Positions 1-42,627 of a stretch of 42,627 bases of DNA are shown here, piece by piece. The position numbers were made by a program, and so were the translations under genes. The stretch's first letter is position 1, and each line of letters starts with the position of its first letter. Location: assembly GCA_036510875.1 (NCBI GenBank), contig DATCDE010000071.1:1-42627 (forward strand), read 5' to 3'. The notes below the pieces were generated by a model, which saw nothing but the letters and a program-made list of their open reading frames with translations, had not been told where the DNA came from and made no database searches. This stretch comes from Actinomycetes bacterium (lineage in GTDB: Bacteria; Actinomycetota; Actinomycetes; Prado026).

Positions 1-173
1 GGGGTGCCCTCGGAACCGGGTGAGCTCGTCGGTTCTTCAGGTGGGGGTGGTGGCAGGTTTGGGTCGCTCATGGGTCCTCATCCCCTCGGAGTCCGATCTC
101 GGCTCAGACCGTAGCGATCATCGCGGCGGACCGGTAGCCACCACGCGGATGGTTGTGCGGGAGACTTGGCCGC
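1..173. other. Non-coding region upstream of trpE
   Basis: I see no gene I can support here. Reading frames are open by composition only and resemble no known protein. A weak -10-like TAGCGA lies at 112-117 on the plus strand, which would give a leader of roughly 55 nt. There is no Trp-rich leader peptide (no run of TGG codons) and no terminator-like U-tract, so attenuation as described for Streptomyces trpE is not visible. Confidence 0.4.
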
Positions 174-1688
174 ATGACCATCCCGTCGTTGGCCGGTGTC
201 GCGCCGGATCTGGAGCGGTTCCGGGCGCTGGCCGTCGACCGCCGGGTCATTCCGGTGACCCGGCGGCTGCTCGCGGACGGCGACACCCCGGTGGGCCTGT
301 ACCACCGGTTGGCGCAGGGTCGCCCCGGCACCTTCCTGCTGGAGTCGGCTGAGCACGGCCGGGTGTGGTCGCGGTACTCCTTCGTCGGCGTCCGCTCAGC
401 GGCGACCCTCACCGAACGTGGCGGGCAGGCGCACTGGACCGGCACGCCCCCGGTCGGGGTGCCCACCGCGGGCGACCCGCTCGCGGCGCTGCGGGACACG
501 CTGGCCCTGCTGCACACCCCGCGGCTGCCCGACCTGCCGCCGCTCACCGGGGGCATGGTCGGCTTCATCGGCTATGACGTCGTGCGCCGGCTCGAGCGGC
601 TGCCCGAGCTGGCCAAGGACGACCTGCGGCTGCCCGAGCTGGCCATGCTGTTCGCCACCGACCTGGCCGTGCTCGACCACGAGGACGGCTCGGTGCTGCT
701 CATCGCCAACGCGGTGAACTACGACGCGACCGACGAGCGGGTCGACGAGGCGTGGGCCGACGCGGTCGCCCGGCTGGACCGGATGACCGCCGACCTGTCC
801 CGGCCGGCGCCGCCGCTGGCCGTCGACCTGGACTGGACGGCGCAGCCGCAGGCGACCAGCAACACCGAGCGCGACCGGTTCCTGGCCAGCGTGGAGCGGG
901 CCAAGGAGGAGATCCGGGCCGGCGAGGCGTTCCAGGTCGTGGTCTCCCAGCGGTTCGAGCTGGACACCACGGCGAGCGCCTTCGACGTGTACCGGGTGCT
1001 GCGGGTGACCAACCCCAGCCCGTACATGTACCTGCTGCGCTTCGACGGCTACGACGTCGTCGGGTCCAGCCCGGAGGCGCTGGTGAAGTGCCGCGAGGGC
1101 CGCGCCATGCTGCACCCGATCGCCGGCACCCGCTGGCGCGGGGCGACCCCGGAGGAGGACGCGCAGCTGGCCATCGACCTGCTGGCCGATGAGAAGGAGC
1201 GGGCCGAGCACCTCATGCTCGTCGACCTGGGACGCAACGACCTGGGCCGGATCTGCGCGCCGGGCACGGTCGAGGTGGTCGACTTCATGTCGGTCGAGCG
1301 GTACAGCCACGTCATGCACATCGTGTCGTCCGTGGTCGGCACGGTCCGGTCGGACCGGACGGCGTTCGACGTGCTCACGGCCTGCTTCCCGGCCGGGACC
1401 CTCAGCGGAGCCCCCAAGCCGCGGGCCATGGAGATCATCGAGGAGCTGGAGCCGACGCGGCGCGGCCTGTACGGCGGGGCCGTGGGCTACCTCGACTTCG
1501 CCGGCGACCTGGACGCCGCCATCGCGATCCGCACCGCGCTGCTGCGGGACGGCCGGGCCTACGTGCAGGCCGGGGGCGGCATCGTCGCCGACTCGGTGCC
1601 GGAGCGGGAGGAGAGGGAGAGCCGGGACAAGGCCGCCGCGGTGCTGCGGGCGGTTGCCGTGGCCGGGTCCTTCCGGCCAGTCGGATGA
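174..1688 (+). CDS. trpE: Anthranilate synthase component I
   Basis: TrpE makes anthranilate from chorismate, using ammonia from the glutaminase subunit TrpG, and is the first committed step of tryptophan synthesis. The 504-residue product has the N-terminal LLES motif (residues 55-58) linked to tryptophan feedback inhibition. It also has the chorismate-binding core: GTRWRG near 318, [18 protein letters not shown] near 339, a [10 protein letters not shown] segment and AGGGI near 466. I chose ATG 174 because GGGAGA lies about 10 nt upstream; an in-frame TTG at 153 would add seven residues. The stop overlaps the next gene by 4 nt. No trpG or trpD lies in the window, so those subunits must be encoded elsewhere. 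Feedback sensitivity is inferred from the motif. Confidence 0.96.
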
Positions 1689-2284
1689 GCGCGCGCCGCG
1701 AGTTCGTCGCCGCCCTGGTGCTGATGGCCGTCGGCTCCGGGCTGGCCCTGCTGGCCGCGGGCCGGACCTGGGCCACGGCCACCGCGGCCGACCCGGGTGC
1801 ACCGGCGGTGACGGTGGCGGTGACCGGGCGGGAGCTCGCGCCGGCGGTGTCCGCCCTCGCGGTGGTGGGGCTGGCCGGCCTGATGGCCGTGCCGTCGACC
1901 CGCGGCGTGCTGCGGCGGCTCGTCGGCGCCCTGCTGGCCGCCGCCGGCGCCGGCATCGTCGTCGCGTCCGTCGCGGTGGGCCGGGACACCGCCGCCGCGG
2001 TGTTGGGCCCGCTGGCCAGCCGGCTGGGGGTCACCCGGGTGCCGAGCGCCGCCACCACGGCGACGCCATGGTGGCTGGTGGCCGTCGTCGGCGGGGCGCT
2101 GCTGCTGGTCGCCGGGCTGGCCACGGCGGTGCGCGGCCCGCGCTGGTCCGGGATGTCCGCCCGGTACGACGCGCCGGCTGGGTCCGGGTCGCAGCCGGAG
2201 GTGGCGGACCGCTCGTCGGCCGACGTCTGGGCCGCGCTGGACCGGGGGGAGGACCCCACCACGGGCGCCGACCTGCCAGAATGA
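1685..2284 (+). CDS. Trp-operon-associated membrane protein (TIGR02234-like)
   Basis: This 199-residue membrane protein matches the actinobacterial family found beside trp genes (Trp biosynthesis-associated membrane protein), whose function is unknown. Hydrophobic segments lie at about 8-27, 55-75, 80-105 and 130-150, with a short outer loop after the first that carries the family's GRTWATA pattern. The C-terminal ~50 residues are hydrophilic and probably cytoplasmic. It starts at ATG inside the trpE stop (ATGA overlap) and is followed at once by two more small membrane proteins, so it should be co-translated with trpE. A link to tryptophan transport or enzyme localisation is a guess from position only. 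Confidence 0.85.
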
Positions 2285-2313
2285 CCGCACCCGACCCTCG
2301 AGGAGCCCCGGCG

Positions 2314-2541
2314 ATGGCCGACCACCCCCACGACAACCACGGCAAGACCCCCGCCGCCTGGACCGCGGTCACCCTGGTGATGCTCGGTTTCCTGATCGGC
2401 TCGATCGCCGTGCTCGTGGAGTCCGTGTGGCTGTTCGTTGCCGGCGTGGTCGTCATCATCGCCGGCGCCGTGGCCGGCAAGGTGATGCAGATGATGGGTC
2501 TGGGTGCGACCCCCGGGACCAAGGCGGCCGGACCGCAGTGA
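2314..2541 (+). CDS. HGxxPAAW-family small membrane protein
   Basis: A 75-residue protein with the HGKTPAAW signature at residues 9-16, followed by two hydrophobic segments (about 19-37 and 40-58). This fits the actinobacterial HGxxPAAW family often found in trp operons; its function is unknown. I chose ATG 2314 because AGGAG lies 8 nt upstream and relatives begin just before the HG motif. An in-frame ATG at 2281 overlaps the previous stop (ATGA) and would add 11 residues. The stop overlaps the next gene's GTG by 4 nt. Confidence 0.85.
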   Translation: MADHPHDNHGKTPAAWTAVTLVMLGFLIGSIAVLVESVWLFVAGVVVIIAGAVAGKVMQMMGLGATPGTKAAGPQ

Positions 2542-2987
2542 CCTCACTGGCGGCCGACACCGAGCGGGCTGCGGTACGCAGCCGGGGCGCTCGGCTGGTC
2601 GGACCGCTGGCGGTCGCCGCGGGAGTGCTCGCGTCGGTCGGCCTGCTCGCCGCCGTCGACCCCAACCAGCCCGGTCACTTCCCCACCTGCCCGTTCAAGG
2701 CCATGACCGGCCTGGACTGCCCGTTCTGCGGCGGCCTGCGCGCGGTCCACGACCTCGCCCACGGCAACGTCGTGGCCGCGCTCGATCGCAACGTCCTGGT
2801 GGTCCTTGCCGTTCCGGTCGTGGCCTTCGCCTGGCTGCAGTGGCTGCGCCGGGCGGTCCGGCCGGGCACGGCGCCGCGGCGCGAGGTGCCACCGTGGCTG
2901 GTGCGTGCCGTGATCGTCCTCGTGCTCGTGTTCTGGGTGGTCCGCAACATCCCCGGTGTGCCGTTCCTGGGCTCGGGGGTCGGCTGA
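2538..2987 (+). CDS. DUF2752 membrane protein
   Basis: A 149-residue membrane protein with the DUF2752 core CPFKAMTGLDCPFCGGLRA at about 53-71. Its three cysteines and the GG pair resemble a metal or redox site, but no function is established. Hydrophobic segments flank this core at about 20-40, 85-105 and 120-140. The start GTG 2538 overlaps the preceding stop. It is the last of three small membrane proteins between trpE and trpC; a 70-nt gap with a possible promoter follows. Confidence 0.85.
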   Translation: MTSLAADTERAAVRSRGARLVGPLAVAAGVLASVGLLAAVDPNQPGHFPTCPFKAMTGLDCPFCGGLRAVHDLAHGNVVAALDRNVLVVLAVPVVAFAWLQWLRRAVRPGTAPRREVPPWLVRAVIVLVLVFWVVRNIPGVPFLGSGVG

Positions 2988-3009
2988 CGGAGGACCTCCC
3001 GCGCCCGGT

Positions 3010-3015
3010 TACCCT
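3010..3015 (+). promoter_or_regulatory. Possible -10 hexamer for trpC
   Basis: TACCCT in the 70-nt gap before trpC would give a leader of about 35 nt. A TTGACA-like CTGACG at 2984-2989 is 20 nt away, longer than ideal. The call rests on position and hexamer only. Confidence 0.3.
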
Positions 3016-3057
3016 GGGCCGGGTCCAACGGGTTGACCGGATCGGGGGAACACGCGC

Positions 3058-3876
3058 GTGACCGTGCTCGACGAGATCCTCCTTGGGGTGCGCGCCGACC
3101 TGGCCGAGCGGCAGGCCGCCGTCCCCCTCGACGATCTCAAGGAGCGCGCGACCTCCCTGCCGTCGGCCCGCGACGGCGTCCGGGCGCTACGCCGCGACGA
3201 CGTCGTCACGGTGATCGCCGAGGTCAAGCGGCGCAGCCCCTCCAAGGGCGACCTGGCCTCGATCAGCGACCCCGCGGCGCTGGCCCAGGACTACGAGTCC
3301 GGCGGGGCGGCCGTGGTCAGCGTGCTTACCGAGCAGCGCCGCTTCTGCGGCACCCTCGCCGATCTGGACGCCGTCCGGGCCGCGGTGGACATCCCGGTGC
3401 TGCGCAAGGACTTCATCGTCTCCAGCTACCAGCTGTGGGAGGCGCGGGCGCACGGCGCCGACCTGGTGCTGCTGATCGTCTCGGCGCTGGAGCAGCCGGC
3501 CCTGGTGTCGCTCGTCGAGCGGGCCGTCTCGATCGGCCTCACCCCGCTCGTCGAGTGCCACGACGCCGAGGAGGTCTCCCGCGCGATCGACGCCGGAGCC
3601 CGCATCGTGGGGATCAACGCCCGCGACCTGCGGACCCTCGAGGTGGACCGCACCCTGTTCGCCCGGCTGGCCCCGACCGTCCCGGACTCCGTGGTCCGGG
3701 TGGCCGAGTCCGGGGTGCGCGGCCCGCACGACCTGATCGAGTACGCGCGCGCCGGGGCGGACGCCGTCCTGGTGGGCGAGTCGCTGGTCACGGGTGGCGA
3801 CCCGCGCACGGCCGTCGTGGAGCTGGTCACGGCCGGCTCGCACCCGGCGCTGAGGCACGGCCGGGGCGGGCAGTGA
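3058..3876 (+). CDS. trpC: Indole-3-glycerol-phosphate synthase
   Basis: TrpC closes CdRP to indole-3-glycerol phosphate with loss of CO2. The 272-residue protein is a single (beta/alpha)8 barrel with the family motifs in order: [11 protein letters not shown] (catalytic Glu and Lys near 55 and 57), LRKDFIV (Lys near 117), GINARDL and VAESGV near the C-terminal phosphate site. It is not fused to TrpF, as is usual in actinobacteria, where the bifunctional HisA/PriA isomerase often replaces TrpF (established knowledge, not visible here). The GTG start has a purine-rich GGGGGAA 8-13 nt upstream. The stop overlaps trpB by 4 nt. Confidence 0.97.
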
Positions 3877-5084
3877 CCGCGACCGAGCAGCCGGACGCCA
3901 CCGGGCACTTCGGCCCGTACGGCGGCCGGTTCGTCCCCGAGGCGCTCGTCGCCGCGCTCGACGAGCTGGACGCCGCCTACCGCTCGGCCCAGGCCGACCC
4001 GACGTTCGCGGCCGAGCTGGACCACCTGCAGCGCACCTACACTGGCCGGCCGAGCATCCTCACCGAGGCCACCCGGCTGTCCGAGCAGGCGGGTGGGGCC
4101 CGGATCCTGCTCAAGCGCGAGGACCTGAACCACACCGGCTCACACAAGATCAACAATGTGCTGGGGCAGGCGCTGCTGACCCGGCGGATGGGCAAGCCCC
4201 GGGTGATTGCCGAGACCGGCGCCGGCCAGCACGGCGTGGCCACGGCCACCGCCGCGGCCCTGCTCGGTCTTGAGTGCAGGGTGTACATGGGCGAGGAGGA
4301 CACCCGCCGGCAGGCGCTCAACGTGGCCCGGATGCGGCTGCTGGGCGCCGAGGTCGTACCCGTGACCGCGGGCAGCCGGACCCTCAAGGACGCCATCAAC
4401 GAGGCGATGCGCGACTGGGTCACCAACGTCGACCGCACCCACTACCTGCTGGGCACGGTCACCGGTCCGCACCCGTTCCCTTCCATGGTGCGCGACTTCC
4501 AGCGGGTGATCGGCGACGAGGCCCGCCGGCAGGTGCTCGAGCTCACCGGCGCGCTGCCGGACGCGGTGGCCGCCTGCGTCGGCGGCGGCTCGAACGCCAT
4601 GGGCATCTTCACCGCGTTCCTCGATGATCCGTCGGTGCGCCTGTACGGCTTCGAGGCGGGCGGCGAGGGCGTGGAAAGCGGCCGGCACGCGGCCCGGATG
4701 GCCGGCGGGTCGCCGGGCGTGCTGCACGGCACCCGGACCTACATCCTGCAGGACGAGATGGGCCAGACGGTGCCCTCGCACTCGATCTCGGCCGGTCTGG
4801 ACTACCCGGGGGTCGGACCGCAGCACGCCTGGCTGCACGACACCGGCCGGGCCACCTACCAGCCGGTCACCGACACCGAGGCCATGGACGCCTTCGCGCT
4901 GCTCAGCCGCACCGAGGGCATCATCCCGGCGATCGAGAGCGCCCATGCGGTGGCCGGGGCGCTGCGGGTCGGCCGCCAGCTCGGCCCCGAGGCCGTCGTC
5001 CTGGTCAACCTGTCCGGGCGCGGCGACAAGGACGTCGACACCGCGGCCCGGTGGTTCGGCCTGACCGACGGGACGCCGGCGTGA
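3873..5084 (+). CDS. trpB: Tryptophan synthase beta chain
   Basis: TrpB joins indole to serine in a PLP-dependent reaction and works as a complex with TrpA. The 403-residue product has the N-terminal [11 protein letters not shown] motif, the PLP lysine in HTGSHKINN (Lys92) and the PLP phosphate loop GGGSNAMG near 237. SRTEGIIPA and a C-terminal SGRGDKD complete the family pattern. The length is normal. The GTG start overlaps the trpC stop, and its own stop overlaps trpA by 4 nt, which favours equal synthesis of alpha and beta chains. Confidence 0.98.
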
Positions 5085-5866
5085 CCACGCTCGAGGCGGC
5101 CTTCGCCAGGACCCGCGCCGAGGGCCGGGCCGCGCTGGTGGCCTACCTGCCGGCCGGCTACCCGTCGGTGCGGGGCGGCATCGACGCGCTCGTCGCGATG
5201 GTGGACGCCGGCGTGGACGTCGTCGAGGTCGGGCTGCCGTACTCGGACCCGCTGATGGACGGCCCGACCATCCAGGCAGCAGTGGAGGCCGCGCTGGCCA
5301 CCGGCACCCGAACCGCCGACGTGCTCGCCACCGTCGAGGCGGTGGCCCGCACCGGCGCCGCAACCGTCGTCATGAGCTACTGGAACCCGGTCGAGCGCTA
5401 CGGCGTGGCCCGGTTCGCGACCGAGCTGGCCGCCGCCGGGGGCGCAGGGGTGATCACCCCCGACCTCACCCCGGAGGAGGCCGGTCCCTGGCTGGCCGCG
5501 ACGTTCGACGCAGGCGTCGACCCGGTGTTCCTGGTGGCCCCGTCGTCCACCGACGCCCGGATTGCCCGGGTTGCCGAGGTGACGCGAGGGTTCGTGTACG
5601 CCGCCTCGACGATGGGCGTGACCGGCGCGCGGGACCAGGTCTCGGACCGCGCCGAGTCGCTGGTCGCACGGGTCCGGGCGGCCACCTCGCTCCCGGTGTG
5701 CGTGGGGCTCGGCGTGTCGACTGCGGCGCAGGCGGCCGAGGTGGCCTCCTACGCCGACGGCGTGATTGTGGGCTCGGCGTTCGTCCGGCGGCTGCTGGAC
5801 GCGCCGTCCGCGGCCGAGGGGGTTGCTGCGGTGGCCGAGCTGGCCGCCGGCGTCCGCCGCCCCTGA
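5081..5866 (+). CDS. trpA: Tryptophan synthase alpha chain
   Basis: TrpA splits indole-3-glycerol phosphate into indole and glyceraldehyde 3-phosphate and channels indole to TrpB. The 261-residue barrel keeps both catalytic acids at their classical positions: Glu49 in [10 protein letters not shown] and Asp60 in [17 protein letters not shown] and VGLGVST supply the flexible loop and phosphate-binding site. I chose GTG 5081, which overlaps the trpB stop (GTGA). The trp block ends here; the next gene has a different function after a 56-nt gap. Confidence 0.97.
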
Positions 5867-5922
5867 CCCCCCATCCGGGAGGCGGGCGGGAACCGGGCCG
5901 GGCCGCCACTCGTCGGACCACC

Positions 5923-6540
5923 GTGCGCGTGCCCGTTGCCGCTGCGCTCGCGGCCGCCCTGCTGGTCGGCCTGACCGCATGCGGCGCCCCCTCGGCCGCC
6001 ACCGCCGTCGCGTCGCCGGCCTTCCACGGGACCACCCTCGACCCGCCGCTGGCCAAGCCCACGACGACCTTCGCGGACACCGACGGCCAGCCGTTTCGGA
6101 TCGACCGGGACACCCGGCGCCACGTCACCCTGGTCTACTTCGGCTACACCCACTGCACCGACGTGTGCCCCGCGGTGCTCGCCGACCTGGCGGCTGCGCT
6201 GCGCCCGCTCGACCCGGCCACCCGCAAGCACACCGTCGTGCTGTACGTCACCGTGGACCCGGCGCGGGACACGCCGGCCGCGATGCGGACCTACCTGGCC
6301 ACCTTCGACCCCACCTTCGTGGGCCTAACCGCTCCATTCGAGCAGGTCCAGGCGGCCGCGGCGGACCTCGGCGTGGCCGTCACCAGGCCCGCCCAGGACC
6401 CCGGCTCGGCGTACGAGGTGGACCACGGCGCGCAGGTCATCGGGTTCGCGGCAGACGGCCTCGGCCGGGTGCTGTGGTTGCCCGGCACGCCGGTCGATGA
6501 CATCACCATGGACGTCCGCAGGTTAGCCTCGACGTCATGA
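5923..6540 (+). CDS. SCO1/SenC-type copper-binding lipoprotein
   Basis: SCO proteins are thioredoxin-fold copper chaperones or thiol reductants, best known for building the CuA site of cytochrome c oxidase. The 205-residue product starts with a lipoprotein signal ending in LTAC (lipobox Cys about residue 18). It has the copper-binding pair in THCTDVCP (Cys78 and Cys82) and the distal ligand His168 in DHGAQVIG. The GTG start at 5923 is chosen to give a normal signal peptide; no strong ribosome site is seen, and GTG 5929 is possible. The next gene overlaps by 4 nt. Lgt, which would lipidate this protein, is encoded three genes downstream. Confidence 0.9.
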   Translation: MRVPVAAALAAALLVGLTACGAPSAATAVASPAFHGTTLDPPLAKPTTTFADTDGQPFRIDRDTRRHVTLVYFGYTHCTDVCPAVLADLAAALRPLDPATRKHTVVLYVTVDPARDTPAAMRTYLATFDPTFVGLTAPFEQVQAAAADLGVAVTRPAQDPGSAYEVDHGAQVIGFAADGLGRVLWLPGTPVDDITMDVRRLASTS

Positions 6541-7058
6541 GCAGCACGGTTCCCCGCTTCGCCGGCACCCCCCGGCAGCTGTGGCTGAGCACCGTCGTGC
6601 GCGTCGCGCTGGCCGCGGTGCTGCTCTCGGCCGGCGGGCTGAAGATGCTCGACCCGACCCAGGCGGTGCGGGCGGTCCAGGCCTACCAGCTGCTGCCCCC
6701 GGGGGTGGACCAGCTGGTCGGCTACGGCCTGCCGCTGCTGGAGATTGCGCTGGGCGTCCTGCTGCTGCTCGGCCTGGCCGTGCGCTGGGCGGCGATCGCG
6801 GCCGGGGTCCTCATGGTCGTGTTCATCTCCGGCATCGTGTCGGTGTGGGTGCGCGGCCTGTCCATCGACTGCGGCTGCTTCGGCGGCGGCGGCCTGGTGT
6901 CCCGCAACGGGCTGGCCGGGCGGTACGCCGCGGAGATCCTGCGTGACCTGCTGTTCCTCGGCCTGGCATCCTGGCTGGCCGTGTTCCCCGCGAGCCGGTT
7001 CGGCGTCGACCGAGCGCCGGCCGCGGACCTCTCCCCCGTCGAGGAGCCCGTCGCATGA
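6537..7058 (+). CDS. MauE/DoxX-like membrane protein
   Basis: A 173-residue protein with four predicted membrane helices (about 18-38, 58-82, 85-105, 125-150), in the MauE/DoxX family. MauE is needed for disulfide-rich methylamine dehydrogenase maturation, and relatives are thought to move reducing equivalents across the membrane. A DCGCFGG motif near residue 112 has paired cysteines that could take part in thiol exchange. It overlaps the SCO1 gene before it (ATGA) and the DsbA-like gene after it, so the three are probably one redox unit. The exact function is unproven. Confidence 0.8.
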   Translation: MSSTVPRFAGTPRQLWLSTVVRVALAAVLLSAGGLKMLDPTQAVRAVQAYQLLPPGVDQLVGYGLPLLEIALGVLLLLGLAVRWAAIAAGVLMVVFISGIVSVWVRGLSIDCGCFGGGGLVSRNGLAGRYAAEILRDLLFLGLASWLAVFPASRFGVDRAPAADLSPVEEPVA

Positions 7059-7819
7059 GCCAGACCGGTCGCGAGAGCAAGCGCGACGTCCGCGAGCGCC
7101 AGGCCCAGGAGCGGGCCCAGCAGGCCGCGACCCAGCAGCGCAAGGAGCGGATGATCCGCCTCGGGCTGATCGGGCTGGTCTTCCTGGTCGTGGCCGGCGT
7201 CGGCCTCGGCGTCTACCTGTCGAACCGGCCGAAGGCCGACACGGCCGCCTCCGTTCCCAAGGGCGTCACCCCCCCGGGGGGCGGCGTGGTCGTCGGAACC
7301 GGCACCAAGCCGCTGCTCGACGTCTGGGAGGACTTCCAGTGCCCGGCCTGCAAGGCCCTGGAGGACGCGCTCGGGAGCTACATCGAGAGCCTCGGCACGA
7401 GCGGGAAGGTCAAGCTCGTCTACCACCCGCTGTCGTTCCTCGACCAGAACCTGAACAACGACAGCTCGCTGCGGGCGGCCAACGCATCCGGGTGCGCCCA
7501 GGACCAGGGCAAGTTCCGGCCGTTCCATGACCAGGTCTACAAGAACCAGCCGGCCAAGGAGGGCACCGGCTACACCGATGCCCAGCTGATCGAGTTCGGC
7601 AAGGCGGCGGGCGTGCCCGACATGACCACGTTCACGCAGTGCGTGAACAGCCACACCCACTACGGCTGGGTGAACAACGTCCAGCTGTCCGGCAACGCCG
7701 CCCAGATCACCTCGACTCCGACGTTCACGATCGACGGCAAGAAGATCGACTTCAGCACCGCCAAGAGCTACGACGAGATCAAGACCATGCTGGACCAGGC
7801 GATCGCGGCAGCCAGCTGA
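7055..7819 (+). CDS. Membrane-anchored DsbA-like thioredoxin-fold protein
   Basis: The 254-residue product has a charged, Gln/Arg-rich cytoplasmic N-terminus (1-32), one membrane helix (about 33-54) and an extracytoplasmic thioredoxin_4/DsbA-type domain. The active site is FQCPACK (Cys96, Cys99), and the cis-proline region is STPTFTIDG near 225. Family members form or shuffle disulfides in exported proteins. Its start overlaps the MauE-like gene by 4 nt. A DsbA-like gene next to lgt is common in actinobacteria as far as I recall; the SCO1 and MauE genes before it suggest shared redox work. Oxidase or reductase direction cannot be read from sequence. Confidence 0.9.
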   Translation: MSQTGRESKRDVRERQAQERAQQAATQQRKERMIRLGLIGLVFLVVAGVGLGVYLSNRPKADTAASVPKGVTPPGGGVVVGTGTKPLLDVWEDFQCPACKALEDALGSYIESLGTSGKVKLVYHPLSFLDQNLNNDSSLRAANASGCAQDQGKFRPFHDQVYKNQPAKEGTGYTDAQLIEFGKAAGVPDMTTFTQCVNSHTHYGWVNNVQLSGNAAQITSTPTFTIDGKKIDFSTAKSYDEIKTMLDQAIAAAS

Positions 7820-7856
7820 ACACCTCGTCGACACCGAGCAGGACGGAGCGGCAGCG

Positions 7857-8747
7857 GTGATCGCTGGCGGATTGTTGGCCTTCATCCCGAGCCCGTCGCA
7901 GGGCGTCTGGCACCTCGGGCCGATCCCGATCCGTGCCTACGCGCTGTGCATCATCACCGGGATCATCGTCGCCATCTGGATGGGTGAGCGGCGCTACGTC
8001 GCGCGCGGCGGCAGCCCGGGCACGGTGGCCGACGTCGCCGTGTGGGCGGTGCCGTTCGGCATCATCGGTGGCCGGCTGTACCACCTGATCACGTCCTGGC
8101 AGCCGTACTTCGGCGCGGGCGGGCACCCCCTCAACGCGTTCAAGATCTGGAACGGCGGGCTGGGGATCTGGGGCGCCGTCGCCCTCGGCGGCGTGGGCGC
8201 CTGGATCGCCTGCCGCCGGATGGGCATCCCGCTGGCCCCGCTCGCCGACGCGATCGCCCCGGGGATCCTGGTCGCCCAGGCGATCGGCCGTTGGGGCAAC
8301 TGGTTCAACCAGGAGCTGTTCGGACGGCCGACGACCCTGCCGTGGGGCCTGGAGATCGACCTGGCGCACCGGCCCGTGGGCTACGAGCAGTACGCGACGT
8401 TCCACCCCACGTTCCTGTACGAGTCGCTGTGGATGCTCGTGGTCGCCGCGTTCCTGCTGTGGGCGGACAAGCGGTTCCGGATGGGCCACGGGCGGGTGTT
8501 CGGCCTCTACGTGGCGCTGTACACCGTCGGCCGGATCTGGTGGGAGCTGCTGCGCATCGACGACGCCAACCACATCCTGGGGCTGCGGGTGAACGTCTGG
8601 GTGGCCGTCCTGGTCTGTGCCGGCTCGATCGTGTGGCTGGTGCGCTCCGCCCGGCGTCATCCTGGCCGGGAGGATGTGGTCGACCCGCGGGTCGGGCGGT
8701 CGGAGCACGACCAGGAGCAGGAGCAGCAGGAGGAGGGCGTCTCATGA
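7857..8747 (+). CDS. lgt: Prolipoprotein diacylglyceryl transferase
   Basis: Lgt moves diacylglycerol from phosphatidylglycerol to the lipobox cysteine of prelipoproteins, the first step of lipoprotein maturation, in the cytoplasmic membrane. The 296-residue product has about seven hydrophobic helices, the Lgt signature GRWGNWFNQELFG near 145 and HPTFLYES near 185. The position of the E. coli HGGL motif reads WGAV, a variation I believe is usual in actinobacterial Lgt. The C-terminal ~30 residues are charged and rich in Glu and Gln, shorter than some actinobacterial tails. The GTG start follows GGACGGAG at 8-15 nt. It overlaps the next gene by 4 nt. Confidence 0.97.
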   Translation: MIAGGLLAFIPSPSQGVWHLGPIPIRAYALCIITGIIVAIWMGERRYVARGGSPGTVADVAVWAVPFGIIGGRLYHLITSWQPYFGAGGHPLNAFKIWNGGLGIWGAVALGGVGAWIACRRMGIPLAPLADAIAPGILVAQAIGRWGNWFNQELFGRPTTLPWGLEIDLAHRPVGYEQYATFHPTFLYESLWMLVVAAFLLWADKRFRMGHGRVFGLYVALYTVGRIWWELLRIDDANHILGLRVNVWVAVLVCAGSIVWLVRSARRHPGREDVVDPRVGRSEHDQEQEQQEEGVS

Positions 8748-9478
8748 CGACGTCGGACTCCTCGTCGGGTCCACCGGGTCCGTCGCCGGAGGTCCACCAC
8801 TCCCACCAGGACGTCAGCGGCGGCTGGCTGCGGGCTGTGGTGTTCGGCGCCATGGACGGTCTGGTGTCCAACTTCGCGCTCATCGCCGGCATGGCCGGTG
8901 GCGGGGTGTCGTCGTCGACCATCGTGCTGGCCGGGTTCGCCGGCCTGGGGGCCGGCGCCTTCTCGATGGCCGCCGGCGAGTACGTGTCGGTCCGGTCGCA
9001 GAACGAGCTGGCCGAGCGCGAGCTGATCATCGAGCGGCTCGAGCTGGAGCGCAACGCCGACGGTGAGCTGGCCGAGCTGGCGCACAGCTACATCGACCGC
9101 GGGGTCCAGCCTGAGCTGGCCTACGAGGTGGCCCGGCAGATCTCGCGGGACACCGACCGCGCCGTCCAGGTGCACGCGATGCTCGAGCTCGGGGTCGACC
9201 CGCAGCAGCTGGCCAGCCCCGTGGTCGCGGCCGGCTCCTCCTTCGTGGCCTTCCTGACCGGTGCGATCATCCCGGTGATCCCCTACCTCTTCGGCGCCAC
9301 GGACCTGCTGCCCGCGCTGGTCGTCTCGGCGCTGGGCCTGTTCGGCGCGGGAGCGCTGGTGTCCCGGATCACCCCGCGCAGCTGGTGGTACGCAGGATTG
9401 CGCCAGCTCGGCTTCGGCCTCGGCGCGGCCGGTCTCACCTACGGCATCGGGGCCCTCGTGGGGGTCGCCACCGGCTAG
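8744..9478 (+). CDS. VIT1/CCC1-type metal (Fe2+/Mn2+) transporter
   Basis: The VIT/CCC1 family (DUF125) exports or stores iron or manganese. The 244-residue product has the first-helix motif FGAMDGLVSNFAL near 33 and the GAGAFSMAAGEYVS helix near 68. A charged, Glu-rich central segment (about 90-150) corresponds to the family's metal-binding domain, and three C-terminal hydrophobic helices follow. The start ATG overlaps the lgt stop and has a strong AGGAGGG 7-13 nt upstream. It ends in TAG, one of few TAG stops in the window. Which metal is carried cannot be told from sequence. Confidence 0.88.
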   Translation: MTTSDSSSGPPGPSPEVHHSHQDVSGGWLRAVVFGAMDGLVSNFALIAGMAGGGVSSSTIVLAGFAGLGAGAFSMAAGEYVSVRSQNELAERELIIERLELERNADGELAELAHSYIDRGVQPELAYEVARQISRDTDRAVQVHAMLELGVDPQQLASPVVAAGSSFVAFLTGAIIPVIPYLFGATDLLPALVVSALGLFGAGALVSRITPRSWWYAGLRQLGFGLGAAGLTYGIGALVGVATG

Positions 9479-9499
9479 GGGCACCGGTTTCCAGCGTGT

Positions 9500-9505
9500 T
9501 ACGCT
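9500..9505 (+). promoter_or_regulatory. Possible -10 hexamer for gltB
   Basis: TACGCT lies 70 nt before the gltB start and just after the VIT1 gene. A 5-bp hairpin (CAGGG/CCCTG, 9518-9537) is in the resulting leader. No convincing -35 is visible. Confidence 0.3.
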
Positions 9506-9574
9506 GCCGCCACAGCTCAGGGCCAACGTCGTCCCTGGCAGAACCATCGAGCCAGACGACGAACGGGAGCCACC

Positions 9575-12500
9575 GTGGCCGCTGCCTTCTCCGCCAACCC
9601 CGCCGGCCAGGGTCTCTACGACCCGGCCCAGGAGCGGGATGCCTGCGGCGTCGCCTTCGTCGCCACCCTCACCGGTGTGGCCAGCCACCGGATCGTCGAC
9701 CAGGCGCTCACGGCGCTGCGCAACTTGGAGCACCGCGGGGCCTCCGGGGCGGAGCCGGACAGCGGGGACGGCGCCGGCATCCTCGTGCAGGTTCCGGACG
9801 CCTTCCTGCGCGCGGTCGTGGACTTCCCGCTGCCCCCGAAGGGGGAGTACGCGGTGGGGACGGCGTTCCTGCCGGACGACGACGCCGCCGACGCGGCCGC
9901 GGTGGCGCGGATCACCGGGCTGGCCGAGGAGGAGGGGCTGCAGGTCCTCGGCTGGCGGGAGCTGCCCACCGACCCGTCCCTGCTCGGTGCGACCGCCCGC
10001 TCGGTCATGCCCCGGCTCCGCCAGCTGTTCGTCGCGCCGCGCTCCGGCCGGGTCGTGGGGCTCGGCCTGGAGCGGATGGTCTTCGCCCTGCGCAAGCGCG
10101 CCGAGCGCGAGCTGGACGTCTACTTCCCGAGCCTGTCCACCCGGCGGCTGGTCTACAAGGGCATGCTCACGACCGGCGAGCTCGAGCCGTTCTACCCGGA
10201 CCTGTCCGACCCGCGGTTCGACAGCGCGCTGGCGCTGGTGCACTCCCGGTTCTCCACCAACACGTTCCCGTCCTGGCCGCTGGCCCACCCGTACCGGTAC
10301 ATCGCCCACAACGGCGAAATCAACACGGTCAGGGGCAACCGGAACTGGATGCGGGCCAGGGAGTCGCTGCTGGCCACCGACCTCATCCCCGGTGATCTGA
10401 GCCGGCTGTTCCCCGTCTGCACCGAGGGTCGCAGCGACTCGGCGTCCTTCGACGAGGCGCTGGAGCTGCTCTACCTGGGCGGCCGGTCGCTGCCGCACGC
10501 GGTGCTCATGATGATCCCGGAGGCGTGGGAGAACCACACCTCGATGGACCCGGCCCGCCGCGACTTCTACCAGTACCACGCCACCTTGATGGAGCCGTGG
10601 GACGGCCCGGCCGCCGTGGCCTTCACCGACGGCAGCCTGATCGGGGCGGTCCTGGACCGCAACGGGCTGCGTCCCGGCCGGTTCTGGGTCACCGACGAGG
10701 GGCTGGTCGTGCTGGCCAGCGAGGTCGGCGTGCTCGACCTGGACCCGGCCACCGTGGTCCGCAAGGGCCGGCTGCAGCCCGGCCGGATGTTCCTGGTGGA
10801 CACCGTCGAGGGCCGCATCGTCGAGGACGACGAGGTCAAGGCGGCGCTGGCCGCCGAGCGCCCCTACGGGGAGTGGCTGCACGCCGGCCTGATCCACCTC
10901 GAGGACCTGCCGGACCGCGAGCACGTGACGCACACGGCCGAGTCGGTGGCCCGGCGGCAGCAGACCTTCGGCTACACCGAGGAGGAGCTGCGGGTGCTGC
11001 TGGCCCCGATGGCCCGCACCGGGGCCGAGGCGATCGGCTCCATGGGCACCGACACGCCGGTCGCCGTGCTGTCCGACAAGGCGCGGCTGCTGTTCGACTA
11101 CTTCGCCCAGTCGTTCGCGCAGGTCACCAACCCGCCGCTGGACGCGATCCGCGAGGAGCTGGTCACCTCGCTGGGCACCGTGATCGGGCCGGAGGGCAAC
11201 CTGCTCGAGGTCAGCCCGTCGGCCTGCCGCCAGGTCGTGTTGCCGTTCCCGGTCATCGACAACGACGAGCTGGCCAAGATTAAGCACATCAACGCCGACG
11301 GCGACCTGCCGGGCTTCGCCTCGATGACCGTGCGTGGGCTGTACCCGGTGCACGGGGGCGGCGCCGCGCTGGCCCAGCGCATCGACGCCATCTGCGCCGA
11401 GGTGTCGGCGGCCATCGAGCGCGGCATCCGCTTCTTCGTGCTCTGCGACCGGGACTCCGACGCCGAGCACGCGCCGATCCCGTCGCTGCTGCTGACCGCT
11501 GCGATGCACCACCACCTGGTGCGCAGCAAGGAGCGCACCCGGGTGTCGCTGCTCGTCGAGGCCGGCGACGTGCGTGAGGTCCACCACGCGGCCCTGCTCA
11601 TCGGGTACGGCGCCGCGGCGGTCAACCCCTACCTGGCCATGGAGTCGGTCGAGAGCCTGGTCCGGCGCGGGGTGATCCCCGGGCTCACTCCGGAGAAGGC
11701 GATCCGCAACCTGATCAAGGCGCTCGGTAAGGGCGTGCTCAAGGTCATGTCCAAGATGGGCATCTCCACGGTGGCCTCCTACCGCGGCGCCCAGGTGTTC
11801 GAGGCGCTCGGGCTGTCCCAGGGGGTGGTCGACCGGTACTTCACAGGGACCGCCTCCCGGCTCGGCGGGGTCGGCCTGGACGTCATCGCCGAGGAGGTCG
11901 CCCGCCGGCACGCGGTCGCCTACCCGCCGTCCGGGATCTCGCCGGCGCACCGGCAGCTGGCGGTGGGCGGGGAGTACCAGTGGCGGCGCGAGGGTGAGCC
12001 GCACCTGTTCGACCCGGACACGGTGTTCCGGCTGCAGCACGCGACCCGCGAGAAGCGGTTCGACGTGTTCCGCGAGTACAGCCGCCGGGTCGACGACCAG
12101 TCGGAGCGGCTGATGACGCTGCGCGGGCTGTTCTCGTTCCGCACCGGGCTGCGCCCGGCGGTGCCGCTCGACGAGGTCGAACCGGTCGCCGAGATCGTCA
12201 AGCGGTTCTCCACCGGCGCGATGTCCTACGGCTCGATCAGCCAGGAGGCGCACGAAACCCTCGCGGTCGCCATGAACCGCCTCGGCGGCAAGTCCAACAC
12301 GGGGGAGGGCGGCGAGGACCCCGCGCGGTTCGTGCCCGCCCCGAACGGCGACTCCAAGCGCTCGGCGATCAAGCAGGTGGCCAGCGGCCGCTTCGGGGTG
12401 ACCAGCGAGTACCTGGTCAACGCCGACGACCTGCAGATCAAGATGGCCCAGGGCGCCAAGCCGGGGGAGGGCGGCCAGCTGCCGGCGCACAAGGTGTACC

Positions 12501-14113
12501 CGTGGATCGCGCGCACCCGGCACTCCACCCCGGGCGTGGGGCTGATCTCGCCGCCGCCGCACCACGACATCTACTCGATCGAGGACCTCGCCCAGCTCAT
12601 CCACGACCTGAAGAACGCCAACAACCGGGCCCGGGTGCACGTGAAGCTGGTGTCCGAGGTCGGTGTCGGCACGGTGGCCGCGGGGGTGGCCAAGGCGCAC
12701 GCGGACGTCGTGCTCATCTCCGGGCACGACGGCGGCACCGGCGCCTCGCCGCTCACCTCGCTCAAGCACGCGGGGACGCCGTGGGAGCTGGGCCTGGCCG
12801 AGACCCAGCAGACGCTGCTGCTCAACGGGCTGCGTGACCGGATCGTCGTCCAGGCCGACGGCCAGCTCAAGACCGGGCGGGACGTGGTCATCGCGGCGCT
12901 GCTCGGCGCCGAGGAGTACGGCTTCGCCACCGCGCCGCTGGTCGTCATGGGCTGCGTGATGATGCGGGTCTGCCACCTCGACACCTGCCCGGTCGGGGTG
13001 GCCACCCAGAACCCGCAGCTGCGGGAGCGGTTCAGCGGCCGGCCGGAGTTCGTCGAGACGTTCTTCGAGTACATCGCCGAGGAGGTCCGCGAGCACCTGG
13101 CCGCGCTCGGCTTCCGCACCCTCGAGGAGGCCGTCGGCCAGGCCGAGTCGCTCGACGCGAGCCGGGCGGTCACCCACTGGAAGGCCAGCGGCCTGGACCT
13201 CTCGCCGGTCCTGCACGTGCCGAACCTGCCGGCCGGGCTGCCCCGGCACTGCACGGTGGAGCAGGACCACGGGTTGGACAAGGCGCTCGACAACGAGCTG
13301 ATCGCGCTGGCCGGGGACGCCCTCGAGCGAGGTGAGCCGGTGCGCGCCCAGGTCACCGTGCGCAACGTCAACCGCACCGTCGGCACCATGCTCGGCTCGG
13401 AGGTCACCCGCCGCTACGGCGGCGCCGGCCTACCGGACGGCACCATCGACGTGACCCTCACCGGCTCGGCCGGGCAGTCGTTCGGGGCGTTCCTGCCCCC
13501 GGGCGTCACGCTGCGGCTGGAGGGCGACGCCAACGACTACGTCGGCAAGGGGCTGTCCGGCGGCCGGATCATCGTCCGGCCGGACCGGCGGGCCCCGTTC
13601 GTGGCCGAGGACAACGTGATCGCCGGGAACGTGCTGCTCTACGGCGCGACGTCGGGCGAGGTGTTCGTCCGCGGCGTCGTCGGCGAGCGGTTCTGCGTGC
13701 GCAACTCCGGCGCCACCGCGGTGGTCGAGGGGGTCGGCGACCACGCCTGCGAGTACATGACCGGCGGCGTGGCGGCCGTGCTCGGCCCCACCGGCCGCAA
13801 TCTCGCGGCCGGCATGTCCGGCGGCGTCGCCTACGTGCTCGACCTGGACACCTCGCGGGTCAACCGCGAGATGGTCGACCTCGAGCCGGTGGACGACACC
13901 GAGGCCGAGCGGCTGGTCGAGCTGGTGCGGCGGCACGCCGAGGAGACCGGGTCGGTCGTGGCGGAGGCGCTGCTGGTCGACTGGCCGTCGTCCCGGGCCC
14001 GGTTCACGACGGTCATGCCCAAGGACTTCAAGCGGGTGCTGCAGGCCAAGCTGCGCGCCGAGCAGGAAGGCCGCGACGCCATCGAGATGATCATGGAGGC
14101 CTCCCGTGGCTGA
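9575..14113 (+). CDS. gltB: Glutamate synthase (NADPH) large subunit
   Basis: GltB takes the amide nitrogen of glutamine and transfers it to 2-oxoglutarate, making two glutamates with electrons supplied through GltD. The 1512-residue product has the usual order. A short propeptide ends before Cys24 (DACGVAF), the amidotransferase nucleophile. The GATase2 domain runs to about 420, then a central domain, the FMN-binding synthase barrel (GGTGASPL near 1050), a 3Fe-4S site in [15 protein letters not shown] near 1127, and the C-terminal GXGXG beta-helix. The GTG start has GGGAG 6 nt upstream. The stop overlaps gltD by 8 nt. Ammonia channelling is known for the family. Confidence 0.98.
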
Positions 14114-15560
14114 CCCCAAGGGCTTCCTCACCACGCCCCGCGAGCTGCCGAGCCGACGGCCCGTGGACGTGCGGCTGCAGGACTGGCGCGAGGTCGACGA
14201 GCCGATGGCGCCGGGTGCGCTGGAGGCGCAGGCCGGCCGGTGCATGGACTGCGGCATCCCGTTCTGCCACAACGGCTGCCCGCTGGGGAACCTGATCCCC
14301 GAGTGGAACGACCTGGTGTGGCGCGACGACTGGCGGGTGGCGGTCGAGCGGCTGCACGCGACCAACAACTTCCCCGAGTTCACCGGGCGGCTGTGCCCGG
14401 CGCCGTGCGAGACCGCCTGCGTGCTGGGCCTCAACGCCGACCCGGTCACCATCAAGCAGGTCGAGGTCTCGATCATCGACCGGGCCTGGGAGGCCGGCTG
14501 GGTCACCGCGCAGCCGCCCGGCCGGCTGTCCGGGCGGACGGTCGCGGTCGTGGGCTCCGGCCCGGCCGGGCTCGCGGTGGCCCAGCAGCTGACCAGGGCC
14601 GGGCACACCGTCGCCGTCCTGGAGCGGGCCGACCGGATCGGCGGCCTGCTGCGCTACGGCATCCCCGAGTTCAAGATGGAGAAGCGGCAGCTGGACCGGC
14701 GGCTGGCCCAGATGGAGGCCGAGGGCACCCGGTTCCGCACCGGGGTCAACGTCGGCGTGGACCTCACGGGCCACGACCTGCGCCGCCGGTTCGACGCCGT
14801 CGTCCTGGCGGTGGGCGCCACCGTCCCGCGCGACCTGCCGGTGCCCGGCCGTGAGCTGGCCGGGGTGTACCAGGCCATGGACTTCCTGCCGCTGGCCAAC
14901 CGGGTGCAGGAGGGCGACCTGGCCGAGCCGCCGGAGTCTGCGACCGGCAGGCACGTGGTGATCATCGGCGGTGGCGACACCGGCGCGGACTGCCTGGGCA
15001 CCTCGCTGCGTCAGGGCGCCGCCTCGGTGACCCAGCTGGAGATCCTGCCCCGGCCGCCGGCGGACCGGGCGGCCGGCCAGCCGTGGCCGACCTACCCGAT
15101 GACCTACCGGGTCTCCAGCGCCCACGAGGAGGGCGGGGACCGGGTGTTCGCGGTGAGCACCAAGCGGTTCCTCGGGGACCCGCAGGGCCGGGTCCGGGCG
15201 CTCGAGCTGGTCGAGGTCAGCCTGGTGGACGGCCGGTTCGAGGAGGTGCCCGGCTCGGTGCGGGAGATCCCGGCCGACCTGGTGCTGCTGGCCATGGGAT
15301 TCTCCGGCCCGCAGCCGGACGGGCTGCTCGAGCAGCTCGGGGTGGCGCTCGATGCGCGGGGCAACGTGACGCGGGACCGGCAGTACGCCACCTCGGTCGA
15401 CGGCGTCTTCGTGGCCGGGGACGCCGGGCGCGGCCAGTCGCTGATCGTCTGGGCCATCGCGGAGGGCCGCTCCTGCGCGGCCGCCGTGGACCGCTTCCTC
15501 ACGGGGACGACGAACCTGCCGGCCCCGATCGACCCGAACGCGCGGCCCCTGACGGTCTGA
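14106..15560 (+). CDS. gltD: Glutamate synthase small subunit
   Basis: GltD takes electrons from NADPH through FAD and passes them over 4Fe-4S clusters to the FMN of GltB. The 484-residue product has the two N-terminal cysteine clusters [14 protein letters not shown] (near 45) and [11 protein letters not shown] (near 97). The FAD-binding loop [10 protein letters not shown] lies near 148, and the NADPH loop [10 protein letters not shown] near 286. A second FAD contact [13 protein letters not shown] lies near the C-terminus. Its GTG start lies inside the end of gltB (8-nt overlap), so the two are translationally coupled. The length is typical. Confidence 0.98.
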
Positions 15561-15581
15561 GCCGGGCGGCCCGCCCCTGGG

Positions 15582-15587
15582 TAGGGT
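15582..15587 (+). promoter_or_regulatory. -10 hexamer for a leaderless pyk transcript
   Basis: TAGGGT ends 8 nt before the pyk ATG, so transcription should start at or next to the start codon. No Shine-Dalgarno sequence precedes the ATG, as expected for a leaderless mRNA. No clear -35 is seen. Confidence 0.45.
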
Positions 15588-15595
15588 CTACAGCC

Positions 15596-17050
15596 ATGCG
15601 CCGAGCGAAGATCGTCTGCACGTTGGGTCCGGCCACCTCCACCCTTGACGCCATCCGTGACCTGGTGGCCGCGGGCATGGACGTGGCCCGGATGAATCTC
15701 AGCCACGGCAGCTACGCCGACCACGAGGCGGTCTACCGGGCGGTCCGGCAGGCCTCCGACGAGTCTGGCCGTGGCGTCGGCATCCTGGTCGACCTGCAGG
15801 GCCCCAAGATCCGGCTGGGCAACTTCGCGGGCGGCCCGGTGCTGCTGAGCGCCGGCGCCCAGTTCACCATCACCACCGAGGACGTGCCCGGCACCCTCGA
15901 CCTGGTGTCGACGACGTACGCGGGCCTGCCCGGCGACGTGACCGTGGGCGACCGGATCCTCATCGACGACGGCAAGGTGGCCGTCGAGGTGGTGGCGGTG
16001 GACGGTCCCCGGGTGGTGACCACGGTCATCGAGGGCGGGATGGTCTCCGACCACAAGGGCATCAACCTGCCCGGCGTCGCCGTCAGCGTCCCGGCGATGT
16101 CCGAGAAGGACATCGAGGACCTGCGCTGGGCGCTGCGGCTGCGGGTCGACCTGATCGCGCTGTCGTTCGTCCGCTCGGCCAGCGACATCGACATCGTGCA
16201 CGACATCATGCGCGAGGAGGGCGTCGTCCTCCCGGTCATCGCCAAGATCGAGAAGCCGCAGGCCGTGGCGCGGCTCGAGGAGATCGTCGACGCGTTCGAC
16301 GGGATCATGGTGGCCCGCGGCGACCTCGGCGTGGAGCTGCCGCTGGAGGAGGTGCCACTCGTCCAGAAGCGCGCGGTCACCCTGGCCCGCGAGTACGCCA
16401 AGCCGGTCATCGTGGCCACCCAGATGCTCGAATCGATGATCGGTGCGTCCCGCCCGACCAGGGCCGAGACCTCCGACGTCGCCAACGCGATCCTGGACGG
16501 CACCGACGCGGTCATGCTCTCCGGCGAGACGTCGGTGGGCCGCTACCCGACCGAGGCGGTGCGCACCATGGCCCGCATCATCGAGGCGGTGGAGCGGGAG
16601 ACCCTCGTCGACCTGGCGCCCGGGCAGCCGAGGCCGCGCACCATGGCCGGCGCCATCTGCCTGGCCGCGGCCCGCGTGGGCGAGGCGATCGGGGCGACGT
16701 CGCTGGTGGCGTTCACCGAGACGGGGGCGTCGGCCCGCCGGCTGGCCAAGTACCGCTCACCGATCCCGCTGCTGGCGTTCACGCCGACACCGTCCGTGCG
16801 CAGCCAGCTGGCCCTGTCCTGGGGCATCGAGACGTTCCTGGTCCCGTCCGTGACGCACACCGATGACATGGTGCTGCAGGTCGACACCGCCCTGCTGGAC
16901 ATCGGTCGCTGCTCGGTCGGTGACGACGTGGTCATCGTCGCCGGCGCGCCCCCCGGCATCCCGGGGAGCACCAACGCGCTGCGCGTGCACAAGATGGGCA
17001 ACGCGGTCATGGGCGTCAGCCGCGCCTACACGACCGCGCGGACCGGCTGA
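15596..17050 (+). CDS. pyk: Pyruvate kinase
   Basis: Pyruvate kinase makes pyruvate and ATP from phosphoenolpyruvate, the last step of glycolysis. The 484-residue product has the N-terminal KIVCTLGPAT and MNLSHG motifs, the active-site IAKIEKPQA segment (catalytic Lys near 222), the MVARGDLGVELP loop and the VATQMLESM/SRPTRAE substrate segment. A C-terminal allosteric domain starts near 345. ATG 15596 is the only sensible start; it sits just after a -10 hexamer and has no ribosome site. It ends 6 nt from the end of the convergent bldD gene, inside a shared palindrome. Confidence 0.98.
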   Translation: MRRAKIVCTLGPATSTLDAIRDLVAAGMDVARMNLSHGSYADHEAVYRAVRQASDESGRGVGILVDLQGPKIRLGNFAGGPVLLSAGAQFTITTEDVPGTLDLVSTTYAGLPGDVTVGDRILIDDGKVAVEVVAVDGPRVVTTVIEGGMVSDHKGINLPGVAVSVPAMSEKDIEDLRWALRLRVDLIALSFVRSASDIDIVHDIMREEGVVLPVIAKIEKPQAVARLEEIVDAFDGIMVARGDLGVELPLEEVPLVQKRAVTLAREYAKPVIVATQMLESMIGASRPTRAETSDVANAILDGTDAVMLSGETSVGRYPTEAVRTMARIIEAVERETLVDLAPGQPRPRTMAGAICLAAARVGEAIGATSLVAFTETGASARRLAKYRSPIPLLAFTPTPSVRSQLALSWGIETFLVPSVTHTDDMVLQVDTALLDIGRCSVGDDVVIVAGAPPGIPGSTNALRVHKMGNAVMGVSRAYTTARTG

Positions 17051-17060
17051 CCCGGGTCAG
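17047..17060. repeat. 14-bp perfect palindrome covering the pyk and bldD stop codons
   Basis: CTGACCCGGGTCAG is fully self-complementary. Its left arm holds the pyk TGA (17048-17050) and its right arm the bldD TGA on the minus strand (17057-17059). It could serve as a short two-way terminator hairpin, but there is no U-tract and the loop would be tight. The function is unproven. Confidence 0.5.
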
Positions 17061-17548
17061 TCCGTGACGGCGCGGCGGGCGTCGGCATCCAGCACGCCCC
17101 AGATGATGAACTGCTCGACCAGGGCGGTCGGTGACGCGTCGTAGATCACGGCCAGGGTGCGCAGGTCCTCCTGCCGGACCGACAGCACCCGCCCGTTGTA
17201 GTCGCCGCGCTGGCTCTGGATGGTCGCCACGTAGCGGGCCAGCGGGCCGGCCTTCTCGGCCGGGACGGCGGACAGCCGCTCCAGGTCGAGCACCAGCCGC
17301 GGCGGCGCCTCGGCCACGCCGGTCGGCAGCGATCCGGGCAGCAGCTCGCTGACCGGGACGCCGAAGAAGTCGGCCAGCTCGGCCAGCTTCTGCACCGTGA
17401 CGGCGCGGTCACCGCGCTCGTAGGAGCCGACCACGACCGCCTTCCAGCGGCCCTGGCTCTTCTCCTCCACCCCGTGCAGCGACAGCCCCTGCTGTGTGCG
17501 GATCGCCCGTAGGCGAGCGCCGAGCGCTCTGCCGTAGTCGGACGTCAT
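17057..17548 (-). CDS. bldD: Developmental regulator BldD (c-di-GMP-binding)
   Basis: BldD is the XRE-family repressor that, dimerised by tetrameric c-di-GMP, holds streptomycetes in vegetative growth; many non-sporulating actinobacteria also carry it. The 163-residue product has an N-terminal helix-turn-helix (about 8-70) nearly identical in my memory to Streptomyces BldD (GLSLHGVEEKSQGRWKAVV). It has a linker and a C-terminal ligand domain. The c-di-GMP signature RGD-X8-RQxD is intact: Arg114, Asp116, Arg125, Asp128, with Glu instead of Asp at 127. The ATG start has GAGGGGGG 4-11 nt upstream. Its promoter carries an exact BldD operator, so it probably represses itself. bldD next to pyrR matches Streptomyces gene order. 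Confidence 0.96.
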   Translation of the reverse strand: MTSDYGRALGARLRAIRTQQGLSLHGVEEKSQGRWKAVVVGSYERGDRAVTVQKLAELADFFGVPVSELLPGSLPTGVAEAPPRLVLDLERLSAVPAEKAGPLARYVATIQSQRGDYNGRVLSVRQEDLRTLAVIYDASPTALVEQFIIWGVLDADARRAVTD

Positions 17549-17561
17549 GGACCCCCCTCAA

Positions 17562-17596
17562 TCACCGGCGGCCCCCCCTCACCGGCGACCGCCGGT
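17562..17596 (-). repeat. Hairpin and duplicated purine-rich segment in the bldD 5' UTR
   Basis: On the minus strand the bldD leader holds two near-copies of a unit CCGGTGA(TT)GAGGGGGG, the second being the ribosome-binding site and the first an upstream copy without TTGA spacing. Just upstream, ACCGGC-GACC-GCCGGT (17581-17596) is a 6-bp hairpin with a 4-nt loop. The leader could therefore fold so that one or other purine run is exposed. Confidence 0.45.
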
Positions 17597-17604
17597 GCTG
17601 GACC

Positions 17605-17619
17605 GTGACGCTGCGTGAC
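17605..17619. promoter_or_regulatory. BldD operator (autoregulatory)
   Basis: The core 17606-17618, TGACGCTGCGTGA, matches every fixed position of the published Streptomyces BldD consensus NTNACNC(A/T)GNGTNAN. It overlaps the end of the bldD -10 hexamer and the predicted start site, the expected place for a repressor. Confidence 0.8.
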
Positions 17620-17646
17620 GCTACGGAGGGTGATCAAGGACGTCAA
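17618..17646 (-). promoter_or_regulatory. bldD promoter
   Basis: On the minus strand TTGACG (17641-17646) and TAGCGT (17618-17623) are separated by exactly 17 nt, the best sigma-70-type promoter in the window. Transcription should start near 17611, within the BldD operator, giving a leader of about 60 nt. Confidence 0.75.
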
Positions 17647-17693
17647 GGCGGATGGGTGCTAACGGTCCGTTCGGACGACCCCGACCCGGCTGG

Positions 17694-19308
<1,615 letters not shown>

Positions 19309-19312
<4 letters not shown>

Positions 19313-20595
19313 GCGGCTGGCTGGTGCGGGGCGTGCGACCCCTGGGCGGTGACCCCACCGACCTGCTGCTGCGCGGCGGCGTGATCGCCGCCGTGGGCCA
19401 GGGCCTGGACGCCGGCGACGCGCAGGTCCTCGACGGTGCCGGGCTGGTCGTGCTGCCCGGGCTGGTGGACTTGCACACCCACCTGCGCGAGCCCGGCCGG
19501 GAGGACAGCGAGACGGTCGAGACCGGGACCCGGGCGGCCGCGCTCGGCGGGTTCACCGCCGTCCACGCCATGGCCAACACCGACCCGGTGGCCGACACCG
19601 CCGGGGTGGTCGAGCAGGTGTGGCGGCTCGGCCAGCAGGCCGGTCACTGCGACGTCCGGCCGGTCGGCGCGGTCACCGTCGGTCTGGACGGCCGGCAGCT
19701 CGCCGAGCTCGGCGCGATGGCCGACTCGGCCGCCTCGGTGCGGGTCTTCTCCGACGACGGCCGCTGCGTCTCGGACGCCGTCCTCATGCGTCGGGCGCTG
19801 GAGTACGTCAAGGCGTTCGACGGGGTGATCGCCCAGCACGCCCAGGAGCCGCGGCTGACCGAGGACGCCCAGATGAACGAGGGCGTGCTCTCCGGGGTGC
19901 TCGGCCTGCGCGGCTGGCCGGGCGTCGCCGAGGAGGCGGTCATCGCCAGGGACGTCCTGCTCGCGGCGCACGTCGGCTCCCGGCTGCACGTGTGCCACGT
20001 GTCCACGGCCGGCTCGGTGGAGATCATCCGGCTGGCCAAGGAGCGGGGCTTCCCGGTCACCGCGGAGGTGACCCCGCACCACCTGCTGCTCACCGAGGAC
20101 CTGGTCGCCAGCTACGACCCGGTCTACAAGGTGAACCCGCCGCTGCGCTCGGCCGACGACGTGGCCGCGCTGCGGGCCGGGCTGGCCGACGGGACCATCG
20201 ACGTGGTGGCCACCGACCACGCGCCGCACCCGGTCGAGGACAAGGACTGCGAGTGGGCCGCGGCGGCGTTCGGCATGGTCGGCCTGGAGACCGCGCTGGG
20301 CGTGGTGGCCGCGGCCATGGTCGAGCCCGGGCTGCTGGACTGGGCCGGCGTCGCCGACCGGATGTCGGTGCGACCCGCCCGGATCGGCCGGGTCGCCGAC
20401 CACGGCCGCCCGCTCGCGGTGGGCGAGCCGGCCAACGTCACCCTGGTCGACCCGGCCGGAGCCTGGTCAGTCGACCCGGGCCGGCTGGCCTCGCTCAGCC
20501 ACAACACCCCCTACGCCGGGCGCGAGCTGCCCGCGCGGGTGGTGGCCACCTTCCTGCGCGGCCGGCCCACCGTGCTCGACGGGAGGCTGGCATGA
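19309..20595 (+). CDS. pyrC: Dihydroorotase (class I)
   Basis: PyrC cyclises carbamoyl aspartate to dihydroorotate. The 428-residue product is a class I zinc amidohydrolase. Metal ligands are seen in [10 protein letters not shown] (near 57), an Asp in VFSDDGRC near 148, the second-site histidines in IAQHAQE and HVCHVST, and the catalytic Asp in ATDHAPH near 303. NPPLRS is the substrate-binding segment. It starts with GTG inside the pyrB stop and overlaps the next gene by 4 nt, which supports an ATCase-DHOase complex as known in some bacteria. Confidence 0.97.
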
Positions 20596-21092
20596 CCCGG
20601 ACCCTGCTGTCCGTGGCCGTCGTGCTGTTCGTGCTGCTGGGCGTGGCCGGGATGGCCTGGGGCTGGCGCAACAAGGGCCGCCGGCAGGCAGACCTGCCCG
20701 GGCTGCCGGCCGTGCCGGCCGGCCTCGGGGAGCCGCTCGTCGACGACGTCGAGGGCGTCTACGTGGCCACCACCTCAGCCGGGGACTGGCTGGACCGCAT
20801 CGTCGTGCACGGTCTGGGCGTGCGCAGCAACGCGCGCGTCACGGTCGCGCCCCCGGGCGTGCTGCTGGCCCGCGAGGGCGCTCCGGACGTGTTCGTGCCG
20901 GCCGAGCTGCTCACCGGCGTCCAGCTGGCCAAGGGCATGGCCGGGACGGTCGTCGAGGACGACGGCCTAGTCGTGCTGACCTGGCGGCACGGGGACCGGC
21001 AGCTGGCCACCGGCTTCCGGCCGCGGTACGCCGCAGACCGGGACGTCGTGGTGGCCGCCGCCGGGCAGCTGCTCGGGCAGGAGGCGTCGTGA
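20592..21092 (+). CDS. PH-like membrane protein inside the pyr operon
   Basis: A 166-residue protein with one N-terminal membrane helix (about 5-25, ending GWRNKGRR on the cytoplasmic side) and a soluble beta-rich domain of about 110 residues. It resembles the bacterial PH-like proteins seen at this place in other actinobacterial pyr operons (Streptomyces has one between pyrC and carA, as I recall). No catalytic motif is visible; [14 protein letters not shown] and GVLLARE are typical of the family. It overlaps pyrC and carA by 4 nt each, so it is made with the pathway enzymes. A role in membrane placement of the enzymes is only a guess. Confidence 0.8.
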
Positions 21093-22203
21093 CCGGGCGC
21101 CGGCCCGCGCTGCTGGTGCTGGAGGACGGCCGCACGTTCGCGGGCGACGCCTACGGCGCGGTCGGCGAGACCTTCGGCGAGGCCGTGTTCTGCACGGCCA
21201 TGACCGGCTACCAGGAGACCCTGACCGACCCGTCGTACCACCGGCAGGTGGTCGTCATGACCACGCCGCACATCGGCAACACCGGGGTCAACGACGAGGA
21301 CCCGGAGTCCGGGCGGATCTGGGTGAGCGGGTACGTGGTGCGCGACCCCTCGCCGCGGGCGTCGTCCTGGCGGGCCAGGCGCACCCTGGAGGAGGAGCTC
21401 GAGGTGCAGGGCGTGGTCGGGATCAGCGGGGTCGACACCAGGGCGCTCACCCGGCACCTGCGCGACCGCGGCGCCATGCGGGTGGGCGTCTCCAGCGTGG
21501 AGGACGACCCGCGGGCTCTGCTCGAGCGGGTGCAGGCCAGCCCGCAGATGGCCTGGGCCGACCTCACGGCCGAGGTGTCCACCGAGACGGCCTACGTCGT
21601 GCCGGCGGTTCGCGAGAAGCGGTTCACCGTGGCCGCCGTCGACCTCGGGATCAAGGCCATGACTCCGGTCCGGCTGGCCGAGCGCGGCGTCGAGGTGCAC
21701 GTGCTGCCCGCGGCCACCACGCCCGAGCAGCTGCTGGCTGCCGGGGCCGACGGCGTGTTCTTCTCCAACGGCCCCGGCGACCCCGCGACCGCCGACCACG
21801 CCGTCGGGCTGGTCCGGGCCGCGCTGGAGCACCGGCTGCCGACGTTCGGCATCTGCTTCGGCAACCAGGTGCTCGGCAGGGCCCTCGGCTTCGACACGTT
21901 CAAGCTGAAGTTCGGCCACCGGGGCACCAACCAGCCGGTGCAGGACGTCGCCACCGGGCGGGTGGAGATCAGTGCCCACAACCACGGCTTCGCGGTCGCG
22001 GTCCCGGTCGGCGAGGTCAGCGAGACGCCGTACGGGCGGGTCGAGGTGAGCCACGTCTGCCTCAACGACGGCGTGGTCGAGGGGCTGGCGCTGCTCGACC
22101 GGCCGGCCTTCTCCGTGCAGTACCACCCGGAGGCCGCGGCCGGCCCCCACGACTCGGCCTACCTGTTCGACCGGTTCACCGCGCTGATCGAGGGGACCCG
22201 CTG

Positions 22204-22204
<1 letters not shown>
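21089..22204 (+). CDS. carA: Carbamoyl-phosphate synthase small subunit
   Basis: CarA releases ammonia from glutamine and feeds it through a tunnel to CarB. The 371-residue product has the CarA-specific N-terminal domain ([15 protein letters not shown] near 30, TPHIGNTG near 60) and a class I glutaminase domain. In that domain [11 protein letters not shown] holds the nucleophile Cys near 255, and QYHPEAA holds the catalytic His and Glu near 340. The GNQ reading in place of the more common GHQ is, I believe, usual for actinobacteria. GTG start in GTGA overlap; the stop shares one base with the carB ATG. Confidence 0.98.
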
Positions 22205-25502
<3,298 letters not shown>

Positions 25503-25503
<1 letters not shown>

Positions 25504-26360
25504 TGGCGCCGGTTCAGGTGCGCGGTGAAGTGCTGTCCCTGCGCCGGGTCGGGGACTACCACGCGCTCACCCTGGTCGCGCCCGGCGTCGCCGACACCGC
25601 CCGGCCCGGCCAGTTCATCGCGCTGGCCGTCGGCGGCGACGACTCCTCGATGCTGCTGCGCCGGGCCTTCTCGATCTACAAGGTGCAGCAGCGCGGCGTC
25701 TACGGCGGCACCGTCGAGGTGGTGTTCGCGGTCCACGGCCGCGGCACCGCCTGGCTGTCCCGGCTGCAGGCGCACGACCAGGTGGACGTCGTCGGCCCGC
25801 TCGGGCGGCCGTTCGCGCTGCCGCTCGAACCGGTGTCGGCGGTGCTGGTGGGCGGCGGCTACGGCAGCGCGCCGCTGTTCAGCCTGGCCGAGCAGCTGCG
25901 GGCCCGCGGCAACCGGGTCGACTTCGTCATCGGAGCGTCGACCGAGTCGCGGCTGTTCGGGGCGCTGGAGGCCAAGCGGATGTCCACCCAGGTGGCCATC
26001 ACCACCGAGGACGGCACGCTGGGGGAGCGCGCCCGGGTCACCGACGTGCTCCCGGCCCTGATGCGCCGCGCCGGCAGCGAGGTGGTCTACGCGTGCGGCC
26101 CGATGGCGATGCTGCAGGCGGTCAGCCAGCTGGCCACGGCGCACGGCGCGGTCAGCCAGTGTGCCGTGGAGGAGTCGATGGCCTGCGGCGTCGGGGTCTG
26201 CATGACCTGCGTGCTACCGGTGGTCGGCGACGACGGCGTGACCCGCATGGTGCGCTCCTGCACCGAGGGGCCGGTGTTCGCCGGTGACCGGGTCCGCTGG
26301 GCCGACGTCGGCACGGTGCCGGCCGACACGTGGGGCGCGCCTGCGGGAGGCCAGGCATGA
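25503..26360 (+). CDS. pyrK: Dihydroorotate dehydrogenase electron-transfer subunit
   Basis: PyrK links class 1B dihydroorotate dehydrogenase to NAD+. The 285-residue protein has a ferredoxin-reductase fold. RRAFSIY near 54 binds FAD, GGGYGSAPL near 118 lies in the NAD domain, and the 2Fe-2S site is Cys228-x4-Cys233-x2-Cys236-x16-Cys253 in the C-terminal part. Together with pyrD directly downstream (4-nt overlap) this indicates an NAD-dependent rather than quinone-dependent enzyme. The ATG shares one base with the carB stop. Confidence 0.94.
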
Positions 26361-27343
26361 CCCGGATGCGGATCACCACCCGGACCCCGGGCGAGGCCGA
26401 GCTGCCCGAGGTCGACATGTCCACCGACCTGGCCGGGGCGGCGCTGCCCAGCCCGGTGCTCACAGCGTCCGGCTGCGCCGCGGCCGGCCGCGAGCTGGAC
26501 CAGTTCATGGACATCACCGCGCTGGGCGCCGTCGTCACCAAGTCGATCATGCTGAAGCCGCGGTCCGGGCGGCCCACCCCGCGGATGGCCGAGACGCCAA
26601 GCGGCATGCTCAACTCGATCGGCCTGCAGGGCCCCGGCATCGACGCGTTCCTGGAGCACGACCTGGCCTGGCTGCGCAACCGTGGCGCGCGGGCGATCGT
26701 GTCGATCGCGGGCGGGACGGTGGACGAGTTCACCAAGCTCGCGCAGCGGCTGCGCAACGTCGACGGCGTCACGGCGGTCGAGGTGAACATCTCCTGCCCG
26801 AACGTCGAGGACCGCGGCCAGGTGTTCGCCTGTGCCACGGCGCCGGCGTCCGCCGTCGTCGCCGCGGTCCGTCGGGCCACCGCGCCGGGCATCCCGGTGC
26901 TGGCCAAGCTGTCGCCGGACGTCACCGACATCGTCGAGATCGCGCAGTCGGTGGTGGCCGCCGGGGCCGACGGGCTATCCATGATCAACACGCTGCTGGG
27001 CTTGACGATCGACACCGACACCATGCGGCCGGCGCTGGCCGGGGTGACCGGCGGGCTGTCCGGCCCGGCGATCCGCCCGGTGGCCGTGCGCTGCGTGTGG
27101 CAGGTGCACCAGGCGCTGCCGGACGTGCCGATCCTCGGCATGGGCGGGATCCGGACCGGCCTGGACGCGCTGGAGTTCGTGCTCGCCGGCGCCAGCGCCG
27201 TCTCCGTGGGCACCGCCGTGTTCAACGACCCCTCGGCGCCGGCCCGGATCGCCCGCGAGCTGCAGCGTGCCCTGGGCGACCGCGGGTTCGAGCGGTTCAG
27301 CGACGCCGTGGGCTACGCGCACCGGACGGAGCCGGAGGCGTGA
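26357..27343 (+). CDS. pyrD: Dihydroorotate dehydrogenase, class 1B catalytic subunit
   Basis: PyrD oxidises dihydroorotate to orotate on FMN. The 328-residue barrel carries the class 1 catalytic Cys (Cys147 in VNISCPN), not the Ser of class 2 enzymes. It has the FMN and substrate motifs TASGCAAAGREL, MLNSIGLQGPG, SMINTLLG and GMGGIRTG. It lacks the N-terminal membrane-binding helix of quinone-linked enzymes. Pairing with pyrK identifies class 1B. I chose ATG 26357 (ATGA overlap, GGGAGG 7-12 nt upstream); a GTG at 26330 in frame is less likely. Confidence 0.96.
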   Translation: MTRMRITTRTPGEAELPEVDMSTDLAGAALPSPVLTASGCAAAGRELDQFMDITALGAVVTKSIMLKPRSGRPTPRMAETPSGMLNSIGLQGPGIDAFLEHDLAWLRNRGARAIVSIAGGTVDEFTKLAQRLRNVDGVTAVEVNISCPNVEDRGQVFACATAPASAVVAAVRRATAPGIPVLAKLSPDVTDIVEIAQSVVAAGADGLSMINTLLGLTIDTDTMRPALAGVTGGLSGPAIRPVAVRCVWQVHQALPDVPILGMGGIRTGLDALEFVLAGASAVSVGTAVFNDPSAPARIARELQRALGDRGFERFSDAVGYAHRTEPEA

Positions 27344-28047
27344 CCGCCCTCGCACCCGTCGCCGTCGCGCTCGACACCACCGACCTGGACGTCGCCGCCG
27401 GCTGGGCCTCGGCGGCCGGGCCGTACGTGTCCACGGTGAAGGTGGGGCTGGAGCTGTACCTGCGGCACGGCGCGGCCGCCGTGGCCAGGGCGCGGGAGGC
27501 CAGCGGCGGCCGCGCCGTCTTCCTGGACCTGAAGCTGCACGACATCCCGAACACGGTGGCCGGGGGAGCCCGGGCGGTGGCCGACCTGGCCCCGGACTTC
27601 CTCACGGTGCACGCCGCGGGCGGTCCGGCCATGGTGCGGGCCGCCGTGGAGGCGCTGCCGGGCGCCCGGATCACGGCGGTGACCGTGCTCACCTCGCTGT
27701 CCGCGGCCGACCTGGAGCGCATCGGGCTGGTCGGGCCGCCGCTGGACGCCGTCCGCCGGCTGGCCGTGCTCGCGGTCAGCGGCGGGGCGCAGGCCCTGGT
27801 CTGCTCCCCGCAGGAGGTGGCCGCCGTCCGGGCCGAGGTCGGGACGGACGTCGTGCTGATCACCCCCGGCGTCCGGCCGGCCGGATCCGACCCCGGCGAC
27901 CAGGCCCGGGTGACCACACCGGAGCAGGCGCTGGCCGACGGTGCAGACCTGCTCGTCGTGGGCCGGCCGATCACCGGGGCTGCGGACCCGGGCGCCGCGG
28001 CGGCGTCCCTGGCCGCCGCGTTGCCGCCGGAGCGCGGCACTGGCTAG
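27340..28047 (+). CDS. pyrF: Orotidine-5'-phosphate decarboxylase
   Basis: PyrF decarboxylates OMP to UMP, the last step of the pathway. The 235-residue barrel has the charged catalytic network DLKLHD (Asp63, Lys65, Asp68) followed by IPNTV. It also has TVHAAGG near 90, LITPGVRP near 175 and VVGRPIT near 207. The length is that of the short bacterial type. The start GTG overlaps the pyrD stop. It ends in TAG, which also forms the first three bases of a -10-like TAGGTT. pyrE is not in this operon and must be elsewhere. Confidence 0.97.
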   Translation: MTALAPVAVALDTTDLDVAAGWASAAGPYVSTVKVGLELYLRHGAAAVARAREASGGRAVFLDLKLHDIPNTVAGGARAVADLAPDFLTVHAAGGPAMVRAAVEALPGARITAVTVLTSLSAADLERIGLVGPPLDAVRRLAVLAVSGGAQALVCSPQEVAAVRAEVGTDVVLITPGVRPAGSDPGDQARVTTPEQALADGADLLVVGRPITGAADPGAAAASLAAALPPERGTG

Positions 28048-28050
28048 GTT
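28045..28050 (+). promoter_or_regulatory. Possible -10 hexamer for mihF, starting on the pyrF stop codon
   Basis: TAGGTT begins with the TAG stop of pyrF and lies 47 nt before the mihF start. It could provide pyr-independent expression of mihF and gmk. No -35 is clear. Confidence 0.35.
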
Positions 28051-28097
28051 CACGACGGATACCCGATCGCTCCCCCCGACCCCTGAGGTGACCCCCG

Positions 28098-28418
28098 GTG
28101 GCCCTTCCGCCCCTCTCGCCCGAGCAGCGCGCCGCCGCCTTGGCCAAGGCCGCCGAGGCCCGGCGGGAGCGCGCCGAGGTGAAGAACCGGCTCAAGCACT
28201 CTGGCGCCTCGCTGCCCGAGGTGATCCGGGAGGGCCAGGAGAACCCGGTGATCGGCAAGATCCGGGTGTCTGCGCTGCTGGAGTCAATGCCCGGCGTCGG
28301 CAAGGTCCGGGCCCGGGAGATCATGGAACGGGTGGGGATCGCCGAGACCCGCCGGGTGCGGGGGCTCGGCGCCAACCAGGTTGCGGCGCTCGAGCGGGAG
28401 TTCGGTGCCCAGTCCTGA
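28098..28418 (+). CDS. mihF: Integration host factor, actinobacterial type (mIHF)
   Basis: mIHF is a small nucleoid-associated DNA-binding protein of actinobacteria, essential in mycobacteria and involved in development in Streptomyces. It is not related to E. coli IHF. The 106-residue product has a basic N-terminal helix (about 8-32) and the S13-like helix-two-turn-helix: [17 protein letters not shown] (60-76) and a conserved [10 protein letters not shown] near 85. GTG 28098 has GAGGTGA 7-13 nt upstream. mihF followed by gmk and rpoZ is the standard actinobacterial order. Its end overlaps gmk by 14 nt. Confidence 0.95.
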
Positions 28419-28974
28419 GCGGCCGCGGCTGACGGTGCTGTCCGGGCCGTCCGGGGTGGGCAAGAGCACCGTGGTGGCCCACCTGCGGGAGCGGCACCCG
28501 GAGATCTGGCTGTCGGTGTCCGCGACGACCCGACGGCAGCGGCCGGGCGAGACCGAGGGTGTGCACTACTTGTTCCGCACTCCCGAGGAGTTCGCCGGTC
28601 TGGTCGAGCGCGGCGAGCTGCTGGAGTGGGCCGAGTTCGCCGGGCACCACTACGGCACCCCGCGGGAGCCGGTGGAGGACCGGCTGGCCGAGGGCACCCC
28701 GGTGTTGCTGGAGATCGAGCTGCAGGGTGCCCGGATGGTCAAGGCGGCGATGCCGGAGGCGCTGCTGGTCTTCCTGGCGCCGCCGTCCTGGGACGAGCTG
28801 GTCCGCCGGCTGGTGGGCCGCGGCACCGAGCCGGCCGAGGTGATCGCCCGGCGGCTGGCCACCGCGGAGATCGAGCTGGCCGCCCAGTCGGAGTTCGACG
28901 AGGTCGTCGTCAACGACGAGATCGAGGCCGTGTGCGACCGGCTGGTATCGTTGATGAGTCTAGGCGCCGCCTGA
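28405..28974 (+). CDS. gmk: Guanylate kinase
   Basis: Gmk phosphorylates GMP to GDP with ATP. The 189-residue product has the P-loop [10 protein letters not shown] at about 12-21, the GMP-binding [13 protein letters not shown] near 45 and [14 protein letters not shown] near 75, and the lid RRLVGRGTE near 135. GTG 28405 (MPSPERPRL) is chosen because GGGAG lies just upstream and it gives the usual length. It overlaps the mihF end. Its product feeds GTP to ppGpp, c-di-GMP and riboflavin synthesis, but genomic proximity to those genes is probably incidental. Confidence 0.96.
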
Positions 28975-29023
28975 GACGCCCGTTTGAGACCTGCACCGTT
29001 CGCTCTCCCCGGAAGGCACCCGC

Positions 29024-29287
29024 GTGTCCGGTACCGTCGCCGCGCCCGAAGGCATCACCAACCCGCCGATCGACGACCTGCTTGAGCGGGTCGAGTCCAA
29101 GTACAGCCTGGTGCTCTACTCGGCCAAGCGCGCGCGCCAGATCAACGCCTACTACAGCCAGCTCGGCGAGGGCCTGCTCGAGTACGTCGGTCCACTCGTG
29201 GAGACCCACGTGCAGGAAAAGCCGCTGTCGATCGCGCTGCGCGAGATCAACGCCGGCCTGCTCGAGCTCGAGACCACCGAGGCCTGA
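29024..29287 (+). CDS. rpoZ: RNA polymerase omega subunit
   Basis: Omega binds the beta' subunit and helps RNA polymerase assembly. The 87-residue product has the omega core: [17 protein letters not shown] near 14, [11 protein letters not shown] near 36 and the C-terminal [13 protein letters not shown] near 66. The GTG start follows GGAAGG by 7 nt. A 49-nt gap separates it from gmk; a TATCGT inside the gmk end (28946-28951) might drive it, but this is weak. Confidence 0.95.
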
Positions 29288-29318
29288 CCCGCCCGGCCTC
29301 CGCACAGGTGCCCCTGCC

Positions 29319-30557
29319 GTGACCGGCGTGCCCGCTCCGCGGGTGGTGCTCGGTGTCGGCGGGGGCATCGCTGCGTACAAGGTCGCCACGCTGCTGCGCG
29401 GGCTGACCGAGTCCGGCTGCTCGGTGCGGGTCGTCCCGACCGCCGCGGCGCTGCGGTTCGTGGGGGCGCCGACCTGGGCCGCGCTGTCCGGCCAGCCGGT
29501 GGCCACCGACGTCTGGGACGACGCCCACGTCGTGCCGCACCTGCAGCTGGGCCGGGACGCCGACCTCGTGGTCGTGGCGCCGGCCACCGCCGACCTGCTG
29601 GCCAGGGCCGCGCACGGGCTGGCCGACGACCTGCTCACCAACGTGCTGCTCACCGCGCGCTGCCCGGTGCTGTTCGCGCCGGCCATGCACACCGAGATGT
29701 GGGAGCACCCGGCCACCCGCGCCAACGTGGCCACCCTGCGCGAGCGGGGCCTCGTCGTGCTTGACCCCGCTGTGGGCCGGCTCACCGGCGCCGACTCCGG
29801 GCCGGGCCGGCTGCCCGAGCCGCAGCAGATCCTGGCGGTCGCGCTGCGCCTGCTGGCCGCGCCGGGCCGGGGCGCCGACCTGGCCGGCAGCCGGGTCGTG
29901 GTCTCCGCCGGGGGCACCCGGGAGCCGCTCGACCCGGTCCGGTTCCTGGGCAACCGGTCCAGCGGGCGGCAGGGCTACGCGCTGGCCGCCACCGCCGCGG
30001 CCCGGGGCGCCGGGGTGGTGCTCGTGTCGGCCAACGTCGCGCTGCCGGCGCCGGCCGGGGTGAGTGTCGTCCCGGTGGGGACCGCCGATCAGCTCCGCGA
30101 CGCCGTGCTGGCCGCCGCGGTGGACGCCGACGTCGTGGTGATGGCGGCGGCGGTGGCCGACTTCCGGCCGGCGTCCGTCCAGGGCGCCAAGATCAAGAAG
30201 GACGACGCGGGCGGTGTGCCGGAGCCGATCGCGCTGGTGCGCAACCCCGACGTCCTGACCGAGGTGGTGGCCGCACGCTCCGGGAAGTCGCCGGTGGTCG
30301 TGGGGTTCGCCGCCGAGACCGGTGACGACACCGCGGACTGGTTGGCGCACGGGCGGGCCAAGCTGGCCCGCAAGGGCTGCGACCTGCTCGTGGTCAACCC
30401 GGTCGGCGAGGGCGTGGGCTTCGAGGTGGCCGAGAACTCCGGGGTGCTCCTCGGGGCCGACGGCAGCCAGGTGGAGCTGACGCTGGGTAGCAAGGAGGCG
30501 CTGGCCGACGCCGTCTGGGACGCCGTGGCCTCCCGTTTGGTCGGCCCCGGTCGTTAG
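29319..30557 (+). CDS. coaBC: Bifunctional phosphopantothenoylcysteine decarboxylase / synthetase
   Basis: CoaBC joins cysteine to 4'-phosphopantothenate (CoaB) and decarboxylates the product on FMN (CoaC), two steps toward coenzyme A. The 412-residue product has the CoaC domain ([10 protein letters not shown] near 12, the His region in VVPHLQL near 68, APAMHTEMW near 115) and the CoaB domain. CoaB motifs are [19 protein letters not shown] near 200, AAAVADFRP near 280 and the KIKKDD segment. GTG 29319 is preferred; GTG 29328 is three codons later. It ends in TAG, overlapping a -10 hexamer for metK. Confidence 0.95.
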
Positions 30558-30560
30558 ACT
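30555..30560 (+). promoter_or_regulatory. -10 hexamer for metK, starting on the coaBC stop codon
   Basis: TAGACT begins with the coaBC TAG and ends 29 nt before the metK GTG. The short leader contains GAGGGAG but no SAM riboswitch. Confidence 0.45.
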
Positions 30561-30589
30561 GCGGCAACATCCGTCGAGCTGAGGGAGCC

Positions 30590-31786
30590 GTGTTGTCCCG
30601 TCGCCTGTTCACCTCCGAGTCGGTCACTGAGGGACACCCGGACAAGATCGCTGACCAGATCAGCGACTCGATCCTGGACGCGCTGCTCAAGGACGACGTG
30701 CACAGCAGGGTCGCGGTCGAGACCCTGGTCACCACCGGCCTGGTGCACGTGGCCGGCGAGGTGACCACCTCGGCCTGGGCCGACATCCCCTCGATCGTGC
30801 GGGAGAAGGTCCTCGAGATCGGCTACGACTCGTCGAAGAAGGGGTTCGACGGGAACTCCTGCGGCGTGTCGGTGTCGATCGGCTCCCAGTCGGCGGACAT
30901 CGCCCAGGGCGTGGACGACGCCTACGAGGAGCGGGCCGAGCACTCGCACGACCCGCTGGACCGGCAGGGCGCCGGTGACCAGGGCCTGATGTTCGGCTAC
31001 GCGTGCGACGACACGCCCGAGCTGATGCCGCTGCCGATCATGCTGGCGCACCGGCTCGCGTACCGGCTGGCCGCCGTCCGCAAGGACGGCCAGATCCCCT
31101 ACCTCCGCCCGGACGGCAAGACCCAGGTGACCATCGAGTACGACGGCGACCGGCCGGTCCGGCTGGACACCGTCGTGGTGTCGACCCAGCACGCCGGCGA
31201 CGTCGACCTGGCGACGCTGCTGCAGCCCGACGTCGAGGCGCTGGTGGTCCGCCCGGTCCTCGAGGACCTGCAGATCGACACCTCGGGCTACCGGGTGCTG
31301 GTCAACCCGACCGGCCGGTTCGAGATCGGCGGCCCCATGGGCGATGCCGGCCTGACCGGCCGCAAGATCATCATCGACACCTACGGCGGCATGGCGCGGC
31401 ACGGCGGCGGGGCGTTCTCCGGCAAGGACCCGTCGAAAGTGGACCGCTCGGCCGCCTATGCGATGCGCTGGGTGGCCAAGCACGTGGTGGCCGCCGGGCT
31501 GGCCAGGCGCTGCGAGGTGCAGGTGGCCTACGCGATCGGCAAGGCGCACCCAGTCGGGCTGTTCGTGGAGACGTTCGGCACGTCCGAGCTGCCGGCCGAG
31601 CGGATCCAGGACGCGGTGACCGAGGTGTTCGACCTGCGGCCGGCCGCGATCATCCGCGACCTCGACCTGCTGCGGCCGATCTACGCGTCCACCGCCGCCT
31701 ACGGCCACTTCGGCCGGGTCGAGCCGGACTTTACCTGGGAGCGGACCGACCGGATCGACGCGCTGCGCACCGCCGTCCGCGCCTGA
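30590..31786 (+). CDS. metK: S-adenosylmethionine synthetase
   Basis: MetK makes SAM from methionine and ATP. The 398-residue product has the N-terminal [18 protein letters not shown] (catalytic His), the [12 protein letters not shown] nucleotide motif near 123, the [19 protein letters not shown]-loop-like motif near 270 and a C-terminal EPDFTWE. GTG 30590 is given; TTG 30593 would start directly at MSRRLFTS, as in Streptomyces, with a better spacing from GAGGGAG, and may be the real start. SAM serves RsmB encoded downstream, among many other enzymes. Confidence 0.97.
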
Positions 31787-31791
31787 CCCGC

Positions 31792-31838
31792 ATGAAGGGC
31801 ACCTTCGGTGCGCACTGCCGCACTCGGGCGCCCTTCAT
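31792..31838. repeat. Inverted repeat (9-bp arms) after metK
   Basis: ATGAAGGGC (31792-31800) pairs perfectly with GCCCTTCAT (31830-31838) across a 29-nt loop, with two to three further pairs inside. The left arm runs into ACCTTC, so GAAGGGCACCTTC is itself nearly palindromic. It begins 6 nt after metK and could end its transcription, but there is no U-tract. It shares its core with a second palindrome before priA, so a dispersed REP-like repeat is also possible. Confidence 0.55.
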
Positions 31839-31869
31839 CGCCGTCCGGTCCCGCTGCCTGAAGGTCCGG

Positions 31870-31875
31870 TAACGT
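31870..31875 (+). promoter_or_regulatory. Possible -10 hexamer for priA
   Basis: TAACGT lies 27 nt before the priA ATG in the short gap between the two palindromes. No -35 is clear. Confidence 0.35.
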
Positions 31876-31889
31876 CGGCCACGCGCACA

Positions 31890-31902
31890 GAAGGGACCCT
31901 TC
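31890..31902. repeat. 13-bp palindrome at the priA ribosome site
   Basis: GAAGGGACCCTTC is symmetric around its central A and ends one base before the priA ATG. Its left half is also the likely Shine-Dalgarno (GAAGGGA). Folding would hide the ribosome site, though the hairpin would be tight. It resembles the arms of the inverted repeat at 31792-31838. Confidence 0.5.
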
Positions 31903-33918
31903 ATGCAGGGCGGGGGGGAGGAACAGCTGGCCCTGGTGCGGGCGCAGGTCCGCCGAGCCAGGCCCCGCCCGCCGGAGCCGGCGGCCGCGACCGACCCGGT
32001 CGCCCGGGTCGCGGTCGACGTCTCGCTGGCCCACCTGGACCGGCTGTTCGACTACGAGGTCCCCGCCGGCGCCGACGAGCAGGCGGTGCCGGGGGTCCGG
32101 GTCCGGGTCCGGTTCGCCGGCCAGCTGGTCAGCGGGTACCTCATCGAGCGGGCGGCGACCAGCGAGCACCCCGGGCGGCTGGCCCGGCTCAAGGTCGTCT
32201 CGGCCGAGCCGGTGCTCTCCCCGCAGGCGGCCCGGCTGGCCCGCGAGGTCGCCGACCACTACGCGGGTGCCCTCGCCGACGTGCTGCGCCTCGCCGTCCC
32301 GCCCCGGCACGCGGCCGCTGAGGCCGGCCGGCCGGCCGAGCCGGCGCTGCCCCCGTCGGCCCCGGACGACCCGGGCCCCTGGCGGGCGTACCCCGCGGGT
32401 CCGGCGTTCCTGCGGGCGCTGGCCGCCGGCCGCTCCCCGCGCGCGGCCTGGACGGCGACGGCGGACTGGCCGGCCGAGGTCGCGCACGCGGTGCGCACCG
32501 CCCTGGCCGCCGACCGCGGGGCGCTCGTCGTCGTCCCCGACCACCGCGACGCCGACCGGGTGGCCGCCGCGGTGGAGGCCGAGTGCGGCCCGGGCCAGCA
32601 CGTGCTGCTCAGCGCCGAGGTCGGCCCCAAGGAGCGCTACCGGCGCTGGCTGGCCGTGCGCCGCGGCGCCGTCCGCGCGGTCGTGGGCACCCGCGCGGCG
32701 ATGTTCGCCCCGGTCGAGCGGCTCGGCCTGGCCGTGGTGTGGGACGACGGCGACGACCTGCACGCCGAGCCGCATGCCCCCTACCCGCACGTGCGGGAGG
32801 TGCTGGTGGCCCGGTCCCGCCTCGAGGGCGCGGCCCTGCTGCTCGGCGGCCACGCCCGCACCGCGGAGGCGCAGCTGCTCGTCGAGACCGGCTGGGCGCA
32901 CCCGGTCGAGCGCAGCCGGGCCGACGCCAGGGCCGCGGCGCCGCTGCTGCGCACCACCGGCGACGACGCCGAGCTGGCCAGGGACCCGGCGGCCCGCGCC
33001 GCCCGGCTGCCGTCGCTGGCCTGGGAGACGCTGCGGACCGCGCTGCGCAGCGGCCCGGCGCTGGTCCAGGTGCCCCGCCGCGGCTACCTGCCGACCCTGG
33101 CCTGCACCCAGTGCCGCAGCCCGGCCCGCTGCCCCGCCTGCGCCGGGCCGCTGGCGCTGAGCTCGGGCCACGCCGTGCCCCGGTGCCGCTGGTGCGGCAA
33201 ACCGGCCGGCGCCTGGCGCTGCCCGGAGTGCGACGGGGTGCGGCTGCGGGCGGTCACCGTGGGTGCGTCCAGGACGGCCGAGGAGCTCGGCCGCTCCTTC
33301 CCTGGCGTGCGGGTGCGGACATCCGGCGGCGACGGCGTCCTCGCAACCGTCGACGCCGAGCCCGCCCTCGTGGTGGCCACCCCCGGTGCTGAGCCGGTGG
33401 CCGACGGCGGGTACGCGGCGGCGCTGCTGCTGGACACCTGGGCGCTGCTGGCCCGGCCCGACCTGCGTGCGGGGGAGGAGGCGCTGCGCCGCTGGCTGGC
33501 CGCGGTGGCCCTGGTCCGGCCGGCTGCGCAGGGCGGGCGGGTGGTCGTCTTGGGGGACCCGTCGGCCGCCCCGGTGCAGGCCCTGCTGCGCATAGACCCC
33601 GCAGGGGCAGCGGCGCACGAGCTCGAGCAGCGCCGCTGGCTGGACTTCCCGCCGGCCGTGCGGCTGGCAGTGGTGTCCGGTCCGGCCGACGCCGTGGAGG
33701 AGTTCCTGGTGGCGGCCCGGCTGCCGTCCTCCGCCGCCGTCCTCGGCCCGCTGCCGCTCGAGCAGGGGCCGCCCGGACAGGCGCGGGCCCTGCTGCGCGC
33801 CCCGCTGGTCGACGGGGCCGCGCTCAGCGCCGCGCTGCGCGCCACCCAGGCCGGCCGCAGCGCGCGCAAGGCGGCCGAGTTCGTCACGGTGCGGGTCGAC
33901 CCGGTGGCCCTCGGCTGA
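31903..33918 (+). CDS. priA: PriA-like replication restart protein without helicase motifs
   Basis: PriA binds stalled forks and reloads the replicative helicase. The 671-residue product keeps the N-terminal DNA-binding domain (VARVAVDVSLAHLDRLFDYEVP near 29) and the eight-cysteine zinc region (CTQC, CPAC, CRWC, CPEC, about 403-446). The helicase core has lost its ATPase motifs: no GKT Walker A is present near 175-190, and the Walker B/DEEH position reads VVWDDGDD. This agrees with what is known for actinobacterial PriA, which is thought not to be a helicase. The reading frame is intact, so it is not a broken gene. Start ATG 31903 follows GAAGGGA. Confidence 0.92.
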   Translation: MQGGGEEQLALVRAQVRRARPRPPEPAAATDPVARVAVDVSLAHLDRLFDYEVPAGADEQAVPGVRVRVRFAGQLVSGYLIERAATSEHPGRLARLKVVSAEPVLSPQAARLAREVADHYAGALADVLRLAVPPRHAAAEAGRPAEPALPPSAPDDPGPWRAYPAGPAFLRALAAGRSPRAAWTATADWPAEVAHAVRTALAADRGALVVVPDHRDADRVAAAVEAECGPGQHVLLSAEVGPKERYRRWLAVRRGAVRAVVGTRAAMFAPVERLGLAVVWDDGDDLHAEPHAPYPHVREVLVARSRLEGAALLLGGHARTAEAQLLVETGWAHPVERSRADARAAAPLLRTTGDDAELARDPAARAARLPSLAWETLRTALRSGPALVQVPRRGYLPTLACTQCRSPARCPACAGPLALSSGHAVPRCRWCGKPAGAWRCPECDGVRLRAVTVGASRTAEELGRSFPGVRVRTSGGDGVLATVDAEPALVVATPGAEPVADGGYAAALLLDTWALLARPDLRAGEEALRRWLAAVALVRPAAQGGRVVVLGDPSAAPVQALLRIDPAGAAAHELEQRRWLDFPPAVRLAVVSGPADAVEEFLVAARLPSSAAVLGPLPLEQGPPGQARALLRAPLVDGAALSAALRATQAGRSARKAAEFVTVRVDPVALG

Positions 33919-33937
33919 CGGGCGGGAGACTGCGCGG

Positions 33938-34576
33938 GTGAGCGGCTACGACACGGTCGTGTTCGACATCGGCGGCGTCCTCGTCGACTGGGACCCCCGG
34001 CACCTGTACCGGGACCTGTTCGACGGCGACGAGCAGCGGATGGAGTGGTTCCTGCAGGAGGTCGCTTCGCCGGACTGGAACCACACCATGGACGCCGGCC
34101 GGCCGCGGGCCGACGCGGTGGCCGAGCTGGTCGCCCGACACCCGGACCTCGAGGCGCTGATCCGGGCCTGGCACGACCGCTGGCAGGACATGCTGGCCGG
34201 GGAGATCGCCGGGAGCGTCGAGGTCCTCGACCGGCTCGAGGAGCGCGGCCTGCGGCTGCTCGCGCTGACGAACTGGTCGGCCGAGACGTTCCCCGAGGCG
34301 CGGCGGAGGTACGCCTCGCTGCAGCGCTTCGAGGCGGTCGTGGTGTCCGGGGAGCACGGCCTGGCCAAGCCCGACCCGGCGCTGTTTCGGCTGCTGCTCG
34401 ACCAGCACCGGGTCGACCCGGCGACCAGCGTGTACATCGATGACCGGGCCGACAACGTCGACACGGCCCGGTCGCTCGGGCTCACCGGCGTCCTGTTCAC
34501 CGGACCGGACCGGCTGGCCCGTGACCTCACCGACCTGGGGCTGCTCGAGCCGCCGGTCCCGGCGCCCCGCCCGTAG
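33938..34576 (+). CDS. HAD-superfamily hydrolase (subfamily IA)
   Basis: A 212-residue haloacid dehalogenase-type phosphatase. Motif I is FDIGGVLVDWD: the nucleophile Asp is Asp9 in VFDIGG, but the usual DxD reads DIG, as in the YihX/HAD-IA group. Motif II is LTNWS near 110, motif III is the Lys in GLAKPDP near 146, and motif IV is YIDDRADN near 168. A helical cap lies at about 15-85. GTG 33938 follows GGGAG by 9 nt. It lies 19 nt after priA and probably shares its mRNA. The substrate is unknown; small phosphorylated metabolites are usual for the group. Its TAG stop starts the def -10 hexamer. Confidence 0.88.
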   Translation: MSGYDTVVFDIGGVLVDWDPRHLYRDLFDGDEQRMEWFLQEVASPDWNHTMDAGRPRADAVAELVARHPDLEALIRAWHDRWQDMLAGEIAGSVEVLDRLEERGLRLLALTNWSAETFPEARRRYASLQRFEAVVVSGEHGLAKPDPALFRLLLDQHRVDPATSVYIDDRADNVDTARSLGLTGVLFTGPDRLARDLTDLGLLEPPVPAPRP

Positions 34577-34579
34577 ACT
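34574..34579 (+). promoter_or_regulatory. -10 hexamer for def-fmt-rsmB, starting on the HAD gene stop codon
   Basis: TAGACT begins with the TAG stop of the HAD gene and gives a leader of about 33 nt with a CGGGAGA ribosome site. It is the same hexamer as before metK. Confidence 0.45.
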
Positions 34580-34618
34580 GGACGCCGTTCGCCCCCAGCA
34601 GCCCCAGACGGGAGACCC

Positions 34619-35164
34619 GTGACCGTCCAGCCGATCCGCCTCTTCGGCGACCCGGTGCTGCGCACCGCCGCGGCCCCCGTGGTGGACTTCGACAAGGAGC
34701 TGCGCACCCTGGTGCGGGACCTCATGGACACCATGCTCGAGGCCCCCGGCGTCGGCCTGGCCGCCCCCCAGCTCGGGGTGTCGCTGCGGGTGTTCACCTA
34801 CGCGGTGGACGACGAGGTGGGCCACCTGGTCAACCCCACCCTGGACCTCACCGATGACGAGCAGGACGGCGAGGAGGGCTGCCTGTCGCTGCCCGGCCTG
34901 TCCTTCCCCACGGTGCGCGCCTACGGCGTCGTCGCCAAGGGGTTCAACCAGTACGGCGACCCGGTCGCCGTCGAGGGCACCGAGCTGCTGGCTCGCTGCG
35001 TCCAGCACGAGACCGACCACCTCGACGGCATCCTGTTCGTCGACCGGCTGGACCGCGAGACCCGCAAGGCCGCGCTGCGCGCGATCCGCGAGGCCGAGTG
35101 GTTCGGCGACAGCGCGCCCCAGGTCCGGGTCAGTCCGCACGCCACGCACGGCACGGCCCACTAG
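34619..35164 (+). CDS. def: Peptide deformylase
   Basis: Def removes the formyl group from the N-terminal methionine of new proteins. The 181-residue product has all three motifs: GVGLAAPQ (44-51), EGCLS with metal ligand Cys88, and HETDH (His130, Glu131, His134). The metal is normally Fe2+. The GTG start has a clear ribosome site. The stop TAG is immediately followed by the GTG of fmt with no gap; def and fmt carry out opposite formyl steps and are usually neighbours. Confidence 0.97.
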   Translation: MTVQPIRLFGDPVLRTAAAPVVDFDKELRTLVRDLMDTMLEAPGVGLAAPQLGVSLRVFTYAVDDEVGHLVNPTLDLTDDEQDGEEGCLSLPGLSFPTVRAYGVVAKGFNQYGDPVAVEGTELLARCVQHETDHLDGILFVDRLDRETRKAALRAIREAEWFGDSAPQVRVSPHATHGTAH

Positions 35165-36091
35165 GTGCGCCTCGTCTTCGCCGGCACCCCCGAGCCGGCG
35201 CTGCCGTCGCTGCGGGCGCTGCTGGCCTCCCGGCACGAGGTGGTCGCGGTGCTCACCCGGCCGGACGCGCCGGCCGGTCGGGGCCGCCGGCTCGCCGCGT
35301 CACCGGTCGCCGAGCTGGCCGCCGACGCCGGGCTCGAGGTGCTCAAGCCGCCGCGCCCCAGCGACCCCGCGTTCCTGGCCCGGCTGGCCGAGCTCGCCCC
35401 TGACGCCTGCCCGATCGTCGCCTACGGCGGCCTGATCCCGAGGGCCGCGCTGGACATCCCGCGGAACGGCTGGGTGAACCTGCACTTCTCGCTGCTCCCG
35501 GCCTGGCGCGGGGCCGCGCCGGTGCAGCACGCCATCCGGCACGGCGACGACTTCACCGGCGCCGCCACCTTTCTGCTCGAGGAGGGCCTGGACACCGGCC
35601 CGGTGTTCGGCGTGATCACCGAGCAGATCCGCCCGACCGACACGACGGGCGACCTGCTGGAGCGGCTGGCGCAGGGCGGCGCTCGGCTGCTCGTGGCCAC
35701 CCTCGACGGCATCGAGGACGGCGAGCTGCGCCCAGTGCCGCAGTCGCCGGTCGACGTCTCGCTGGCGCCGAAGGTCACCGTGGACGACGCCCGGGTGGAC
35801 TGGTCCGTGCCGGCGCTCGCGGTGGACCGGCAAGTGCGCTCGTGCACCCCGGCGCCCGGTGCCTGGACGACGTTTCGCGGGGAGCGGCTGCGGCTCGGGC
35901 CGGTGCAGCTGGCCGCCGACCGGGGGCTGGCCCCCGCCGAGCTGGCGGTGGACCGGGCCGGGGTGCACGTGGGCACCGGCAGCAGCGCCGTTCTGCTCGC
36001 CGAGGTGCGGCCGCAGGGCAAGCGGGCCATGCCGGCGGCCGACTGGGCCCGCGGGGTGCGGATCGCGCCGGGGGAGCGGTTCGAGCCGTGA
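35165..36091 (+). CDS. fmt: Methionyl-tRNA formyltransferase
   Basis: Fmt formylates initiator Met-tRNA with 10-formyl-tetrahydrofolate. The 308-residue product has the catalytic Asn105 and His107 in [15 protein letters not shown] and Asp143 in LDTGPV, followed by the C-terminal tRNA-binding domain (about 205-308). The N-terminal [16 protein letters not shown] is typical. No Shine-Dalgarno is possible outside def; translation must be coupled to def because the GTG directly follows its stop. It overlaps rsmB by 4 nt. Confidence 0.97.
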
Positions 36092-37455
36092 CCGCCGGCC
36101 AGCGCTACCGCCGGCCGCGGCCGGACGCCGCCCGCCGGACCGCCTTCGACCTGCTGCGCGCCGTCGACGAGCGGGACGCCTACGCCAACCTCGCGCTGCC
36201 CGCGCTGATCCGGGAGCGCCGGCTGGACACCCGTGACGCCGCCTTCGCCACCGAGCTGGCCTACGGCACGCTGCGCGGCCGGGGCAGCTACGACGCGGTC
36301 CTCGCCGCCTGCACCGACCGGGGCCTCGACGCCGTCGACCCGCCGGTGCTCGACCTGGTCCGGATGGGGGCGCACCAGCTGTTGTCGATGCGCACACCGT
36401 CGCACGCCGCCGTCGGGGCCACCGTTGAGCTGGCCAGGGCCGCCGTGGGCGACGGCCGGGCCAAGTTCGTCAACGCCGTCCTGCGGCGGGTCGCCGAGCG
36501 GGACCTCGAAACCTGGCTGGCCGTCGTCGCGCCGCCCTACGACAGCGATCCGGTGGGCCACCTGAGCATCGTGCACTCCCACCCCCGCTGGGTGGTGGAC
36601 GTCTTCCGGGACGCCCTCGGCGGCTCGCTCGAGGAGACCGCCGCCCTGCTGGCCGCGGACAACGAGCGGCCGGTGGTGACCTTGGTGGCCCGGCGCTGCC
36701 CCGTCGAAGAGCTCATCGAGCTGGGCGCCGAGCCGGGCCGCTGGTCGAGGTTCGCGGCCCGGTGGCCGGGCGGCGACCCGGCGGCGCTGGCCCCGGTGCG
36801 CGACGGCCGCGCCGGCGTCCAGGACGAGGGCAGCCAGCTGATGGCCATCGCGCTGGCCGACGCGGCCCTGGACGACGGGCCGGACCGCCGGTGGCTGGAC
36901 CTGTGCGCCGGGCCCGGCGGCAAGGCGGCGCTGCTGGGCGCGCTGGCCATGGCGCGCGGCGGTGCCCTGCTCGCGGTCGAGCGGCAGCCGCACCGGGCCA
37001 GGCTGGTCGCCACGGCGGCGGGGGAGACCGCAGCGGTCGTCGTCGCGGACGGGCTGCACCCGGCCTGGCCCGCGGGCGGCTTCGACCGGGTGCTGGCCGA
37101 CGTCCCGTGCACCGGGCTGGGGGCGCTGCGCCGCCGCCCGGAGAGCCGCTGGCGGCGCCAGCCCGCCGACCTGGCCCGGCTGTCCCCGCTGCAGCGCGGC
37201 CTGCTGACCTCGGCGTTGGACGCCGCCCGGCCCGGAGGGCTGGTCGCCTACGTCACCTGCTCGCCGCACCTGGCCGAGACCAAGTTCGTCGTCGCCGACG
37301 TGCTGGCCGGCCGGGACGACGTCGAACGGGTCGACGCCCGGCCGCTGCTCGACGGACTGCCCGATCTCGGTCCCGGGCCGGACGTGCAGCTGTGGCCGCA
37401 CCGGCACGGCACCGACGCGATGTACCTGGCGCTACTGCGCCGCCGCTCAGGCTGA
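36088..37455 (+). CDS. rsmB: 16S rRNA (cytosine-C5) methyltransferase RsmB
   Basis: RsmB methylates C967 of 16S rRNA (E. coli numbering) with SAM. The 455-residue product has an N-terminal NusB-like RNA-binding domain (about 12-140) and a methyltransferase domain. Motifs in order are QDEGSQLM near 250, the SAM loop [14 protein letters not shown] near 271, motif [11 protein letters not shown] (release Cys) near 343 and motif [13 protein letters not shown] (catalytic Cys) near 388. The GTG start overlaps the fmt stop; GGGGGAG lies 12 nt upstream. Its last 9 nt overlap the end of the convergent diguanylate cyclase gene. Confidence 0.95.
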
Positions 37456-38637
37456 CCGCGCGGCCACCCGGTTCTTGCCGGCCGCCTTCGCCGCATACAG
37501 CCGGCGGTCGGCCTCCCGGAACACGTGCCAGACCGTGTCGTGGCCGACGTCGTCGGCGACCCCGATGCTCACGGTCACCTGCGCTCCGGGCCGGACCTCG
37601 TGCCACGGCTCGGCGGCCACCCGCTCGCGGATCCGCTCGCACAGCTCGGCGGCCGCCTCCGCCTCGGCGTTCGGCAGCACGATGGCCAGCTCCTCGCCGC
37701 CGTAGCGGGCCACCAGGTCGGCGCCCCGGGTGCCGTCCACCAGGATCCGGGCCACCCGGCGCAGCACCTCGTCGCCCGCCTCGTGGCCGAAGTGGTCGTT
37801 GACCAGCTTGAAGTCGTCGAGGTCGAGCAGCACCACGCTGATCGGCCGTTCGTAGCGCACCGCCTCCTCGAACATCCGCACCACCTCGGCGTCCAGGTGC
37901 CGCCGGTTGTGCAGGCCGGTGAGCGGGTCCCGCAGGGACAGCTCGGCCAGCCGCCGGGCCAGCGCCGTTTGGGTGGCCAGCGCCGACTGCAGCTCCGCCG
38001 TCCGCTGCTCGACCCGCTCCTCCAGATCGGCGTTCATGGCCCGCAGGTCCGCGGTGAGCTGGGCCGACCGCAGCCGCTCGGCGTCCGCCTCGTCGAAGGA
38101 CTCCCGGACGGCGTACGCCGTGAGGCCGGCCACCACCGCGGTGAACAGGCACATGAGCCCGGCGTAGAGCACCAGTGAGTGGATGCTGACCTCGGTGATC
38201 GCCGCGCTCCGGCTGACATCGTCCAGCAGCGCCAGGATGGCCAGGCTGCCCAGCAGCGCGCCCACCACATGCCGGACGCCGAGGGTGGCGCCGGCCATGC
38301 TCATGAGCAGCGCCACGAACACCGGCGCGTTGTCGACCCGGCCGGTGGCGGTCACCGAGGTGACCAGGACGACGGCGAACATGAGCAGCACCAGCCAGCT
38401 GCCCAGCTCGACCAGCCCGCGCCGGATCAGGGCCACGATGCCGCCGGCCGCGACCATCGCGATCGAGATCGCCCCGGCGCTGGCCACCGAGTCGGGGCGG
38501 ATCAGGGCCACCGGCAGGTACAGCGCAGCGGCCAACATCAGCCCCGCGACCATGGTGACCAGCACCCGGCCGCGCCGGCGCAGCCCGCGGTCGGGTGCGT
38601 GCACCCTGACCAACCAGCCGTAGCCGCGCTGGAGCAC
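37447..38637 (-). CDS. Membrane-bound GGDEF diguanylate cyclase
   Basis: Diguanylate cyclases make c-di-GMP from two GTP. This 396-residue product has six predicted membrane helices (about 25-45, 54-71, 78-95, 104-121, 124-138, 154-177), a coiled-coil linker (about 178-235) and a GGDEF domain. RDPLTGLHNRR opens that domain, and the active-site loop is RYGGEEL (GGEEL 313-317). The inhibitory I-site RxxD is present as RGAD at 304-307, five residues before GG, so product inhibition is likely. I chose GTG 38637 because GGGGGAGG lies 8 nt upstream; GTG 38673 would add 12 residues but has no ribosome site. No EAL domain is present. A BldD-like operator lies about 80 bp upstream. Confidence 0.92.
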   Translation of the reverse strand: MLQRGYGWLVRVHAPDRGLRRRGRVLVTMVAGLMLAAALYLPVALIRPDSVASAGAISIAMVAAGGIVALIRRGLVELGSWLVLLMFAVVLVTSVTATGRVDNAPVFVALLMSMAGATLGVRHVVGALLGSLAILALLDDVSRSAAITEVSIHSLVLYAGLMCLFTAVVAGLTAYAVRESFDEADAERLRSAQLTADLRAMNADLEERVEQRTAELQSALATQTALARRLAELSLRDPLTGLHNRRHLDAEVVRMFEEAVRYERPISVVLLDLDDFKLVNDHFGHEAGDEVLRRVARILVDGTRGADLVARYGGEELAIVLPNAEAEAAAELCERIRERVAAEPWHEVRPGAQVTVSIGVADDVGHDTVWHVFREADRRLYAAKAAGKNRVAARSA

Positions 38638-38713
38638 GAGGCTGTCCTCCCCCGGAAACGATGTGAGCCCCACGGTGTGACGGGGCAGCGCGTCCCGGAC
38701 CCCTGCTCCAAAC

Positions 38714-38725
38714 GGGTGATCACCC
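38714..38725. repeat. 12-bp perfect palindrome between the cyclase gene and rpe
   Basis: GGGTGATCACCC is fully self-complementary and lies between two divergent genes, a common place for an operator. Its right half overlaps the BldD-like site at 38719-38733. The 9-mer GGGTGATCA also occurs in the bldD promoter spacer (17628-17636). Confidence 0.5.
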
Positions 38726-38733
38726 TGCGTGTC
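38719..38733. promoter_or_regulatory. BldD-like operator upstream of the diguanylate cyclase
   Basis: The core 38720-38732, TCACCCTGCGTGT, matches eight of the nine fixed positions of the BldD consensus TNACNC(A/T)GNGTNA; only the last A is T. It sits 82 bp upstream of the cyclase start and 57 bp upstream of rpe. Streptomyces BldD is known to control several diguanylate cyclase genes, which makes the position meaningful. Confidence 0.45.
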
Positions 38734-38776
38734 CGGCTGGGTCCGGTGGCGGTTCTGGTGGCCGGCGCCAGCCCGC

Positions 38777-38782
38777 TACCCT
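38777..38782 (+). promoter_or_regulatory. -10 hexamer for a leaderless rpe transcript
   Basis: TACCCT ends 6 nt before the rpe GTG, so the mRNA should start at the codon itself. There is no Shine-Dalgarno. A -35-like TTCTGG (38753-38758) is 18 nt upstream. Confidence 0.45.
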
Positions 38783-38788
38783 GCCGCG

Positions 38789-39463
38789 GTGGGCATTCAG
38801 ATCGCGCCGAGCATCCTCAACGCCGACTTCGCCCGGCTGGCCGACGAGGTCGCCAGGGTCGAGGGCAGTGCCGACTGGCTGCACGTCGACGTGATGGACA
38901 ACCACTTCGTGCCCAACCTGACCCTGGGCCTGCCGGTCGTGCAGAGCCTGCTGGCCGCCACCTCGCTGCCGGTCGACTGCCACCTGATGATCGACGACCC
39001 GGACCGGTGGGCGCCGGCCTACGCCGAGGCCGGCGCCGGCTCGGTGACCTTCCACGTGGAGGCCGCCAGGGCGCCGGTACGGCTGGCCAGGGCGCTGCGC
39101 TCCGCCGGCGCCCGGGCCGGGATGGCGCTCAAGCCGGCCACGCCGGTCGAGCCCTACGAGGACCTGCTGCCCGAGCTGGACATGCTGCTGCTCATGACCG
39201 TCGAGCCGGGCTTCGGCGGCCAGCGGTTCCTCGACGTCGTGCTGCCCAAGGTGCGCCGGGCCCGCGAGATGATCGGCCGCCACGGCGGCTCGGTGTGGCT
39301 GCAGGTGGACGGCGGGGTGTCACTGGAGACGGTGGCCCGCTGCGCCGAGGCGGGCGCGGACGTGCTCGTCGCCGGCTCGGCCGTCTACACCGCCGACGAC
39401 CCGGCCGTCGTCGTGGACGCGCTGCGGGCCACGGCCGAGGCCGCCGCCGTCCAGCGCGGGTAG
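38789..39463 (+). CDS. rpe: Ribulose-phosphate 3-epimerase
   Basis: Rpe interconverts ribulose 5-phosphate and xylulose 5-phosphate in the pentose phosphate pathway. The 224-residue barrel has the [10 protein letters not shown] start, metal ligands in LHVDVMD (His32, Asp34), CHLMI near 74, the [10 protein letters not shown] loop near 138 and VDGGV with the second metal Asp near 173. GTG 38789 gives exactly the usual N-terminus. Ribulose 5-phosphate, its substrate, is also a precursor used by RibBA encoded downstream, although a -10 hexamer on its TAG stop suggests the rib genes have their own promoter. Confidence 0.97.
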
Positions 39464-39466
39464 AGT
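39461..39466 (+). promoter_or_regulatory. -10 hexamer of the rib operon, starting on the rpe stop codon
   Basis: TAGAGT begins with the rpe TAG. Transcription would start near 39473, about 12 nt before the first stem of the FMN riboswitch. No -35 is evident. Confidence 0.45.
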
Positions 39467-39484
39467 GGCCCCCGCGTAACAGCA

Positions 39485-39610
39485 GCGTGCTCCGGGGTCG
39501 GTGAAAGTCCGAACCGGCGGTGACAGTCCGCGACCCGGCCGAAGCCATCGGCCGGTTGACCCGGTGGAACTCCGGGACCGACGGTGAGAGTCCGGATGGG
39601 AGGCGCACGC
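39485..39610 (+). ncRNA. FMN riboswitch (RFN element)
   Basis: The aptamer is closed by P1 GCGTGC/GCACGC (39485-39490 with 39605-39610). Inside are the conserved RFN blocks in order: GGTGAAAGTCCGAACCGGCGG, shifted one base from consensus length, AGTCCGCGACCCG, GGTGGAACTCCGGGACCGACGG and GAGAGTCCGGATGGGAGG. The variable arm is GGCCGAAGCCATCGGCC (39537-39553). FMN binding should lower ribD-ribE-ribBA expression. Confidence 0.95.
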
Positions 39611-39679
39611 GGCGGGAACCGTCCCGGGTCGTCCCGCGCCGCCGTCCCTCGGCGACGCACCGCCCCGGCCGCGTCCCGT

Positions 39680-39712
39680 GTCCCCCGGAGCCCGCCCAAG
39701 CGGGAAGGGGAC
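39680..39712 (+). promoter_or_regulatory. Ribosome-site-masking hairpin (riboswitch expression platform)
   Basis: GTCCCC (39680-39685) can pair with GGGGAC (39707-39712), and CCCGC with GCGGG (39691-39695 with 39700-39704) around a CCAA loop. The lower stem covers the ribD Shine-Dalgarno AAGGGGA (39705-39711), whose GTG follows at 39716. No U-tract is present, so control is probably at translation. Confidence 0.6.
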
Positions 39713-39715
39713 CAG

Positions 39716-40768
39716 GTGGCCACCGAGCACGAGCGTGCCGCGATGCTGCGCGCCCTCGAGCTGGCCGCGACCCCGGGCGTCCCGACCGGGCCCAACCCCC
39801 GGGTCGGCTGCGTGCTGCTGGGCCCGGACGGCACGGTGCTGGCCACCGGCTACCACCGCGGTGCCGGCAGCCCGCACGCCGAGGTCGACGCGCTGGCGCA
39901 GGCCGGGTCGGCGGCCGTTGGCAGCACCGCGGTCGTCACCCTCGAGCCGTGCAACCACACCGGCCGCACCGGCCCGTGTGCGCAGGCGCTGGTGGCCGCC
40001 GGGGTCCGCCGGGTGGTCTTCGCCCAGGCCGACACCAACCCGGTCGCGTCCGGCGGGGCCGCCGCCCTGCGCGCGGCCGGGGTTGACGTCGAGGGCGGGC
40101 TGCTGTCCGAGCGGGCCGCCGCGCTCAACGAGACCTGGACTTTCGCACTGGCCCACGGCCGCCCGTTCGTCACCTGGAAGCTCGCGGCCAGCCTGGACGG
40201 CCGCAGCGCCGCGGCCGACGGCAGCAGCCGGTGGATCACCTCCGAGCCGGCCAGGGCCGACGTGCACGCGCTGCGGGCCCGGGTGGACGCCGTCCTCGTC
40301 GGCACCGGCACGGCGCTGGCCGACGACCCGCAGCTGACCGTCCGCGACGCCGACGGCCACCCAGCCGGGCGCCAGCCGCTGCGCGTGGTGGTGGGCCGGC
40401 GGCCGCTGCCGCAGGGCGCCCGGTTGCAGGACGGCTCCGCGCCGACCGCCGTCTACCCGACCCATGACCTGGCCGCCGTCCTGGCCGACCTGCACGACCG
40501 CGACGTCCAGCACGCCCTGCTCGAGGGCGGCCCCACCCTGGCCGGCGCCTTCCTACGGGCCGGGCTCGTGGACCGGGTGGTGGCCTACCTTGCGCCGGTG
40601 CTGCTCGGCGCCGGGCCGGCCGCCCTCGGCGACGCCGGCGTCGCCACCATCGCGCAGGCGCTGCGGCTGCACGTGGAGGACGTCACCGCCCTCGGGCCGG
40701 ACCTGCGGGTCACCGCGCGCCCGGTTCGTCCCGACTCCGTTCCGTCCGTCAACCCGGGAGGTCACTAG
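39716..40768 (+). CDS. ribD: Bifunctional riboflavin deaminase / reductase
   Basis: RibD deaminates and then reduces the pyrimidine made by GTP cyclohydrolase II, the second and third steps of riboflavin synthesis. The 350-residue product has an N-terminal zinc deaminase (His54 and Glu56 in SPHAEVDAL; Cys79 and Cys88 in EPCNHTGRTGPC) and a C-terminal NADPH reductase (KLAASLDGR near 150, SSRWITS near 165, LLEGGPTLAGAF near 265). GTG 39716 is chosen because the masked Shine-Dalgarno AAGGGGA is 4-5 nt upstream; the frame is open further upstream only through the riboswitch. Confidence 0.95.
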   Translation: MATEHERAAMLRALELAATPGVPTGPNPRVGCVLLGPDGTVLATGYHRGAGSPHAEVDALAQAGSAAVGSTAVVTLEPCNHTGRTGPCAQALVAAGVRRVVFAQADTNPVASGGAAALRAAGVDVEGGLLSERAAALNETWTFALAHGRPFVTWKLAASLDGRSAAADGSSRWITSEPARADVHALRARVDAVLVGTGTALADDPQLTVRDADGHPAGRQPLRVVVGRRPLPQGARLQDGSAPTAVYPTHDLAAVLADLHDRDVQHALLEGGPTLAGAFLRAGLVDRVVAYLAPVLLGAGPAALGDAGVATIAQALRLHVEDVTALGPDLRVTARPVRPDSVPSVNPGGH

Positions 40769-40770
40769 CC

Positions 40771-41391
40771 ATGTTCACCGGCATTGTTGAGGAGCTCGGG
40801 GAGGTCGTCGAGATCGTCGACCTCGGTGACGCGGCCCGGCTCACCGTCCGCGGGCCGCTGGTCACCTCGGACGCGAGCCAGGGCGACTCGATCGCAGTCA
40901 ACGGGGTGTGCCTGACCGTGGTGGACACCGCGAGCGGGGTGTTCACGGCCGACGTGATGCGCGAGACGCTGGCCCGGACCAGCCTGGGTGCGCTGGAGGA
41001 GGGCAGCCCGGTCAACCTGGAGCGGCCGGTGACCCTGGCCGCCCGGCTCGGCGGCCACCTGGTGCAGGGCCACGTCGACGGCACCGGGGAGCTGCTCGAG
41101 CGGGTCCCCGGCCACCACTGGGAGATCCTGCGGATCGAGCTGCCACCCGAGCTGTCCCGGTACGTCGTGGCGAAGGGCTCGATCGCCGTCGACGGGGTCT
41201 CGCTGACCGTCGTCGAGGTCAGGCCGAAGTGGTTCACGGTGAGCCTGATCCCCACGACGCTGGACCTCACCACGCTCGGTGCCAAGCAGCCGGGCGACCC
41301 AGTGAACCTCGAGGTGGACGTGGTGGCGAAGTACGTGGAGAAGCTGCTCGGCGCGGCACCCAGCGATCACCACGAGGAGGAGCACGCATGA
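40771..41391 (+). CDS. ribE: Riboflavin synthase alpha chain
   Basis: Riboflavin synthase turns two molecules of 6,7-dimethyl-8-ribityllumazine into riboflavin and the pyrimidine precursor. The 206-residue product is the expected tandem of two lumazine-binding barrels: MFTGIVEE at the start, [14 protein letters not shown] in the first, GHVDGTGE at the join, and [14 protein letters not shown] in the second. ATG 40771 follows GGGAGGT by 7 nt and comes 2 nt after the ribD stop. The stop overlaps ribBA by 4 nt. Some organisms call this gene ribC. Confidence 0.97.
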
Positions 41392-42627
41392 GCGCGGCGG
41401 AGGGGGTCCGGCTGGACCCGGTCGAGCGGGCCATCGCCGAGATCCGAGCCGGTCAGGCCGTGGTGGTCGTCGACGACGAGGACCGCGAGAACGAAGGCGA
41501 CCTGGTCTTCGCCGCGTCCCGGGCGACCCCGGAGCTGGTCGGCTTCATGATCCGGCACACGTCCGGCGTGATCTGCGTGCCGCTGGAGGGCCGCGAGCTG
41601 GACCGGCTCAAGCTGCCGCCCATGACGGCGGTGAACGAGGACCGCAAGCAGACCGCGTACTCGGTGAGCGTCGACGCACGGGACGGCACTACCACGGGTA
41701 TCTCCGCGCAGGACCGGGCCCGCACCATCCGGGTGCTGGTCGACTCGGCCACCGAGCCGTACGAGCTGACCCGGCCGGGTCACGTCTTCCCGCTGCGCGC
41801 GCTGGACGGCGGGGTGCTGCGCCGCCCCGGGCACACCGAGGCGGCGGTCGACCTGGCCCGGCTGGCCGGGCTCACCCCGGCCGGGGCGATCTGCGAGATC
41901 GTGCACGACGACGGCTCGATGATGCGGGCGCCGCAGCTGCGCGAGTTCGCCGACGAGCACGGGCTCGCGATGATCTCCATCGCGGACCTGATCACCTACC
42001 GGCGGCGCACCGAGCGGACCGTGCTGCGGGCCGCCGAGACGACGCTGCCCACCCGGCACGGGGACTTCCACGCGGTCGGCTACCTGAGCACGCTGGACGG
42101 CGTCGAGCACGTGGCCCTGGTCCGAGGTGACCTCGGTGTCGGGGAGGACGTGCTGGTCCGGGTGCACTCGGAGTGCCTCACCGGCGACGTCATGGGCTCG
42201 CTGCGCTGCGACTGCGGGCCGCAGCTGGAGGCCAGCCTCGAGGCGGTGGCCGAGGAGGGCCGCGGGGTGGTCCTGTACGTGCGCGGGCACGAGGGCCGCG
42301 GCATCGGCCTGGTGCACAAGCTGCAGGCCTACCAGCTGCAGGACGCCGGGGCCGACACGGTCGACGCGAACCTCGAGCTGGGCCTGCCCGCGGACGCCCG
42401 CGACTACGGCACCGGCGCGCAGATCCTGGCCGACCTGGGGGTGCGCTCGATGCGGCTGCTCACCAACAACCCGGACAAGCGGGCCGGCCTCGAGGGGTAC
42501 GGGCTCACCGTGCTCGGCCGGGTGGCGCTGCCGGTGACCGCCACGGCGCACAACCTGCGCTACCTGGAGACCAAACGGGACCGGATGGGTCACGACCTGC
42601 CGCTGCACCTGCTCGTGGAGGGGGACG
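41388..42627 (+). CDS. ribBA: Bifunctional DHBP synthase / GTP cyclohydrolase II (end cut off)
   Basis: RibB makes 3,4-dihydroxy-2-butanone 4-phosphate from ribulose 5-phosphate; RibA opens GTP for the pyrimidine branch. The 413 visible codons have no stop. The RibB domain shows [11 protein letters not shown] (29-39) and [16 protein letters not shown] near 147. The RibA domain has the zinc cysteines in [18 protein letters not shown] near 262, HEGRGIGL near 303, DYGTGAQIL near 342 and LTNNPDKR near 360. The usual length is about 410-430, so only the last few residues are missing. ATGA overlap with ribE. ribH would be expected next. Confidence 0.96.

Follow-up and report, generated by a model that had tools for sequence, protein, structure and literature searches.

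The promoter predicted for bldD in the DNA stretch analysed here (42,627 nt in full, referred to as the window) carries a BldD box that, as we infer from its sequence and setting, very probably constitutes the autoregulatory operator of the gene, at which c-di-GMP-bound BldD would block RNA polymerase. The sequences themselves, the promoter register, its conservation, the c-di-GMP motif and the GGDEF domains form the observed basis of this reading. Comparison was made over a class sample of 148 genomes, 103 of which gave a match; 83 orthologues from 29 families were counted, leaving out 20 genomes of families f20 and f25 with distant matches only, as well as all extra paralogues. The features of the locus are the following.

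17057 to 17548, minus strand: bldD, 163 aa, with matches to NF050110, PF21179 and PDB chains, and carrying RGD-X8-RQED
17606 to 17618, minus strand: BldD box, slot 2, TCACGCAGCGTCA read in bldD orientation, at about -7 to +6 of the predicted start; register in 47 of 83 orthologues
17611, minus strand: transcription start of bldD, predicted from the -10 spacing
17618 to 17623, minus strand: -10 element TAGCGT, its last base being the first base of slot 2
17621 to 17633, minus strand: BldD box, slot 1, TCACCCTCCGTAG, matching at 7 of 9 positions and starting 15 bp upstream of slot 2
17641 to 17646, minus strand: -35 element TTGACG; TTGAC lies at one of two fixed box distances in 57 of 83 orthologues
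17763 to 18335, plus strand: pyrR, divergent from bldD, the synteny partner, followed by pyrB

On reading the sequence, TGACGCTGCGTGA (17606 to 17618, minus strand) agrees with the BldD box at 9 of 9 fixed positions, which bears out the claim of a first-pass annotation that all fixed positions of the consensus are matched. The nine-position form TNACNCWGNGTNA, which we take to be the original BldD logo, has its single match in the window at this site with 0.08 expected (at least one match in 7 of 100 shuffles), in agreement with the earlier estimate of well below one exact match per window. The exact 13-mer exists in one copy in the 4.05-Mb source assembly. The looser form TNAC(N)5GTNA, the den Hengst consensus as quoted in PMC4151990, likewise matches the window only at 17606 to 17618. 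Because 2.57 chance matches to it are expected from shuffled windows, the loose motif by itself proves nothing, and the case rests on position and conservation. The box in the 21-mer of the BldD co-crystal differs from the window box at one free position only (PMC4151990).

The gene is identified as bldD by the NCBIfam equivalog NF050110 (292.1 bits, cut-off 250), by the C-terminal domain PF21179 found in its product and by PDB chains matching both the C-terminal and the DNA-binding domain; compared to PDB 2ewt, the DNA-binding domain has 62 of 71 residues identical, with no difference in residues 13 to 53. The product contains RGD-YNGRVLSV-RQED, an instance of RXD-X8-RXXD, the C-terminal c-di-GMP motif of BldD, which was found in 83 of 83 class orthologues. 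Sixteen GGDEF stretches above cut-off were found in the source genome (two of which are neighbouring pieces on contig C271), and c-di-GMP is therefore very likely made. The window itself contains one such domain (148.6 bits), at the C terminus of a 408-aa frame found at 37447 to 38673 on the minus strand, 20 kb from bldD; if active, it would make the BldD ligand. An FMN riboswitch (39484 to 39611, plus strand, 91.8 bits) is found beside a frame at 39584 to 40768 that looks RibD-type from its translation.

The elements, spacer and direction of the promoter are as first annotated: TTGACG and TAGCGT, separated by 17 bp, read toward bldD, with the box on the predicted start, which falls near 17611 and 63 bp upstream of the ATG. 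The label of a textbook promoter was too strong, however, for the -10 element agrees with TATAAT at 3 of 6 positions and a generic sigma-70 scan of 17400 to 17900 called 0 promoters. The predicted promoter is credible because TANNNT fills the -10 slot in 49 of the 57 orthologues registered by TTGAC and box (10 of the 57 via slot 1 alone), among which the spacer measures 17 bp in 31, 18 bp in 21, 16 bp in 4 and 19 bp in 1. The BldD box was found on the predicted core promoter of bldD in a register common to these 57 of 83 orthologues.

Within a range of -60 to 60 over the 83 orthologues, the only distances between TTGAC and box common to more than two of them were 12, 13, 14, 28 and 29 bp. A box located 12 to 14 or 28 to 30 bp from TTGAC is present in 22 of 29 families and absent in 26 of the 83 orthologues. 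By strict core, under which the window bldD counts as slot 2 only, slot 1 is occupied in 27 of the 83, slot 2 in 47, both in 17 and either in 57. Since the distance from slot 2 to the start codon, as set by alignment to the window BldD and without individual checking, varies from 46 to 210 bp across registered orthologues, the register is held by function rather than by lack of divergence. Information content in the registered orthologues is highest at the -35 element, the -10 element and the half-sites; a few bases further downstream it has dropped to background.

The box annotated at first as a single site is real; it is not alone, being one half of a tandem with slot 1 at 17621 to 17633, and both slots together read TCACCCTCCGTAGcgTCACGCAGCGTCA. 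The second box, 15 bp upstream, was seen on aligning the orthologous promoters of 66 loci side by side. Its right half overlaps the -10 element. When a pair is defined as two boxes matching at 7 or more of 9 positions each, with at least one matching at 8 or more, boxes exactly 15 bp apart occur in 32 of 83 orthologues, against an expectation of 0.00 from shuffles; of the remaining spacings between 3 and 40, none is seen in more than 4 orthologues. The tandem pattern is found once in the source assembly, at the bldD promoter. A scan of 13 whole genomes, hand-picked and mostly from families having the tandem, matched the bldD promoter in 12, together with five other sites in all (three in genome G014, one in G092 and one in G132); the pattern read backwards gave three strand-matches in two genomes of the 13. 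The bldD promoter missed is that of G014, whose slot 2 ends differently.

The comparison across actinobacteria proposed with the first annotation gave, besides the promoter register in 57 of 83 orthologues, a TNAC-N5-GTNA core within 450 bp upstream of bldD in 80 of 83 orthologues and 29 of 29 families (2.6 expected from shuffles), a count that takes in sites outside the promoter register, notably in family f18. Loss of the motif in close relatives, named beforehand as the observation that would speak against the site, was not seen: both same-family genomes (2 of 2) have the core box in both slots, the core of slot 1 included. All 10 genomes of f18 lack a box in the promoter register and have a core box about 230 bp upstream (10 of 10). 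Examined apart from the 83 were 10 of 10 genomes of f20, 6 of 10 of f25, and 9 paralogues. The core box was found in 0 of 10 for f20, which is without bldD-pyrR synteny, and in 1 of 6 for f25, a family of small genomes that keeps the synteny in 6 of 6 examined; a loose core lies upstream of 3 of the 9 paralogues.

Outside the class, 63 matches from 51 genomes were listed, and 40 matches from 39 genomes were examined. The c-di-GMP motif is present in 38 of these 40 homologues and a core box in 10; eight of the 10 belong to families f78, f62 and f70 (8 of 9 there), and f40 has 0 of 9. The 10 boxes all lie outside the 12-14 and 28-30 bp distances from TTGAC or TTGCC. The homologues concerned in f78, f62 and f70 (L192, L193, L195-L198, L202, L205) have 54 to 58 per cent identity besides the upstream core box, and judged from their boxes the BldD self-loop may be older than the class.

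The proposed mechanism extends what is established for Streptomyces, from whose literature the c-di-GMP-driven dimer and the repression are carried over by analogy. At high c-di-GMP, a BldD dimer joined by four c-di-GMP molecules would bind slot 2 and thereby straddle the transcription start. BldD might also occupy slot 1 (-22 to -10), overlapping the -10 element, more weakly or cooperatively. Protein bound at -7 to +6 and at -22 to -10 would keep RNA polymerase out or stall it, leaving the promoter unopened, and BldD would in this way keep its own level down through a negative autoregulation tied to c-di-GMP. When c-di-GMP falls, BldD would leave and the bldD promoter would open. For the present organism, we infer binding, repression, the start site and any cooperativity. 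Counting against the operator reading are the imperfect slot 1 of the window (7 of 9), the 26 of 83 orthologues without a registered box, the scarcity of the core in f20 and f25, the unregistered boxes outside the class, MtrA binding at this place in S. coelicolor, the chance frequency of the loose core together with its presence at 3 of 9 paralogues, and the empty sigma-70 scan. The earlier suggestion of a conserved bldD autorepression circuit is supported, as an interpretation, by the NF050110 identity, the box on the predicted promoter and the conservation. Precedent comes from S. coelicolor, where bldD is among the genes named as BldD-repressed (PMC4255298), and from S. erythraea, whose BldD is described as having a stronger effect at its own promoter than at the ery promoters (PMC4258057, with reference to an earlier paper).

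One alternative, with MtrA as the chief competitor of BldD, is an overlay of the two regulators. BldD autorepression at this site could be accompanied by MtrA repression, for which S. coelicolor offers the precedent (PMC5650626); MtrA is encoded in the source genome (393.5 bits against a cut-off of 300). Scored with the consensus taken from PMC5650626 (direct repeats KTRACC-N5-GTKAC, a loose pattern), the window promoter holds no strong MtrA match: it reaches 8 of 11 at most, once over slot 2 and once some 150 bp from there, whereas two f19 promoters, among 7 of the 83 orthologues scored, reach 10 of 11. Because the consensus is loose, these scores are not decisive, and we regard a shared site as unlikely though still plausible.

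A second alternative, that the direct repeat GTGAC-N5-GTGAC with its 10-bp period is mainly an MtrA site and that MtrA instead of BldD represses bldD, seems highly improbable. The window does have GTGAC words at 17605 and 17615, and the MtrA and BldD motifs are described as alike (PMC10714768). In S. coelicolor, the MtrA footprint on the bldD promoter extends from -28 to -4, bldD expression is up without MtrA, and one of the two MtrA sites there has its half-sites one base closer than usual (all PMC5650626). Across the 83 orthologues, however, half-sites are spaced by N5 in 80 (2.6 expected), compared to 18 (4.1 expected) for the N6 that is usual for MtrA. MtrA as the sole reader of the bldD site thus appears weakened, the 5-bp half-site spacing favouring BldD. 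A chance match in a GC-rich promoter, for which the frequency of the loose box in shuffled windows might be cited, is rejected as next to impossible in view of the rarity of the strict box, the conservation, the TTGAC register in 22 of 29 families, the genome-unique tandem and the information-content peaks.

A divergent pyrR accompanies bldD in 80 of the 83 class orthologues and at 80 of 80 named loci, most of them from Streptomyces. Its control by BldD through the same boxes is unsupported: they end 130 to 145 bp short of its start codon, and the gene is preceded by a leader of its own resembling a PyrR site (17711 to 17761, plus strand; RF00515 at 28.4 bits, below the gathering threshold of 54, E 0.062). 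Genome-wide, the nine-position box has 12 matches in the source assembly against 0 for the pattern read backwards, and 12 in the two same-family genomes, 6 in each. The 12 source matches provide nothing firm as a regulon: two lie in one repeat, some are inside long frames, and by eye no developmental gene was recognised beside them. The repeated pair (L243 and L250, on contigs C48 and C310 of G000) is one sequence, the last 120 bases of the two contigs being identical. At L247, an exact box at 2012 lies just upstream of a frame that reads as RodZ-type HTH-like, next to a frame of FtsK-like appearance.

The developmental gene whiG was used for control. In the same genomes, the strict core was found upstream of bldD in 25 of 25 and upstream of whiG in 0 of 25, with the orthologue present in 25 of 31 genomes and 550 bp taken before an aligned start (455 bp at one locus) that falls inside the gene in many of the 25. 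The source genome has a WhiG-type sigma gene (281.1 bits), adjoining what appears from its translation to be a recombinase gene, and no core box was found in the surrounding 3.2 kb. Since Streptomyces BldD is reported to bind whiG (PMC4151990) and the f19 genome is nonetheless among the 0 of 25, the strict core misses at least some real sites. As a motif-level chance control, whiG supports specificity at bldD; it does not show whiG to be free of BldD.

The wider interpretation, which we weigh as evenly poised, is that the bldD operator might represent an ancient two-slot device, its box starting 12 to 14 or 28 to 30 bp from TTGAC and its slots 15 bp apart, in which a lineage retains either slot or both and the strong site moves between slots, while self-repression is mostly kept. 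If true, the self-loop would form the stable centre of the BldD network, varying less than developmental targets such as whiG, and would function in an organism whose assembly yielded no SsgA-like sporulation protein (10 of 10 other genomes searched alongside had one), an absence that is unproven because the assembly is 95 per cent complete. The single-site claim is turned into a testable promoter rule for a c-di-GMP master regulator, two slots at two fixed distances from the -35 element, and self-limitation of BldD is suggested as a widely kept part of the network. Families f18, f20 and f25, in which the promoter-register loop has seemingly been lost, moved or was never present, could be compared.

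Autoregulation of bldD is already known, and boxes were reported earlier in other sporulating actinobacteria; with both in print, that the circuit is conserved is in itself no new finding. The present analysis contributes the second slot, a geometry locked to the promoter, counts across 29 families and the lineages that deviate. No paper on the two-slot geometry across families was recognised from titles and abstracts; the primary footprint papers lay outside that scope, and no priority is claimed. On the bldD promoter of S. coelicolor, the MtrA site resembles the window element in overlapping the same -10 region (PMC5650626) and differs from the BldD box in that MtrA reads direct repeats, mostly with one more base between the half-sites. 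Saccharopolyspora erythraea BldD provides a parallel for action on the own promoter outside Streptomyces (PMC4258057); the family of that species, guessed to be f18, differs in having its core box about 230 bp upstream, outside the promoter register. The Streptomyces bldD operator is likewise a close relative, with the gene, the divergent pyrR, the TNAC-N5-GTNA box and the tandem arrangement in common (80 of 80 named loci, most of them Streptomyces). Streptomycete loci have the exact box in slot 1 (THACGCTGCGTAA) and a weaker one in slot 2 (TCACAGTGAGTYA in those printed), whereas the window bldD has its exact box in slot 2 and a degenerate one in slot 1.

Follow-up and report, generated by a model that had tools for sequence, protein, structure and literature searches.

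The DNA analysed here is a stretch of 42,627 nucleotides (the window) that encodes the regulator BldD and also a diguanylate cyclase (DGC), whose gene is separated from the divergent rpe gene by a gap containing a BldD-like sequence. The locus thus raises the question of whether this sequence is an operator through which BldD would control the synthesis of its own co-repressor, c-di-GMP.

The candidate box and the divergent genes

The features of the DGC–rpe region are as follows.

37447..38637, minus strand: membrane-bound DGC with a GGDEF domain, I-site RGAD and A-site GGEEL
38646..38653, minus strand: likely ribosome-binding site of DGC, GGGGGAGG, by direct reading, 8 nt before GTG 38637
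38720..38732, unstranded: candidate BldD box TCACCCTGCGTGT, the 13-bp core of the 15-mer at 38719–38733
38777..38782, plus strand: TACCCT, by sequence reading a possible −10 element of a leaderless rpe promoter, with the box upstream of it
38789..39463, plus strand: rpe, ribulose-phosphate 3-epimerase (Pfam Ribul_P_3_epim, E 6e-78), divergent neighbour of DGC

Direct reading of the 15-mer gives ATCACCCTGCGTGTC, which departs from the extended consensus nTnACnC(A/T)GnGTnAn at position 14 only, with T for A. The core TCACCCTGCGTGT likewise shows a single mismatch to the BldD box TNACNCWGNGTNA, at its last base (T instead of A). Of the six fixed bases in the published core TNAC(N5)GTNA (PMC4151990), the site keeps five and has T in place of the final A; it also has the C(A/T)G found at the centre of the extended form. 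In the 4.05-Mb genome, the 13-mer has a single exact occurrence. The box is located inside the gap between DGC (minus strand) and rpe (plus strand), with 82 bp between its end and the DGC start codon (GTG 38637) and 56 bp between it and the rpe start codon. The listed open reading frame of DGC begins at GTG 38673; the start is probably GTG 38637. Because GGGGGAGG precedes this codon and the N-termini of the orthologues align from about 38637, the gap is probably 151 bp long.

The GGDEF domain of the cyclase is recognized by Pfam (PF00990, E 1e-42), and the N-terminal half of the protein is hydrophobic. The active-site motif reads GGEEL, with L instead of F as the last residue of GG(D/E)EF. The I-site RGAD (residues 316–319) lies five residues ahead of this motif, and its R and D are invariant in six aligned orthologues. 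No promoter was recognized at DGC, which tells against an operator here. On the opposite side of the gap, TAGCCT-like elements similar to TACCCT are found just ahead of rpe in several orthologous loci. An FMN riboswitch (RF00050, 91.8 bits) occupies positions 39484–39611, between rpe and riboflavin genes.

BldD, its own promoter and the matrix

The regulator and the sites before its gene are located at a distance from the cyclase.

17057..17548, minus strand: bldD, with the c-di-GMP signature RGD-X8-RQED
17606..17618, unstranded: exact BldD box TGACGCTGCGTGA before bldD, the best-scoring site of the window
17621..17633, unstranded: second, tandem BldD box CTACGGAGGGTGA, rank 3 by matrix, with one outer-base mismatch

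The window BldD contains the Pfam domain BldD-like_C (PF21179, E 3e-36) and a helix-turn-helix domain, above cut-off, and matches the solved BldD structures 2ewt and 4oaz over both domains. The c-di-GMP signature RxD-X8-RxxD is present and reads RGDYNGRVLSVRQED. A preliminary description of this DNA had reported a BldD with an intact signature, a cyclase that keeps its I-site, and a BldD-like core with one mismatch between the cyclase gene and rpe. All three are borne out, by RGD-X8-RQED, by the position of RGAD before GGEEL, and by direct reading together with the consensus match. The same description missed the two boxes before bldD, which form a tandem pair spaced 15 bp apart; as a predicted signal of autoregulation, the pair at 17606–17633 is stronger than the candidate DGC box.

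A core-perfect BldD box was found in the bldD upstream regions of 37 of 37 genomes, the window's included, so that the motif is usable across this class. The exact extended box is present in 16 of the 37 regions, and pairs of boxes with 15-bp spacing are common in the bldD promoters of relatives. A symmetric matrix was trained on the bldD sites of the 36 related genomes, the window's own being excluded; as it is built from autoregulatory sites alone, weaker targets may be undervalued. The conservation of the box before bldD across the class makes this matrix usable for the prediction of BldD regulons outside Streptomyces. The site at 38720 scores 9.2 and ranks fourth in the 42-kb window, behind those at 17606, 13353 and 17621. 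All 37 best bldD sites share the outer base that is replaced at 38720–38732, but they were chosen by core match, so that this uniformity is partly by construction.

Chance expectation and recurrence before orthologous cyclase genes

It is quite possible that the candidate box matches by chance, with one mismatch, is not used by BldD and was noticed owing to its interesting neighbour gene. Five sites with at most one mismatch were observed in the window, three of them inside genes, against 3.33 ± 1.78 expected from shuffles. The expectation of such a site is about 0.9% in a gap of 115 bp and about 1.2% in one of 151 bp. Of 1000 dinucleotide-shuffled versions of the 180-bp region ahead of the DGC start, 2.2% reached the matrix score of the 38720 site. 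These values, approximately 0.01–0.02, apply to a single promoter, and the preliminary description could pick among many. Its hand estimate, a few one-mismatch sites per 42 kb and rarely one in a given promoter, was about right (3.3 versus ~0.01). Against chance, the case known from Streptomyces marks DGC promoters as targets to be expected beforehand, not arbitrary ones. Across the whole genome, allowing up to one mismatch, the BldD pattern has 231 occurrences versus 123 for a reversed control pattern, both being pattern counts only.

Elsewhere in this genome, no site scoring at least 9 was found upstream of the other scanned GGDEF genes, two of which have an incomplete upstream stretch. A PAS-GGDEF gene on contig C184 is preceded, 13 bp before its likely ATG, by the site GATCACATTTGGTGACGATG (G000:C184:1180-1199) with the core-perfect TCACATTTGGTGA, which closely resembles the sites before the cyclase genes of genomes G060 and G075. 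The motif GATCACNTTNNGTSACVATG is common to these three genes; genome-wide it is matched exactly at one place and with two to three mismatches at 11, and a separate regulon for it was rejected because the matches are too few. A BldD-like sequence, TTACCCTGCGTGT (G000:C25:5899-5911), lies before a gene for a Rex-like redox repressor, carries the same final-base mismatch as 38720–38732 and adjoins the Rex-operator-like TTGTGAACG. No exact BldD box elsewhere in the genome belongs to a GGDEF gene, the contexts having been read roughly. Two exact boxes (G000:C253:19511-19523 and G000:C7:21310-21322) are near an ftsK-like/RodZ-like helix-turn-helix gene pair and a TadE-like pilus gene, respectively; these names come from sequence reading only, and a BldD regulon may thus extend to cell-envelope functions.

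The compared genomes include two of the same family (G001 and G002) and none of the same genus. In G001, rpe directly follows rsmB with no DGC between them, and a search of G002 for rpe did not find it; neither offered a DGC orthologue for comparison. A DGC-like gene of G001 (contig C39) was rejected as an orthologue, as it aligns over the GGDEF domain only, and has no site. With DGC as query, a scan of genome contigs yielded largely remote GGDEF proteins and gave no orthologue of use. DGC orthologues were found in 11 further genomes from three other families, all of which possess BldD; nine adjoin rpe, and those of G060 and G075 adjoin rsmB, apart from rpe. DGC thus appears, gained or lost, at a fixed spot between rsmB and rpe that is common to several actinobacterial families.

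A site was called where the matrix score reached 9 or more in the 180 bp preceding DGC, the start positions of some orthologous genes being uncertain. The scores are 9.2 in the window, 11.5 in G060, 15.8 in G075, and 11.1 in G126 and its near-twin G400; no such site was found in G063, G078, G288, G304, G366, G396 and G399. This corresponds to 4 of 11 non-redundant orthologues, from three families, with the window and 3 of 10 without it. In a control set consisting of rpe promoters without a DGC neighbour, rather than of all promoters, 1 of 65 reached this score. The enrichment over these controls has p = 0.0012 with the window and 0.0066 without it, and p = 0.037 when the window is left out and the sister species G060 and G075 are counted once. 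As many DGC-promoter hits were obtained with 0.4% of 500 column-permuted palindromic matrices. The recurrence of the predicted box before orthologous DGC genes is thus unlikely to be chance, and its persistence without the window argues against a fortuitous site, but it is patchy: the 7 of 11 orthologues that lack a box favour chance. The preliminary description had proposed conservation as a check; what stands is an above-chance recurrence in other families (p = 0.0066), and general conservation does not. Among the sites of the four box-bearing DGC promoters, that of the window scores lowest, has no tandem partner, and lies 82 bp from the start codon versus 25–55 bp in the others.

BldD might instead have rpe, or the two divergent genes together, as its target and link c-di-GMP to pentose phosphate metabolism with no loop. 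In favour, both genes have the gap in common, and the box is 56 bp ahead of the rpe start codon, but we consider such a role very improbable. The DGC gene is the likelier target because rpe promoters generally have no box (the 1 in 65 above) and because the box of G060 and G075 accompanies DGC even though rpe lies elsewhere. It is more improbable still that the overlapping palindrome GGGTGATCACCC (38714–38725) is the operator of another dimeric regulator: it is perfect, and its GATCAC also starts the G060, G075 and contig C184 sites, but the window contains 55 perfect 12-bp palindromes (1.3 per kb) and GGGTGATCACCC is not shared by the upstream regions of the orthologues, so that we set it aside.

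The proposed feedback loop and known systems

We favour, with a probability of roughly 55%, the reading of 38720–38732 as a modest-affinity BldD operator in the DGC promoter region that would close a negative feedback. At high c-di-GMP, BldD dimerized by the dinucleotide would bind the box, and bound BldD would lower the transcription of DGC. The RxxD I-site of GGDEF enzymes mediates rapid product inhibition. Repression by BldD would act as a slow transcriptional feedback on top of this fast inhibition, and if the site works, both would operate together on DGC. The analysis shows the site, its rarity in a single gap, the intact BldD and DGC motifs and the enrichment before orthologous cyclase genes; from these we infer that BldD binds and represses here, that DGC is active as a cyclase and that the loop is closed. 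The operator reading is plausible and ordinary in kind.

If the site works, the window would hold a BldD-to-cyclase negative loop in an actinobacterium of another family, on a different cyclase. BldD has been studied mainly in sporulating streptomycetes. A broader proposal, which we hold to be rather unlikely, is that the BldD/c-di-GMP circuit on this rpe-linked, I-site-bearing membrane cyclase has been repeatedly kept or gained in actinobacterial families outside Streptomyces. If true, BldD control of co-repressor synthesis would be general to BldD-bearing actinobacteria and not a streptomycete developmental device.

Tetrameric c-di-GMP turns BldD into an active repressor (PMC4151990). BldD boxes are found in S. 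coelicolor at cdgA, cdgB and sco5511, and cdgA and cdgB are direct BldD targets in S. coelicolor and S. venezuelae (PMC4151990, PMC6205966). These are DGC genes controlled by BldD, as the window gene is a candidate to be, but their products carry PAS/GAF domains and belong to a sporulation regulon, whereas the window genome is of another family.

The closest parallel is ssfg_02181 of S. ghanaensis, a DGC gene of the cdgC type that BldD binds and represses with c-di-GMP, and for which a BldD–DGC negative feedback was proposed (PMC7374567, PMC7911125). This case bears out the statement of the preliminary description that Streptomyces BldD binds DGC promoters (PMC7374567). A loop in which BldD represses DGC genes is therefore already published and not new in kind. 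The essential box of ssfg_02181, TCTACGCTCCGTAAC, carries an outer core-base mismatch (PMC7374567) and is functional, so binding can survive a mismatch of this kind. The window resembles this system in having a BldD box with an outer-base mismatch in a DGC promoter. It differs in that ssfg_02181 has two boxes, supported by EMSA and by transcript analysis in a bldD mutant, whereas the DGC promoter of the window has one, recognized from sequence; the window cyclase is also a different enzyme, linked to rpe, with a short membrane domain and an I-site.
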